NCBI GenBank assembly: GCA_001627865.1
Contig: LUQO01000004.1
Location: 136,384 to 200,383, forward strand
Source: SAR324 cluster bacterium REDSEA-S27_B3
GTDB taxonomy: Bacteria; SAR324; NAC60-12
Direction of reading: 5' to 3'
Length of the DNA stretch: 64,000 nucleotides
This document shows positions 1 to 64,000 of this stretch, in pieces (positions within the stretch are counted from its first letter, which is position 1; each line of letters opens with the position of its first letter). The translations under genes were made by a program, and so were the position numbers. The notes beneath the pieces were generated by a model. It was not told the origin of the DNA, made no database searches, and was given only the letters and a program-made list of their open reading frames with translations.

Positions 1-1
1 C

Positions 2-1456
2 GGCCGATCCGAAGCACCTCCGTATTTTCGTGCAATTCCAATAAGCACTGAAGCTGATACAGCAGAAACTTCTGCAGCCATTACAAGTGAGAAAGTCTCT
101 TTGTTATTGAAAAAGAGCCTGGAAAACCATGAATGGCGTCAGCAGAACTGCGTCAACCTTATCCCCTCTGAAATGACACAGTCCTCTTTGGTCAGGCTTC
201 TGCAGATCACCGATCCATGTGGACGCTACGCGGAACACAAGGAACTGCTTGCTGCATTTGAACAGGAAGTATTCTACTACCAGGGGACAGAATTCATTGA
301 GTGGGTTGAAGAAAGGCTGGTCGATGAAATGTGTCAATTTCTTGGCTGCCCGCTGGTTGAATCCAGGATGATCAGCGGACAGATGGCAAACATGACAGTT
401 TTCAGCGCACTGGTTGATTTTCGAAACCGCACAGAACGCCGCAGTGAACCCGCCCGTATTCCTCTGGTGATGAACAATCACATTGGCAAAGGCGGTCACC
501 TGAGTTCCCAGCCGATGGGGGCCCTGCGTGACTATGTGGCAAAAAATCCGATAACAGAGAAGTATGCGGTGATAAACTTCCCTGTACTCAGGGATGACCC
601 TTATTGCATTGATCTGCAGGAAACAGCTGAACTGCTGGAACGTTATGATCCGGAACTTATTATTCTCGGCAAGAGCATGATTCTGTATCCGGAACCGGTG
701 GAGGCCATCTGTAAGATTCTGGAGTCAAAACTTGTCAGGCCTGTGGTGATGTATGACATGGCACACGTTTTGGGATTGATAGGACCGCACTTTCAGAACC
801 CATTTGCTGAAGGAGTAGATATTGTCACCGGATCAACTCACAAAACCCTGTTCGGCTCACAGCGTGGACTAATCGGGGCGGCGTTTCAAGAAGAAACTCC
901 AGAATACGAACTTTGGCAAACCATTCAGCGGAGAGCATTCCCCGGTGCAGTCAGCAACCATCACCTGGGCACGCTGCTCGGAATGCTGATGGCTTCTCTT
1001 GAGATGAATGCCTTTAAGGATTCCTATCAGCCACAGGTGTTGGCAAATGCCAAAGCCTTTGCTAGTGCACTGGCTGATGAAGGAATTAAGGTACAGGGAA
1101 ATCCTGAGCTTGGCTATACCCAGACTCACCAGGTTGTAGTGGTTGTGGGTTACGCCCAGGGCACGGTCATCGCTGAGGAACTGGAAGCAAGCAACATCAT
1201 TGTCAACTACCAGGCTATTCCTTCTGATGAAAGTTTTACCTCCAGTTCCGGCCTGCGCATGGGAGTGGCCGAAATGACACGTTTCGGCATGAAGGAGGAT
1301 GACTTCAGGGAATTTGCCACACTTTTTGCTGAGGCCGTTCACGGAAGGAGTGTGGGTGATGAAGTAGCCCGGTTCCGTAAACGCTTCCTTAATCTGCATT
1401 ACTGCTTCGATCAGGATTATCCTGAGGATGTTGAAGCACTTAAAAAACTTTTTTGA
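2..1456 (+). CDS. Serine hydroxymethyltransferase-like / fold-type I PLP-dependent enzyme, 5' end outside window
   Basis: Frame is open from nt 2 (..RSEAPPYFRAIPISTEADTAETSAAITSEKVSLLLKKSLENHEWRQQNCVNLIPSEMT); SHMT-like 'NLIPSE' and PLP-lysine-type 'TGSTHKTLFGSQRG' motifs. The TTG start at 101 in the track is probably internal. Confidence 0.75.
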   Translation, partial: GRSEAPPYFRAIPISTEADTAETSAAITSEKVSLLLKKSLENHEWRQQNCVNLIPSEMTQSSLVRLLQITDPCGRYAEHKELLAAFEQEVFYYQGTEFIEWVEERLVDEMCQFLGCPLVESRMISGQMANMTVFSALVDFRNRTERRSEPARIPLVMNNHIGKGGHLSSQPMGALRDYVAKNPITEKYAVINFPVLRDDPYCIDLQETAELLERYDPELIILGKSMILYPEPVEAICKILESKLVRPVVMYDMAHVLGLIGPHFQNPFAEGVDIVTGSTHKTLFGSQRGLIGAAFQEETPEYELWQTIQRRAFPGAVSNHHLGTLLGMLMASLEMNAFKDSYQPQVLANAKAFASALADEGIKVQGNPELGYTQTHQVVVVVGYAQGTVIAEELEASNIIVNYQAIPSDESFTSSSGLRMGVAEMTRFGMKEDDFREFATLFAEAVHGRSVGDEVARFRKRFLNLHYCFDQDYPEDVEALKKLF

Positions 1457-1626
1457 TACATTAAGATTGGTATTAGCTTTCAACAAGACAGCACGGGGTG
1501 AACAATTCAACCTTGTTTAAGGCCTTGGTTCTTATTGAAGTATAATTAGTGGATTAGGACCTGAGGGGTGATTACTATGACGGGGCTTTTACTTATCCAA
1601 CTTTAACAAGCATAAAATAATCAGTA

Positions 1627-2322
1627 TTATTTTATTTCAGCTGATTCCTGAATTGCCTGCTTGAGAACCTCATAATTAAAATCGTCTCTTTTGCATGCAT
1701 CAAGAATTACCTTCTCCCGCCTGATCATCAGATCAATGGCATTCGGCAAATCCTTTGCGAGCTCCGCAGGAATGACTACGGCGCCATGCCGGTCGGCATG
1801 TACTAAGTCATTGTGCTGAACTTTCATACCGAAAATTTCTACGGGTATTCCTGTTTCCTCTACCCGCACATACGCATGGGCCGGCCCTATTTTTCCTGCA
1901 AGCACCTGGAATCCCGGAGCAAGCACATCAAGATCCCGTACCGAGCCGTTGGTCAAAACACCTGCAACTCCCAGCGCGTTATGAATGTTTGTATTCACCT
2001 CTCCCCAGAAAGAGCCAAAACCGGGAATATCATCAATATCCTGGATCACACTCACACAGGGGCCTGTTCCGGAGGACACATATTGGTAATAAGCTAAACT
2101 TCGTTCACGCTTTGTGTTTGGATCAACTTCAGTGGATGAGCGGATGGTTGCTGTCCTGGCATAACCCACAAGCGGAGGAAGCGACGTGTCAGCGCAGACC
2201 AGCTGTTCTGTAGTAAAACCGCTGGTGCGGAAGCTGGAATCAAGCAGTTCCAGTGAATTCACGATTGTCGGCGTGTCGTATTTCCTGAATGTATCAAGCA
2301 GGGTTTGAGGGATTTGTTTCAA
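1627..2322 (-). CDS. RraA-family protein / 4-hydroxy-4-methyl-2-oxoglutarate aldolase-like
   Basis: 231 aa; 'GVLTNGSVRDLD' and 'ADRHGAVVIP' RraA/HMG-aldolase signatures. Confidence 0.8.
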   Translation of the reverse strand: MKQIPQTLLDTFRKYDTPTIVNSLELLDSSFRTSGFTTEQLVCADTSLPPLVGYARTATIRSSTEVDPNTKRERSLAYYQYVSSGTGPCVSVIQDIDDIPGFGSFWGEVNTNIHNALGVAGVLTNGSVRDLDVLAPGFQVLAGKIGPAHAYVRVEETGIPVEIFGMKVQHNDLVHADRHGAVVIPAELAKDLPNAIDLMIRREKVILDACKRDDFNYEVLKQAIQESAEIK

Positions 2323-2363
2323 GGTTACATTTAAAAGTGTTAAAGTAGTTTTACCTGCTGTGA

Positions 2364-3031
2364 TCAGACAGCAGTCCAGCCCCCGTCAACCTTGATGGCT
2401 GAGCCGGTCACCATTTTACTCATGTCAGAGGCAAGAAACAGCACTGCGTCTGCCACATCCTCAGTCTGTCCTACATGTCCAAGCGGAATGCGGCTCAGGA
2501 CATAATCACCGAATTCCTTTTCTGCCAGGAATGGTTTTGTCAGTTCTGTCTCAACAAAGGTCGGGCAGACAGTATTTACCCTTATTCCATTTTCTGCCAG
2601 GTCCAGCGCCATGCTTTTATTGATCCCTTAATTCCAGACTCAAGCATTCCCTTTGCAACAACCTGTGCCACGAAAAAGGCTGATTTAACATTAAGGTCAA
2701 TTACCTTATCGAAACTCTCTTCCGTGACATCGCAGAAATGTTCTGGAATATTGCTGCCCGCGTTGTTCACAAGTATGTTGAAAGGGCCATGATTTGATAA
2801 ATTATAAACTGCTTCCATGGACAGAAGGTCTGCCGCGTAAACCGAGGCTTTTCCTCCGGATTCAATGATTTGATCCAGGACCTTTTCCAGTTGTTCTTCG
2901 GAGCGCGCGGTCAGCACAACTTCCGCGCCCACCGAGGCCAGGCATTTAGCACATGCTTTACCTATACCCCTGCCGGCACCGGTAACCAGTGCACGCTGTC
3001 CGCTTAACTCAAATTTTTTTTCTTCTGTCAC
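2364..3031 (-). pseudogene. SDR-family oxidoreductase, disrupted by internal deletion plus frameshift
   Basis: N-terminal half (TGAGRGIGKACA, NNAG) in ORF 2582..3031; C-terminal half (MALDLAENGIRVNTVCPTFVETELTKPF..DGGW) in another frame, ORF 2364..2612; the segment with catalytic YxxxK is absent. Confidence 0.8.
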
Positions 3032-4314
3032 GTAGCTTCTCTGCTGTATCTACGCACCCTGAGATCAGCCTGTTCCTGGTGTCCGGCAAATCCTTCAAGC
3101 CTGCATAATCTTGAACAGTATTCTCCTACCTTCACACTGGCTTCGTTGCTGAGGACTTTCTGGTAGGTACAGGTCTTGAGGAATTTTCCAACCCACAGGC
3201 CTCCGGTGTAGCGCGCCGCTTTTAAGGTGGGCAGAGTATGGTTTGTGCCGATCACCTTGTCTCCATAGGAAACATTGGTACGAGGCCCAAGGAAAAGCGC
3301 GCCGTAGTTTGTCATGTTCTCCAGGAACCAGTCATCCTTTTGGGTCATTACCTGCACATGCTCAAAAGCAAGTTCATCAGCAATCTCCAGCATTTCATCA
3401 TAAGAATCAGCCACGATTATCTGTCCGTAGTTTTTCCAGGCCGGTTCCGCGGTGTCACTGGTTGAAAGCGTTTTCAGCTGCCTTTCCACCTCCTCAAGAG
3501 TGTTCCTGGCAAGATTCATTGAATTTGTTAAAAGGACTGCAGGGGAAGTCGGACCATGCTCTGCCTGTCCCAGCAGGTCTGTGGCACACATTTCTCCATC
3601 AACCGTTTCATCCGCAATTACAAGAGTTTCGGTTGGTCCGGCAAAAAGGTCAATACCAACTCGTCCGTACAGCTGCCTCTTGGCTTCTGCCACATAGGCA
3701 TTTCCCGGTCCAACCAAAATGTCCACGGGTGGAATGGATTCTGTCCCCAATGCCATGGCTGCAACTGCCTGGACACCTCCAATCACGAATATATCGTCTG
3801 CCCCTCCAAGATGCTGGGCCGCAACGATAGCATCAGACGGACGTCCTTCATAGGGAGGAGCACAGGTAATGATTTCCTTTACGCCGGCCACCTTTGCTGT
3901 TACAACAGACATGTGGGCAGAAGCAACCATCGGGAACTTTCCTCCTGGTACATAACTTCCAACACGGTTGGTGGGGATATTCCTGTGCCCAAGAATCACA
4001 CCCGGAAGCGTTTCCTCTTCAACGTCTTTCATGGAATCCCGCTGTATCTGGGCGAAGTTCCTGATCTGCTCCTGAGCGAAGCGGATGTCCTCTATTGTCT
4101 GTGCATCAAGCCGCTCTATGCAGGACTGTATTTCTTTTTCAGTAAGTCGGAATTCATCAGGAGACCAGTTGTCAAATCGTTTCGAAAGCTCCCTGACTGC
4201 TGTGTCCCCACGCTTGTCAATATCTTCAAGCAGTTTTTCTACCGTCTCACGTATTTGTTTCTGGGCTTCGTCCCGTTGTTCTTCTGAAATTGCTTCCTTT
4301 ATCCAGTTTGCCAT
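3028..4314 (-). CDS. Histidinol dehydrogenase family protein (probably a catabolic paralog)
   Basis: 428 aa; '[28 protein letters not shown]', 'GQAEHGP', 'EHVQVMT', '[13 protein letters not shown]'; overlaps SDR by 4 nt; no his genes nearby. Confidence 0.85.
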
Positions 4315-4378
4315 AATTCTCCCTATTTTATTGAACGATTTTTGTACTTAATTTATTGTTAACCGGTTTATCGATGTA

Positions 4379-5353
4379 TTAACTCATGGAATAGCTGCTG
4401 ATTTGCATCCATAGTGAGATCTCATCAATCGCATTATATTCCCTTACAACCAAACCTTCCTGCATTTCAGCATGGGTCATGGCCATGATTACCACTGGAG
4501 CACCTGTTGGTTCGCCGAAACTTCCAAATCCGGTATGTTTAGCGGAATAGCTCCAGCGCAAAGCAATTCTGGTATTTTTACCTTCCTCCTCATTGACAAT
4601 CCAATGATGAACCCTAAAACTTCCTTTTGGGAAAGATTTAGTGTAGCCTGTGAGAAATTCAATAAGCTGATCACGGCCATAAATAACTTTTTCTTCAGGA
4701 GCATGAATCTGGCAGGCCCTGTTGTGTGATTTTTCCAGAATGCTGAATTCTGATTGCTCCCATATGGCTTGGTAAGTTTGAGCAAGATTTTTTGCTGCTC
4801 CGTTAAGCGGGCCTGAGTCAGGAGGTCCTGTCCAGCGATTAACGTATTCCTCAGCTGTAGGAACTTCACTACCTTTCTCCTTAAGGTTTGAAATCAACTG
4901 ACGTGCGAATTGATCTGGTTCGAGTCCTATCTGTTTTACAATGGCGGATTGATCTCTAACCATCCACTCATCAATCACTTGGTTTTCCCTGCAGATGCAA
5001 TCTGCGATGACTCTGTAAGTAACTTTTGAACTGTTTGGAGATCCGTAAAATCCGTCGCCAAGATGTGTTGCAGTACTAAGTATTCTGTGTGAAGAATAAA
5101 ATGTTCCCGGAAGATCCTCAGATCCTATCACATCTTCTCCCAGCAGCTGCCTGTCAGGAAACATCTTCAGTGTATCCCAGGTGGAACTGATTACATCTTC
5201 AACACTGTATGAGACGCTTGTGGGGGTCTTTACAGGAGCCTTTTCACCATAATAATCCCTGATACGTTCCACTCCGCGTTCCTCCCAGATGCGATAAGTA
5301 ATCTTGAGGATGTAATCCTTTAAATCCTTAAATTCAGTTTCAAACCCTTTCAT
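4379..5353 (-). CDS. SnoaL/NTF2-like fold protein, divergent two-domain member
   Basis: 324 aa; resemblance to the neighbouring SnoaL-like proteins by pattern (RENQVIDEWMVRDQSAIVKQIG); upstream of hisD-like gene on same strand. Confidence 0.55.
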   Translation of the reverse strand: MKGFETEFKDLKDYILKITYRIWEERGVERIRDYYGEKAPVKTPTSVSYSVEDVISSTWDTLKMFPDRQLLGEDVIGSEDLPGTFYSSHRILSTATHLGDGFYGSPNSSKVTYRVIADCICRENQVIDEWMVRDQSAIVKQIGLEPDQFARQLISNLKEKGSEVPTAEEYVNRWTGPPDSGPLNGAAKNLAQTYQAIWEQSEFSILEKSHNRACQIHAPEEKVIYGRDQLIEFLTGYTKSFPKGSFRVHHWIVNEEEGKNTRIALRWSYSAKHTGFGSFGEPTGAPVVIMAMTHAEMQEGLVVREYNAIDEISLWMQISSYSMS

Positions 5354-5759
5354 TACATTACAACACAGGTATTTTTTTCATCCTTTCATCACACCATGAT
5401 TTAAACCGCCGAATATCTGACACTCGAAGAACATTATTTCGAGACCACATTACCGGAATGATTATTTGCCTGAAGTCCTCAAACCATTGAGTAGTCAACA
5501 AGTTCTTTATGAAAATTCAAAAATTTACATCAAATTATTAATAAACATGATGTTCAGCACTTTATGAAATCAGGATGGAATAGAATTAATGCAATTCATA
5601 AAATGCAAATTCGTTGGGCTCTGATGCTTCAGGAAAAACGATTATAAGGCTTGTGATGAGTTCTTGTTTGTTTGATTAAGGTTATATTCGAGACAACTGG
5701 ATCCCACATGAAATTTTACTAATTCCTGAACAAACCACGCATTTTGATGGTTAATTTTT

Positions 5760-6788
5760 TTAAAGTAAAATTTCTATATCTACTGCTTCGAAAACATCGT
5801 AATCTAGTTGTTTTAGCATATCAATTAGATCAACAAATACCCAATTTTCTACAAGAACGTCTCCTTCTCTTCTCCACCAATCAGAAACACGACAAGTAAA
5901 TTGTTGTCCCTTAGCTTTAATTCCTAGCCAATCCTGACATAAATGCCCACCATGTGAGGGCCAACCACCTGAAGCAACGAAATTTCCTTCAGCAAATCTC
6001 GCAAAATGGCCTTTAACAGCTAAATCAAGCTTTGATCCTTTTTCACAAGTCATGGTTGTAGAAGATTTACGATAGGGATCAAAAACACTTTCATAGGGTA
6101 ATTGAAAACGAGCAAAACCATCTACACCTATATAACTTCCATAGCCTGATGGACCATACCACATCATATTTGGGTGCCAATATTTTCTCCAATATTGTTC
6201 TTTGGTATGAAGATTTCTAAGCATTTCTTCAACCATCACAAGGCTGGTTTTAGTTTCTTCTGAATTTTGCGCTTCTAATATAATCCCATCTGAAGTTATT
6301 GGACCAGGAATAAATCTTTCATCCCCCAAACTTTTTGTAAGCAATGGCCATTTTCCAATTTGGCGCAATAGATCAATAAAATCTAAAAAAATATATGTTT
6401 CGATAGCCTGGCCATTTTGCATTCTGTGAAACTCGCCATATCGTAAATACGTCAACTTTTTATTTGCTGGAATTCCCATCCAATCCTTTGCAAATGTTCC
6501 AACATAGTGACCAGAGCCTGTCACCCATTCTTGATTATTGGAAATTCCAGCAAAAATAATATCAGTTCGTCTATATAAGTTTGGAAATGCAGATAACATT
6601 GGGCTAAAAATTTTTTTTAAGAGTCCTTTTCCTCCTGTGATTTCGTTAATGGGAGCAACAACGTTAATTTTTGCTTCATTGTTAAAGAATTGATGAACGG
6701 CATTACTTAGCCCATCTTCTGTAATATCCAATAGATCATTGGAGAATTTTTTATATATTATTTTGTTTTCTGAAATCATTTCATTCAC
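5760..6788 (-). CDS. Double SnoaL-like domain protein (ester cyclase-like)
   Basis: 342 aa; two repeated halves ending 'WMGIPANKKLTYLRYGEFHR..' and 'WLGIKAKGQQFTCRVSDWWRREGDVLVENWVFVDLIDML'; overlaps permease gene by 4 nt. Confidence 0.75.
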   Translation of the reverse strand: MNEMISENKIIYKKFSNDLLDITEDGLSNAVHQFFNNEAKINVVAPINEITGGKGLLKKIFSPMLSAFPNLYRRTDIIFAGISNNQEWVTGSGHYVGTFAKDWMGIPANKKLTYLRYGEFHRMQNGQAIETYIFLDFIDLLRQIGKWPLLTKSLGDERFIPGPITSDGIILEAQNSEETKTSLVMVEEMLRNLHTKEQYWRKYWHPNMMWYGPSGYGSYIGVDGFARFQLPYESVFDPYRKSSTTMTCEKGSKLDLAVKGHFARFAEGNFVASGGWPSHGGHLCQDWLGIKAKGQQFTCRVSDWWRREGDVLVENWVFVDLIDMLKQLDYDVFEAVDIEILL

Positions 6789-7666
6789 CCTTTAACTGCA
6801 CCAGCTGTCAATCCACTTATAATTTGTTTTTGAAAAAACATAACAATCATAAATAAAGGCGCTGTTGCGGAAACCACTGATGCAACTGCCCACATCATAT
6901 TTCCTTCATGTTGATTAGTGCCTAAATAACTCTGAAGTTTGGGTACCATCGTATGGTTTTCAAAACTAAGCAGCATTGCTGTGACAGTGAAATCGTTGTA
7001 GGCAAGCATCAAACTGAATAATCCTGCTGTTATTACCCCAGGCCACATGACAGGCATTATGATATATCTGAATGCTTGAAAATGTGAGCACCCATCTATC
7101 ATTCCACTTTCATCTAGTTCTTTTGGAACGGTTTTAAAAAAAGAATATAATAGCCATAAAGTGAATGGTTGATTAATCGCAACAAGAACGATAATTGTTG
7201 TTGGAAGGATTCCCCAGATATTCAGTTGAAAAAATGGGAATAAATATCCTGAAACAAGTGTAATATGTGGCATAGCACGAAAAACAAGTGCAGTTATTAA
7301 AATCCAGAAAGCATATCGATAAGGTGATCGTGAGAGAGCATAGCCGCCGAGAGTACCTAGAAATAAAGAGATCGTAACAACAAAAAAAGTCACAATTACT
7401 GTATTTCTTGCGGCATACCAAAATTCTCCTTCAATCCAGGCTTCTTTATAAGCATTCAAAGTGTAACGTCCACCAGTTTCAATAATAGTGTTAAAACCTG
7501 AGATTACGTACCACCAATCTGATCTTGAAAAAAAATCCTCACGAACCTTGAATGACCCTAAAAAAGTCCAGATGAAAGGGAAAGCTGCTATTATGAGCCA
7601 GGTAATTATAAATATGGTATTTATAATTAATAGTTTTCTGGATTTAATGTCTGCTAAAGTTGCCAT
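6785..7666 (-). CDS. ABC sugar transporter permease, MalG type
   Basis: 293 aa multi-TM; 'PKELDESGMIDGCSHFQAFRYIIMPVMWPG' EAA-loop. Confidence 0.85.
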   Translation of the reverse strand: MATLADIKSRKLLIINTIFIITWLIIAAFPFIWTFLGSFKVREDFFSRSDWWYVISGFNTIIETGGRYTLNAYKEAWIEGEFWYAARNTVIVTFFVVTISLFLGTLGGYALSRSPYRYAFWILITALVFRAMPHITLVSGYLFPFFQLNIWGILPTTIIVLVAINQPFTLWLLYSFFKTVPKELDESGMIDGCSHFQAFRYIIMPVMWPGVITAGLFSLMLAYNDFTVTAMLLSFENHTMVPKLQSYLGTNQHEGNMMWAVASVVSATAPLFMIVMFFQKQIISGLTAGAVKG

Positions 7667-7674
7667 GTTTTTTC

Positions 7675-8703
7675 TTATCTTGTTTCTCCAAACTCACGCC
7701 ATGTTTTAATTAGTACCGGAGTTAAAAGTATTCCAACCATGATGATAGTTAAAATAGAGGTTGCAGCAGCAGAACCAAAATTCATTACCTCAATATTGCG
7801 TAGATCATTATAAATTAGCCATGAAAATGATTGAGCGCTTGCCTCTGCACTAAAACCAAGTATCGGCTCGAAAACTCTGATATTGTCCATCATTGAAATA
7901 AGAGCAATAAAAACTGCCACTGGAAGCAAATGCGGAATAACGACATATCGAATTCTTTGAATGCGATCTGCACCATCTATTATCGCTGCTTCTATGGGTT
8001 CTTGCGGTACTGTTTGAAGAGCAGCATAAAAAACAATAAAGGCAAAAGGAGCATGGTGCCATATTCCATAAGTTATTAATGTAATCCAGGTAAGTGTGGT
8101 TGAAGCTTTTAAGGATAGATAAGGATCATTGAATAAATCCTGAATTGTTGATCCAATAATGCCTTCAGCGTCAATCATCCAGAATAGTACCAGAGAACCC
8201 ATCAAAGGAGTAACAATCATTGGCAGGATTGTTGCGAAAATAGTCGGCCCTTTTATCTTCAGTGTTAAAGCATTGATGCTCAGTGCTAAAATAAAACCTA
8301 AACATATGACAAAAGGTGTAACAAATAACGTATAAGTTAGTGTAAATGTTAATGCCTTATAAAAAGGTAAATTAAAAAAAGTGCTTGAAAACTCCCTAAA
8401 ATTTTTTGAATTGCTCCAACCTTCATACAATTCTTTAAATGCCAAATGATTTCGATCAATGTAAGTTTCTAAACCGTTAAATCTTCCTAAAGGCTGTTCT
8501 TCATTTAAAGCAGCATACGCTTCAATATCCACTCCGACCTCTTTTTTACATCCAAATGGATCACATATCTCAATTTCAATTGTAGGTTTTTGATGTTCAA
8601 TGAAAAGTGATTGAACAAAAATTGAAACAATTGGGATAGCAATGAATAAAACCATTGCTATGCATGTAGGAAGCATGAACCAAAAAAATGTTTTATGTTT
8701 CAC
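7675..8703 (-). CDS. ABC sugar transporter permease, MalF type
   Basis: 342 aa multi-TM; 'PQEPIEAAIIDGADRIQRIRYVVIPHLLP' EAA-loop. Confidence 0.85.
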   Translation of the reverse strand: MKHKTFFWFMLPTCIAMVLFIAIPIVSIFVQSLFIEHQKPTIEIEICDPFGCKKEVGVDIEAYAALNEEQPLGRFNGLETYIDRNHLAFKELYEGWSNSKNFREFSSTFFNLPFYKALTFTLTYTLFVTPFVICLGFILALSINALTLKIKGPTIFATILPMIVTPLMGSLVLFWMIDAEGIIGSTIQDLFNDPYLSLKASTTLTWITLITYGIWHHAPFAFIVFYAALQTVPQEPIEAAIIDGADRIQRIRYVVIPHLLPVAVFIALISMMDNIRVFEPILGFSAEASAQSFSWLIYNDLRNIEVMNFGSAAATSILTIIMVGILLTPVLIKTWREFGETR

Positions 8704-8934
8704 CTATGCAGCTTTATGAGAAATTTAAATTTTGAAATTGGTTAAACCCTTAATGACAGCATCGTCACCTTGCAACCTTTGCAGGAGAATGTACAGGAAT
8801 AATGAAGAGGATACTTGGTAGATGGGTATCTGCCAGGGTATTATAGCACCTGAGTTGTAGTTCAGAAAGAACTGCGTTTCCAGTAATTTTTGATGAAAAC
8901 TGACATCATGAACTATGTCAGGTCAGAAAAAGTG

Positions 8935-8968
8935 AATAAAGGTGGGAAAAAATTTTTCCCACCTTTAT
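8935..8968 (-). terminator. Near-perfect palindrome after the solute-binding-protein gene (terminator or mRNA-stabilising stem-loop)
   Basis: aataaaggtgggaaaaaatttttcccacctttat, just downstream of the SBP stop and before the permeases. Confidence 0.65.
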
Positions 8969-8980
8969 GAATATATTGAT

Positions 8981-10216
8981 TTAGAGGAAACCTTTTTCCT
9001 TAGCTTTACCTATATAAGCAGCTTCAACATCCGCCAGGGCTTGTTGAGCTGATTCTTTGCCTTGAAGGAAATCAACTATTTCAGTTCCAAGTGCTCCATG
9101 CATAAGTGACATGTGAGGCAGCATTGGATATGGTTTTGCTCCCATTTTAGCCGCAGCAAGAACTCCAACTGATTTTGGACCAGGTGTAAATCCTTCCACC
9201 AGCCAAACTGCCTGATCTGCTGCGTCATTTGCCATTTTCTTGGAAGTTGCAGCATGAACAAGTACTTTAAAACTGTCTTCGGCATCTTTATCTGACCTGT
9301 TTGTGGCTAAAGTGAAGCCGTCCCACCATAAAGTCGCAGCAGGAATAGACCCTCCGCCAACAGTTGCCGGTGCTGCTAATTTTGTTGCAGCAGTTATTCC
9401 CGGATCACCTTCATCATCAAGCAAAGTACCTGATCTTGAAGCCCATAATGTCATAAGACCAACCTTTCCTGATTCCCACTCAACTTTGATAGCCTCTGAG
9501 TCGTGAGTCAGGAAATCAGGGTTGCTGTATCCAGCAAGTTTTTTTAACATCTTAAGTGTTGCAATTCCTTTAGCGTTGTTGATATTTGGCTTTGCAGAAC
9601 CAGGCTTGAAAAACTCGCCACCATGACCTAAAAACATGTTTACAAATTCTTCTCCTAAATTCCATCCTGCTTTATAAGCTGCAGCATATGGATTTAGCAA
9701 TTTGCCTGAAGAACGCATTTTTTCTGCTGCTGCTACTACTTCTTCATAGGTTTTAGGTACAGGAATACCAAGTTCATTTAAAATATCTTCACGGTAATAT
9801 AAATGCTGTGTATTGGCCATAAAAGCAACAGCCATCACTTTACCATCAATGGTAATTAGCTGTGATTTTTGCAAGCCTTTTCCGTGTTTTGCAACCAAGT
9901 CATCCATTGGTCTGATTAAACCTTCATTCATTAAAGGTACAATAGAACTGTTTGCACCAATTCTAGCTGAATATTCTGCAGGATTAGCTGATAGAGCTGC
10001 CATTGCAAGATTGCTATGTTCAGATGTATGATTCACCTTGAAATCAGCACCTGCTCCTGCACAATCTTTTGCAGTCGCAGTGTATGTCCGTAACGCAGGG
10101 AAATCATTAGCTAAGATATTTATTGAACCACTGGTGTTACCACAAGCAGCATAGGTTGTCTGTCCTAATAGAAACATTAATGTTGCTGTTAGGGTTATTT
10201 TAGATAGCATTTTCAT
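8981..10216 (-). CDS. ABC transporter sugar-type extracellular solute-binding protein
   Basis: 411 aa; signal peptide MKMLSKITLTATLMFLLGQTTYA; 'YYREDILNELGIPVPKTYEEVVAAAEKM' typical of family 1 SBPs; adjacent permeases. Confidence 0.85.
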   Translation of the reverse strand: MKMLSKITLTATLMFLLGQTTYAACGNTSGSINILANDFPALRTYTATAKDCAGAGADFKVNHTSEHSNLAMAALSANPAEYSARIGANSSIVPLMNEGLIRPMDDLVAKHGKGLQKSQLITIDGKVMAVAFMANTQHLYYREDILNELGIPVPKTYEEVVAAAEKMRSSGKLLNPYAAAYKAGWNLGEEFVNMFLGHGGEFFKPGSAKPNINNAKGIATLKMLKKLAGYSNPDFLTHDSEAIKVEWESGKVGLMTLWASRSGTLLDDEGDPGITAATKLAAPATVGGGSIPAATLWWDGFTLATNRSDKDAEDSFKVLVHAATSKKMANDAADQAVWLVEGFTPGPKSVGVLAAAKMGAKPYPMLPHMSLMHGALGTEIVDFLQGKESAQQALADVEAAYIGKAKEKGFL

Positions 10217-10359
10217 TATCCATCTCCTTTATTATGGAGGCTTAACTTAATGTCTGTCCCCCAATGATTAATTGATCTGAACTGTTTATTACAAACAATC
10301 CCGTTGTATCCAAATTCCCCTTTCATACGAAGGGTACTATCGGGCTGGCCAACATGATA

Positions 10360-10459
10360 TACATACGTATTCAATCAATAAAACATATTTATTGAATAAA
10401 ATAACAATTTTCGGTATATATATTGGTACAGGATATAATTACATACGTATTCATTCAAT
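10360..10459. promoter_or_regulatory. Candidate operator pair in divergent promoter region
   Basis: Direct repeat TACATACGTATTCA(A/T)TCAAT at 10360 and 10440 (one mismatch in 20, exactly 80 bp apart), each with the palindrome ATACGTAT. Confidence 0.45.
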
Positions 10460-10541
10460 GCAAGAATAATTTTAAAAAAAGTAAAATATTCTTATTTGAT
10501 CATGTATAAGCTTAAGCACCAGCCTATCAAAGAAAGTAATT

Positions 10542-11591
10542 GTGGATAAACAAAGCAGGCATAAAAAGCTGATTGCCCCATTGAGAGAGGCAATGTATGA
10601 TTTCAGCGAATCTGGAGTCTTCAAAGAGATGAATAAGCTGTTTGTTCCAAACGCCCAGATGCACCTTTGTCATCCATTGGGATCAAGGCAAGGATCAGAG
10701 GCTTTCTACAGTAGGGTATATGCTCCCCTTTTTATGTCAATCCCTGATCTTGAAAGGCGTGATTATATTGTAATCGCAGGACCGACTACCGGAGGGGCAG
10801 ACTGGGTTGGATGTGCTGGGTATTATACTGGAACATTCTGCAAGTCATGGCTTGATATCCCCCCCACAGGGCATCAGGTTTCCATGAGATTTCATGAGTT
10901 TTATCGTTTCGAGGAAGACAAGGTAATAGAAGTCGAGGCGGTTTGGGACATTCCGGAAGTCATGATGCAGTCTCGTGCCTGGCCGATGGCACCAAGTCTA
11001 GGACGGGAATGGCATGTACCAGGCCCGGCAACACAGGACGGGATTGTACAGGGACCTTATAAAGAAGCAATAAGCACAGTCACCTGCCGCCATATCACTG
11101 AAATGCTGACAGCTTTGAACAGACACCCTTCTCAGGGAGGTCCGGAAGTGATGGAACTGGAAAAATACTGGCATCCCAAAATGAACTGGTATGGTCCTTC
11201 AGGCATTGGTACCGGGCGGGGTATTTCAGGCTTCCGAAATTGGCACCAGATTCCTTTTCTGGCTGCAATGCCAGACAGAGGGCAGTATAACGACCAGGTG
11301 ACCAATCACTTTTTTGGAGATGGAGATTACGCAGGCGGAACAGGCTGGCCTAACATGATGCAGACCTTGTCTGAAAATGGATGGATGGGTATTGCTCCAT
11401 CCGGAAAAAGAATAACTCTAAGAAGCCTGGATTTCTGGAGGGTTGAAAAAGGCCTGATCAGGGAAAACTGGGTTCTGATTGATCTTCTGGATGTCTTTCA
11501 GCAGATTGGGGTTGATATATTTTCACGCATGAGAGAGTTTAACAAATCACGTCATGGTTTTGATCCTGAAACCGGGACTGCACTGAGATAA
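10542..11591 (+). CDS. Double SnoaL-like domain protein
   Basis: 349 aa; 'KYWHPKMNWYGPSGIGTG', 'GWMGIAPSGKRITLRSLDFWRVEKGLIRENWVLIDLLDVFQQIGVDIF'. Confidence 0.75.
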   Translation: MDKQSRHKKLIAPLREAMYDFSESGVFKEMNKLFVPNAQMHLCHPLGSRQGSEAFYSRVYAPLFMSIPDLERRDYIVIAGPTTGGADWVGCAGYYTGTFCKSWLDIPPTGHQVSMRFHEFYRFEEDKVIEVEAVWDIPEVMMQSRAWPMAPSLGREWHVPGPATQDGIVQGPYKEAISTVTCRHITEMLTALNRHPSQGGPEVMELEKYWHPKMNWYGPSGIGTGRGISGFRNWHQIPFLAAMPDRGQYNDQVTNHFFGDGDYAGGTGWPNMMQTLSENGWMGIAPSGKRITLRSLDFWRVEKGLIRENWVLIDLLDVFQQIGVDIFSRMREFNKSRHGFDPETGTALR

Positions 11592-11595
11592 CTGT

Positions 11596-12609
11596 TTGAG
11601 TATGAGTAACAATCAGGAGAACAAAGCACTCCTACTGCAATATTACGAGAATATGGAAGCGGCAAATGCAGCCAGTGTTGAAAAGGTTTTAAGTTATTAT
11701 ACTTCACCAGATTTTCAGTGGTTCGGAGTCTATCCGTTTAACGAGCAGAATGGAGCATCAGCAGTTGCTGAGGCTTTCTGGAGACCTTTTCTGACATCAT
11801 GGTCACATGTGCAGAGACGTCAGGATATTTTTCTGGCAGGCACCAGCGAGATTGATCATACCGACTGGGTGATAAGCATGGGACACTTCATGGGTTATCT
11901 GGAAGCAAGCTGGCTTGGTCTTCCTGCCAGTAATAAAATTGTTTTTCTGCGTTACGCTGATTTCAACTGTATAGAAAAAGGAAGGATTGTTAGGAGCAGT
12001 TTTTTCTGTGACCTGATTGGATTGATGCTACAGCTGAATATAAATCCTCTTCCTCTTCAGACTGGCGCATCATTTATCTGTCCGGGTCCCAGGACTCATG
12101 ATGGATTATTGTTTGAAGCTCAGGATCCAAAAGAATCAGCAAAAACTCTTTTACTTGTTAACAGTATGATAGGAGACCTGGATAATCTGAATAAAAGCGG
12201 GGATGACTCTCCTCCTCCTGAATCGCTTGCAGAAACCTGGCATGAAGATATGATCTGGTACGGACCCGCAGGCATAGGGGCTTCATACACAATCAGACGC
12301 TACCAGCAACAGCACCAGTATCCCTTCAGAAAAGGACTCAAGGACAAAGTTTTCAATGGTCACATCTGCCGTTTTGCTGAGGGGAATTATGCCGGTTTTT
12401 TTGGTTGGCCAAACCTGACTAACACTGCTGTTGGCGGATTCCTTGGATTGCCTGCCAGCGGGGTAGCAGCTGATATGAGGGTTGTTGATATCTACCGCCG
12501 ACAGGGAGAAAAGCTGGCTGAAAACTGGGTATTGATTGATTTGCCATGGTGGCTGAAACAGCAGGGACTTGATATCTTTGAGCGCATAAAAAAAATCATA
12601 ATTTCGTGA
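11596..12609 (+). CDS. Double SnoaL-like domain protein
   Basis: 337 aa (an ATG at 11602 is an alternative start); 'ETWHEDMIWYGPAGIGAS', 'GFLGLPASGVAADMRVVDIYRRQGEKLAENWVLIDLPWWLKQQGLDIF'; 4 nt after the previous gene. Confidence 0.75.
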   Translation: MSMSNNQENKALLLQYYENMEAANAASVEKVLSYYTSPDFQWFGVYPFNEQNGASAVAEAFWRPFLTSWSHVQRRQDIFLAGTSEIDHTDWVISMGHFMGYLEASWLGLPASNKIVFLRYADFNCIEKGRIVRSSFFCDLIGLMLQLNINPLPLQTGASFICPGPRTHDGLLFEAQDPKESAKTLLLVNSMIGDLDNLNKSGDDSPPPESLAETWHEDMIWYGPAGIGASYTIRRYQQQHQYPFRKGLKDKVFNGHICRFAEGNYAGFFGWPNLTNTAVGGFLGLPASGVAADMRVVDIYRRQGEKLAENWVLIDLPWWLKQQGLDIFERIKKIIIS

Positions 12610-12738
12610 TTCAATATTAAAAGAATCTATTGAATCAATATTCCGAAACTCAATCCACCGCTTTATTTCAAGTTGTTACCAATTTTATTGGTTCCAGTAA
12701 AATAGTTGATTATTCTTTGATCCTTTGAAGTTGTAGGT

Positions 12739-13914
12739 TTAATTCTCTAAAGCCTGTTCGATATCTTCAATTAAGTCCTCTACCGATTCAATTCCAACTG
12801 ACAGACGCAAAAGCCCATCTACCAAACCTAATTTTTCTCTCCGTTCAGGTGGAATTGCCGCATGGGTCATTGATGCAGGATGTTCAATCAGGCTTTCAAC
12901 TCCTCCAAGACTAACTGCAAATTGAAACAAATTGCAGCGTTGAAGTATTTCATCTGCTCGCTTAAGACCTCCAGCCACAACTATTGTTATAATTGAGCCG
13001 TACCCTGACATCTGGCTCTTTGCTATTTCGTGTCCGGGATGATCTTTGAACCCTGGATAGTTAATAGATTCAATCCCAAGTCGGGATTGGTTTTCGAGTA
13101 AAAAGTCTGCAATACGCTCTGCATTATAGAAATGCCTTTCCATCCGTATTGGGAGTGTTTTTAAAGATCTCAGCAATGTTGCACAATCTTTGGGGCTTAA
13201 GACTGAACCTAAAGCATTTTGAAGAAATCGGAGTTAATCAACTATTTCATCCGGAGTATTACCTGAAATAGCCGCAACACCGGCTAACAAATCCGAATGA
13301 CCATTCAGGAATTTGGTGGCTGAATGAACTACAATATCTATCCCATATTCAAGTGGTCTCTGGCAAAATGGCGAGGAAAAAGTATTGTCACAAACGCTGA
13401 TTACATTGCTAGATTTGGACAAAGCAGCAATTTTTTCCAAATCGACTATTTGCAATAGAGGATTAGATGGTGTTTCAAACCAGAGCATTTTTGTTTCTTC
13501 TTTAATTGCATTTCGTACTAAATCCAAATCAGAAAAATCTACAAAACTAATTTGATAACCGCAGGATCTCTTTCTCACGTTTTCAAAGAGGCGATATATT
13601 CCACCATAAAGATCATTGTGAACAACAAGATGTGAACCTGCATCAATTAATTCGAGCACAGTGGCAGCTGCTACCATACCGGAAGGGAAGGCAAACGCCG
13701 CTTGCGCTCCTTCTAAATCCGCAAGGCATTCCTCCAAGTTCAAACGGGTTGGATTAGCAGTCCTCGAATACATAAATCCCTTATTCCGGCCAATGCCTTC
13801 CTGCACAAAAGTTGATGCGGTGTATATTGGCGGAATGACTGCTCCTGTCTGAGGATCTGGAGCCTGCCCAGCATGAATAGCTCTTGTATTAAAATTTCTT
13901 TTTTTGGAGGCCAT
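12739..13914 (-). pseudogene. Cys/Met metabolism PLP enzyme (cystathionine/methionine gamma-lyase-like), interrupted by one in-frame TAA
   Basis: ORFs 13234..13914 and 12739..13176 are in the same frame; between them '..GNTPDEIVD*LRFLQNALGSVLSPKDCATLLRSLKTLPIRM..' reads through except for one stop. 'HSATKFLNGHSD' PLP motif. Confidence 0.85.
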
Positions 13915-13944
13915 GCTTACTCTTAAAAATCAATATTTGGGTTT

Positions 13945-14075
13945 GATCTGATGGTCTCAATGGAATGGTTCCTCCTCGCTGTTTCGGCTTCGATGAGCCA
14001 GAATGAAGCAGAGCAATGTTGCTCATTTCAATTCACACATCCAAGGAGGAACCATTCCATTGAGATCATCTGATC
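13945..14075. repeat. MITE-like element: 32-bp imperfect inverted repeats around a 67-bp centre
   Basis: Left arm 13945-13976 gatctgatggtctcaatggaatggttcctcct; right arm 14044-14075 reverse complement gatcagatgatctcaatggaatggttcctcct (30/32 identical). Confidence 0.7.
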
Positions 14076-14156
14076 TAATAAAGGAAAAATTATTCTTCAG
14101 ATACATTAAAGACATCTCCAACCGACCGTTCAATAAATTATCTAAAGCTATGTAAC

Positions 14157-15167
14157 TTAGATAGAAATCCTTGAAGACCCCCGTATTACCAATTCCCCCA
14201 TTATTACTTTATGATTAGGAGGTTTTTCTGGTGTATTTATTCGCGAAATTAGGTCTTCAACGGAATCATCAACCATGCTTTGGACTGGCTGACGAACAGT
14301 GGTCAGGTTGAAACTCGGCCATGAAGCCATAGGTATATCGTCAAAACCGATAATTGATACATCTTCTGGAACCTTCATGTTCATAGCACTTCTGATGGCA
14401 TCAAGCGCACCAATTGCCATTATGTCGTTAGCGCAGAATATAGCATCCACTGGATCCGGCCTGTCAACCAGACGGACCGCAGCAGCATAGGCATCATTAT
14501 AATTGTAATTGCCAACTTCCTTGAGTGCCTTCACACCGTTTTCAACCATAATTTCCATAAACCCTTTTTCTCTGTCAATGCTGGTGGATGTATCCTCATT
14601 CCCTGCAAGAAAAGCGGGGCTTTTGTGTCCGGAGTCTATGAACATCTGGCCAACCAATCTCCCTCCTGCAACATTGTCACAACAGAACCAGCTCGCGTTA
14701 GAGTCCGGAATATATCTGTTAAATAGTGTTAACGGTGTTCCCCAGCGCTGGCATTCAAATGCCATTGCTGAACTCAAAGTAGCGGCAGTAATTAGAATTC
14801 CATCAACCTGATATTCAAGTAATTGTGGCAGGATATCATCCAGATTCTGATCTCTATGAACTGAAAACAGCATCACCTTTTGACCATTCTGCTGAAATTT
14901 TCTGCTTAACAGATCAAGCACTTCAGGATAAAAAGGATTTGTGGTGACGTTTGAAATGACGATACCAACAATATTTGATTTTTGAGTTATCAGACTGCGG
15001 GCCATGGCATTAGGCTGATAACCGATTTTATTGGCGATACCCAGTATTCTCTCTCTTGTTTTTACTGCAACAGGACTTTCCGGGGAAAATGAGCGTGATA
15101 CAGTTGACTGGGAAACGCCGGCAAGTTGAGCAACTTCAATAGAAGTGATTTTATCTTTTTTCTTCAT
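14157..15167 (-). CDS. LacI-family transcriptional regulator
   Basis: Start set at MKKKDKITSIEVAQLAGVSQSTVSRSFS (LacI HTH); periplasmic-binding-like effector domain. Confidence 0.9.
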   Translation of the reverse strand: MKKKDKITSIEVAQLAGVSQSTVSRSFSPESPVAVKTRERILGIANKIGYQPNAMARSLITQKSNIVGIVISNVTTNPFYPEVLDLLSRKFQQNGQKVMLFSVHRDQNLDDILPQLLEYQVDGILITAATLSSAMAFECQRWGTPLTLFNRYIPDSNASWFCCDNVAGGRLVGQMFIDSGHKSPAFLAGNEDTSTSIDREKGFMEIMVENGVKALKEVGNYNYNDAYAAAVRLVDRPDPVDAIFCANDIMAIGALDAIRSAMNMKVPEDVSIIGFDDIPMASWPSFNLTTVRQPVQSMVDDSVEDLISRINTPEKPPNHKVIMGELVIRGSSRISI

Positions 15168-15336
15168 GTTTATTCTAAGTGTCTCATCAGAAAAGATGAT
15201 CCATGAGAAATGTATGTTAACGCATTCGAATGTCATTCACGCTAAGCGGGAATGAAAACTTTTTATTCGTCAATTTAAAATATTTAAAATGCCTGAAATC
15301 AAATCGTTAACAAACGTTGGAAAATGATCATAACTT

Positions 15337-15360
15337 AAGTTTGCATAGGTATGCAAGTTT
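15337..15360. promoter_or_regulatory. Candidate LacI-type operator
   Basis: aagtTTGCATAggTATGCAAgttt, 7-bp perfect arms, between lacI-like (-) and amidohydrolase (+) genes. Confidence 0.4.
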
Positions 15361-15430
15361 TCGTATAATGAAAAAAAATAACACATCAAATATTTATAGA
15401 TAGTGAAAATTACAATAATAAAATCTGCAG

Positions 15431-16336
15431 ATGCAATTGCAACTGATTGATTCACACCATCACCTCTGGGATGTGGAGTCTTTGGAATATGGATGGCTCA
15501 GGCAAATAGGCGCTCCCAAACCGTTTGGTGATCCGACACCAATACAAAAGAATTATCTGACAAAAGATTTTCAGCAGGATGTATCTCACGCTGAGGGTTT
15601 AGAATTTATCGGGTCAGTTCATGTTCAGGCCGACGGAGCACTGCCTGATCCAGTAACTGAAACCCGCTGGCTGAGTAAACTAAATCAATCAAGAATACCT
15701 GCTGCCATTGTCGGTTTTGTTGATCTTTCTCAAGAAGACGCTGAAAATGTGCTGAAAAGGCATCTTTCATTTCCTGAGTTCCGTGGTGTACGACAGATTA
15801 TCGGAATGCTTGAACAGCGTCCGGATCTATCCTTTACAAAAGAACACCTGCTTAGAAAGCGCAGCTGGCAGGAAAACTTTGCTTTGTTGCAGAAACACCA
15901 GCTCAGTTTCGATCTTCAGCTTTATCCGGAACAGATGAAGGAATCAGCAGAATTTCTGGCGAGTTTCCCGGATGTGCCAATAGTGATAGACCATGCTGGA
16001 AGTCCGTACGATCAGACTGATTCAGGGCTTAAATTTTGGAGGGAAGGTCTGTCATCACTTGCTGATCTGAAAAATACCTGCATAAAGCTGTCTGGATTTG
16101 GAATGTATGACAGGAACTGGTCATCCAAGACATCTCTTGTAATTTTTGAAACAATTCTTGAGTTGTTTGGGGCGCAGCGCATCATGTGGGGCAGCAATTT
16201 CCCGGTTGACGGTCTAATGAAAACGTATAAGTTCTGTGTCGAACAGCTGTTAAAATGGATCTCACCACTTCGATCTGAAGACCAGCGTCTTATTGCTTCT
16301 GAAACAGCAAAAAAGTTTTATCGCATCACTGAATAA
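15431..16336 (+). CDS. Amidohydrolase family (lactonase-like, COG3618 type)
   Basis: 301 aa; 'LIDSHHHLWDVESLEYGW', 'VIDHAGSP', 'MWGSNFPVD'. Confidence 0.8.
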   Translation: MQLQLIDSHHHLWDVESLEYGWLRQIGAPKPFGDPTPIQKNYLTKDFQQDVSHAEGLEFIGSVHVQADGALPDPVTETRWLSKLNQSRIPAAIVGFVDLSQEDAENVLKRHLSFPEFRGVRQIIGMLEQRPDLSFTKEHLLRKRSWQENFALLQKHQLSFDLQLYPEQMKESAEFLASFPDVPIVIDHAGSPYDQTDSGLKFWREGLSSLADLKNTCIKLSGFGMYDRNWSSKTSLVIFETILELFGAQRIMWGSNFPVDGLMKTYKFCVEQLLKWISPLRSEDQRLIASETAKKFYRITE

Positions 16337-16388
16337 ACAGAGCGTTAAACTGTAACAAGCAAAAAACATTTTTTTAATTAAACTGATT

Positions 16389-17531
16389 ATGAAATTAAAC
16401 AAAGACAGGATCCTGACCACCCATGTGGGAAGTCTTCCCCGCTCTGAGAAGGTGTTCAAACTAATCTTCGCAAAAGAAGCCGGAGAAGAACTGGATAAGA
16501 AAGAGTATGACAAAGTAATCGCTGATGCTGTTAAAACAGTTGTGGTAAAACAAGAACAGGCTGGAATTGATGTGGTCAGTGATGGAGAACAAAGCAAGAT
16601 TAGTTATGCAACCTACATCAAAGACCGCTTGAATGGATTCGAAGGAGATAGTCCCCGACGCACACCAAAAGATCTTGAGGAGTTTCCAGCATTTTCATCC
16701 AGGGCTTCAAAATCCGGAGGTGTCCCCACGTACTCCCGTCCGCAGTGTACAGGTCAGGTTTCAGTCAAAGACATGGAGCCACTTGAAATTGATCTGCAAA
16801 ATTTCCGTGTGGCACTCAAGGAAAGTAGTGCTACTGATGCATTCATGAATGCTGCTTCCCCGGGGGTGATAGCACTGTTCCAGCCTAATCAATATTATAC
16901 TGATCACAAAAGTTATCTCTACGCCCTGGCCGAAGCAATGAAGGTGGAATATGAAGGTATTGCCAAAGCAGGCTTTCTAATTCAGATTGACAGTCCTGAT
17001 CTTGCTTTGGGTCGTCACGTAATGTTCAAAGACAAAAGCGATCAGGAATTTATATCTATGATTGAACTGCACATTGAAGCGCTTAATCATGCTTTGGAAA
17101 ATATTCCTGCGGAACAGATTCGGCTGCATGTCTGCTGGGGTAATTATCAGGGGCCACACCATTGTGATATCGAAATGAAAAAAATACTGCCTTCCGTTCT
17201 GAAAGCAAAACCTCAGGCGCTTTCTTTTGAAGGATCAAATCCCCGGCACAGTCATGAGTGGACAGTATTCAGAGATACAGATATTCCGGAGGATAAGATT
17301 TTAATTCCGGGAGTGCTGGACTCAACCACCAACTTTGTTGAACATCCTGAACTGGTTGCTGAACGAATTTGCCGATTCGCTGACATCGTTGGACGAGAAC
17401 GGGTAATTGCAGGCACTGACTGCGGATTTTCAACTTTCGCCGGTTTTGGAACTGTTGACGCGGAGATCACCTACACCAAACTTGAGTCACTTTCAAAAGG
17501 TGCTGAATTAGCGTCAGAAAAACTCTGGTAA
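16389..17531 (+). CDS. Cobalamin-independent methionine synthase II-like (MetE C-terminal/core type)
   Basis: 380 aa; 'TTHVGSLPRS', 'SDGEQSK', zinc-site-like 'HVCWGN..SFEGSNPRHSHEW..AGTDCGFSTFAG'. Confidence 0.8.
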   Translation: MKLNKDRILTTHVGSLPRSEKVFKLIFAKEAGEELDKKEYDKVIADAVKTVVVKQEQAGIDVVSDGEQSKISYATYIKDRLNGFEGDSPRRTPKDLEEFPAFSSRASKSGGVPTYSRPQCTGQVSVKDMEPLEIDLQNFRVALKESSATDAFMNAASPGVIALFQPNQYYTDHKSYLYALAEAMKVEYEGIAKAGFLIQIDSPDLALGRHVMFKDKSDQEFISMIELHIEALNHALENIPAEQIRLHVCWGNYQGPHHCDIEMKKILPSVLKAKPQALSFEGSNPRHSHEWTVFRDTDIPEDKILIPGVLDSTTNFVEHPELVAERICRFADIVGRERVIAGTDCGFSTFAGFGTVDAEITYTKLESLSKGAELASEKLW

Positions 17532-17616
17532 ATAAAAATATTTTTCATAGTTGTAATGTTTTTTCTTTGCAGTCAAATATGAAATATTTACACAAAATCA
17601 AAATATAGTTTTTTCC

Positions 17617-18618
17617 ATGGAAGATCGCATTGTCCGTCGTAGTGAAATGGTTCCCTGCCGGAGTGCCTTTATTGATACTTATACCCCGGGCAGCCATCTC
17701 AAGGATAATTTCAGCATAATCGGCCCCGGTGTTACGGAGAATCCAGAGCAGGTAATTAATATCAGTGAACCTCATGGGTTCAATTTTGGAGCGGCAGGAC
17801 AGCCTCCACGAATCAAGAACTCACTGCACAGTCACTTTACTTCGGAAGTATTCTTGATACATGAAGGAACTTTTGAAATCTACTGGGGGCTGAATGGCGA
17901 GAATCACAAAATTATCAGCGAGGGTGATGTGGTTTCAATACCTACTCATTGTTTCAGGGGATTTGAAAATGTTGGGGACAAGTATGGGTTCCTGTTCGCA
18001 ATTCTTGGAGGAGATGATACGGGCGGTGTTGAGTGGGCGCCGCAGGTATTTGAAGCCGCAGAAGAGCATGGCCTGGTTCTGCTAGAGGATTATGGAGTCT
18101 GGGATACACAAAAACAGCCCGTTCCGGAAGGATCAAAAAGAATCATGCCAATGAGCTGCAAGCAGGCAGAATCATATGACAATTACACAGCTGATGAAAT
18201 GGAACAGAGGATTTGCCGTAAAGATTCACTCAATCCTCTTGAAGATCATCCGCTAAAGCATAAGAAATTCGGATGTATTGAGTTTCACAGGCTGATCGGA
18301 ACAAGTGATGCCATGATTCCCGGAGGAGATGGGTTTGAGTTGCTACTGCATAAGGCAGTTCCTGGAGGTGGATACAATACCCACAGCAGGCTGGAAAAAG
18401 AAGTGTTAGTCTCTCACAGTGGCAGCTGGAAGATTAGCTGGAGGGATGAAAATAATAAAGGAAGCTTTGTACTTGAACCAGGGGATCTGGTTTCAATTCC
18501 GAATGATATTGAAAAATCAATTGAGCTGGTCGGAAATAAAAATGGATCATTATTCTCCATCATTAACAGTGATAAACCTGCCCTCCCAGTGTTTGGTTAT
18601 ACAGATGGGCGAAGGTAA
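17617..18618 (+). CDS. Bicupin (two cupin domains)
   Basis: 333 aa; 'SHFTSEVFLIHEGTFEIYWG..GDVVSIPTHCFRGFENVG' and 'HSRLEKEVLVSHSGSWKISW..GDLVSIPNDIEKSIELVG'. Confidence 0.7.
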   Translation: MEDRIVRRSEMVPCRSAFIDTYTPGSHLKDNFSIIGPGVTENPEQVINISEPHGFNFGAAGQPPRIKNSLHSHFTSEVFLIHEGTFEIYWGLNGENHKIISEGDVVSIPTHCFRGFENVGDKYGFLFAILGGDDTGGVEWAPQVFEAAEEHGLVLLEDYGVWDTQKQPVPEGSKRIMPMSCKQAESYDNYTADEMEQRICRKDSLNPLEDHPLKHKKFGCIEFHRLIGTSDAMIPGGDGFELLLHKAVPGGGYNTHSRLEKEVLVSHSGSWKISWRDENNKGSFVLEPGDLVSIPNDIEKSIELVGNKNGSLFSIINSDKPALPVFGYTDGRR

Positions 18619-18753
18619 TCATTTTCTTGATTCCAATAATTCCGGACGATCTCGCCTCTTATGCTGGTTTATGCATTGTGAACAAAAGTTGCTGCTGTAT
18701 CGTTGAAAACAGCATAGTGCAAAGTATTCGTAAGTCTTGAACTTCAAAATAAA

Positions 18754-19950
18754 TTACAACGCGATCACAGTACCATTGTTGATCAGCAAGTCAATTTCCT
18801 TGTCGTGGTAACTATATTCACTAAGCACCTCTCTGGTGTGTTCACCCAGCAGTGGGGCACCATGGGTTACTCCTCCGGGGGTCGCTGAAAACTTGACGGG
18901 AGCACCAAGTGTCTTTACCAGACCCAGTTTAGTGTGCGGAACCTCTGTTACCATCTCACGGGCAAGTGTCTGGGGATCACGGTGCATTTCTGCTACGTCA
19001 AGCACTGGACCGGCGGGTACTCCGGCCGCTTCAAGGCGACTGAGCCATTCATCACTAGTGCGAGTCAGGAAGATTGGTGCCAGCGCACCAGCCAGTTCGA
19101 AACGGTGGGTGATGCGGTCATGGTTGTCTTTGAAGCGTGGATCCTCACCCAACTCAGGTGCCGCGATGAGGTCAAGAAGCTTGAGCCAGTTGGCCTGATT
19201 GGCAGCGCCAAGTGTGATCCAGCCGTCGGAAGTTTCGAACGCCTCGTAGGGCGCGTTGAGAGGATGTGCTGAGCCCATCGGGCCGGGTGAAGTACCGGAG
19301 GCCATTGCAATTGCTGACTGCCAGTAGGTGTGTACGATACCAGCTTCAAAGAGCGAGGTATCTACACGCTGTCCCTTGCCGGTCTTCGCTCTTTCGATGT
19401 AGGCGGCAAGCACGCCCATGGCGCCAAGTATGCCTGCAGTAATGTCAGCCATCGGCGCACCGCATTTAATCGGCGGGCGACCTGGAGCCTCGCCGGTGAT
19501 GCTCATCAGCCCGCTCATACCCTGTGCAATCAGGTCAAATCCTCCGCGCTCGGCGTAGGGTCCGGTACGGCCGAATCCAGAGATCTCGCAGTAGATCAGG
19601 CCGGGGTTAGTTTTTTTCAGGCTCTCGTAGCCCAATCCAAGGCGCTCCATCGTGCCCTTGCGGTAGTTCTCTATGACTACATCTGCCTTGGCCAGAAGGC
19701 GACTCAAGACCTGTTTACCGTCCTCAGTCTTCAAGTCAACCACTATGCCGCGCTTGTTGCGGTTCATCATCATGAAAGCAGCCGATTCACCATCAATATC
19801 AGGCGGAAGGAAGCGGCGTGAATCGTCTCCTGCAGGCGCCTTCTCGAGCTTGATTACGTCTGCGCCCATGTCAGCAAGCATCAGACCGCAGCATGGTCCG
19901 GCCATGATATGCGCAAGCTCGATTACCCTGACACCGTCCAGCGGTCCCAT
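18754..19950 (-). CDS. CaiB/BaiF-family (class III) CoA transferase
   Basis: 398 aa; 'MGPLDGVRVIELAHIMAGPCCGLMLADMGADVIKLEKAPAGDDSR'. Confidence 0.9.
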   Translation of the reverse strand: MGPLDGVRVIELAHIMAGPCCGLMLADMGADVIKLEKAPAGDDSRRFLPPDIDGESAAFMMMNRNKRGIVVDLKTEDGKQVLSRLLAKADVVIENYRKGTMERLGLGYESLKKTNPGLIYCEISGFGRTGPYAERGGFDLIAQGMSGLMSITGEAPGRPPIKCGAPMADITAGILGAMGVLAAYIERAKTGKGQRVDTSLFEAGIVHTYWQSAIAMASGTSPGPMGSAHPLNAPYEAFETSDGWITLGAANQANWLKLLDLIAAPELGEDPRFKDNHDRITHRFELAGALAPIFLTRTSDEWLSRLEAAGVPAGPVLDVAEMHRDPQTLAREMVTEVPHTKLGLVKTLGAPVKFSATPGGVTHGAPLLGEHTREVLSEYSYHDKEIDLLINNGTVIAL

Positions 19951-19951
19951 C

Positions 19952-20631
19952 TCAACTCCCCTTAAACTCAGGTGATATTTTGTCGAGGAAGGCCCGGTAG
20001 CCGATGCGGAAGTCCTCGCTGTCGTAGCAATCCAGCGCTGCTTCGATCTCTTCTTTACTTAGTGGTGCCGGTTCAGCGAGACGCCTGAGTGCCTGCTTGT
20101 GAAATCGTGCGGTAAGCGGAGCGCCTTCAGCGATACGCTGTGCTGTGGCATAACATTCAGCCTCAACTTCGTTGTCAGCAACGATGCGGTTAACCAAGCC
20201 CATTCGGAACGCTTCGTCAGCTCCAAAGTGCTGGATTGACCACAGATGCGCATGTCGCAGAATGCAGCCGCCTCCAGCCCGCCGCCGATGCATATCCCCT
20301 TAATCAGAGCCAGTGTCGGGTGTCGGCAATTTCCGAGAGCGTCGATAGTGTTTTCAACTGTTGAGTTGTAAGCTCGCGCCTTGTCACGGTTGGCGCGTTC
20401 GGTTTCAAACTCTGAAATATCTGCGCCGGGCGAGAACGCCTTGTCTCCGGCTCCACGCAGCACAATGCAGCGCACATCGTCGTCTGTCTCGAGCTCATCG
20501 ATTGCATCACCCAGTGCGATCCAGGTTGCCTTGTTGATCGCATTCAACTTTTCCGGCCTATTAAGCACCACAGTGACAATCGGGCCATCACGTTCTATCA
20601 GGACAGTTTTAGATATTGCTTCAGTTTCCAT
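19952..20631 (-). pseudogene. Enoyl-CoA hydratase/isomerase family, disrupted by internal deletion plus frameshift
   Basis: N-terminal part to 'GGGLEAAAFCDMRICGQS' in ORF 20059..20631; C-terminal 'FGADEAFRMGLVNRIVADNEVEAE..' in another frame, ORF 19952..20293; about 35-40 expected residues missing at the junction. Confidence 0.8.
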
Positions 20632-21907
20632 AGAATAGATCGACCAGGCTGAGCGCGGTGAACGGAAGGTAGGTCACCATCATAAGAAGAGCAAACAGGA
20701 GGCCGATAAAGTAAACGTTAATCTTGCTAACCTCCCAGATGTCAGCCTTGGCAACCGAGCATGCTGTAACCAGAACACTGGCGACCGGCGGTGTCTGCTG
20801 GCCGATGCCAAGGTTGAGAGTAACGATAATGCCGAAATGCACTGGATCGACTCCGACCGCGTTGACTACCGGCATGACGATCGGGACGATCAGTATGATT
20901 GCCGCAGCAGAGTGCAGGAACAGTCCTGCGATCAGGAAAAAAACATTCAGCAGAGCCAGCACAGCCCACTTGTTGTCAGTAAGTTCGATGATTGCTGCTG
21001 CCAGTCTTTGCGGAACCTGTGCTTCGGTTAGATAGGTGCCGACCAGGGCTGAGGCTGCGACCAGCAGCATTACCACTGCGGTCTGCACGCTGCCTTCGAC
21101 CATCGCTTCTCGCAAATGCTTCCAGGTCAACTCACGGTAAATGAAGCTGCCGATGAAGAGTGCTGCAACAACAGCAAGCCCTGCGCCCTCGGTCGCTGTT
21201 ACCAGTCCACCGAAGATACCACCCAGGATGATAACCGGCATCAGGAAGGCCCAAGCTGCGTCCTTGAAGGAAACCCACAGGTGGCTCGGGTTGAATGCCT
21301 CCTCTACCGGATAATTGAAGCGTCGGGCGAACCAGTAGGCAAGCAGCATCATCAGAAGCCCGCCCAAGACACCGGGGACGATGCCGGCGACGAACAGCTT
21401 AACCACAGAGCTTTCGGCCATCACCGCGTAGAGGATCATTGGGATTGAAGGCGGGATGATGACCGCGAGTGTAGCCGATGAAGAGGTAATTGCTGCCGCG
21501 AATGGACCTGGATAACCCTTGCGCTTCATTGCTGGGATCAGGATCGATCCGAGTGCTGCTACATCGGCAACAGCTGAACCCGAAATCTCAGCAAAGAACA
21601 GTGAGGTTGCTACGTTGACCATGGCAAGACCCCCGCGAATGAAGCCGATCAGTGCTGAAGCGAATGCAATCAGCCTGCGTGAGATACCGGAGGTATTCAT
21701 GATTGCACCGGCAAAGATGAACAACGGGATGGCTATCAGCGGAAACTTGGTTGCTCCATCGTACATCACCAGTGCCACGTTAGCGAGCATGCTTGTTCCC
21801 TGATCGACGAGGATTGCGACGACACCGATTGTACCAAGCGCGATGGCGATCGGCACATTGATCAAAACCAGAACGAACAACAGAACGAAGAACAGAAAGA
21901 TAGTCAT
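20621..21907 (-). CDS. dctM: TRAP transporter large permease
   Basis: 428 aa multi-TM; 'HSAAAIILIVPIVMPV', 'GIVTLNLGIGQQTPPV'-type DctM signature. Confidence 0.9.
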   Translation of the reverse strand: MTIFLFFVLLFVLVLINVPIAIALGTIGVVAILVDQGTSMLANVALVMYDGATKFPLIAIPLFIFAGAIMNTSGISRRLIAFASALIGFIRGGLAMVNVATSLFFAEISGSAVADVAALGSILIPAMKRKGYPGPFAAAITSSSATLAVIIPPSIPMILYAVMAESSVVKLFVAGIVPGVLGGLLMMLLAYWFARRFNYPVEEAFNPSHLWVSFKDAAWAFLMPVIILGGIFGGLVTATEGAGLAVVAALFIGSFIYRELTWKHLREAMVEGSVQTAVVMLLVAASALVGTYLTEAQVPQRLAAAIIELTDNKWAVLALLNVFFLIAGLFLHSAAAIILIVPIVMPVVNAVGVDPVHFGIIVTLNLGIGQQTPPVASVLVTACSVAKADIWEVSKINVYFIGLLFALLMMVTYLPFTALSLVDLFYGN

Positions 21908-22428
21908 TGCTCGACCTTGGGTGGTGAGTCATCTACGCCGATTTTTTGACCCGCGCGTGCCTCACGAATCAGCTGGGGGAGTACTATCAGCTCTGCAATG
22001 ATAAACAGGACTGCACCGATCGGCATCACAGATTTGGTCAGCTGGATCGGTACTTCGGGCAGACTGACAAGGTAGTCTCCGGCAAGGGCGTAATGAACCT
22101 GAACGCCTGTCCAGGCAACGACTACGAAGAATGCGATTACGATCCCTTCGGCGAGCAGCACCGAAACCAACCGGAACCTTAGCGGTAATTTGTTGACTAA
22201 ACCCGGAAATCCGATATGGGCACGCTTTAACGCTGCAAGGGCGGCACCGTAATAGGTTAGCCAGACAAGCTGTACTGAAGCGACCTCGTCATACCAGGCA
22301 AATGATGAACCCAGCTTACGGTAAATAACAGCAAGCACTACGACAAGGGCGAGGCTGATCAGCAGTGCGATCGTTATTGTCTCAAGCAGTCGTTCGAAAA
22401 CAGAGCGCAGACGTGACTCGAAGGCCAT
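21904..22428 (-). CDS. dctQ: TRAP transporter small permease
   Basis: 174 aa, 4 TM; overlaps dctM by 4 nt. Confidence 0.85.
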   Translation of the reverse strand: MAFESRLRSVFERLLETITIALLISLALVVVLAVIYRKLGSSFAWYDEVASVQLVWLTYYGAALAALKRAHIGFPGLVNKLPLRFRLVSVLLAEGIVIAFFVVVAWTGVQVHYALAGDYLVSLPEVPIQLTKSVMPIGAVLFIIAELIVLPQLIREARAGQKIGVDDSPPKVEQ

Positions 22429-22453
22429 TTGTTAGGTCTCTGTGAGGAAAGCT

Positions 22454-22481
22454 GCCCCGCCTCCATGATGGGGGGCGGGGC
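22454..22481 (-). terminator. GC-rich stem-loop between dctP and dctQ
   Basis: gccccgcc...ggcggggc, 8-bp perfect stem; no clear T-run, so possibly a processing/attenuation hairpin. Confidence 0.55.
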
Positions 22482-22513
22482 GTATCTTCGGTTGGATCAA
22501 CGTTAAGTTGAAG

Positions 22514-23503
22514 TCAGTCTGCCAGGCTTTGCGCCTTTGCGACCATTCCGGCACCACCGTCCACCGAACCGGCATATTCATCATAGATCGCCTTGCTGGC
22601 GGAGATGAACGCGTCCTTATCGGCGCTGTTGACAGCCATACCTCCGGCTTTCAGATTGGCTAAGAGCTCAATCTCAAGCTCGGCGGCCCTTGAATAGACA
22701 AACGACTGCATCTCACGTGCAGTTGCCTCAAGTACAGAACGTACATCACCAGGCAGCGTAGCCCACTTCTTGGAGCCGACTGTGACGTATGCCGGCGTAT
22801 AGACGTGACCGGTCAGTGTCAGATACTTCTGTACCTCGTGAAATTTTGCGCTGTGAATCTGTGCAAATGGATTCTCCTGTCCGTCCATGACTCCCGTCTG
22901 CAGTGCAACGAACACCTCAGAGAAAGACATCGGCGTCGGATTAGCGCCGTAGGATTTGAACATCTTGACACGCCATTTACCTTTCGGTGTGCGTAGTTTG
23001 ATACCCTGCAGGTCTGCAGGCACGTCGATTGGCCGAGTGTTATTGGTAATGTGACGGAAACCGTTCTCCCATACACCTATTATCTTGTAACCCTTTGCGG
23101 CAACGAGGCCTGAGAGTTTGGGCCAGAAGATATCATTGATGATACGTGCACCATGGCTTCGGCTTTTAACCATGTAAGGCATCTCAAAAAGTCCAAAGGC
23201 GTCAATCACTGAGGACATAACTGTTGAGGGCAGCGAGAAATCCACCGTACCCAGTTTGAGTTTCTGCAACAGTTCTTTGTCCTTGCCCAGCTGGCTTGCA
23301 CCGAAAACGGTGACTTTTGCTTTGCCGGCCAGGCTTGCGTTTGCGCGGCGCGCAAATTCATCCGCCGAAATGGCGAACAACGAGCCTGGTGCGCCTACGT
23401 GTCCAAACTTGAGATTTACAGCTTGGGCTAAGGCCTGGCTCGCCACCAGCACAGTGAGGGCGAACGTGAGAGTGAACATTTTATTAATTATACGATGTTC
23501 CAT
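22514..23503 (-). CDS. dctP: TRAP transporter substrate-binding protein
   Basis: Start set at MEHRIINKMFTLTFALTVLVASQALAQ (signal peptide); 'GIKLRTPKGKWRVKMFKSYGANPTPMSFSEVFVALQTGVMDGQENPF'. Confidence 0.9.
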   Translation of the reverse strand: MEHRIINKMFTLTFALTVLVASQALAQAVNLKFGHVGAPGSLFAISADEFARRANASLAGKAKVTVFGASQLGKDKELLQKLKLGTVDFSLPSTVMSSVIDAFGLFEMPYMVKSRSHGARIINDIFWPKLSGLVAAKGYKIIGVWENGFRHITNNTRPIDVPADLQGIKLRTPKGKWRVKMFKSYGANPTPMSFSEVFVALQTGVMDGQENPFAQIHSAKFHEVQKYLTLTGHVYTPAYVTVGSKKWATLPGDVRSVLEATAREMQSFVYSRAAELEIELLANLKAGGMAVNSADKDAFISASKAIYDEYAGSVDGGAGMVAKAQSLAD

Positions 23504-23874
23504 TTGATCTTCTCCTCCTTTTTGCGACGAATAATTCGTCATTGGTTCATACAAAACCTTGCAAGCACCTCTTCAGGGCAAGCCTGTAAAGGCTGCTGAC
23601 CGGTGCGGTACAGAATTGTACCGATGCAAATTAAACCAGCTCTCTAGTTATGAAACTTGCACTTATACACTACTGTAAAAGTAATGTCAAGCGTAAATGT
23701 TGAAAATCTAAAAAAAGATGTATAAGCCAGCACGACAATTGTTCACCTTTGGGGTGATGGAATTGGTAAGAACAAGCACAACTGAAACGTCGGCGGTTAC
23801 TGGTTTCAATGGCATAAAAGCGGCACAATTTATTATTTAATTAAGGCGGAAAAACTGTAAGTAACTGATTTTAA

Positions 23875-23951
23875 TGGCGCGGGCGGAAGGGCTCGAACCC
23901 TCAACCCTCAGATCCGAAGTCTGATGCTCTATCCAATTGAGCTACGCCCGC
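23875..23951 (-). tRNA. tRNA-Arg (anticodon TCG)
   Basis: Cloverleaf on minus strand: gcgggcgtagctcaattggatagagcatcaga-cttcgga-tctgagggttgagggttcgagcccttccgcccgcgcca; CCA encoded. Confidence 0.9.
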
Positions 23952-24003
23952 GACGGGAAAATATGTGGAAGTTATTATTGGTGTTGCTTCGATCCGGAAT
24001 AAC

Positions 24004-24080
24004 TGGGGCGAGCGAAGGGATTTGAACCCTCGACCACTGGAATCACAATCCAGCGCTCTACCAACTGAGCTACGCCCGCC
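24004..24080 (-). tRNA. tRNA-His (anticodon GTG)
   Basis: Cloverleaf on minus strand with G-1: g-gcgggcgtagctcagttggtagagcgctgga-ttgtgat-tccagtggtcgagggttcaaatcccttcgctcgc-c-cca. Confidence 0.92.
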
Positions 24081-24190
24081 ATGCAATCAGGTTCATTTCC
24101 AGATCTTTAATTAGTACTTAATGAGTAATGTCAGGATTTCAGCAGTGTCATGATAGCTGTAAATACGTGAATTTGCAACAAATTAGTTGC

Positions 24191-25381
24191 TCAGGGCAAC
24201 ACTTCAACAGCCATCGCTGTAGCTTCACCGCCTCCAATGCACAGGCTGGCCACCCCTCGGGTTTTGCCATATTTTTTCAAGGCGGAAATAAGTGTGATCA
24301 GTATCCTTGTTCCTGAGGCGCCCACAGGATGTCCAAGCGCGCATGCTCCTCCATGGATGTTTACTTTTTCCGCAGGCAAATCAAGATCCTTCATGGCAGC
24401 CATGGTGACGGTGGCAAAAGCTTCGTTGATTTCATAAAGCTCCACGTCCTGAGCATCCCAACCGGTTTTTTCCAGAATTAATTTAATTGCTCCTATCGGG
24501 GCAGTGGTGAACCAGTCAGGCGCCTGCGCAAAACTGCTGTGTCCGAGAATGCGTGCCAACGGAGTTAACCCGCGATTTTTGGCGGCAGCTTCACTCATCA
24601 TCACCAGTGCTGCTGCTCCATCAGAAATTGATGAAGAATTGGCAGCGGTGACTGTGCCGTCTTTTTCGAAGGCAGGCCGAAGCCTTGGAATTTTTTCCAG
24701 ATTTGCTGTCATCGGCTGCTCATCCTGTTCAACAACTGTTTCTCCTTTACGATCAGTGAAGGAAACCGGAGTGATTTCTTCTTTGAAACTTCCGTCCTCA
24801 ATAGCTGTTTTGGCTCGTGTCAGGGAGCGGATTGCGAATTCATCCTGTGCTTCACGTGTAAAACCATAAGTTTTGGCTGTTCTTTCCGCGAAAACTCCCA
24901 TCAGAGTACCTTTTTCGTAAACGTCTTCAAGACCATCCAGGAACATGTGATCACTCATTTCTCCATGTCCAAGTCTTTGTCCGGTACGTGCCTTCTGAAG
25001 AATATAAGGAGCATTTGTCATACTTTCCATTCCACCGGCAACCATGATTTCGTTTGTTTCAGCACGCAAAGCATCATGTGCCATCATTGTTGATTTCATA
25101 CCTGAACCGCACATCTTGTTGACGGTAGTACAGCCTGTGGAATTTGGAATACCTGCTCCAAGTGAAGCCTGCCTTGCCGGAGCCTGTCCCATTCCGGCAG
25201 GAAGCACGCAACCCATCAGTACCTCATCAATATCTTTAGCGGTTACTCCGCTGCGTTCCAGAGCAGCACGGATGGCAAAACTTCCCAGCACAGGAGCAGT
25301 AACCTCTCTCAAAACTCCCTGAAAACCACCCATGGGAGTACGGGCCATTCCTACAATAACAATTGGATCATATTCATTCAT
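24191..25381 (-). CDS. Acetyl-CoA C-acetyltransferase (thiolase)
   Basis: 396 aa; 'NKMCGSGMKS', 'NIHGGACALGHPVGASGTRI', 'CIGGGEATAMAVE'. Confidence 0.92.
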   Translation of the reverse strand: MNEYDPIVIVGMARTPMGGFQGVLREVTAPVLGSFAIRAALERSGVTAKDIDEVLMGCVLPAGMGQAPARQASLGAGIPNSTGCTTVNKMCGSGMKSTMMAHDALRAETNEIMVAGGMESMTNAPYILQKARTGQRLGHGEMSDHMFLDGLEDVYEKGTLMGVFAERTAKTYGFTREAQDEFAIRSLTRAKTAIEDGSFKEEITPVSFTDRKGETVVEQDEQPMTANLEKIPRLRPAFEKDGTVTAANSSSISDGAAALVMMSEAAAKNRGLTPLARILGHSSFAQAPDWFTTAPIGAIKLILEKTGWDAQDVELYEINEAFATVTMAAMKDLDLPAEKVNIHGGACALGHPVGASGTRILITLISALKKYGKTRGVASLCIGGGEATAMAVEVLP

Positions 25382-25468
25382 AATTTTTACTTATTACTAT
25401 TTTAATTTTGGCAATGTAAATAAATGCTATAGTTCAGCATGTTATGCTTTCATTTTGCAAATAAATTA

Positions 25469-26638
25469 TTACACAGGATTTTCCGGAGGACTATCAGGTA
25501 AAAACACCTGAAAAGTTGAACCTGCTGAATTACTGGGAGAAAAGCGCAATAATCCTCCAAGCGCCTGAACAAGTCTGTGAGAGATGGACAAACCAAGACC
25601 ATGCCCTTCTTTTTTAGTGGTGAAAAGCGGCTTGAATAACTGATCGCGTATCTCAGTTGGGATTCCATTACCTTCATCTTCAATTGCTATCAAAGTATAA
25701 TTCAGCTCCGGATCAAGATTAGTTCCCGCAAGCTCCCATCTCCCACAGAATCTGGTAGAGACTGTGACAGAAGTATCTGCCGGTGATGCCTCAACCGCGT
25801 TCCGGATCAGATTTAAAAATACCTGATGCAGTTTATCTCGGTCAGACTGAATTTCAGGAAGTGATGTGTCAAAACTTCGCTTAAATCTGATTCCGTCCGC
25901 AGTGTTGTTTTCAAAACGAATTACGGTATTTAACAGCTCATGAATGTTAAATGCACTTGTCTCTAATGGTATCGGATGAGAGTGAAACAGCAGCTGTTTC
26001 AATAAACGCTCTACCCTATCTAGTTCTTCCAGCATCATGCTGATGGAACCGTTTTTGAACTTTGTGTTTTGCAGGTCACGCTGCAGCAGCTGGAGCATGC
26101 CTTTGACACCACTGAGCGGATTCTGAATTTCATGTGCCAGTGTCCCGGCAAGCTTCCCAATTGAACTGGCCAACTGCTCTTCAAGTTCTCTTGCCTGAGA
26201 CTCCTGGATAGTTGTGCTTTCCAGCAGCGTGATTACGGCTTGTTCAATCCTGCCTGATTTGAGACGAACAGGAGCAATTACAATTTCTGCCCCACGCTCC
26301 CGCAGTGGTGGTGTCTGCAGCACATATCCTCCAAGACGGCAAACCTTTCCGGAATCCAGAACTTCCCTTATTTTGTGCTGAATCATCACATCTGCCTGAA
26401 ACAGTTCATTGTTTTTTCTGCCGATCAGACGATCCGTGTCTCGCTGCCAGAACTGGGAAGCAGAATCATTACAATAGACTATCAGCCCTTTCTGGTCAAT
26501 TGCCAGCACCGCCTGCTGCAAATGATCAGTCATATTTGCTATGTGGTCATTTGAGAGCATCAACTGAATATATTTTATGTCAATAAAGATTCTGAAATTC
26601 CAAACATACAATTTATGTTGAACCAACCTCAAGGACAA
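25469..26638 (-). CDS. PAS-domain sensor histidine kinase, NtrB-like
   Basis: PAS-like 'GLIVYCNDSASQFW'; H-box 'AGTLAHEIQNPLSGVKG'; N-box and 'GHGLGLSISHRLVQALGG'. True start may be the M of MLSNDHIANMTDH. Confidence 0.85.
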   Translation of the reverse strand: MSLRLVQHKLYVWNFRIFIDIKYIQLMLSNDHIANMTDHLQQAVLAIDQKGLIVYCNDSASQFWQRDTDRLIGRKNNELFQADVMIQHKIREVLDSGKVCRLGGYVLQTPPLRERGAEIVIAPVRLKSGRIEQAVITLLESTTIQESQARELEEQLASSIGKLAGTLAHEIQNPLSGVKGMLQLLQRDLQNTKFKNGSISMMLEELDRVERLLKQLLFHSHPIPLETSAFNIHELLNTVIRFENNTADGIRFKRSFDTSLPEIQSDRDKLHQVFLNLIRNAVEASPADTSVTVSTRFCGRWELAGTNLDPELNYTLIAIEDEGNGIPTEIRDQLFKPLFTTKKEGHGLGLSISHRLVQALGGLLRFSPSNSAGSTFQVFLPDSPPENPV

Positions 26639-26728
26639 GTCATTTAGCTTGAAGGCAGTTTTGGAGAAGTTGAATTGTGCAGGTTTGTGTATTAAAATTC
26701 AGGAACATTCAAACAGGAATATCTGGTA

Positions 26729-29700
26729 ATGACAAAAACAGAAAATACAGGACCGGTTTACATTCCAAAACAGTCCGAACTGCTCCAGGATGACCCGGGA
26801 AAAATGGCAGGAAATAATTCAACTGCGGAAATTTTCCATCAAGGTAAAAACAGACTGACAATGATTGAGGCCTCGGCTGGAACGGGTAAAACTTTTGCTT
26901 TGGTGGAATTGGTTTTGGAATTGATGTTTACGCAAAATATACCGCTCAATAGTATTGTGCTTGTAACATTCACAGACAAAGCCACCTCGGAACTGAGACT
27001 GCGTCTTCGCGCTAAACTCCGGGAAATATCAAATGCCTGTGAAAATAATAACAATAAGTTTCTGACTGTTCCGAAAGGAGCATATTGGGAAATAAATAAA
27101 GTCCGTAAGGATCAAATCAAAGCCGCACTGCTGGATTTTGACTCAGTCCCGATTTACACAATTCATGGATTCTGCAAACGGATTCTGCAGGAATTTGCTT
27201 TTGAAAACCGACAGCTGTTTGAACAGCAGCTGATTGATATTAACCATCTTTTCCCGGAAGTGTTTCGAAGATATCTGCGTAGAGATTTGCTTTCTAACAA
27301 CACTCCGGTTTCTCAGCTTTTTGCCATTTATGTGAAACATACAGAAGGCTCGCTGGAGACTCTTGAAAATGAAATAAAAAATCTGCTTGCCAAAAGAGGA
27401 ACATTCGTTCCAAACTTCCCTTCATTTGACATTTTTCTGAATGAATTTTCGGAGCGCTGGAAAGTGTTAGTTGAGCGTGATTTAAGCCTGCGAGAAACAA
27501 ATTCTACAGAACATCCAATCCTTGCCGCATTCAGTGCAACAGCCCTGAATGGAACGGGGAAAAATAATGTCATGCTTAACCTTAAGCTGCTTCTGGAAAC
27601 ACTGAGTGATGCACATTCAGGGAGATCCCTGAATGATCTTTTGCCTGTAATTTTCAATATTGAACTGCACAGGGTAAGTGCTCCAAAATGCAGAAAAAAT
27701 TTGAGGAACGAAGAAAAGTGGCTCAGTCCGCAAAATTTTCCACAGGCTGAACGTGATTGGATTGAGGCGGTGTCCGATTGTGAGAGGCTGCTGCAGCATC
27801 ACAATCTAATCGGTGATGGAAAGAAAATATTAAGAGCATGGGTTACACAGCAGGTTCTTGGAGATATACGATTTGAATTGCAGAATACAAAAATGGAGCA
27901 GGGGATGTACGACTATGATGACCTGCTGCGACTGGTTGAGGAACAGGTTAAGCACAGTGGCAGGGACAGAAATGTGCCGACTGTACTAACGAAGGTTGTT
28001 CGTGAAAAATACACATGCGCTGTTGTGGACGAATTCCAGGACACAGACCATCGGCAATGGAATATTTTCCGGAATATATTTTTGGAAAGTACGGAGCACC
28101 GTTTAATAGTGATCGGTGATCCAAAACAGGCCATTTATTCTTTCCGTGGAGCAGACATTTTTACTTATATGCACGCCAGAACATTATTTGAAATGAACAG
28201 CGCACGTCTGCCGTTTTCATTGAAAAAAAATTTCCGTTCCACAGAAATATTGCTGTGCGGACTGAATCATATTTTTGAAAGTAATTACTGGCTACCTGAA
28301 AAGAAAGGGATTGTTTATCGGCAGGTGGGTTGCGGCAAGCCTGAACTGGAATTTATCGACAAGTCAACCGAACGAAGCGGGGTTCATTTGCTTGAGCTGC
28401 TTCCACAGTTTACTGTATCAGGAAAAAAAATTGCCGATCAAAGAAGTCTGAAAAATCCGGAATTGTCTGCTGAATTGCTGAATGCATTATCTTCTTTGAA
28501 TGGTCAAATATTTTATGGCAAAGAAGATTTAATACAGGCAGTGGAGTCACGGTATAACAATAAAATATCCAAATCTGATCAAAATGCGGTGTTTAAACTG
28601 TTCCTTGAGGATAACGCGGAAAAGGCCACTTCAAGATTTGCAGAGGCCATCGCGCAGGAAATTAAAACGCTTTTGAGAAAGGGGCACCCTGGTTCAGAGC
28701 GGCCGATATGGAAAAATGAAAAAGGGGAACATCCTCTGCGTGAGCAGGACATTTGCGTGCTTTTCCGTAAAAGCAGCGAAGGTGAAAAGATCGGCCAGGC
28801 ATTGCGCGGCTTAGGAATTGACTTTGCCTTTTATAAACAAAAGGGGTTATTGTCCGGACGAGAAGCACATGATATTTATTACCTGCTGGAAGCAATAGCA
28901 AATCCTCATGATCATTCACGAATTGCAAAAGTCTGGCTGACTCGTTTTTTCGGGGCAAATATACAGGATCTTGTTGGAACAACAATTATTGATTCTGATT
29001 TCTCGAATATGCTGCATGAATGGAATATTCTTGCCGAAGCCAGACGCTTCAGGAAACTGTTTGATCAGATTCTGCTTAAAACCAGACTGTTTGAGCGGGA
29101 ATTGTTTTTGTCCGGAGACGAGAGAAGCGTGTCAAATTACGCGCATTTGTTTGAGGTGCTGATCAGGCAGGTGATGGAGAGACATCTTGATTTAAATGAA
29201 TTGAGTTTGTTGTTAAAGCGTTTTATCGACGGTGAAGAGGATGCTGGAGAAAATGAAAATTTGCTGCGCCTTGAAAGTGAACGAAACGCGGTTCAGTTGA
29301 TGACAATACATGCCTCCAAAGGTCTGGAATTTCCGGTGGTTTTTTTATTTGGAGGACTTACAGCAAATAAAAAGGACACTGTTCACTTTTATCATGATGC
29401 AGACGAAAAACCTGTAATTGATTTCCTCAGTAAAAATGTTCCTAAGGAATTCAGCTGGCAGGAGGAGGCAGAAAAGCAGCGTCTGCTCTATGTTGCAATG
29501 ACTCGGGCCTGCGCGCGTCTTTATTTACCCTATGTGGGTTTTATTGAAGGAAATGCCGGACAACACGTTTGTAAGGTCAATGGTGATTATGGGGTTATTA
29601 ATGAGAGGTTGACAACGCTTGATTCCGGCTCTGCATCCGTTAGGGACAAACCGGCATTCAGTCACAGTTATTGCGGAAAGCCTGTGGAGGATTTGGACCA

Positions 29701-30778
29701 AACTTTGAAAATTGAAGAACAGCAGAATCTGGTTAATTGGAAAGTTTCAGGACTGCCGGAAACTCCGGATTTATTGGGTGAAACAACAAATGCGGAGGAA
29801 TCTTTCAGGATGCTTCGACACAATAAAAAGGGTTTTGTGGTTAGTTCCTTCAGTCGGTTGAGCAGCAGGAAAGAAGAACGGCATACAACGGAAACGGAGC
29901 AAGGTGTGACTGGTGTTTTGCCTGTGGAAATCCGTACCGAAAATCAGCTGAAAGCACACAGGGAAGTTGATGAAACTATCGATCAGGAAATTGATTCGGC
30001 AAATGATTATTCAGGCTCCTCAAACGATGGAGTAAAAAAGGGAGAAACAAAAAATGAAATTCTGCCAGGTGGTATTCAAACCGGCAACATGCTGCATGAA
30101 TTGCTGGAGCATATTGATTTTAATATTATTCTTGCGAGCAGGTCTGCACAGGACTGGCTGGGGCAGGCACAAGTCCGTGAGCTGATTGACTCAATCCGGG
30201 AGCGTTATCAGCTTTCTGCTGAAACTGTGCCGACCATCGCAGAGATAATCTGGAGCACTTTGCGTACTCCGGTCAGGCTGGGAAGTGGTCCGGACGCAAC
30301 AAAAGTGGAACTTGCTTCCTGTGAACCTTATTTACGTGAAACTGATTTTTATTTTCCAATTCCTGGAAAAGGTACAGTAAAAAACAAAGATACTGACACC
30401 CTGAATAATCAGTCTGTAATGAAGCTTGAGGGATGGAATGTTGAAAAGGGATTCCTGCGCGGTTCAATAGACTTTGTGTTCGAACATGATGGCAAGATTT
30501 ATTTGATAGACTGGAAAAGCAATTTATTGACAGGTTATAATCCGGAATCATTAGAAAAGGAGGTGATGGAACACTATCTGCTGCAGCTGCAGATTTACAC
30601 ATTGGCGATTTCTTACTGGTTTAAGCTTGACGGAAGAGAAAAATATGAAAACAGGTTCGGCGGTGTATTTTATATTTTTCTGCGTGGAATGCCCAACAAC
30701 GAAGGTGCATATTTTACGCGCCCGGGATGGAATGACCTGCTTGATTATGAAAAACGTCTTAGTCTGGAAAATTATTGA
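26729..30778 (+). CDS. recB: RecB-like UvrD-family helicase/nuclease (exodeoxyribonuclease V beta)
   Basis: 1349 aa; Walker A 'ASAGTGKTFALVELVLELM', 'IIGDPKQAIYSFRGAD'-type motif, 'MTIHASKGLEFPVVFL', nuclease 'KIYLIDWKSNLL'. Confidence 0.88.
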   Translation: MTKTENTGPVYIPKQSELLQDDPGKMAGNNSTAEIFHQGKNRLTMIEASAGTGKTFALVELVLELMFTQNIPLNSIVLVTFTDKATSELRLRLRAKLREISNACENNNNKFLTVPKGAYWEINKVRKDQIKAALLDFDSVPIYTIHGFCKRILQEFAFENRQLFEQQLIDINHLFPEVFRRYLRRDLLSNNTPVSQLFAIYVKHTEGSLETLENEIKNLLAKRGTFVPNFPSFDIFLNEFSERWKVLVERDLSLRETNSTEHPILAAFSATALNGTGKNNVMLNLKLLLETLSDAHSGRSLNDLLPVIFNIELHRVSAPKCRKNLRNEEKWLSPQNFPQAERDWIEAVSDCERLLQHHNLIGDGKKILRAWVTQQVLGDIRFELQNTKMEQGMYDYDDLLRLVEEQVKHSGRDRNVPTVLTKVVREKYTCAVVDEFQDTDHRQWNIFRNIFLESTEHRLIVIGDPKQAIYSFRGADIFTYMHARTLFEMNSARLPFSLKKNFRSTEILLCGLNHIFESNYWLPEKKGIVYRQVGCGKPELEFIDKSTERSGVHLLELLPQFTVSGKKIADQRSLKNPELSAELLNALSSLNGQIFYGKEDLIQAVESRYNNKISKSDQNAVFKLFLEDNAEKATSRFAEAIAQEIKTLLRKGHPGSERPIWKNEKGEHPLREQDICVLFRKSSEGEKIGQALRGLGIDFAFYKQKGLLSGREAHDIYYLLEAIANPHDHSRIAKVWLTRFFGANIQDLVGTTIIDSDFSNMLHEWNILAEARRFRKLFDQILLKTRLFERELFLSGDERSVSNYAHLFEVLIRQVMERHLDLNELSLLLKRFIDGEEDAGENENLLRLESERNAVQLMTIHASKGLEFPVVFLFGGLTANKKDTVHFYHDADEKPVIDFLSKNVPKEFSWQEEAEKQRLLYVAMTRACARLYLPYVGFIEGNAGQHVCKVNGDYGVINERLTTLDSGSASVRDKPAFSHSYCGKPVEDLDQTLKIEEQQNLVNWKVSGLPETPDLLGETTNAEESFRMLRHNKKGFVVSSFSRLSSRKEERHTTETEQGVTGVLPVEIRTENQLKAHREVDETIDQEIDSANDYSGSSNDGVKKGETKNEILPGGIQTGNMLHELLEHIDFNIILASRSAQDWLGQAQVRELIDSIRERYQLSAETVPTIAEIIWSTLRTPVRLGSGPDATKVELASCEPYLRETDFYFPIPGKGTVKNKDTDTLNNQSVMKLEGWNVEKGFLRGSIDFVFEHDGKIYLIDWKSNLLTGYNPESLEKEVMEHYLLQLQIYTLAISYWFKLDGREKYENRFGGVFYIFLRGMPNNEGAYFTRPGWNDLLDYEKRLSLENY

Positions 30779-30832
30779 ATGAAGAATCAGTGAAAGGGAG
30801 ATTGCGGTACAGTCAAAAGCTCACTTTTTTGT

Positions 30833-31504
30833 TTAATGTTGTAACTGCTTCACAAGATCCTGTTTGAGAAGATGTTTTATTGTTCTGTAAGTTTTGAAAT
30901 CTTTGCTTGCCAGTTCCTGAGCAACCTCCAATGCTCTTGGCATCAGTTTTTCAGGAAGATGTGACTCATCCATCATCCCCAGTTTTTGTGCCTCCTCTCC
31001 TCCGATTTTTCTTCCTGTAAGCAGAAGTTCACGCACTGCCTGTTTGTTGGGGAATAAATCAGCCATCAGGTAAAGTATTGGAGACGGTGGAATTTTTACA
31101 TCAATTTCTGTAAAAGCAAACCAGCCTCTGTCTGCCCTCATCATTCGGAAATCCATCACCGAGGCCAGAAAAGCGCCTCCTGCAATGCAATGTCCGGTGA
31201 CACAGGCAATGGTTGGAAGCGCAAGCAAAGCCCAGCGTCCGAATACTTCTTCCAACTCCCTGAATGTTCCTTCAAATTCCTCAGCTGACTGAGCCTGTAT
31301 CCACTCAAAATCCAGGCCGACACACCATGATTTTGGGTCACTGCTGGTAATAACAACAGCAGAGTTTTCCTTTATTGTTTCAAGCTCTGCCAATATCTCT
31401 CGATGTGCAGAAAGTGAATCTGTATTAATGGCATTTCCTGTTGAAGGATTATTCAGTGTAACAACGAAAATGCCGTCTTTTTTTTCAATTTCCAGTTCTG
31501 ACAT
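30833..31504 (-). CDS. Enoyl-CoA hydratase/isomerase family protein
   Basis: 223 aa; 'VTLNNPSTGNAINTDSL', 'ACVTGHCIAGGAFLASVMDFRMM'. Confidence 0.85.
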   Translation of the reverse strand: MSELEIEKKDGIFVVTLNNPSTGNAINTDSLSAHREILAELETIKENSAVVITSSDPKSWCVGLDFEWIQAQSAEEFEGTFRELEEVFGRWALLALPTIACVTGHCIAGGAFLASVMDFRMMRADRGWFAFTEIDVKIPPSPILYLMADLFPNKQAVRELLLTGRKIGGEEAQKLGMMDESHLPEKLMPRALEVAQELASKDFKTYRTIKHLLKQDLVKQLQH

Positions 31505-31800
31505 GATTTTTTCTGATGCCTAAAAAGATTTTACTCTGAGATAGTCTGACAAGCCTATGATGATCCTCCCAGGGTTCTGTGTTTGGTCAAAAATTTTTTA
31601 CTGATCTTCCTGAAAGGCTTGTGTTAGGATTGAATAATCTTCATCACAAACTCAAAATACTTTTTATCAGATTATAGTTATTTAAAAAATTCTGCCAGAA
31701 ATAATCCATCGCGTATTCCTTCACAAGGCGATGAAATGAACTGTGAGGTTTTCGTTAACTTTGATGACGTTCATCATTTTATATACAGAATAAATTTTAA

Positions 31801-33531
31801 ATGCTGCTGCAGCTCAGAATTGAAAATTTAGCAACAATCAGGGAACTCGATGTGGAATTCACAAAAGGTTTTTCCATTCTCACAGGTGAAACCGGGGCAG
31901 GAAAATCGATTATGATTGATGCGATTATGCTGGCGCTTGGGCATCGCGGTGACCCTGCAATGATACGTACCGGTGAGGAGCAGACTGTAGTGGAAGCAAT
32001 ATTTTCTTTAGCTGAAGATTCAGAGGATATTGGTGAGTTCAACATCCGGAGGGAGCTGGAAGAATCCGGAATTGCCTTGGATGATGAGATTATAGTGCGC
32101 TGTGTGGTTGCTGAAATAGGCAGACAAAAGCGATATATAAATGGAAATTCTGTCACAGCAGATTTTCTGAAAAAAATTGGTCGTCAGCTGATCAATATTC
32201 ATGGACAGCATGACAATCAGTCCTTGTTCCAGATATCTACTCACCTTGATTTTCTTGACGGATATGGACAATTACTTCCATTGAGAAAACAGGTGGAAGA
32301 AGTATTCCGTTCTTTGCAGGATGCCCGCAAAGAGCAAAATGAATTTCAGAAAATAATTGCTGAACGAGAATTTCGGTTAGAAGAACTTAAGGTCATTATT
32401 GAAGATTTGTCTGAATTGAATTATCAGCCCTCTGAAGAAATGGAACTTCGTAAAGATGAAAACAGACTGACTCATGTGGAAAAACTTTCCATGCTTTTGG
32501 GACAGGTCAGGCATCAATTGCAGGAAATGGATGGTTCTGTTCTGGAGCAGCTGGAAATGTCTCGAAAACTGTTGGCTGAAGCAGAACAAATTGATCCGGA
32601 ATGTTCTGAGATACAGGCAGGAATTGAAACAGCTTGTTTTCAGTTAGAGGATAGTCACAGGGACATACTAAACTATTGCGGAAAGGTTGAAGCTGATCCG
32701 CAACGCTTAAGCTGGATCAACGAACGTTTAAGCCGCATCCAGCAATTTGTGCGTAAATTCCGTCTGTCAGATGCGGAAGAGCTTTTGACGCTGCATGAAG
32801 AATCCATAAAGGAATTTGATTCGCTGCAGCAGCTTGATGATAATGAACAGCAGCTTGTAGAAAAAATAATATTACTAAGCACACAACTGCAACAGCATGC
32901 TGAGCATCTTTCGAAGCAACGTCGTAAACACGCCAGACATCTCGATCATGCAATTGTGGATGAATTGCGGCAACTGGGAATGAATAAGGCCAGATTTGAA
33001 ACACAAATTGTTTCAGCATCTATGTCTGAAAACAATCAGGCATGCAGCGCAAATGGTATTGATAAGGTAGAATTTTTGTTGTCTGTTAATCCCGGACAGG
33101 GAATGCGAAGTCTGGTTAAGGTTGCCTCCGGAGGAGAACTGTCTCGTATCATGCTTGCTCTCAAAACAGTGCTTACTTCACTTGATTCAGTAGAAATTTT
33201 GATTTTTGATGAAGTTGATTCTGGAATCAGCGGAGGAGTCGCCGAAATTGTTGGAAAAAAATTACGACAGCTTGGATCACGGCATCAGACATTGTGTGTG
33301 ACTCATCTTCCGCAGATTGCCGCTTTCGCGGAACATCACTTTCTGGTCAGCAAAGACATGGAGGACAATCAGACTTTCACAAAAATTAATCCACTTAACA
33401 CAGAAAGTGAGCGTGTACATGCACTCGCAGATTTAATTGGTGGACAGGAAATTACAACGAATACTATGGAATTGGCTGGTGAAATGCTGCGTAGTTTTCA
33501 AAGCAAATCACTGATCACAGAAAAATGCTGA
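31801..33531 (+). CDS. recN: DNA repair protein RecN
   Basis: 576 aa; 'GETGAGKSIMIDAI', 'ASGGELSRIMLALKTVL', 'IFDEVDSGISGGVAE'. Confidence 0.95.
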   Translation: MLLQLRIENLATIRELDVEFTKGFSILTGETGAGKSIMIDAIMLALGHRGDPAMIRTGEEQTVVEAIFSLAEDSEDIGEFNIRRELEESGIALDDEIIVRCVVAEIGRQKRYINGNSVTADFLKKIGRQLINIHGQHDNQSLFQISTHLDFLDGYGQLLPLRKQVEEVFRSLQDARKEQNEFQKIIAEREFRLEELKVIIEDLSELNYQPSEEMELRKDENRLTHVEKLSMLLGQVRHQLQEMDGSVLEQLEMSRKLLAEAEQIDPECSEIQAGIETACFQLEDSHRDILNYCGKVEADPQRLSWINERLSRIQQFVRKFRLSDAEELLTLHEESIKEFDSLQQLDDNEQQLVEKIILLSTQLQQHAEHLSKQRRKHARHLDHAIVDELRQLGMNKARFETQIVSASMSENNQACSANGIDKVEFLLSVNPGQGMRSLVKVASGGELSRIMLALKTVLTSLDSVEILIFDEVDSGISGGVAEIVGKKLRQLGSRHQTLCVTHLPQIAAFAEHHFLVSKDMEDNQTFTKINPLNTESERVHALADLIGGQEITTNTMELAGEMLRSFQSKSLITEKC

Positions 33532-33680
33532 TTGACTTTAAATATAAGATATTTGTCCTTTTAAAACTTTTTTTCTTAGAGTTATCAACAAAAAACTTGC
33601 ACACGTAATTTCCCTCCAATAGTTTGAAGAAAGAGACTGACAATACAAAGATAATATGGATTACAAAGCAGGATACTTAA

Positions 33681-34259
33681 ATGGAAAATGAAAAAGACGA
33701 AGAAAATCAAGAGCAGGACAATCTGGCAAACAAGCTGCTGAAGTCACGTACTGTGGTGATCTCTCAGCAAGTTGATGCTAAATTAACTTCAAAAGTTTTG
33801 AGTCAATTGGTACTGCTTGAGCAGGAAGGTCATGATGAAATGGTAACGGTATTTATAAATTCACCAGGTGGAGAAATTTTTTCCGGATTTGCCATTTTTG
33901 ATATGTTGAATTTTATTTCATGTCCGGTAACAACTATTGTAACCGGATTTGCTGCCAGCATGGGGTCAGTTTTAAGTCTGGCTGCAGACAAGGGACATCG
34001 ATATGCCATGCCGCAGGCAAAAATAATGATACACCAGCCGCTGCTGATGGGTTACCAGGGCCGCGCAACAGAATGTGAAATTCAGGCACGAGAAATTCTC
34101 AAGACGCGCGATCACCTTGTCAACCTGTATGCTGAACAAACCGGCAAAAGCAGAGATGAAATAAAAAAAGCCCTGGATCGTGATAACTGGTTTACTGCCG
34201 ATGAAGCATTGGAATATGGTTTAATTGACAAGGTTGTGCATACACGTTCGGAAATTTGA
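33681..34259 (+). CDS. clpP: ATP-dependent Clp protease proteolytic subunit
   Basis: 192 aa; 'FINSPGG', 'GFAASMGSVLSLA', 'IMIHQPL'. Confidence 0.93.
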   Translation: MENEKDEENQEQDNLANKLLKSRTVVISQQVDAKLTSKVLSQLVLLEQEGHDEMVTVFINSPGGEIFSGFAIFDMLNFISCPVTTIVTGFAASMGSVLSLAADKGHRYAMPQAKIMIHQPLLMGYQGRATECEIQAREILKTRDHLVNLYAEQTGKSRDEIKKALDRDNWFTADEALEYGLIDKVVHTRSEI

Positions 34260-34300
34260 AAGTAGTGCTGATACACAGCAATTGCTGAAAACGGTTTATT

Positions 34301-36610
34301 ATGTCAAACAAAATTATCATCGTTGAATCCCCTGCAAAGGCCCGCACAATCAGTAAATTCCTGGGCAAGGATTATACAATTATGGCCTCAATGGGGCATG
34401 TCAGGGATCTGCCGTCGAAAAAGCTTGGATTTGATCCTGAAAACAGCTTCATGCCGCAATATGAAATTTCCAAAGAAAAAAGAAAAGTTGTAGCAGATCT
34501 TAAAAAACAAATTGACAAGAAAACTGAAGTTTTCCTTGCAACTGATGAAGACCGCGAAGGAGAGGCAATTTCATGGCACCTGCTGGAAGCTCTTGGACTA
34601 AAAAAGAACACCGTTAAACGGATTGTATTTCATGAAATTACCAAGCCCGCTATTATCAACGCCCTTGAAAATCCAAGAGAGGTTGATCAGCAGTTGGTTG
34701 ATGCTCAGCAGGCACGAAGAATTCTTGACCGTGCTGTAGGTTATAAGCTGTCGCCATTGCTTTGGAAAAAAATCAAACCGGGGCTTTCCGCGGGCAGAGT
34801 GCAAAGTGTCTCTGTGTATATTCTGGTGGAACGTGAAAGAGAGATAAGAAAATTTGTTCCGGAAGAGTACTGGAAGATAAGAGCAGAATTTTCAGAATTC
34901 TCCGCCGATTTGAAGAAAATCGAGGGCAAGCCTGCCAAAGTCGCAAATGAAACAGAGGCTCGTGCAATTGAAGCAAGCGTAAAGAATGGAAATTTTGTCG
35001 TCAGTGAAATTAATGAACGTATGGCAAATCGGAATCCCGGCGCCCCCTTCACAACTTCAACAATTCAGCAGGAAGCTTCACTCAAGCTTGGTTTTTCGGT
35101 AAAACGTACAATGGTGGTGGCGCAGCAGCTGTATGAGGGCAATTTTGATATTCCTGATTACAGTGGCGGTCTGATTACATACATGCGTACTGATTCAGTG
35201 GCGCTTGCAGAACAGGCGCTTGTTCAGGCTCAGCAGGTTATATCAGATGAATATGGAGTACAATTTGGCTTGAAGGAGCCAAGAAAATATAAAAGCCGTG
35301 CTGTTAACGCACAGGAAGCACATGAAGCAATCCGTCCGGTGGACTTTTCTCAATTGCCTGCAAAGGTTAAAGCCCATTTGAGCCCGGATCAGTTTCGCCT
35401 CTACAGCCTGATATGGAAGCGTGCACTAGCCTCACAAATGGCTGCAGCTGAAATTGCCCGAACTACAATTAATATCGAGGCTGGAGAAAGGCAAGAGTAT
35501 TTGTTTGACGCACAAGGTCAGCGTGTTGTTTTTCCGGGATTCCTGCAGGTTTATGCCGGAACAGCTGATGAACGCGCAGATACTCTTAGTGAAAAAGATG
35601 TAATCCTGCCAAAAGTAGAACAAGGTCAGGTCCTCACCCTGAAAGATCAGCAAAATCCTGTTAGTCTTGAACAATTGTTTACCAAACCTCCGCCCCGCTA
35701 CACAGAAGCATCATTAGTAAAAAAAATGGAATCAGAAGGTATTGGGCGTCCCTCCACTTATGCTCCGACCATTTCAACCATTCAGGATCGTGGATATGCT
35801 GAGTTAACTGCCGAAAAGCGGCTGAAACCGACTTCTGTTGGTGAAGTTGTTACAGATTTTCTGACAGATCATTTTGCCAAAATTGTAAATCTGGGTTTTA
35901 CCGCGGAAATTGAACGGGATTTTGACCGGATTGCGAAGGGCGATGAAAACTGGGTTGAAATGATGAGTAATTTTTATCAGCCGTTTAACCAGACTGTTGT
36001 TGAAAAAGATAAATCCGTAACACGTGCTGAGGTACTAAAACGCAGGGAATTAGGATCTGATCCTGAAAGTGGGAAACCTGTCAGTGTAAGTATTGGAAGA
36101 TATGGACCAATGGTTCAGATAGGCACACGCGAAGATGAAGAAAAACCGCGTTTTGCTTCTTTGCCAGGCAGTCTCAATCTTAATGAAGTAACTCTGGAGG
36201 AGGCACTGGAATGTTTTGCCTTGCCGCGTGAGCTTGGTAAGCACGAAAACGGAGAGGTGATTACAGTCAATAGCGGACGTTATGGACCTTATGTAAAACT
36301 TGGCAAGGATTTTTTCTCATTACCAAAAGGCGAAGATCCGATGAAAATTGAACTGGCACAGGCTATGGAAATTATCCGCGAAGGTCTTGAGAAAAAAACT
36401 AAACGGGTTATTCATGATTTTGGTGATATGCAGGTATTAAACGGTCGTTATGGACCATATATAAAATCCGGAAAAAATAATTACAAAATACCAAAAGATG
36501 TTGAACCGGAAGGGCTGGATGAAGATTCCTGCAAAAAAATTATTGCAGAAGCTCACCCAAAAGGCAGTAAAGGTGGAAAAAACAAACTCTCAAAAAATGT
36601 AACGGCCTGA
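34301..36610 (+). CDS. topA: DNA topoisomerase I
   Basis: 769 aa; TOPRIM 'IIVESPAKARTISKFLG..TDEDREGEAISWHL', 'GLITYMRTDS'; C-terminal GRYGPY/V repeats in place of zinc fingers. Confidence 0.95.
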   Translation: MSNKIIIVESPAKARTISKFLGKDYTIMASMGHVRDLPSKKLGFDPENSFMPQYEISKEKRKVVADLKKQIDKKTEVFLATDEDREGEAISWHLLEALGLKKNTVKRIVFHEITKPAIINALENPREVDQQLVDAQQARRILDRAVGYKLSPLLWKKIKPGLSAGRVQSVSVYILVEREREIRKFVPEEYWKIRAEFSEFSADLKKIEGKPAKVANETEARAIEASVKNGNFVVSEINERMANRNPGAPFTTSTIQQEASLKLGFSVKRTMVVAQQLYEGNFDIPDYSGGLITYMRTDSVALAEQALVQAQQVISDEYGVQFGLKEPRKYKSRAVNAQEAHEAIRPVDFSQLPAKVKAHLSPDQFRLYSLIWKRALASQMAAAEIARTTINIEAGERQEYLFDAQGQRVVFPGFLQVYAGTADERADTLSEKDVILPKVEQGQVLTLKDQQNPVSLEQLFTKPPPRYTEASLVKKMESEGIGRPSTYAPTISTIQDRGYAELTAEKRLKPTSVGEVVTDFLTDHFAKIVNLGFTAEIERDFDRIAKGDENWVEMMSNFYQPFNQTVVEKDKSVTRAEVLKRRELGSDPESGKPVSVSIGRYGPMVQIGTREDEEKPRFASLPGSLNLNEVTLEEALECFALPRELGKHENGEVITVNSGRYGPYVKLGKDFFSLPKGEDPMKIELAQAMEIIREGLEKKTKRVIHDFGDMQVLNGRYGPYIKSGKNNYKIPKDVEPEGLDEDSCKKIIAEAHPKGSKGGKNKLSKNVTA

Positions 36611-37254
36611 TGAGCCACTCTGAAATAATTGTGGAAACCAGGCCGGTTGGTCCGCTTCAATGCAACTGTACCATTTTAGGAGATCAGGAAAGCAGGAAAG
36701 CAATTGTGGTAGATCCTGGCGGTGATGCAGAAATGCTGCTGGAACGATTAGTTGAACTGGATCTGCAAGTGGAGCGTATTATTCATACACATGCGCATCT
36801 GGATCATTTTTTGGCATCCGGAAAAATGAAAGAGGCAACCGGAGCAAATCTGGCTCTGCACCAGGATGATTTATTTTTGTGGGATAAACTGGAAGATCAA
36901 TGCAGGATGTTTGGAATACCTTTTGAGCCGACTCCACCGCCTGATCAATGGCTTGAGCATGAAGAAGAGATTGAGCTTGAAAACGCGCTGGGGAAAGCGC
37001 TGCATACTCCGGGACATACGCCGGGTTCAATGTGCTTTTTATTTGAAAGCCAAAACCTGCTTATTGCCGGTGATACTCTTTTCCAGGGATCAATTGGACG
37101 CACTGATTTGTGGGGAGGAGATTACAGTAAAATTGAGCAGTCAATTCAGGAAAAACTGTATACACTGGATGAATCAACCAATGTGATTACCGGTCATGGT
37201 GAGTCCACAACAATTGGTCGTGAAATGCGCACTAATTATTTTGTTCGTGCGTGA
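36610..37254 (+). CDS. MBL-fold hydrolase (glyoxalase II-like)
   Basis: 214 aa; 'THAHLDHFLASG', 'LHTPGHTPGSMCF'. Confidence 0.88.
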   Translation: MSHSEIIVETRPVGPLQCNCTILGDQESRKAIVVDPGGDAEMLLERLVELDLQVERIIHTHAHLDHFLASGKMKEATGANLALHQDDLFLWDKLEDQCRMFGIPFEPTPPPDQWLEHEEEIELENALGKALHTPGHTPGSMCFLFESQNLLIAGDTLFQGSIGRTDLWGGDYSKIEQSIQEKLYTLDESTNVITGHGESTTIGREMRTNYFVRA

Positions 37255-37744
37255 AACGCTGTTCCAGTTCAAGCAGCTGTGTTTTGCGATCCAGGCCCCC
37301 CGCGTATCCGGTCAGAGTGCCGTTTTTACCAATCACACGGTGACAAGGAATAATGATGGCAATGGGATTTCGAGAATTGGCCTGACCAACTGCCCGGATT
37401 GCCTTGGGATTGTTTAATGACTGTGCCTGCTGCAGATAGCTCCTTGTTTCGCCATAAGGAATCCGGAGCAAAGCTTCCCATGCTGAACGTTGAAAAACCG
37501 TTCCCTGTGGTTTTAATGCTAAGTTAAATATTTCCCTTCTGCCTTCAAAATATTCATCCAGCTGCTCGCATGCCGCTTTTAGCAGCGGGTTAGATTGTTG
37601 CTTAAAGTCGGTGCAGAACTGTTCTGTTTCGGGATTATTTTCAACGAATTCAGCTCCTGTCAGGAAGCCTTCGAATTCAGTCAGTTTTATTATCCCAAGC
37701 ATAGACTGAAAAAAACAATAAGCTTCAGAAGGAGGAGCGGTCAT
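37232..37744 (-). CDS. ogt: Methylated-DNA--protein-cysteine methyltransferase
   Basis: 170 aa; active site 'PCHRVIGKNGTLTGYAGGLDRK'. Confidence 0.93.
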   Translation of the reverse strand: MTAPPSEAYCFFQSMLGIIKLTEFEGFLTGAEFVENNPETEQFCTDFKQQSNPLLKAACEQLDEYFEGRREIFNLALKPQGTVFQRSAWEALLRIPYGETRSYLQQAQSLNNPKAIRAVGQANSRNPIAIIIPCHRVIGKNGTLTGYAGGLDRKTQLLELEQRFTHEQNN

Positions 37745-37773
37745 ACCATGATTTTCAAGACAAAAACCATTTT

Positions 37774-38169
37774 CTACAGGTTAAATTTTTCTATCAGGAA
37801 ATCGTCGTATTCATCCGCGATGACAGCGATGCAGGCAATTATCCATTCAAGTTCTTCCGGATCCAATCCTTGGACAGGACGGACATAGCTCAGGATCAGG
37901 TGCTTGTTACGAATCCCAAAGCTAACTCCTTTAAGCTTCAGCGTTCCGTTAAGCTTAAGCACATATTCGTTAATTGCGTTGTTTTGTTCCGGATATTGGA
38001 AGAGGTTAGACGCGACTACAAGTTCTGCGTTTTCATCCAGGCTGGTGAGGAAAATTTGTACTTTTACTGAACCGCTGATAATCCACCATTCCTGATTACT
38101 GACAAAAGCTTTTTCTACATCTTCATAATTATGCAGAAAATCCGTAATCATGGCACTATACTTGTTCAA
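37774..38169 (-). CDS. Small acidic protein, YbjN / secretion-chaperone-like fold (tentative)
   Basis: 131 aa single ORF; family assignment by general pattern only. Confidence 0.4.
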   Translation of the reverse strand: MNKYSAMITDFLHNYEDVEKAFVSNQEWWIISGSVKVQIFLTSLDENAELVVASNLFQYPEQNNAINEYVLKLNGTLKLKGVSFGIRNKHLILSYVRPVQGLDPEELEWIIACIAVIADEYDDFLIEKFNL

Positions 38170-38250
38170 GCATCCTCCATATTACAAAAGCTGAATTGAT
38201 GGAAAATGGTGCTTACTACTTACCAGAGTTCCAATTCAAAATCTGACAGT

Positions 38251-38388
38251 TTATTTTTTTTCTGGAAGATAATTGAGCAATTGTGCTGCTAACCCGGCAA
38301 AGATAAATGCCATTACTACACCTGGAATAATAGCAATGAAAAAAATCCAGGGATAGAGAAATAGATAAAAAACCTGCTCAGAAATCAT
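38251..38388 (-). CDS. Small membrane protein (45 aa), function unknown
   Basis: MISEQVFYLFLYPWIFFIAIIPGVVMAFIFAGLAAQLLNYLPEKK; purine-rich Shine-Dalgarno-like 'aaaggaaaatgaa' before ATG; below the ORF-track cut-off. Confidence 0.5.
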   Translation of the reverse strand: MISEQVFYLFLYPWIFFIAIIPGVVMAFIFAGLAAQLLNYLPEKK

Positions 38389-38689
38389 TTCATTTTCCTT
38401 TAATATTGATTGTTATTACGGTTTTTAAACCAACTTCATTTCTTTGATTTGCAAATTCAACTGCAGACTAATATCATTATTAACAAATTATTGCAAGTAT
38501 TTGTCAATATATTTTTATTTTTATCTGGTATTTTCAGCAATTTTTTTCCTGTACTTTGATAACACTAATTAACCCGCATTGCAACAATGAACATCAAAAA
38601 CACATTAAGGTTTACATATCAAAGTATAAACAAGTAAGTCTGTCGTTTTAACTATTTTATACCTTAACTTCTTTATTGAGCTGTAATTC

Positions 38690-39661
38690 ATGGCAGAAAA
38701 ACAAACCTCACAATTTTCTCCAGTTCAGGAAATTTTTATTCCAAACATAAAAATCATTGGAGTCGGTGGAGCCGGAGGCAATGTTGTCACCCAAATGGCG
38801 GAAGAAAATCTTGACCAGGTTGAAACAATAATTTGCAACACAGATGTCAAAGCGCTCAAGCGCAATAAATCTCATAAGAAGATTGAACTTGGCAAAAAGC
38901 TTACACGTGGAATGGGCGCGGGCGCTCGTCCGGAAGTAGGAGAAAGTGCGGCGGAAGAGAGCATCAGTGAATTGAGCGAGGCTGTTGATGGCGCAAACAT
39001 GGTATTTATTGCAGCCGGTATGGGAGGCGGAACAGGGACAGGAGCGGCTCCAACTATTGCGCGAATGGCAATGGAAAAGCAAATTCTTACTGTTGGAATT
39101 GTTACCATCCCTTTTTCTTTTGAAGGCACAAAAAGAAGGGAATCAGGACTGGCAGGTGTGGATCGTCTAAGAGAATTCACTGACACACTGCTGGTCATTC
39201 CGAACGACAAACTGCTGGATGCAAGTACACAGAATACGAGTTTCCTTGAGGCTTTTCATATGGTAGATATGGTGCTGATTAATGCTATCAGGGGCATTAC
39301 TCTTCTGCTAAGCGGCGTGGGAGATATCAATGTTGACTTTGCTGATGTACAGACCATAATGAAGGGCATGGGGAAAGCAGTGATTGGACGCGGTGTGGCA
39401 AAAGGAAAGGACAGGGCTATCAATGCCGTAGAAGACGCGTTACATGGATCGCTGATGGAAGATACTGACATCCGTGGAGCAAAAGGTATTCTGGTACATG
39501 TAAACGGACCAAAAGACACAAGTGCTTATGAAATACAGGAAGCAATGTCACTCATCGAAGATATGGCGGACGAAGATGTTGAGTTGATCTGGGGCGCCAC
39601 ATTTTCAGAATCAGCAGGAGATGAAGTTGCCATGACCGTAATTGCTACCGGATTAGTCTGA
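38690..39661 (+). CDS. ftsZ: Cell division protein FtsZ lacking C-terminal linker and peptide
   Basis: 323 aa; 'GVGGAGGNVVTQM', 'AAGMGGGTGTGAAP', 'NVDFADV'; stops at '..MTVIATGLV'. Confidence 0.93.
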   Translation: MAEKQTSQFSPVQEIFIPNIKIIGVGGAGGNVVTQMAEENLDQVETIICNTDVKALKRNKSHKKIELGKKLTRGMGAGARPEVGESAAEESISELSEAVDGANMVFIAAGMGGGTGTGAAPTIARMAMEKQILTVGIVTIPFSFEGTKRRESGLAGVDRLREFTDTLLVIPNDKLLDASTQNTSFLEAFHMVDMVLINAIRGITLLLSGVGDINVDFADVQTIMKGMGKAVIGRGVAKGKDRAINAVEDALHGSLMEDTDIRGAKGILVHVNGPKDTSAYEIQEAMSLIEDMADEDVELIWGATFSESAGDEVAMTVIATGLV

Positions 39662-39711
39662 TTAATATTTCATTTCCCTTTTTTCAAACTCTGTCCTCCG
39701 GATGATTAAAG

Positions 39712-40452
39712 ATGAGCAGAACTCTGATCAAGCTCTATCGGACAGACAACGGTCCCTGTCCTTATCTGGAAAATGGAACCTGGCAGAATATATCCTTCCA
39801 GACAAGCGAACTTCCCGCTGACGGCTACACTTCACTTCTGAATCAGGGTTTTCGCAGGAGCGGACTCACCATTTATCATCCTGTTTGTTCAGGATGTCAG
39901 CAATGTATACCGATTCGTGTTGATGTGCAGAATTTCTCTCAAAACAGGGGACAACGCAGGACGTGGCGTAAAAACAATGATGTACGGGTTGAACACCATG
40001 CAGTGGAATACAAGCAGCAGGATTTTGAACTTTATCGGCGTTATCAAGAGGATTGGCACAAGGCGGATGTTCCAGTGGAAGAGGACGAGTATCTTGATTT
40101 TTTGATAGACTCTCCGGTTCCAACAGAAATTATGCGCTACTATCTTGGAGATAAACTGATTGGTCTTGGATGGCTGGACCGTTTACCGGAACTGCTCAGT
40201 TCAGTTTATTTTGTTTTTGATCCGGATTATGTCTCAAGGAGGCTTGGCGTTTTTTCTTTACTATATGAAATTGAGTACGCGCGAAAACTTGATATACAGT
40301 GGTTGTACCTGGGATATTGGGTAAAAAGCTCTGCAAAAATGAAATACAAGGCAGATTATCAGCCTGCGGAATTATTGCATGATTCCAAATGGATACCATT
40401 CAAATCTTACCAGCCGGAAAACACCAAACTATCTGCATCAGAAAATGAATGA
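39712..40452 (+). CDS. bpt: Aspartate/glutamate leucyltransferase (arginyltransferase-like)
   Basis: 246 aa; 'CSGCQQCIPIRVDV', 'YLGYWVKSSAKMKYKADYQPAELL'. Confidence 0.92.
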   Translation: MSRTLIKLYRTDNGPCPYLENGTWQNISFQTSELPADGYTSLLNQGFRRSGLTIYHPVCSGCQQCIPIRVDVQNFSQNRGQRRTWRKNNDVRVEHHAVEYKQQDFELYRRYQEDWHKADVPVEEDEYLDFLIDSPVPTEIMRYYLGDKLIGLGWLDRLPELLSSVYFVFDPDYVSRRLGVFSLLYEIEYARKLDIQWLYLGYWVKSSAKMKYKADYQPAELLHDSKWIPFKSYQPENTKLSASENE

Positions 40453-40948
40453 TTCGAGCAAGGAGTTTACCCACATCAGAAGTAATGATCTGCCGAGCAT
40501 GGTGGATGTTTCCGAAAAATCTGTTACTGAACGTAAAGCAGTAGCTATGGCACGTATTCATCTGGGTCATGAACTTGCTGAATTGCTGAGAAATTCCGGA
40601 AGCACAAAAAAAGGTCCGGTTCTGCAAACAGCAGTAATTGCAGGAATTCAGGGAGCAAAGCGTACTTCGGATATGATTCCGATGTGTCATCCACTGCCGC
40701 TTTCCGCGGTGGATGTGGATATTGAACTGGAGGGAGAATATGCCTTAATTCAGGCAACAGCAAAAACCTCAGCACGTACCGGAGTTGAGATGGAGGCTCT
40801 CACAGCAGCCTCTGTTGCGGCCTTGACTTTTTATGACATGTGCAAGTCTGTCACAAAAAGCATGAAAATTGAGTCTATCTGTCTGCTGGAAAAATCAGGA
40901 GGCAAATCCGGAGACTACCGTGCGAAAGATGCACAAATAAGCAAATAA
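40445..40948 (+). CDS. moaC: Cyclic pyranopterin monophosphate synthase
   Basis: 'MVDVSEKSVTERKAVA', 'KRTSDMIPMCHPLPL', 'TGVEMEALTAASVAALTFYDMCKS'; start set at MNDSSKEF. Confidence 0.95.
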   Translation: MNDSSKEFTHIRSNDLPSMVDVSEKSVTERKAVAMARIHLGHELAELLRNSGSTKKGPVLQTAVIAGIQGAKRTSDMIPMCHPLPLSAVDVDIELEGEYALIQATAKTSARTGVEMEALTAASVAALTFYDMCKSVTKSMKIESICLLEKSGGKSGDYRAKDAQISK

Positions 40949-40962
40949 CACTTATTCAGTTA

Positions 40963-41286
40963 TTACTGGAAAGAAACAGCCTGACCAAGGTTGTCTGAAA
41001 GCAAATCGGCCAGACACTGGTAAAATTCCTCCTGCTCAGCCCTTGCAAACCAGATGTCCTTTTCCTGCAGGAACTGGAAATGCCATGCGCGCGAATTACC
41101 TGCCAGCCAGATTTCCTTAATTGCACGCTGGGTGTTTATTACAACTTTTTTCCCGCTCAATTCAAAATTGACCATCAGCTTGTCCGGTGTGTGGTCGTAG
41201 TCAATTTCATCTTCATATTCGTCAAGTTTATCCTCCACTTTCTGGAACAATTCTTCAACTCTCTTAAAATATTCTTTATTTTCCAT
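40963..41286 (-). CDS. cyaY: Frataxin-like iron donor protein CyaY
   Basis: 107 aa; 'DKLMVNFELSGKKVVINTQRAIKEIWLAGNSRAWHFQF'. Confidence 0.9.
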   Translation of the reverse strand: MENKEYFKRVEELFQKVEDKLDEYEDEIDYDHTPDKLMVNFELSGKKVVINTQRAIKEIWLAGNSRAWHFQFLQEKDIWFARAEQEEFYQCLADLLSDNLGQAVSFQ

Positions 41287-41344
41287 CGATTTTATTTCAT
41301 TCAGGTTGATGATGATTTAGAAACAGCATTTTGATGCACCACTT

Positions 41345-41689
41345 TTAATAGAGACAAATCCAGGTAATGATGTCCACTCCTGAACGCAATGGAATATCCC
41401 CGTTGTCCACCAATTCATTGTAATACTGTGTTTTGGATTTGTGAAGTTCCGTGATAAATTCGGACAAATTCCCCTGATTGTCAAAAGCAGGTTGAAATTC
41501 GTCAACATAAAATTTCAAGCGCACCTTACCGCCTGTTACTGAAAGCAGCTTTTTATAAAGATGGAAATCCCAGTTCCAATTCAGTCCGGCATCCAGGAAA
41601 GCCAGATTAAAAGCAACTCTGTGTCCATAATTTTCTGTATCCGCCAATGTGCCGTCCACATCAAAAATAAGCGCTTCCAGTTTTGCCAT
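41345..41689 (-). pseudogene. 3'-truncated HAD hydrolase (CbbY-like)
   Basis: 'LEALIFDVDGTLADTENYGHRVAFNLAF' intact N-terminus; ends at 114 aa, before the later HAD motifs, about 60 nt before cyaY. Confidence 0.65.
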
Positions 41690-41867
41690 TAGTGATTACA
41701 TATTTTCTGGTTTGAGAAATAATATAAAACGCATATGTATGTTATTACCCAGGTTTTGATAGTCAATGCAAATACATTTTCTTTCAAATTGCGTTTTTTT
41801 CCTATTGTTTTCAAAATGAGATACGTCTTTCTGAAGTTTTCAAACAATAACCTCATAACAAAATCAA

Positions 41868-44800
41868 ATGAAACATTTGCTTAAATCAATATTTACATTT
41901 TGTTTAATTATTGGAATCTCTGTTTCAGTAAGCGGAGAAGCTCTGGACAATGCAGATTCACGTTTTCCTGAACGTCAGTATCGTCGCTTTCTGCTACCGA
42001 ATCAGATGAAGGTTATGCTTATTTCGGATCCCACCCTTCAGCGCGGGGCTGCTTCCCTGACGGTTGCTGTAGGCTCAATGAGCGATCAAAAGGAACGATT
42101 TGGTCTGGCGCACTTTCTGGAGCACATGTTGTTCCTGGGAACAGAGAAATATCCTGAAGAAGGCAGCTATCAGAAATTCGTTTCTATACATGATGGATTC
42201 AGTAATGCCTATACCGCTGATGATCGCACCAACTATCACTTTGAAATTGATCCGGATTATTTAGAAGAAGGTCTTGACCGATTCGCACAATTTTTTCTTG
42301 CGCCTCTGTTCAACCAGGAGCTGATTGAAAGAGAGTTGAAGGCTGTTAATTCAGAACACTCAAAAAATATACCGAATGATTTCCGTAGAATAAGGCAGGT
42401 GAAACGCAAAGCCTTTGAGGAAGGTCATCCAGCCAGAAACTTTGCTACAGGTACTCTTGATACACTTGCAGGTGTGACCAGAGAGGAACTGATGACTTTT
42501 TACCAAAAGCATTATTCCAGCAACCGCATGTTGCTGGCTGTGGCAGGCCCACAGGATTTGGATACTCTTCAGGAATGGGTTGTTCCGCGTTTTGTTTCAG
42601 TGAAAAACCTGAACCTGCAGGAAATAAGGGTTCCAGCAAAATTCATGAAACCCGATCCTCGATTTAGACTGATGCGTGTTAAAACAATCAAGGATACACG
42701 CACTCTGACATTGATGTTTGCTTTATCACGAACACTTCATTATTACAAAAGTTCGCCACTGGGAATGTTGGGTTTCCTCCTGGGACATGAAGGAAAAGGG
42801 AGTTTACTTTCGCTTTTAAAGCGTGAAAATCTGGCCACAGGTTTGTCTGCAGGGGGTGGAGAATCGAATAAATCATATTCAAGTTTTGAAGTAAAAATTC
42901 AGCTTACACCAAAAGGCCTCCGGAACTATAAAAAAATAATCCGGAATGTTTTTCAATATTTGAGTCTGCTGCGCAAAACAGGATTACCACGCTATGTTTA
43001 TGATGAAGTAAAACTGATGTCAGAACTGGATTACAGATTTGCCGAAAAGCCTGAAGGAACATCGCTGGTTAATGTTTTTTCAACACTGATGATGTATTAC
43101 CCTTTGCGAACAGTGGAAATTGCTCCGTACCTTATTACTGAGTTCAAACCGAGAATTTTTGACAGTATGCTCTATAATTTAACTCCGAAAAATATGCTGG
43201 CTGTTTTGGCGGCACGGGATGTTAAAACAAATCAAAAAGAAGAATTTTATGGAGCTGAGTACTCGCTTACATACAGCGATCCAAAACTGGTAAAGAAATG
43301 GCGCAATGTCAAAACTCATTCTGCCTTGAAGCTTCCGGAAGAAAATCCGTTCCTTCCGGAAAGCATGGATGTATTGCCTTTTGAGGGCGGCATACAGCTC
43401 ACTCATCAATCGATTAGAGGACTTGAACAAGAAGGAATCAGTTCTGAATTACTGAAAAGTTTTGAAAAATCGCAGGGCAAAATTTGGAAGACCCTTGATG
43501 AGTTGCTGAACTCAGCAGATATACCTTCTCCAGCAGAAAAAACTGGAGAATTAAAAGAGCTATTACGCAAACACACCTTAGGAGATCCTAAGATTATTCA
43601 GGATGATGAGTTTGGCAAAATTTGGTTTCAGCAGGATTTTCGTTTTGAAACACCAAAAGCTCAGCTGATATTCCGTATCAATACACCTAAAGTTTATTCT
43701 TCGCCAAGAAACGCGGTGTTATCTCAGCTGTACACTGATGCCATCAGTGAAGGGCTGAATGAATTTGGTTATCCTGTCAGGCTGGCAGGTCTGGAGTATG
43801 GTATCAATGTGGATAAAAAAGGAATAAATCTTACTTTCAGCGGATATTCAGACAGGATTCTTGAACTGGTGAAAACTGTGGCAGGTCATTTAAAGAAAAT
43901 CACCATCGATAAAAAAACCTTCAACACTCTCAAGGAAGTTCGCGCACGGCGCTATCAGAATTTTCATTTTCAGCAGCCATATCAGCAGGCATTTTATTAC
44001 AGGAGTTTACTGCTGGAAGGAAAAAAATTCTCCATCATGGAGTATGAAAAAGAAATCAAGAAAATACGTTTGAATGATGTTAAGAAATTCACTAAAAAAT
44101 TATTTGAACGTATATATATTGAGGGCCTTGCTTACGGTAATTTGCGTGCTGAACCTGCGCGAGAAGCGGCAGCAATTTTGCGGCAAAAACTTGAGGCAAA
44201 GCCTCTTCCTGAAACAGAACGTTTCCGGGACAGTGTTATACAGGTTCCTCCTGGAAAATCTCACGCGTTCACTCGTAATATGCAGGTTGATAATACTGCA
44301 CTGGTAACAGAAACACAGATTGGGCAGCTTAACCCTAAACTGCAGGCATCATTGCTGGTGATCGACAACTTGCTCCAGCCGCAGTTTTATAATGAACTGC
44401 GTACCAGTCAGCAACTGGGCTACATTGTTAATTCAGGCATGACGTTAATGGAGAAAACTCTGGGCTTAATATTTCTAGTACAATCTGGCGAATACGATGC
44501 AGAAATCCTGGAACAAAGGATGGATGTTTTTCTCACAAAATTTTACAAATCACTCGAAGACATTCCTGAAAAAGATTTTACAAAAATAAAGAAATCCGTT
44601 CTGCACAGTAAACTTCAGAAGACCACATCTGTTTCAAGCGAAGCCGATCGGCTGTTTACTATTGCTTTTGAACGAAACGCGGAGTTTGATTTAAACAGTA
44701 AAGGGATCACAGCTCTTGAAGAACTTAAACCGGAGGATATTTTGAGTGTTGTAAACAACTATATGCTGCCGTCTAATCAGCGCAGGCTGATTTTAAGAAT

Positions 44801-44903
44801 GACAGGAAAAAACCATCCGGAAGGAGAGTCAGCGGGAAAACCAATTATCTCAATTGCTGATTTTAAACAGTTGTATACTTGTCCGGAAAACTGTCTTCCC
44901 TGA
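41868..44903 (+). CDS. M16 (insulinase/protease III) family zinc peptidase
   Basis: 1011 aa; signal peptide; HxxEH 'GLAHFLEHMLFLGTEKYPEEGSY'. Confidence 0.92.
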   Translation: MKHLLKSIFTFCLIIGISVSVSGEALDNADSRFPERQYRRFLLPNQMKVMLISDPTLQRGAASLTVAVGSMSDQKERFGLAHFLEHMLFLGTEKYPEEGSYQKFVSIHDGFSNAYTADDRTNYHFEIDPDYLEEGLDRFAQFFLAPLFNQELIERELKAVNSEHSKNIPNDFRRIRQVKRKAFEEGHPARNFATGTLDTLAGVTREELMTFYQKHYSSNRMLLAVAGPQDLDTLQEWVVPRFVSVKNLNLQEIRVPAKFMKPDPRFRLMRVKTIKDTRTLTLMFALSRTLHYYKSSPLGMLGFLLGHEGKGSLLSLLKRENLATGLSAGGGESNKSYSSFEVKIQLTPKGLRNYKKIIRNVFQYLSLLRKTGLPRYVYDEVKLMSELDYRFAEKPEGTSLVNVFSTLMMYYPLRTVEIAPYLITEFKPRIFDSMLYNLTPKNMLAVLAARDVKTNQKEEFYGAEYSLTYSDPKLVKKWRNVKTHSALKLPEENPFLPESMDVLPFEGGIQLTHQSIRGLEQEGISSELLKSFEKSQGKIWKTLDELLNSADIPSPAEKTGELKELLRKHTLGDPKIIQDDEFGKIWFQQDFRFETPKAQLIFRINTPKVYSSPRNAVLSQLYTDAISEGLNEFGYPVRLAGLEYGINVDKKGINLTFSGYSDRILELVKTVAGHLKKITIDKKTFNTLKEVRARRYQNFHFQQPYQQAFYYRSLLLEGKKFSIMEYEKEIKKIRLNDVKKFTKKLFERIYIEGLAYGNLRAEPAREAAAILRQKLEAKPLPETERFRDSVIQVPPGKSHAFTRNMQVDNTALVTETQIGQLNPKLQASLLVIDNLLQPQFYNELRTSQQLGYIVNSGMTLMEKTLGLIFLVQSGEYDAEILEQRMDVFLTKFYKSLEDIPEKDFTKIKKSVLHSKLQKTTSVSSEADRLFTIAFERNAEFDLNSKGITALEELKPEDILSVVNNYMLPSNQRRLILRMTGKNHPEGESAGKPIISIADFKQLYTCPENCLP

Positions 44904-45034
44904 TTTCAGACTTCATTTGCTGAAAGAGTATATTTTGATTAACAGAAACGTGTTTATTTTTTATGTGGTATGAACCTTGCGAGTACTTTTTTTGCAGGAA
45001 AATTTAGAATACTACAATAAAAAAATACCTGGAA

Positions 45035-45358
45035 ATGAGTACTGAAAACAGAGTTCACCTGGAAATTGATCAGCAAAGGCGTATTGGAATCGCAGATGTG
45101 ATCAGCATGCTGAAAGGATTGCGCAGCGAAGCGAAAATTAAGATTGTTCAAGCTTCTGACGCGCATGAAGATGCATTTAGATCAAAACGCAGCAAAGGTA
45201 ACAGTGGTTCCTCCAGGTATGATATTTCCTCCCAGGATTCTTTTGACAAATCTCTGTCTGTAAAAGGAAACACAGATTTGCCGCAAATACGTGAACTGAA
45301 CGATATTGCCGCTCTGCTGCGAAGCATGGATATGCCTCAAAGCCAGCTATCTTCCTAG
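45035..45358 (+). CDS. Hypothetical protein
   Basis: 107 aa; ATG start, complete ORF, 3' end overlaps the next gene's 3' end by 4 nt. Confidence 0.5.
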   Translation: MSTENRVHLEIDQQRRIGIADVISMLKGLRSEAKIKIVQASDAHEDAFRSKRSKGNSGSSRYDISSQDSFDKSLSVKGNTDLPQIRELNDIAALLRSMDMPQSQLSS

Positions 45359-45978
45359 ATAACTCCTAATACTTTAAGCCGTTTCCTGTAGGAACTTACA
45401 GCACTTTCCGGAATTGATATGCCTGCTTCGCGTGCAACTCTGCAAAGTTTTTTAGCAGGATAGAGCGGCTGTTCTCGTAATATTTCAAATAAAAAACTCA
45501 GACTATCGGAATCAAGCAGTCTGTGAGCAGGTTCGGCAAGTTCTTCAATTGCATCAAGGCTGATGTTGTAAGCCTGGCCAATTTCCCTCCAGTCATTTTC
45601 CTCCAATAAATCTCTGATTTCTTTCTGCTCAGCAAGACTGATTTGATTAAGACTTCTTGGAACTGAAACTCCACACTGTTTACACCAGCGTCGTATTGTA
45701 CTTTCCTTGACTCCAGCCTCAGCGCTGATATTTTCAACTGATTCACCAGCTTCTATTCTTCCAACCAGTATTTCCCGTTCTGACTCTGTAAAGCGAATGC
45801 TCTTTGCAGTCTTTTTGTTTAATCGCGTGGATTCCATTTCCCTGGCAATTGCTTTCACAGCAGAGATTTTCAGATCAAATATTTCTGCCACTTCAGCAAT
45901 TTTTTTGCCCTTATCCAACTCGATGGCGATCTCGATGTTCAAGAGTTCTTGATTGACTCGATTAGATGTTGCTGACAT
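45355..45978 (-). CDS. Putative multi-HTH DNA-binding protein
   Basis: Start set at MSATSNRVNQ; 'KIAEVAEIFDLKISAVKAIAREM' and 'SVENISAEAGVKESTIRRWCKQCGV' HTH-like segments plus 'REIGQAYNISLDAIEEL'. Confidence 0.6.
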   Translation of the reverse strand: MSATSNRVNQELLNIEIAIELDKGKKIAEVAEIFDLKISAVKAIAREMESTRLNKKTAKSIRFTESEREILVGRIEAGESVENISAEAGVKESTIRRWCKQCGVSVPRSLNQISLAEQKEIRDLLEENDWREIGQAYNISLDAIEELAEPAHRLLDSDSLSFLFEILREQPLYPAKKLCRVAREAGISIPESAVSSYRKRLKVLGVI

Positions 45979-46214
45979 TGAGTAAATGTATGAAAGAAAT
46001 ATGTTTTTTATCTGCATAACTGCTCACACTAAATGAGGTCTTTTTGAATACATGGTCAAGACATTCTTGACAAGCTGTGCTTCCTTTGCGATGCTGAGAA
46101 CAAGTATTAAGGGGAAACAGCCCAGGATAATGGATTCCCCCTGATTAAAAGTGTGCTGATACAAAAGTTCTATTTTTGCATCCGGACATTAATTTGTATT
46201 TTGGAGTGAGGGTG

Positions 46215-46697
46215 ATGGAGGAAAGTTATAATACAATCATAGAATTTCGCATTATACCTGAATGTCTTGAGAAAATAAGCGACGACGGAAAAGTTTGGCT
46301 GGCACAGGCAATTTCGAATATCCTGATTGCTGATAAGCAGCTTTCCCCGGAAGAAAAAGGATACTTCAAAGACGCGATTATGATGGTTGATAATGATGAC
46401 CTGCGAAATGTATTAATTGAATCAATAAAAAATCGTGAAATTATGGAACTGGGAGAATTTTCAGAAGACCGTGAGTATGCTGGACATATCTTCTTCTTTC
46501 TTGGGATGCTTATTGCCGCGGATGGGAAGATAAAAACTTCTGAAGTTAAAATGCTTTCAACAATATGCGGCAAGCTTGGATTCCCACCTGATTCTTCAAG
46601 AATGGTATTGCGCTGGGTTACCGAATTGATCAAACTCAACAATAATAGAAATAAGATCATTGAAGATTTAAAAGAAATCAGACCGGTATTTGTTTGA
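46215..46697 (+). CDS. TerB-like domain protein
   Basis: 'MEESYNTIIEF..LAQAISNILIADKQLSPEEKGYFKDAI..FLGMLIAADGKIKTSEVKMLSTICGKLGF'. Confidence 0.5.
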   Translation: MEESYNTIIEFRIIPECLEKISDDGKVWLAQAISNILIADKQLSPEEKGYFKDAIMMVDNDDLRNVLIESIKNREIMELGEFSEDREYAGHIFFFLGMLIAADGKIKTSEVKMLSTICGKLGFPPDSSRMVLRWVTELIKLNNNRNKIIEDLKEIRPVFV

Positions 46698-46749
46698 GAG
46701 CTTTAGTAATCCATATTGACTTCATAAGAACTTTTCCACGCTGTTTTAA

Positions 46750-47679
46750 ATGTCGATATTAATTTGCATACCGGACACATTTGAGCCGGAATCTTTGAGT
46801 TCAGCCTTACTTTCTATTGACTCAAACCTGCAAATAGAAATCGGTCCGGAAAATGTGAAAAATCCATTAGCAGTAGAATTTGCTGTTGTTTGGAAACATC
46901 CTGAGGGGCTTTTACTCAATTACCCAAATTTGAAAGCAATTTCATCATACGGGCATGGAGTGGATGGTTTGTTTTCAGATAAGAAACTTCCACAAGACGT
47001 ACCCGTTGTACGTATAAAAGATGAAACAATGGCTGAGTTGATGAGTGAATATTTACTGGCTGTTGTGCTTCTCAAACGGAGGCAGCTGCTGGAATACGCA
47101 AATAATCCGGAATTCAGTGCATGGGGAACTTCCAGACCTCATCCGGGGAATCAAATCGGCATACTTGGTCTGGGATATCTGGGACAGGCAGCAGCGAAAG
47201 TATTTTTAAACATGGGGTTTGATGTTGCCGGATGGAGCCGTAGAAAGAAACAAATTAATGGTGTCAACTGTTTTTCAGAAACTGAAGGAATGATTCAGAT
47301 GCTTAACAAAACTGATTATCTGATCAATTTGCTTCCAAACACTACTGCCACTCAGGATTTGTTAAACACCCAGACTTTGACTCAGCTGAAACGTGGTGCA
47401 TATATAATTAATGTAGGAAGGGGGCAGACACTTGTGGATGAAGATCTGATTGCCTTACTTGATGATGGCCATTTATCCGGAGCGTGTCTCGATGTATTCC
47501 GGACGGAACCACTGCCAGCAGAACATCCATTCCGTAAACATAGTAAAGTACTTGTCACTCCACACAATTCCAGCGAAACTCCTGCTGAATCTGTTGCGCC
47601 GCAAATACTTGAGAATTACCGAAGGGCCATATCCGGGAAACAACTATTGAACATGGTTGACTTAGAGCATGGCTATTGA
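46750..47679 (+). CDS. D-isomer-specific 2-hydroxyacid dehydrogenase
   Basis: 309 aa; 'IGILGLGYLGQAAAKVFLNMGFDVAGWSR', 'LKRGAYIINVGRGQTLVDEDLIALLDDGHLSGACLDVFRTEPLP'. Confidence 0.92.
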   Translation: MSILICIPDTFEPESLSSALLSIDSNLQIEIGPENVKNPLAVEFAVVWKHPEGLLLNYPNLKAISSYGHGVDGLFSDKKLPQDVPVVRIKDETMAELMSEYLLAVVLLKRRQLLEYANNPEFSAWGTSRPHPGNQIGILGLGYLGQAAAKVFLNMGFDVAGWSRRKKQINGVNCFSETEGMIQMLNKTDYLINLLPNTTATQDLLNTQTLTQLKRGAYIINVGRGQTLVDEDLIALLDDGHLSGACLDVFRTEPLPAEHPFRKHSKVLVTPHNSSETPAESVAPQILENYRRAISGKQLLNMVDLEHGY

Positions 47680-47682
47680 TCC

Positions 47683-48819
47683 ATGAATCCCCGCTTTTTA
47701 TTTTCTCCCCAAATTTCCTGTTTCCTTTTTCTTTTGTTCAGTAGTGTGTGGCTGGTTTCCTGTGGTTTACGGACAGCCCCGAGATTTATTCCGGAAGTAA
47801 AATCAAAACCAACATTCTCTGACTTAAAAATACAGCAGCGCGATAATCGAGTACGTTTATCCTGGAGAATCAAACAGACTGAGAGAAATCAGAGATTGAT
47901 GAAGTTTGGAACAGAGCAGGATGAGGAAGATTATTTCCTGATTCAGAAACAGCTTATTCAACTTAATTGCAGAAATTGTGAGGTGATAGAACTGCCTGAA
48001 GAACGGGTGTTATTTAATAGTGACTCATTAGTTCAGGAAGCGAATCAATTTTATTATTATATGGAACTTCCAGAAACAGGCTTATATATACATCAATATC
48101 AGCTTAGTCATCGTGGACCTGATAATGAGAATATGTCTCCTGCACAAACTGTAAGATTGAAACTGAGTAATTTGTTTCCAGCAGTGCCTGTGCCGAAACT
48201 GGATATTGTTCAAATTGAAGATGAAAGTCAAATTGTACGATTCCCTTTTGGCAAAGTTGTGTTACATAAAAAAACTTCCGTTTCAGGAAAAGAAGAAAAA
48301 ATACAGCTAAAGGAAATAGGAGAAACTGAAGAATCTGGAGAACTTCCTTTACAAATGCAGCCATTAATCGAGACAAGGGTATTTATATTGAGACTGTCCT
48401 GGCCTCAGCAATTAAATAATAGTTTGAGTGGTATATCAGGTGAAGGAGACTCTTTTGAGAATCAGGGACATTATCTGACTCATCTGTACCGTACTGTCAA
48501 TGAGGCTAAGTGGCAGGAAACTCCGATTAACAGTGTTTCTGCCTCAAATAACTACTACCTGGACAAACTTAAAATACGAATTCCACCCCCAAATCGACCT
48601 CATTTAGCAGATACTCATCCGGATATGTTCAACTCAAAAATCCTGTTTTATATTGATTTGTCAGGTGAATATGTAGATACTTGGCGGTATAAAATGAGGT
48701 TGGTTGACCGTTTTGGAAATGAAAGTGAAGCATCGGAAACGGTCATCTTTCGATTGCCTGATACCTCTATTTTAGCAAATAGTTTTAGTAAAAAGATTTT
48801 GGTTCCTCTCGCTGATTGA
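47683..48819 (+). CDS. Putative lipoprotein (FN3-like segments)
   Basis: 378 aa; lipobox-like 'SVWLVSCG'; tandem with TPR gene. Confidence 0.55.
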   Translation: MNPRFLFSPQISCFLFLLFSSVWLVSCGLRTAPRFIPEVKSKPTFSDLKIQQRDNRVRLSWRIKQTERNQRLMKFGTEQDEEDYFLIQKQLIQLNCRNCEVIELPEERVLFNSDSLVQEANQFYYYMELPETGLYIHQYQLSHRGPDNENMSPAQTVRLKLSNLFPAVPVPKLDIVQIEDESQIVRFPFGKVVLHKKTSVSGKEEKIQLKEIGETEESGELPLQMQPLIETRVFILRLSWPQQLNNSLSGISGEGDSFENQGHYLTHLYRTVNEAKWQETPINSVSASNNYYLDKLKIRIPPPNRPHLADTHPDMFNSKILFYIDLSGEYVDTWRYKMRLVDRFGNESEASETVIFRLPDTSILANSFSKKILVPLAD

Positions 48820-48822
48820 CCT

Positions 48823-50739
48823 GTGAGAATTATTTTTAACTTCTTGTTAGCAGTTTTAACTCTTCTAACTTTCGCCTGTACAGAAAACGGTAATAACGTT
48901 CAGGAATTTCTGCTCACCGCAGAAAATGTGGATAGTTATATTGATGAGCAGAGAAAAATTGTTGAGAGTGATCAGGAAAACGCGCAAGCAAATTTTAATT
49001 TAGCCAGATCATATTATTTCATAAATGAGTTTGAAAAAGCGGAACACTATGCCCGGCGCGCCACGCGTTTTGATCCTATTAATGCCAGATATTATGAAAT
49101 GCTGGGCAGTCTTGCTTTCGCGCTGGAACGTTATGGCGACGCAATCACAGAGTTAGCAACAGCTGTTAGAATTGCTCCTGAAAGGGTTTCTGTTTATCTG
49201 AAACTTGCTGCCACCTATGAGAAAATTGATGAAGATGGACGAGCTGTTTCCTCCCTGGTTCAGGCTCTTCAAATAGATCGGCATTACTCGGAAGCACTGT
49301 ATCATTTAGCACGTATTAATTTGCGCCAGCGTGAATTTGAGGGTTCATTACAAACACTTGAAACTTTGTTGAAACTGGAGCCGCAAAATAAAGAGGCTCT
49401 GCTGATGAGAATTCAGACTTACACTCTTCAAGGCAGCTATTATTACGCGCAAACCCTGGCTGAAGAAATGTTGAATAAATTTCCTGATTACGCTCCGGTC
49501 AGGCGTGAGTTGCTCAGAATAAATTTTGCTCAGCAACAATGGCCGGAAGCACAGGCCATGCTCACAAAACTAAGAGCTAAAAATACTCTTTCTCCTGAAG
49601 ATCAGCTGATTGAAGCATATTTGCTTATACATCAGAAACAAGAAAAAGAAGCCCGACAGCGCTTTGAAGCGATTCTTGAAAAAAACCCCAAAAATGTGGA
49701 TGCGATCATGGGTCTGGCAGTACAGTTGCTGCGTAAGGGGTTTTTGGAGGATTCACTCAACTGGCTTAATCGTGGATTGGAAATCAACTCTCGACTTGCT
49801 AAAGCACATTATTTACGATCCTCGATATTATTCAGACAAGGTGACTATTTGCAGGGAGATCTTGCGATCGCCAGGGCATTGGAATTAGACTCTGCCAATC
49901 CATCATATCAGCTTCTTTTTTTACGTAGACAATTGATGAAAGGAGAACTGGTAGTGGTTGAAAAGCAATTGAAGAGGATTCAGGAAAAACATCCATTGAA
50001 CACAGAGGCTTTGCTGCTTCAGGCTGATTTGTACAAAAGCAGGGGGAATTCGGCTGAAGCAGAAAAACTGCTGAGACAAGCCATCCTGGTTCAGGATTCA
50101 CCTTCGATACATTTTTCATTGGCCAGGGTGCTGTTTCAGCAAAGCAAGTACCGCTCAGTTTTGGAAGTCACAACGCCTTTAATGGAAGTTCTTTCTGGTA
50201 ATTGGGAAGTAGTTTATTTACATGCTTTAACTTTAAGTCGTGTAGGACGCTACGAAGAAGCGCTTGGGATAAGTCAGCCATATCTGCAAAGAAAGGAAAG
50301 TCAGGGATATGCACATCGTCTGGTTGGAGATTTATTGCGTTATAAAGGGAAGGAACAGGACGCGCAAAAAGTTTATCTCGAAGGACTGGAACAGTTTCCC
50401 GGACATCTTTTTCTGGCAGATGGATTAAGCGCGTCATTAACGATGACTGAAAATTGGGTGCAGGTACAGGAACTGCTGGAAACAACATTGGAACAAAGTC
50501 AGCGACTGAAAGGGAATCCGCCGATACAGCTCATTTTTCTGGATCGCTTGGCGGTAGCATATCAGCGTCTGGAAAATTCTGAGAAAAAACTTCAAATATT
50601 AAGAGAATATCATCAAAATAATGATCCACTTACAGCTGCGCAATTGAATTCACTGGAAGAACAGCTTTTGTTCCCAATTTCTTTGCCATCTCTTGACAAA
50701 GCGCTTTCTCCATTATTAATTCCATCGAGGATGAACTAA
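48823..50739 (+). CDS. TPR-repeat lipoprotein
   Basis: 638 aa; 'LLTFACTENG' lipobox; repeated TPR segments (NFNLARSYYFINEFEKAEHYARRATRFDP..); likely GTG start. Confidence 0.85.
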   Translation: MRIIFNFLLAVLTLLTFACTENGNNVQEFLLTAENVDSYIDEQRKIVESDQENAQANFNLARSYYFINEFEKAEHYARRATRFDPINARYYEMLGSLAFALERYGDAITELATAVRIAPERVSVYLKLAATYEKIDEDGRAVSSLVQALQIDRHYSEALYHLARINLRQREFEGSLQTLETLLKLEPQNKEALLMRIQTYTLQGSYYYAQTLAEEMLNKFPDYAPVRRELLRINFAQQQWPEAQAMLTKLRAKNTLSPEDQLIEAYLLIHQKQEKEARQRFEAILEKNPKNVDAIMGLAVQLLRKGFLEDSLNWLNRGLEINSRLAKAHYLRSSILFRQGDYLQGDLAIARALELDSANPSYQLLFLRRQLMKGELVVVEKQLKRIQEKHPLNTEALLLQADLYKSRGNSAEAEKLLRQAILVQDSPSIHFSLARVLFQQSKYRSVLEVTTPLMEVLSGNWEVVYLHALTLSRVGRYEEALGISQPYLQRKESQGYAHRLVGDLLRYKGKEQDAQKVYLEGLEQFPGHLFLADGLSASLTMTENWVQVQELLETTLEQSQRLKGNPPIQLIFLDRLAVAYQRLENSEKKLQILREYHQNNDPLTAAQLNSLEEQLLFPISLPSLDKALSPLLIPSRMN

Positions 50740-50752
50740 ACAGAAGCTATAA

Positions 50753-53700
50753 ATGAACAATCGGATGGATTCAAACAATAAAAAAAATAAAAAACAAACA
50801 TCTGCATTTCATGCTGCTGAAGTAATGTCACACGATCTTTCTCTTTTGCGGGGGAAGAGGCTTTCTGCATTTTTTGATGATTCTGAAGTTAAAGGTTTGT
50901 TATCAGCAGAAGAGATAGAAAAAAAGGTTCAGCAATTGAAGAGAATTGATGTGGATTCATATATTCAACGTGTAATCAATCCCTCTGAATCAAAAAAGCG
51001 TCCAAGCGCCCCGGAAATAATTCAGCAATTAGGTGGCAAAATGATTGCTGAAGAAACAGACGGGCCGCTTTACATGTCCGAAATTGAAATAAAGTTTTCA
51101 GGGCAACCCCGCAGACTGGGTTTTATTGCACAGAATCACAAAATACAAAATGGTGTCTGGTACCCAAATCATCACCGTAAGGCGGCAGAAAAAGTGCGCT
51201 TTTTTGCTTCACACAGTATTCCATTAGTGACATTCATGGATACTCCCGGAGCTGCCGCAGATGCAGAAGCAAATCTGGGTAACCAATCTCACAGCATTTC
51301 ATTTTTAATAAGTGAGATGGCAAATTTGCAACTACCTGTTATCGGTGTAGTGTTTGGAGGCGGTTATAGCGGGGGGGCAATTCCATTGGCAACAGCAAAT
51401 ATTCTGCTTTCTGTCAGAGAAGGTGTATTTAACACGATACATCCTAAAGGCTTAAGTAACATTGCGCGTAAATATGATCTGTCCTGGCAGGAGTCTGCAA
51501 AACACATTGGTGTTTCCGCTTATGAGCTTCAATCACAAGGGTATTTTGACGGCATCATAGATTATGCTTATGATCAGCCTCATCAGGTAAAAAACATAAA
51601 GGATGCTATTATCAGCGCGGTTGAGATAACTGAGAAAAATTCATGTAATTTTTTGTATGATAATGAATTCTTCTTCGACCATTATCGCGATAGTATTTAC
51701 CATTATCTCAATCCCTCAAAACTACTGATTGAAAGCAACCGTGTAACCGATCGTTCACCAACGGGGACATTGAATATATTTGGTGATGTTTATCGTTTCA
51801 TGCGTTACCTCAAATTGCGTCAGCGCATTGTCAGCCGATCTATAGAGAATTATGCAAGGCTGAGCTCTCGGAAAACTCCGGTTGGAAAATTACAAGAAAG
51901 GTTAAAAAATGAGCGACAGGAAAAATTCCAGCAATGGTACAAAACACCTTTGGAAGTCCGATATCATGAAAAACTTAACAAACGGTTGGAACAGTTTGTC
52001 AGCGCAAGAGAAGATCGGGAAAAAGAGCGCGGGAAATTTGTAGCATTTTTTATAGGTGATCCACGAGAGAATTATCAAAAAGCTATAGATGATTTAACCT
52101 TGGAAATCCTTCTTTATCTTTATAATTTCTGGATGGATAGTACCTCAGAAAACCTGAAGGAACTTAATGAGCAATTGAGTAAATCCACTCTCCATGATCA
52201 TGCGCCAGATAATCCGAATTTACTTGATTTACTCAGAACAACTGAAATATATAAGAGCTTTCAAAAGAATTTCCAGAACATACTTCTTTTTGATTTACTT
52301 TACAATCAGGTAATAGAAGCACTCCCAACAATAGCTAATGAACTGAAAGGCACAAATCAAATTTCCCAGAAATCCGTGGAACAGCTTTTCGAACAAACTG
52401 TTGAGGGAGCTATGGAGGAATTTGAGAAAAACTCTTTGCATCATGAAAGCCATGATTTACGATCCCAGTTTTTCAAGTGGCTTGCAGGTTTTATTGAGCG
52501 CAAGGATTGTGATGATGTTTTGGGGACCATCAGTGAATGGAAAAAAGTTGTTTTTCCAAGAATGAGTCCTCCGCTGTTTGGGGTAGTTCGTTATTATTTT
52601 TCCGGGCTGCTGCCTTCGCTTTATGCCGCCCAGCAGAATAAGGGACGTTTTCAGGGGAAAATTACTCCACGCAACATTGGAATTAAAGATTTCTGGAATC
52701 GGCTTGATCAATCCTATAAGGATTTATTAATCCAAAATCTGCTGAGAGAAAACAAACGAAATATTATCACTCCAAAAAAAGTTATTGAGCATTTTTTCAA
52801 AGATTTTGAGGAACTGTATGCTGATAGAATTACCTCTAACCCTGTAAAATTTCCTGGTTTTCGAGATGCGATTGAGCAGGCATTAGAGAATGGGGTAACA
52901 CCATGTGGTGTGGTAACCGGACTGGGAACATTCACAGGTGATGAAATAACTGAATCTGACGAAGGGAAAAAATCAAAAACCAAAAAAACTAAAACAAATT
53001 ATCGTGTCGGACTTGTGGTAAGCAATGTGGAGTTTCAAGCAGGTTCTTTTGACATGGCAAGCTGTGAAAAAGTTTGCAGACTGCTTGATGATTGTGCTCG
53101 TTTAAAATTGCCTGTGATCTTTTTTATCTCTTCAGCAGGCATGCAAACAAAAGAGGGCGGCGGCTCTTTATTTTCCATGGCCATCATTAATGAACGCATT
53201 ACCCGATTTGTAAAGGACTTGGATCTTCCGGTACTGTGTTTTGGTTTCCGTGACTGTACCGGAGGGGCACAGGCTAGTTTTGTCACTCATCTGCTTGCAA
53301 GAACATATTATTTTTCCGGATCACAAATACCATTTGCCGGTCAACTGGTAGTAGAAAGTCATTTGCCAGCCCATTCTACATTATCAAATTATTTGTCCAG
53401 TAATCCAGGAACAATGGATGGTCTTGTAAAAAATCCGTTTGACAAGGGAATTGATGAAAAACTGAAGGAAATTGATCCGCAAATTCCTGTCGGCCAATTC
53501 TCAGTGGAAGAGATCATCTCGCGTATCCTGTCAGGTGAATATCAAATCTCAGCAGGTGAAGAAGTCAAATCATATTCCACTCAGGAAAATTTACACACTG
53601 GCGAAATAAAACGAATTTTAATTCACGCCCGGGGATGTACCGCTGCCAGACTGATACGAGGGTCACAGGATGCAGGACTGGAGGTTGTGCTGGTAGCTTC

Positions 53701-55348
53701 TGATCCGGATATGGAAAGTTATCCTGCCAGCTTGCTGAGCGAAAAAGATCACCTGGTTTGTATTGGAGGAAAAACTCCCCAGGATAGTTACTTGAACGGA
53801 ATGAGTGTAATAAGAATCGCCGAACAGGAGGAAGTTGATGCAATTCATCCCGGAATTGGTTTTTTATCAGAATCACCTCATTATGCACGTATTTGCAGAG
53901 AGCATGGATTCAATTTTGTAGGTCCTCGTGCGGTAAATATGGACAGAATGGGGAACAAATCGAATGCGATTGCTACCGCCCGAAGCCTGAATATCCCTGT
54001 TGTCCCTGGTAGTGAAGGTGCCTTAATGGAACCTGCGCACGCTATGAACGTGGCTTCAGAAATTGGTTTCCCTGTTCTGATAAAAGCCGCTCATGGTGGT
54101 GGAGGTAAAGGGATTGAGGTAGTGAGAGAGGCTGGGCGGTTCCAGTCTACTTTCACTCGTATGTCACAGGAAGCTTTGAGCGCTTTTGGAAATGGGGATT
54201 TATATCTGGAAAAATACATTGGTTCAATGCGTCACCTGGAATTGCAGATAATTCGTGACATGCACGGCAATTCAAAATTGCTGGGAATTCGGGATTGTTC
54301 CATTCAGCGTAACTACCAGAAACTTATTGAGGAAACTGCTTCCAGAATTCCTACAAAAATCAAGGATCAGCTATATAATTATGCAGAAAAATTGATTGAG
54401 GAAATTGATTATGTAGGTGCGGGAACAGTAGAATTTATCTACGATTTGGCAGAAAAAAAGGTGTATTTTATGGAAATGAATACACGTCTTCAAGTAGAGC
54501 ATCCTGTATCTGAAATGGTTTCCGGAGTTGATCTTGTTCGCCAGCAGTTTGAAGTTGCACAGGGTAATAACATTCGTGATTTGGATTATAAGCTAAACGG
54601 ACATGCAATTGAATTGCGTGTGATTGCCGAGAAAGTTGAGTTGGATGATAATGGTGAATTATTGTTTGTGCCCGATCCAGGTCATGTGACAGAAGTGTTT
54701 TTCCCTGAAAAGTCTAATGTAAGAGTTATTCAAACGGTAACTTCTGGTTCTGTGGTTTCACCTTTTTATGACAGCCTTGTTGCGCAAATTATTTGCTGGG
54801 GCAAATCACGCCGCGATGCAATCAACCGTTTACTTGATTATTTAAAACGAGTGAGAATTCATGGTATTTCAACTAACCTTGCTTTGAACCGTGCAATTTT
54901 GCAGGATGCGTCTTTTCAAAAAGGAAGTTTCAGCACAGGATTTCTTGCGGATTTTTTCATGCGAATTGACTCACAGAAACTATTAAATGAAGCCCGAAAA
55001 GATTCCGGTGCGTCAAAAAGTCCTGTGGATAAAAAGTCCATAATGCTGGAAGGCTCAGATGAACTTAAAGTCTTATCTCCCCAGATGGGCGGCTTCTATC
55101 GCGCCCCGTCAGAAGAAGATGATCCGTTTGTCAGTGAGGGTCAGATCATTGACGTAAATCAAACACTCTGTTTGCTGGAATCAATGAAAGTCTTCTCAGA
55201 GTTAACGCTTTCGGACTATAAAGGTCCGGATGGCAGTACATTATATCCGGATGATATTAAATACAAAGTAACTCGAGTTATTGCAGAAGACCAAAACACT
55301 GTAAATCAGGGCGATTTGCTATTTGTGATGCTGCCTATGGTTGCCTGA
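50753..55348 (+). CDS. Single-chain acetyl-CoA carboxylase: CT-alpha-like, CT-beta-like, biotin carboxylase, BCCP
   Basis: 1531 aa; AccA-like 'MDTPGAAADAEANLGNQSHSISFLISEMANLQLPVIGVVFGGGYSGGAIPL'; AccD-like 'GSFDMASCEKVCRLLDDC..GGGSLFSMAIINERI'; BC 'IKAAHGGGGKGIEVV..MEMNTRLQVEHPVSEMV'; biotinyl 'LESMKVF'. Confidence 0.88.
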   Translation: MNNRMDSNNKKNKKQTSAFHAAEVMSHDLSLLRGKRLSAFFDDSEVKGLLSAEEIEKKVQQLKRIDVDSYIQRVINPSESKKRPSAPEIIQQLGGKMIAEETDGPLYMSEIEIKFSGQPRRLGFIAQNHKIQNGVWYPNHHRKAAEKVRFFASHSIPLVTFMDTPGAAADAEANLGNQSHSISFLISEMANLQLPVIGVVFGGGYSGGAIPLATANILLSVREGVFNTIHPKGLSNIARKYDLSWQESAKHIGVSAYELQSQGYFDGIIDYAYDQPHQVKNIKDAIISAVEITEKNSCNFLYDNEFFFDHYRDSIYHYLNPSKLLIESNRVTDRSPTGTLNIFGDVYRFMRYLKLRQRIVSRSIENYARLSSRKTPVGKLQERLKNERQEKFQQWYKTPLEVRYHEKLNKRLEQFVSAREDREKERGKFVAFFIGDPRENYQKAIDDLTLEILLYLYNFWMDSTSENLKELNEQLSKSTLHDHAPDNPNLLDLLRTTEIYKSFQKNFQNILLFDLLYNQVIEALPTIANELKGTNQISQKSVEQLFEQTVEGAMEEFEKNSLHHESHDLRSQFFKWLAGFIERKDCDDVLGTISEWKKVVFPRMSPPLFGVVRYYFSGLLPSLYAAQQNKGRFQGKITPRNIGIKDFWNRLDQSYKDLLIQNLLRENKRNIITPKKVIEHFFKDFEELYADRITSNPVKFPGFRDAIEQALENGVTPCGVVTGLGTFTGDEITESDEGKKSKTKKTKTNYRVGLVVSNVEFQAGSFDMASCEKVCRLLDDCARLKLPVIFFISSAGMQTKEGGGSLFSMAIINERITRFVKDLDLPVLCFGFRDCTGGAQASFVTHLLARTYYFSGSQIPFAGQLVVESHLPAHSTLSNYLSSNPGTMDGLVKNPFDKGIDEKLKEIDPQIPVGQFSVEEIISRILSGEYQISAGEEVKSYSTQENLHTGEIKRILIHARGCTAARLIRGSQDAGLEVVLVASDPDMESYPASLLSEKDHLVCIGGKTPQDSYLNGMSVIRIAEQEEVDAIHPGIGFLSESPHYARICREHGFNFVGPRAVNMDRMGNKSNAIATARSLNIPVVPGSEGALMEPAHAMNVASEIGFPVLIKAAHGGGGKGIEVVREAGRFQSTFTRMSQEALSAFGNGDLYLEKYIGSMRHLELQIIRDMHGNSKLLGIRDCSIQRNYQKLIEETASRIPTKIKDQLYNYAEKLIEEIDYVGAGTVEFIYDLAEKKVYFMEMNTRLQVEHPVSEMVSGVDLVRQQFEVAQGNNIRDLDYKLNGHAIELRVIAEKVELDDNGELLFVPDPGHVTEVFFPEKSNVRVIQTVTSGSVVSPFYDSLVAQIICWGKSRRDAINRLLDYLKRVRIHGISTNLALNRAILQDASFQKGSFSTGFLADFFMRIDSQKLLNEARKDSGASKSPVDKKSIMLEGSDELKVLSPQMGGFYRAPSEEDDPFVSEGQIIDVNQTLCLLESMKVFSELTLSDYKGPDGSTLYPDDIKYKVTRVIAEDQNTVNQGDLLFVMLPMVA

Positions 55349-55364
55349 TCATTTGTCAGCAGTC

Positions 55365-56381
55365 ATGAATCAAACACAAAAAATTACTACCAATATTTCT
55401 TCTCCTCCGCCAGCAAGTTTAGATCAAATCCTTCAGCCTGTCTCTTCAGACATAGAAATTCTTGAGTCACAGATATCCCGTGATATAAAAACCGACATCC
55501 CTTTGCTCAACAATGCGGCAGAACATATTTTAAGTTCCGGAGGAAAGCGTCTGCGTCCTTCTCTGGTACTTTTAGGGGCGGAGCTGTTTGGAGGTGTTAA
55601 CGAACATGTAATGCAGGCGGCTCAAGTAGTTGAGTACATACACACTGCAACATTGCTGCATGATGATGTTGTGGATGGCGCAGAAACAAGGAGATCAAAA
55701 CAAGCTGTATGCAGAATATGGGGAAATGAGGCGAGTGTACTTTCAGGTGATTATTTGTTTGCAATGTCTTTTCACCGAATGACTAAAATGCGCAATTCTG
55801 AAGTTTTGAAACTCATGTCGGAGACAACAACAAAGATGGCACTTGGGGAATTGTTACAATTAACTCGTTCATTCGAAACAACAGATGAAGAAGAATATTT
55901 AGAAATAATTATTAACAAAACTGCGTGTCTTTTTGCTGCAGCAATCAAAACTGGTGCACTGCTTGCCGATGCTCCTGAAAACTCCGCAAATCAGTTGTAT
56001 GATTACGGTATGGCTTTGGGGATTTGTTTTCAGATAGTTGATGATGCTCTTGATTATACGGACGAGAAAAAAACAGGGAAACCTGTGGGAGGTGATTTGC
56101 AGGAACGCAAAATTACCCTGCCTTTGAGTCATTTGCTCGAAAAAGCAAATCAAGGGGACAGGAAACGGCTGGAAGAGATTTTATCCGGAAAGGAAATTGA
56201 AAAATCTCAAATTAATGAGGTAATCAGCATGATGAAAAGTTACGGTTCAATTCCGTACACATTAGCATACTCCAAAAAGTACGCACTTAAGGCTCAAAGC
56301 TGTTTAGCTAATTTTCCTGATTCGGCTTTGAGAAACGCTCTTTCCCAAATAGCTGATTTCATTGTTTCACGACAGGATTGA
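55365..56381 (+). CDS. Polyprenyl diphosphate synthase (IspB-like)
   Basis: 'LLHDDVVDGAETRR' and 'QIVDDALDYTDEKKTGKPVGGDLQERKITLPL'. Confidence 0.92.
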   Translation: MNQTQKITTNISSPPPASLDQILQPVSSDIEILESQISRDIKTDIPLLNNAAEHILSSGGKRLRPSLVLLGAELFGGVNEHVMQAAQVVEYIHTATLLHDDVVDGAETRRSKQAVCRIWGNEASVLSGDYLFAMSFHRMTKMRNSEVLKLMSETTTKMALGELLQLTRSFETTDEEEYLEIIINKTACLFAAAIKTGALLADAPENSANQLYDYGMALGICFQIVDDALDYTDEKKTGKPVGGDLQERKITLPLSHLLEKANQGDRKRLEEILSGKEIEKSQINEVISMMKSYGSIPYTLAYSKKYALKAQSCLANFPDSALRNALSQIADFIVSRQD

Positions 56382-56401
56382 ATTAACAGAATTTTTTCAT
56401 T

Positions 56402-56836
56402 TTACATTTCCTGCGCGGATGCTGAGTGACGGCTGTAAAGGCTACTCCAGCGGATTGCGCGTCGAGATGCCTCACCGAGTGAAATTAAGATATCCTCAAT
56501 TTTCAGTGGTTTTTCGAAAAAATCATAAGCACCGCCCTGCATGCATTGTATAACCCGCGGTAAGGTACTGTGTGATGTCATTACAAAAATCTGCATAAGG
56601 GAATTCATTTTTTTGATTTCCAGCAATAATTCAACCCCACTCATTTCCCCCATCATAATATCAGTAATCACAACGTGAAAGAAACTTCGCTGCAGTGTGT
56701 TCAGCGCTTCTTCGGCGTTCTTGGCGGTGCTTACGTGATAACCTTCTTTTTCCAAAGATTGACGAAGGACCAAAAGAATATTCTCATCATCATCCACTAC
56801 CAGAATACTTAATTTCGATTCAGTTGTCTTTCCCAT
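56402..56836 (-). CDS. Single-domain response regulator (receiver)
   Basis: 144 aa; 'ILVVDDDENILLVL', 'VVITDIMMGEMSGVELL', 'FVMTSHST', 'FFEKPL'. Confidence 0.9.
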   Translation of the reverse strand: MGKTTESKLSILVVDDDENILLVLRQSLEKEGYHVSTAKNAEEALNTLQRSFFHVVITDIMMGEMSGVELLLEIKKMNSLMQIFVMTSHSTLPRVIQCMQGGAYDFFEKPLKIEDILISLGEASRRAIRWSSLYSRHSASAQEM

Positions 56837-56851
56837 TAGTTGTTTTTCAGC

Positions 56852-57700
56852 TTAAGATTTATTTACTGTTCCTGTAAGTGATCTTAAAAATCCGACACGG
56901 TCCTCAGCCTTCATAACGGAATTCCCGATTAGAGCTGCGTCACAGGGGATTTTTAACAGACTTTGGATATCTTCCGGAGTATTAACGTAGCTGGCACTGA
57001 TCAAAAGTTTACCAGGCTGTTCCTTCCATGCTCTCAGATCCGGATAACGTTCCCACCATTCTGAAATTACCTCAATGCTTCCTTTGTCATAAGATTCGGT
57101 AGGATCCTCCGGAATTGCTGCGATCGGCCGGTTATTAATCATCAATATGTCCGGATTAGTCCCAAGTGCCCTTGGCAGTTCATTTTCAACAGAACATTCT
57201 ACTACTGCTTCCAGTCCGATATTTTTTGCCTCAGCGATGATTTTACCCAACTCTTTCTGCTTGAAATAATATGCCAGTATCAAAGCCGCGCTTGCTCCGC
57301 GTAAGCGTCCTTCCATAAGCTGATATGAATTTACTATGAACTCTTTGTGCAACAAAGGCAAAGAGGAAATCCCGGATACTTTTTCCAATATTTCAAGAGA
57401 ACCTCCAAACCAGCTCTGATCGGTCAAAACAGAAATTGCTTTTGCGCCTCCATCCTCGAAATCCCTGACTACACAATCAGGTTCAAGCCTCTCAACATTT
57501 TTACGGCCTGGCGCTCTGGATTTTACTTCCAGGATAAGTGAAATCGATTCGTCATGCTTGCGCAACAAGCGCTTTCTAAAATCCGGAGCTGCTTCAAGTT
57601 TATCAATTTGTGTTCTAAGATTTTCTTCGCTAATTTCAGATCTGCGCTGGGCAATCTCTTTTAATTTGAGATCATGTAATCTGTCTAAAAATGTTCTCAC
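56852..57700 (-). CDS. trpC: Divergent indole-3-glycerol-phosphate synthase homolog
   Basis: 282 aa; 'LEVKSRAPGRK', 'LHKEFIVNSYQLMEGRLRGASAALI', 'VECSVENELPRAL', 'MINNR'; the usual ESGI region reads 'ASYV'. Confidence 0.75.
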   Translation of the reverse strand: MRTFLDRLHDLKLKEIAQRRSEISEENLRTQIDKLEAAPDFRKRLLRKHDESISLILEVKSRAPGRKNVERLEPDCVVRDFEDGGAKAISVLTDQSWFGGSLEILEKVSGISSLPLLHKEFIVNSYQLMEGRLRGASAALILAYYFKQKELGKIIAEAKNIGLEAVVECSVENELPRALGTNPDILMINNRPIAAIPEDPTESYDKGSIEVISEWWERYPDLRAWKEQPGKLLISASYVNTPEDIQSLLKIPCDAALIGNSVMKAEDRVGFLRSLTGTVNKS

Positions 57701-58016
57701 TGTGTCAATTTAGTACATTCAATTCAAGGGATAAATACAACACCTGCAGATAGTCAACACATCCTAATACAATCAGCATGCCGTTGAGCAGCTTACGATT
57801 CAAGTATTCATTCTTTATATTTTACAGCACTTTTTTTGACATAGCTGTTGATTTTTTCACCTGAATTTAACTTGTTTGGAAGAGTAACTTATATATTTCT
57901 CTACAATTAAAATAATTGTTTGTGGTCTCCATATTGCAGTAATACAAATAAATGACTTTATTTAAAAAGAATAAAGAATATATTAATCAATATATTTCAA
58001 CTACTTAGGAGAAAAA

Positions 58017-58190
58017 ATGAGTGTTTCTCGCGATCAGATAAATGAAGCAATGGCTCGATTTTTAGAACGCGGAGGTTCAATCCGTCGCTATGATCGAGTT
58101 GTAGGAGAGCCGATTTTAGGCAGTGATATTTGGATTACTGAAGACACATTGGAACTGATTGAAACGAATGACTCCGATTTTTGGGGTTAA
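58017..58190 (+). CDS. Small protein, 57 aa, paralog 1 of tandem pair
   Basis: MSVSRDQINEAMARFLERGGSIRRYDRVVGEPILGSDIWITEDTLELIETNDSDFWG; Shine-Dalgarno 'aggag' 6-7 nt before ATG; not in supplied ORF track. Confidence 0.75.
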   Translation: MSVSRDQINEAMARFLERGGSIRRYDRVVGEPILGSDIWITEDTLELIETNDSDFWG

Positions 58191-58285
58191 TCACATTTTT
58201 TTCAGAAAGTTTTTACTTTAGTGTAACGCAGAACTAATCAAGGCTATTTTATTTAGATTATTATAATTAGAACTCAGGAGATGTA

Positions 58286-58444
58286 ATGAGTGTTTCCAAC
58301 CAAAAAAATAATGATGCAATGGCTCGATTTCTTGTACGACGCTATCAGCAGACTGTATTCGTACCTGTATTAGGTAGTGATACAATTCCCTCTGAGAATA
58401 CAATAGAGCTTATCAAAACTCATGACTCAGATTTTCTGGGATAA
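58286..58444 (+). CDS. Small protein, 52 aa, paralog 2 of tandem pair
   Basis: MSVSNQKNNDAMARFLVRRYQQTVFVPVLGSDTIPSENTIELIKTHDSDFLG; Shine-Dalgarno 'aggag' before ATG; conserved with paralog 1 (MSVS/AMARFL/LGSD/ELI.T.DSDF.G). Confidence 0.75.
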   Translation: MSVSNQKNNDAMARFLVRRYQQTVFVPVLGSDTIPSENTIELIKTHDSDFLG

Positions 58445-58646
58445 GTGATTTTACAAGAATTTTTTTCAAAATCCGCAGTTTCTCAAAAAAAGAATCTTCT
58501 GCTGCAGACAAAAAAGTCTGTATAGGTCATCCTGACCAAGAAAAAATAGCTGAAGTTTCTTGTTCTCTTTAAAAAAGTTTCTACAAAAACGTAGCTGTCC
58601 GATTCAGCAATTAATATTGTTGATGTATGGATTTATATGGAACACA

Positions 58647-60893
58647 TTAATCACGTTTTTGGGTCTGTTCCAGCAATTTCCAGCGAATAATGGGGATTTG
58701 TTTGAGGATTTCAATATCTGTGATGTTATAGACTTTTACACGTGTAGTTGCTTTTGCGAGACTTTTTCTGGATGTGTTTGAGATCATTTTCTCGCCTCCC
58801 CAAAAATCACCTTTTCCAACAACATGTTTTCTTCCGGATTTTTCATCTTGCTGTGAGCTGAGCTCCACTTTCCCTTCGTGAACAAGCATTAACCCTTCAT
58901 AATCTATTTTCTCTCCTTTTGAGAAATTTTGAAGTGTCATATTTTGCGCAATTTGACTTTGGACAGGAGATGAAATTGATTCTCCAAATAACCATGTCTG
59001 CTGCAAAAATTCGGTGATTTCATGTGTTTTTTGCAGCTGTTCTATTAGATTGTTACGATGCACAAACTCTTTGAATAAAATTGCGGGTATCTTGAGAGTT
59101 TCAATATGACTTAGGGCTCGGTAAGTTCCACTGCTTTTAAGTCCAAACAGAACCGCCAGATCTCCTATTAATGTACCGCTTGATAACAGGTATCTTGTTT
59201 TTTCTTCTGTAGAAAGGAATTCCGCGACACCTGTAAGCACCAGACAGGCATGATTCGGAATTTCCTGATCCTTCAGCAAAACTGTTCCGGGACTGATTAA
59301 TTCCCGTTTACAATTCAGCAGCATGTGGATTTCACCGTCTTCAACATTTGGATAATATCCCTGTAGATATGCTCCTCCGAATTCAAGCGGATAATCTTCA
59401 TGACCTTCAATCAAAACATCGGCGCTGCCGAAAGTGACGCCACAACCAATCAACAGCTCGTCATGAGTCAACTTGTGCGCGGTATGGGCTAAAATGATTT
59501 TCTCAGATTTGTCATCCTTGAAATCCTCAGCCTTGCCGTGAATAATTCCACCTCCGATATCAATTTTCTTGACTTGCACGGGACTCAGATAATCTTCCCA
59601 GACTTTATTCTTTAATTTCTTGCTTATTCCCGGCTCTTTCTTATTTTCCTGGAGCATCTTTTTCAATACATCATGAGAAGCCACGTCTGCTAAATGTGCG
59701 TATGTGGCATATCCCTCTTCCCATAGTGTCCGGAAGAACAATATATTTGTTTCAACCGGATGCGGGGAAAATACTGGCTTTACCTCCAGCCCATCAATGT
59801 TGTTCCATTCATCAAACTCCAGATCACAAACTTCGAAATATTCTTCAAATGTACTTTCCTTGATAGACATAAGTGAGGACAGCTTCTTTGTAACAGTGGC
59901 ACGCACCATCTGGGTGGAGTAGTACTTTATCCGGTGATTTGTATGGATAAGGGTAGTGAGACCGGCAAAATGATCATCATGTGCGTGAGTTTGAAAAATT
60001 CCCTCCACTTCATTCACATCAACTCCAATGGCATTCAAGGTATGCGAAATGTTCGGACCAACATCGATCAGAAAGATTTTCCCCTGAAAACATATAACAC
60101 TGGCCATGCATGGACGATTAATATCCCAGCCGTCTCCTTCACCGGTATGAACGATGGAGAAATATTCACGCTTGAAATGATGGTTCTCCAGTTGATAGGG
60201 TGTTTCATATTTTTCATTTTTCCCCAGGCTCAAGTCAACTTCTACTCGCTCACCTTTGTAAACAAAATCATAGCAGTTTGTTTTCTTTCTGACGACCTTT
60301 ACTCCGTTCAGGACTTCCACGGGCTGATGACCAACTATTACGGAATGCAGCAGGTCACTACTTGGACGTATTTCCCCAAAGGCAAAGAACAGTTTTATAC
60401 GCATCATCTCTTCTGCCTGTTTCTGAGGTATGCCCGCGGCGAGGATGTCTTCAAGACTAGTCAAACCATAGTTCCCCCGGTAAATGTAATTCATTTGTGC
60501 GTTAACCACGTTTTCGTGTCCTATAAGCAACGGTTTAGCACCGGTATTGTTGGGATGATTGGGCAGCAGCATACCCTGTCGATAAAGCATCTGAAGTACC
60601 GGGAACTCTGCTAAATTAGCAAAGTCACCTTTCTGTACGCTCAGGTCGGAAAGTAGAATAGCATTTGGTCCGGTTTCATTAGTAATTGTTCCATGTGTAT
60701 GATGGTTCGGACCTGATTCAGAATCTGTTTCTATTATATAGTCATGTATCTTGCCGGCTTTCATCAAGTGTTTTACGCTGTCAGCAGGACAACCGCAGAG
60801 GACATATAATTCTGCTTCCGGTACTTCCAGCCAGTAAACACCGGTCGAGATTTTTGTTTTGGAAATTTTGGTCATTGCGGTATTCACAAACAC
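58647..60893 (-). CDS. Metallo-beta-lactamase-fold protein with C-terminal tandem cyclic-nucleotide-binding-like domains
   Basis: 748 aa; MBL 'FQTHAHDDHFAGL'; CNB-like 'SPGTVLLKDQEIPNHACLVLTGVAEFL..SSGTLIGDLAVLFG' and 'FSKGEKIDYEGLMLVHEGKVELSSQQ..VGKGDFWGGEKM'. Confidence 0.8.
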   Translation of the reverse strand: MFVNTAMTKISKTKISTGVYWLEVPEAELYVLCGCPADSVKHLMKAGKIHDYIIETDSESGPNHHTHGTITNETGPNAILLSDLSVQKGDFANLAEFPVLQMLYRQGMLLPNHPNNTGAKPLLIGHENVVNAQMNYIYRGNYGLTSLEDILAAGIPQKQAEEMMRIKLFFAFGEIRPSSDLLHSVIVGHQPVEVLNGVKVVRKKTNCYDFVYKGERVEVDLSLGKNEKYETPYQLENHHFKREYFSIVHTGEGDGWDINRPCMASVICFQGKIFLIDVGPNISHTLNAIGVDVNEVEGIFQTHAHDDHFAGLTTLIHTNHRIKYYSTQMVRATVTKKLSSLMSIKESTFEEYFEVCDLEFDEWNNIDGLEVKPVFSPHPVETNILFFRTLWEEGYATYAHLADVASHDVLKKMLQENKKEPGISKKLKNKVWEDYLSPVQVKKIDIGGGIIHGKAEDFKDDKSEKIILAHTAHKLTHDELLIGCGVTFGSADVLIEGHEDYPLEFGGAYLQGYYPNVEDGEIHMLLNCKRELISPGTVLLKDQEIPNHACLVLTGVAEFLSTEEKTRYLLSSGTLIGDLAVLFGLKSSGTYRALSHIETLKIPAILFKEFVHRNNLIEQLQKTHEITEFLQQTWLFGESISSPVQSQIAQNMTLQNFSKGEKIDYEGLMLVHEGKVELSSQQDEKSGRKHVVGKGDFWGGEKMISNTSRKSLAKATTRVKVYNITDIEILKQIPIIRWKLLEQTQKRD

Positions 60894-60921
60894 CCGTCGT
60901 TAATTATGGATTAACGGTTGG

Positions 60922-61167
60922 TTATCCTCCGCTGACTGGAGGAATCAAACAATATTCGGCTCCATCAGTAAGAACAGATTGTTTGCTTACATACTCATCC
61001 TGATGAGCCAGACGAGTTGATTTTAAAACAGGTGCAGCCTGTGGATATTTTATTGAGAGTTGTTCAATAACCTGTTCCGCGGTGCAGCCTTGCGGGACTT
61101 CAAGCAAAATAGGCTCCTCAGAAATTGTTTCCTGCAGCACTGCATAAAAAACCAGAGTGATTTCCAC
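60922..61167 (-). CDS. moaD: MoaD/ThiS-family sulfur carrier
   Basis: 81 aa; beta-grasp pattern and C-terminal 'IPPVSGG'. Confidence 0.88.
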   Translation of the reverse strand: MEITLVFYAVLQETISEEPILLEVPQGCTAEQVIEQLSIKYPQAAPVLKSTRLAHQDEYVSKQSVLTDGAEYCLIPPVSGG

Positions 61168-61171
61168 AAAT

Positions 61172-61537
61172 CTATGAAATATTGGAAATTAAGTCAAACA
61201 AAACTATCCCCCAGATAACTATGAGGTTTATGGATGCCATAAAAACCGCGGCGCTCCCTGCATCCTTTGCTTTAGCAGAAAGCGGGTGGTGTTCTGTGGA
61301 AATCCTGTTCACCGCTGCTTCAACAGCAGTATTAAGCAATTCCACAATCAGTACAAGCAATACGGATCCAATCAGTAAAATTCGCACAATCAATGAAACA
61401 GGCAAAAGCACGGCAACAGGAATCAAAATTACTGCAACAGCTAATTCAATGCGGAAGGCAGTTTCATCATACAGTGTGTTTCGCAAGCCCTGCAAGCTGT
61501 AACCAAAGGCTTTCCACAAGTGAAGCAAAGCATTCAT
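61172..61537 (-). CDS. dgkA: Diacylglycerol kinase
   Basis: 121 aa; 'ETAFRIELAV', 'LIVELLNTAVEAAVNRIS', multi-TM. Confidence 0.9.
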   Translation of the reverse strand: MNALLHLWKAFGYSLQGLRNTLYDETAFRIELAVAVILIPVAVLLPVSLIVRILLIGSVLLVLIVELLNTAVEAAVNRISTEHHPLSAKAKDAGSAAVFMASINLIVIWGIVLFDLISNIS

Positions 61538-61547
61538 TTTGCCGGTC

Positions 61548-64000
61548 TTATGCCCTTAAAGTTGCCTGAAATTCATGTTCCAGACGCCTGATAATTTTAT
61601 TCCTGATCTTCCCTACCTCATAATCGGTAAGTGTTCTATCTGATGCCTGAAAAGTAAGGGAATAAGCCAGACTGCGTTTCCCTTCATCAAACTGTTCTCC
61701 TTCATATACGTCAAAGAGAATCGCGTTTTTCAGCAACGGTTTCCCTGTTTGAAGAATGACGGGTGTGACATTCTCAACAGGCAGACTTGCATCCATCACA
61801 AAAGCAATGTCCTCAAAGATGGGAGTGTAGTTGGATATCGACTGCATCTGGTGATTTTCAACTCCAAGCCTGATGATAAAGTCCAGGTCAAGTTCCGCGA
61901 CACAGACAGGCTGTTCCGGAAGATTAAACTCAGCTCTAATTTTTGGATGTAATTCTCCTGCAAATCCCAAAACATTTCCATTTACCAAAATGTTTGCGCT
62001 GCGTCCTGGGTGGCAGGGCAATTCACGGGATTTTTTCCATTCAACACCTTCAATATGCAGAGATGTGAGAAAGTGCTCCAAAACACCTTTGAGGTCAAAA
62101 AAGTCATTGTGTCCCACTTCCTGTTCCAGCCAAGACTGAGTATTCCGGACTCCGCTCATTAATAAAGACAACCTCTGAGGTTCATCCGGAAGCATTTTCC
62201 CTTTTTGCGGATGAAACACACTGCCGACCTCGAATGTATTCACTTTACCTAAAAATCTCAGATTCGCGCGCGCGGTGATCAAGGCACCGGGCAGCAGTGA
62301 ACGACGCAGGTGGCTTCGTTCCTGCGAAAGAGGATTTTTTATGGGAATAAAAATTTCTAAATCTACGTTTTTTTCCAGTCGCAAACGTGCTTCATCTAAG
62401 GGATCCATGATTGAGTAAGTAATAATTTCATCCATTCCGGAAGCAACAAGAATATCCCGGACACGCTCAGTTCCTTCCAGATTCTGATTGCCATGCTGCG
62501 GAGGCAGTTCATCTTTGAGCAGAGTTGGTGTCAGATTTTCGTAACCATAAACCCTGACAATTTCTTCAACAAGATCGGCAGGAATACGAATATCCATACG
62601 ATGACTGGGAACTGCTATTTTTAAGATTTTCTTTCCGGATACTTTAAAATCAAGCGCGGTCAAAATTTTTGTAATCTGCTCACTGGAAATTTCGATGCCC
62701 AGCAGCCTCTCCACATATACAGGATCAAGTTCCAGAGTGATGGTATCTTTGCGGCGTGGATAAAGGTCTCCGGCAGTCTTTTCCAGTGTGCCGGAACCAT
62801 ATTCAACCATCAATTGCGCAGCACGAAGGGCTGCCCGAAGTGTACCTTCGGGATCAACCTGTTTACCGAACCGCTCACTTGCTTCGGTGCGAAGTTTGAG
62901 TACCTGAGCGGTACGCCGATTATTGAGAAATTCAAAATTTGCTGCTTCAAGTATAATATTGGTTGTCGCGTCAGTCACCTCTGAATCCCCTCCACCCATC
63001 ACACCGCCAATCCCAATATGTCCCGCGGCATCAGTGATCATCAGCATATCATCATCAAGTTTGCGTTCAACATCGTCCAGAGTGAGCAGCGTTTCACCTT
63101 TTATTGCGCGGCGAATGATAATTTTCGGTTTCCCTCCATTTGCCCGCTTTATAAGTTTATCGTAATCAAAGGCATGTAACGGCTGTCCCAGTTCCATCAT
63201 CACATAATTGGTTATGTCAACAATGTTATTGATGGGGCGCATCCCAACTCGTAGCAGCCGCTGCTGCATCCAGAATGGTGAGGGAGCAATTTTAACATCA
63301 CGTATTAATAAGGCAGAATAGCGTGAACAGATATCTGAGTCTTTTATTCCCAGATCAACAAACGGCGGTTGTTCGAGGACTTCCAATTGTGAGACATCAG
63401 GGATAACACTCTGATCTAAAGTCTCTTCTGTCAGTGCGGCAACTTCACGGCCTATTCCCAGAATGGAAAGCAAATGGCTGAATCCGCCTTTTATATCAAA
63501 ATGCAAGATTACATCACCTAAATATTCCTGCAGCAAAGTTCCTACTGGTGCATCTTCAGGAAGTATCAGGATGCCCTCGTGGTCTTCACTGAGTCCTAAT
63601 TCAAGCTCCGAGCAGAGCATTCCTTCTGATTCGATTCCTCTTATTTTGGCAGGTTTGAGTTTTTTCAGAGGAAGATCATCATGATGTGCATCAATAAGCA
63701 TGGCTCCCGAAAGGGCCAGGGCAACTTTTGGAGCCAGCCGTGGGAGAGATCCTTCCATTTCCCTGATGTTTGGTGCTCCAGTAACAATTGTAATGGGTTT
63801 GTCTGCGCCAAATTCCACATCCACCAGATTCAAAGCGTCAGCATTAGGATGCTTTCGAACCTCCCTGATTTGACCTACAACACAATATTCACCCCAGTTA
63901 TCGCCGATTTTTTCTATTGTTTCAACTTCAAGCCCTGCGTTTGTAAGGCGGTCTGCCAGCTGGTCAGGGGTAATGTTAATTGAAACAAAATCCCTGAGCC
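61548..64000 (-). CDS. pheT: Phenylalanine--tRNA ligase beta subunit, 5' end outside window
   Basis: Frame open to the right edge (LRDFVSINITPDQLADRLTNAGLEVETIEKIGDNWGEYCVVGQIREVRKHPNADALNLVDVEFG..); B3/B4, B5 and FDX-ACB-type C-terminus. Confidence 0.95.
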   Translation of the reverse strand, partial: LRDFVSINITPDQLADRLTNAGLEVETIEKIGDNWGEYCVVGQIREVRKHPNADALNLVDVEFGADKPITIVTGAPNIREMEGSLPRLAPKVALALSGAMLIDAHHDDLPLKKLKPAKIRGIESEGMLCSELELGLSEDHEGILILPEDAPVGTLLQEYLGDVILHFDIKGGFSHLLSILGIGREVAALTEETLDQSVIPDVSQLEVLEQPPFVDLGIKDSDICSRYSALLIRDVKIAPSPFWMQQRLLRVGMRPINNIVDITNYVMMELGQPLHAFDYDKLIKRANGGKPKIIIRRAIKGETLLTLDDVERKLDDDMLMITDAAGHIGIGGVMGGGDSEVTDATTNIILEAANFEFLNNRRTAQVLKLRTEASERFGKQVDPEGTLRAALRAAQLMVEYGSGTLEKTAGDLYPRRKDTITLELDPVYVERLLGIEISSEQITKILTALDFKVSGKKILKIAVPSHRMDIRIPADLVEEIVRVYGYENLTPTLLKDELPPQHGNQNLEGTERVRDILVASGMDEIITYSIMDPLDEARLRLEKNVDLEIFIPIKNPLSQERSHLRRSLLPGALITARANLRFLGKVNTFEVGSVFHPQKGKMLPDEPQRLSLLMSGVRNTQSWLEQEVGHNDFFDLKGVLEHFLTSLHIEGVEWKKSRELPCHPGRSANILVNGNVLGFAGELHPKIRAEFNLPEQPVCVAELDLDFIIRLGVENHQMQSISNYTPIFEDIAFVMDASLPVENVTPVILQTGKPLLKNAILFDVYEGEQFDEGKRSLAYSLTFQASDRTLTDYEVGKIRNKIIRRLEHEFQATLRA

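Follow-up and report, generated by a model that had tools for sequence, protein, structure and literature searches.

SutA, a dormancy factor of Pseudomonas described for Alteromonadales and Pseudomonadales, uses a short domain, the SutA-RBD, to grip the β protrusion of RNA polymerase (RNAP) in Pseudomonas (PMC9300723). Cryo-EM and mutagenesis revealed protrusion contacts whose mutation weakens binding, namely K60, R64, L67, M71, F74, L75, G78, G79, V81 and I84 (PMC9300723). The acidic N-terminal domain of SutA is needed for activation (PMC9300723), and residues 77–90 run toward σ region 3.1 (PMC9300723). DksA and TraR are likewise small RNAP-binding regulators of initiation, and DksA works via the secondary channel (PMC8632087). 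Here, we describe a tandem pair of small genes from a SAR324 bacterium, of which the first, copy 1, resembles the docking part of SutA and is unrelated in sequence to DksA/TraR.

The window, i.e. the whole 64,000-nucleotide stretch of DNA analysed, comes from a SAR324-cluster genome of 3.3 Mb, which is assembled into 80 contigs. Two open reading frames described in an earlier note were recovered from the window sequence with the same positions and translations. They lie 95 nt apart, each is preceded by AGGAG a few bases 5′ of the ATG, and both are convergent to a gene for an MBL/cNMP-binding protein (58647–60893). As had been proposed, they are paralogues, since a whole-genome search with copy 1 retrieved copy 2 at an E-value of 1.3e-10. 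The features of the locus are compiled in Table 1.

Table 1. Features of the tandem locus; positions are those of the window.
Feature	Position	Strand	Basis or remark
Copy 1, 57 aa	58017..58190	+	Predicted SutA-RBD microprotein; PF20661 match, dN/dS
Copy 2, 52 aa	58286..58444	+	Tandem paralogue without GGSIR segment
AGGAG ribosome-binding site of copy 1	58007..58011	+	Sequence
AGGAG ribosome-binding site of copy 2	58276..58280	+	Sequence
σ54 (RpoN) −24/−12 promoter-like element TGGTCTCCATATTGCA	57923..57938	+	94 nt 5′ of copy 1; genus alignment
SutA-RBD core of copy 1, residues 5–25, RDQINEAMARFLERGGSIRRY	58029..58091	+	Helix, GG turn, strand start; aligned to 7f0r_G
Acidic C-terminal tail of copy 1, residues 26–57, net −8	58092..58187	+	Conserved GEPxxG...E...E..E....D

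The earlier note had recognised no known family in these proteins. For copy 1 this has to be revised, as it carries the RNAP-binding domain of SutA, PF20661. Residues 4–23 matched this Pfam family with an E-value of 3.7e-6 and 26.6 bits, which is 2.7 bits below the curated cut-off of 29.3, and the next-best Pfam family was about five orders of magnitude worse. All 17 aligned orthologues matched PF20661 as well (best 7e-8), and orthologues from sister genera (G025:C21, G019:C166, G027:C73 and G030:C190) exceeded the gathering cut-off. When a profile built from orthologues only was compared with the whole PDB, SutA (7f0r_G) ranked first at an E-value of 0.0034, and a profile of the RBD alone, built from 31 SAR324 sequences, again placed SutA first at 7.8e-4. 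The matched stretch is short (about 20–28 residues); the RBD profile also matched a de novo design at 0.0044, and weak profile matches in the PDB included L16 ribosomal proteins and others. A single-sequence search for solved relatives of copy 1 gave none, so that SutA was reached solely by way of the profile. A query blended from copy 1 and SutA matches SutA by construction and was not counted as evidence. The literature search retrieved no paper on SutA-like proteins or PFL_1563.

In the HMMER alignment, SutA residues K60, R64, L67, M71 and F74 correspond to M1, R5, I8, M12 and F15 of copy 1, and L75, G78, G79, V81 and I84 to L16, G19, G20, I22 and Y25. Nine of the ten mutated interface positions are identical or similar, the loosest being Y25 for I84, while the polar contact of K60, falling on M1, is without counterpart. 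An AF2 model of copy 1 with a mean pLDDT of 73 (medium confidence) displayed a helix at residues 5–17 and strands at 21–28 and 41–48; the order of helix and then strand is that of SutA. A fold search with this model yielded nothing significant. On the polymerase side, SAR324 RpoB has S59 and E73, the same residues with the same numbers as the SutA partners in Pseudomonas. E. coli RpoB has a Q at the E73 position of the alignment, and a Caulobacter-type RpoB (7ye1_C) also shows S59/E73, so that this pair is not confined to SutA hosts.

Like SutA (Pseudomonas aeruginosa; PDB 7xl3, 7xl4, 7f0r; NF041490), copy 1 consists of a helix, a GG turn and an I/V strand. In contrast to the approx. 105 residues of SutA, it comprises only 57, and it is without the acidic N-terminal domain and wedge loop, as only four residues precede the RBD. 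Whereas SutA is acidic on the N-terminal side, copy 1 has an acidic tail (−8) on the C-terminal side, in which G30, E31, P32, G35 and E42 are invariant in the orthologue alignment and E46, E49 and D54 nearly so. The two also differ in the σ54-type promoter of copy 1 and in the host, which is SAR324 and not a gammaproteobacterium. Against the NCBIfam SutA equivalog NF041490, copy 1 scored 14.7 bits and thus failed the cut-off of 145 by far. The domain can be identified, and both its arrangement and its lineage are unusual. As copy 1 has no wedge and is not predicted to activate in the way SutA does, it is best filed as a protein with a SutA-RBD domain and not as SutA. A further relative is the PFL_1563 family small protein NF058628, a model of 51 positions, of which positions 8–28 matched the copy 1 helix at 0.0013. 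The score remained far under the cut-off (18.4 vs 60 bits) and the tail differs from that of copy 1. NF058628 also matched the helix of a 73-aa paralogue at 4.6e-5. As it is a stand-alone small protein, members without an N-terminal domain are not unprecedented.

Full-length copy 1 orthologues were found in about 25 SAR324 genomes from four genera. They are present with the frame kept in all 17 genomes of the window's genus, and also in three further genera of its family, g2, g4 and g8. Within the genus, the alignment is gapless over 57 codons; in the G009 copy, the last codon but one (codon 56) is TGA. Copy 2 was seen only in the window's genus, where it occurs in all 16 genomes whose contig extends far enough. 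Nei-Gojobori estimates from moderately diverged pairs gave a dN/dS of about 0.1 for copy 1 and about 0.2 for copy 2, and third codon positions accounted for 66% and 47% of the differences, respectively. Mean DNA identity was 0.79 for copy 1 and 0.72 for copy 2. At 0.63, the spacer, which ranges from 75 to 98 nt across the genus, was less alike than either reading frame. Both reading frames are real genes under purifying selection. The dN/dS values, the synteny and the orthologues in other genera thereby support the initial proposal of real, selected small proteins: homologues exist, and drift is not equal at all codon positions.

Gene order is conserved across the genus (polyprenyl synthase, response regulator, trpC, copy 1, copy 2, MBL/cNMP gene). 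In g4, trpC likewise precedes copy 1; the g2 gene is divergent to dksA (DksA_N 2.5e-26; five genomes, L020–L023 and L025), and the g8 surroundings are different once more. Two other origins were considered and rejected. A phage or mobile origin is opposed by the viral-contig scan, which contained no relative, by PHROGs matches that were only weak and of unknown function, and by the stable chromosomal synteny. A peptide precursor or toxin-antitoxin pair was dismissed on gene content, as neither a toxin nor a modification-enzyme gene is found next to the two copies, where trpC, response regulator, MBL/cNMP and polyprenyl synthase genes lie.

PF20661 was detected at E ≤0.01 in 48 of 52 SAR324 genomes, with 1–7 matches per genome, compared with none of six genomes of other phyla and one of 14 controls, the latter under the cut-off. 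Three loci of the window's genome matched the RBD profile; besides copy 1, they encode proteins of 73 aa (on C7) and 102 aa (on C4). The latter two (L003:1474-1695; L078, minus strand) differ in their tails, and each has orthologues in the genus. We gathered 31 SAR324 RBD proteins of 56–102 aa, with start codons set by rule. Their mean tail charge was +3.2 on the N-side and −4.8 on the C-side (Wilcoxon p 1e-6, only indicative because the 31 proteins are related), and the C-side tail was negative in 31 of 31. The polarity of these approx. 30 small proteins is therefore inverted relative to SutA. None of the 31 is a full-length SutA with an acidic N-terminus, and no N-tail goes beyond net −2. 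The tails vary widely among the paralogues. The positions of G78, G79 and V81 are invariant (V81 always as I), which is partly due to the collecting pattern; all 31 have F or Y at F74, 29 have R or H at R64 and nine have K at K60.

The genus alignment displayed one near-invariant block 5′ of copy 1, TGGTCTGNANATTGCA. It fits the σ54 consensus TGGCACG-N4-TTGC(T/A) (PMC9765219), with the diagnostic GG and GC at correct spacing. A GG/GC site agreeing with the consensus in at least 8 of 12 positions (range 8–10) was located within 150 nt 5′ of all 25 copy 1 orthologues from four genera, compared with 3% of shuffled upstream regions. Sequences within one genus are not independent; the four genera, which have different neighbours, each carry such a site, at −94 to −99, −111, −54 and −96. 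The window's own element matches the consensus in 8 of 12 positions, and the g2 sites in 9–10. Within the window the motif occurs once, against 1.84 expected, and thus shows no enrichment; a count there alone would not reveal the element, and conservation is the evidence. Upstream of other RBD paralogues, sites of that quality (8 or more of 12) occurred in a background-like 4 of 38 cases, so the promoter appears confined to the group of copy 1. Scans for σ70 promoters and terminators gave sites no more numerous than in shuffles. Genes for RpoN (1.8e-59) and for three strong σ54 activators are present in the window's genome. These data suggest σ54 (RpoN)-dependent transcription of copy 1. Separately, a 284-aa protein (L104:1276-2130, plus strand; C58:6487-6927 in the window's genome) matched solely the σ54 DNA-binding domain PF04552 (1.5e-7). 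It is a truncated σ54-like protein, possibly borne by a mobile element, and nearby short reading frames look ORF6N- and MazF-like by eye.

Copy 2 is 60% identical to copy 1 across the aligned stretch. It keeps the helix, with N9, A11 and M12 invariant and A13, F15 and L16 nearly so, and the DSDF-G end is kept; within copy 2, M1, N9, A11, M12, R19, Y20, I43, S48 and F50 are invariant. The conservation of both ends reported earlier fits two functional parts, a predicted RNAP-binding helix in the N-terminal half and an acidic tail in the C-terminal half. The middle, described as divergent, is so only in part, as part of the difference is a clean deletion of five residues, GGSIR of copy 1. The GG turn and the following I/V are consequently absent from every copy 2. 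None of 14 members matched PF20661. Bulky substitutions of the two glycines of SutA impair binding (PMC9300723), which makes SutA-like docking of copy 2 unlikely. Copy 2 has probably lost this docking mode and taken a modified role; that it is a partner or antagonist of copy 1 would be a guess.

On the basis of these sequence comparisons, we consider it probable that copy 1 is a σ54-controlled microprotein that docks on RNAP and modulates initiation via its tail. Transcription would start from a σ54-dependent promoter, and synthesis of the protein would then probably respond to a nutrient or stress signal sensed by an enhancer-binding protein. The N-terminal amphipathic helix, GG turn and strand may dock in the hydrophobic groove of the β protrusion as the SutA-RBD does. 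Because copy 1 begins almost at the helix, it has no acidic N-terminal arm or wedge loop for opening the β lobe; SutA-type activation is thus not predicted, and inhibition or competition is possible. The segment following the helix in SutA heads to σ region 3.1, so the acidic tail of copy 1 should act there, where it could change open-complex formation or compete with other factors and DNA. The result would be a modulation of initiation under limitation. Copy 2 represents a genus-specific duplicate which keeps the helix and the tail end, always without the GG turn. We infer binding of copy 1, its use of σ54, its effect on initiation and the role of copy 2 from the comparisons described above.

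Several other explanations have to be weighed against this scheme. The conserved upstream block might be the binding site of another regulator instead of a σ54 promoter, given that element positions 4–6 read TCT in the window's genus vs the classical CAC and that the P-II genes of the same genome, used as a positive control, had no σ54 site upstream. This is unlikely in view of the GG and GC at exact −24/−12 spacing in 25 of 25 orthologues from four genera, the better-matching g2 sites and the presence of rpoN and bEBPs. With regard to copy 2, it is conceivable that it works together with copy 1 as antagonist or partner and is not a drifting duplicate en route to loss, although the balance tilts somewhat against this. 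Its retention in 16 of 16 genomes with an identical deletion, the low dN/dS, the invariant residues and its co-linear position 75–98 nt 3′ of copy 1 speak for a joint function; amino-acid evolution about twice as fast as in copy 1 and a weak AF2 model (64) argue against it.

Copy 1 could also bind the β protrusion as a passive competitor, blocking other protrusion-binding factors by means of the RBD while the tail is inactive. SutA deprived of its N-terminal domain indeed keeps the protrusion-binding RBD and does not activate transcription (PMC9300723), and copy 1 is naturally without that arm. Nevertheless, its tail and its RBD are conserved to about the same degree, which renders pure competition improbable; moreover, as no SutA with an acidic N-terminus exists among the 31 SAR324 proteins, the factor competed against is not obvious. 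Alternatively, helix, GG turn and I may form a general short protein-docking module whose SAR324 partner is not RNAP and might be e.g. another regulator or an enzyme. The shortness of the motif, the widely varied paralogue tails and similar stretches in unrelated proteins are in line with this idea. It is hardly to be expected, however, when nine interface positions stay in register across 31 divergent paralogues, SutA is the best PDB match for both profiles, the RpoB partner residues are kept and dksA adjoins in one genus.

If copy 1 is indeed a σ54-driven RNAP-docking microprotein, the β protrusion would be a docking site common to small regulators, and the family would open to testing the way in which SAR324 adapts its transcription to low nutrients. 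Stand-alone, oppositely built SutA docking cores would then occur throughout an abundant marine lineage, and genes that are easily overlooked now have a family name. A more far-reaching and rather doubtful idea is that SAR324 possesses a multi-member set of stand-alone SutA-RBD microproteins, frequently several to a genome, that share one RNAP site, differ in their acidic tails and serve as exchangeable adaptors which tune RNAP under different signals. The σ54-driven copy of the window would be one such adaptor, regulated by its GG-less tandem copy.

Some further observations concern the surroundings of the pair. In some species of the genus, a membrane-protein reading frame lies between trpC and copy 1. 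In several species, copy 2 and the MBL/cNMP gene are separated by approx. 850 additional bp; in L039 and L040 these contain a 259-aa reading frame (L039:5476-6255, L040:5471-6250) resembling an MTA/purine phosphorylase by eye, and the window is without it. The MBL/cNMP gene itself (minus strand) encodes 748 aa with a metallo-β-lactamase fold and two cNMP-binding matches, and displays a weak, sub-threshold likeness to the anti-Pycsar family Apyc1 (1e-4). Further upstream, at 50753–55348 on the plus strand, a 1531-aa reading frame appears by eye to unite the carboxyltransferase, biotin carboxylase and biotinyl (ESMKV) portions of an acyl-CoA carboxylase within a single polypeptide.
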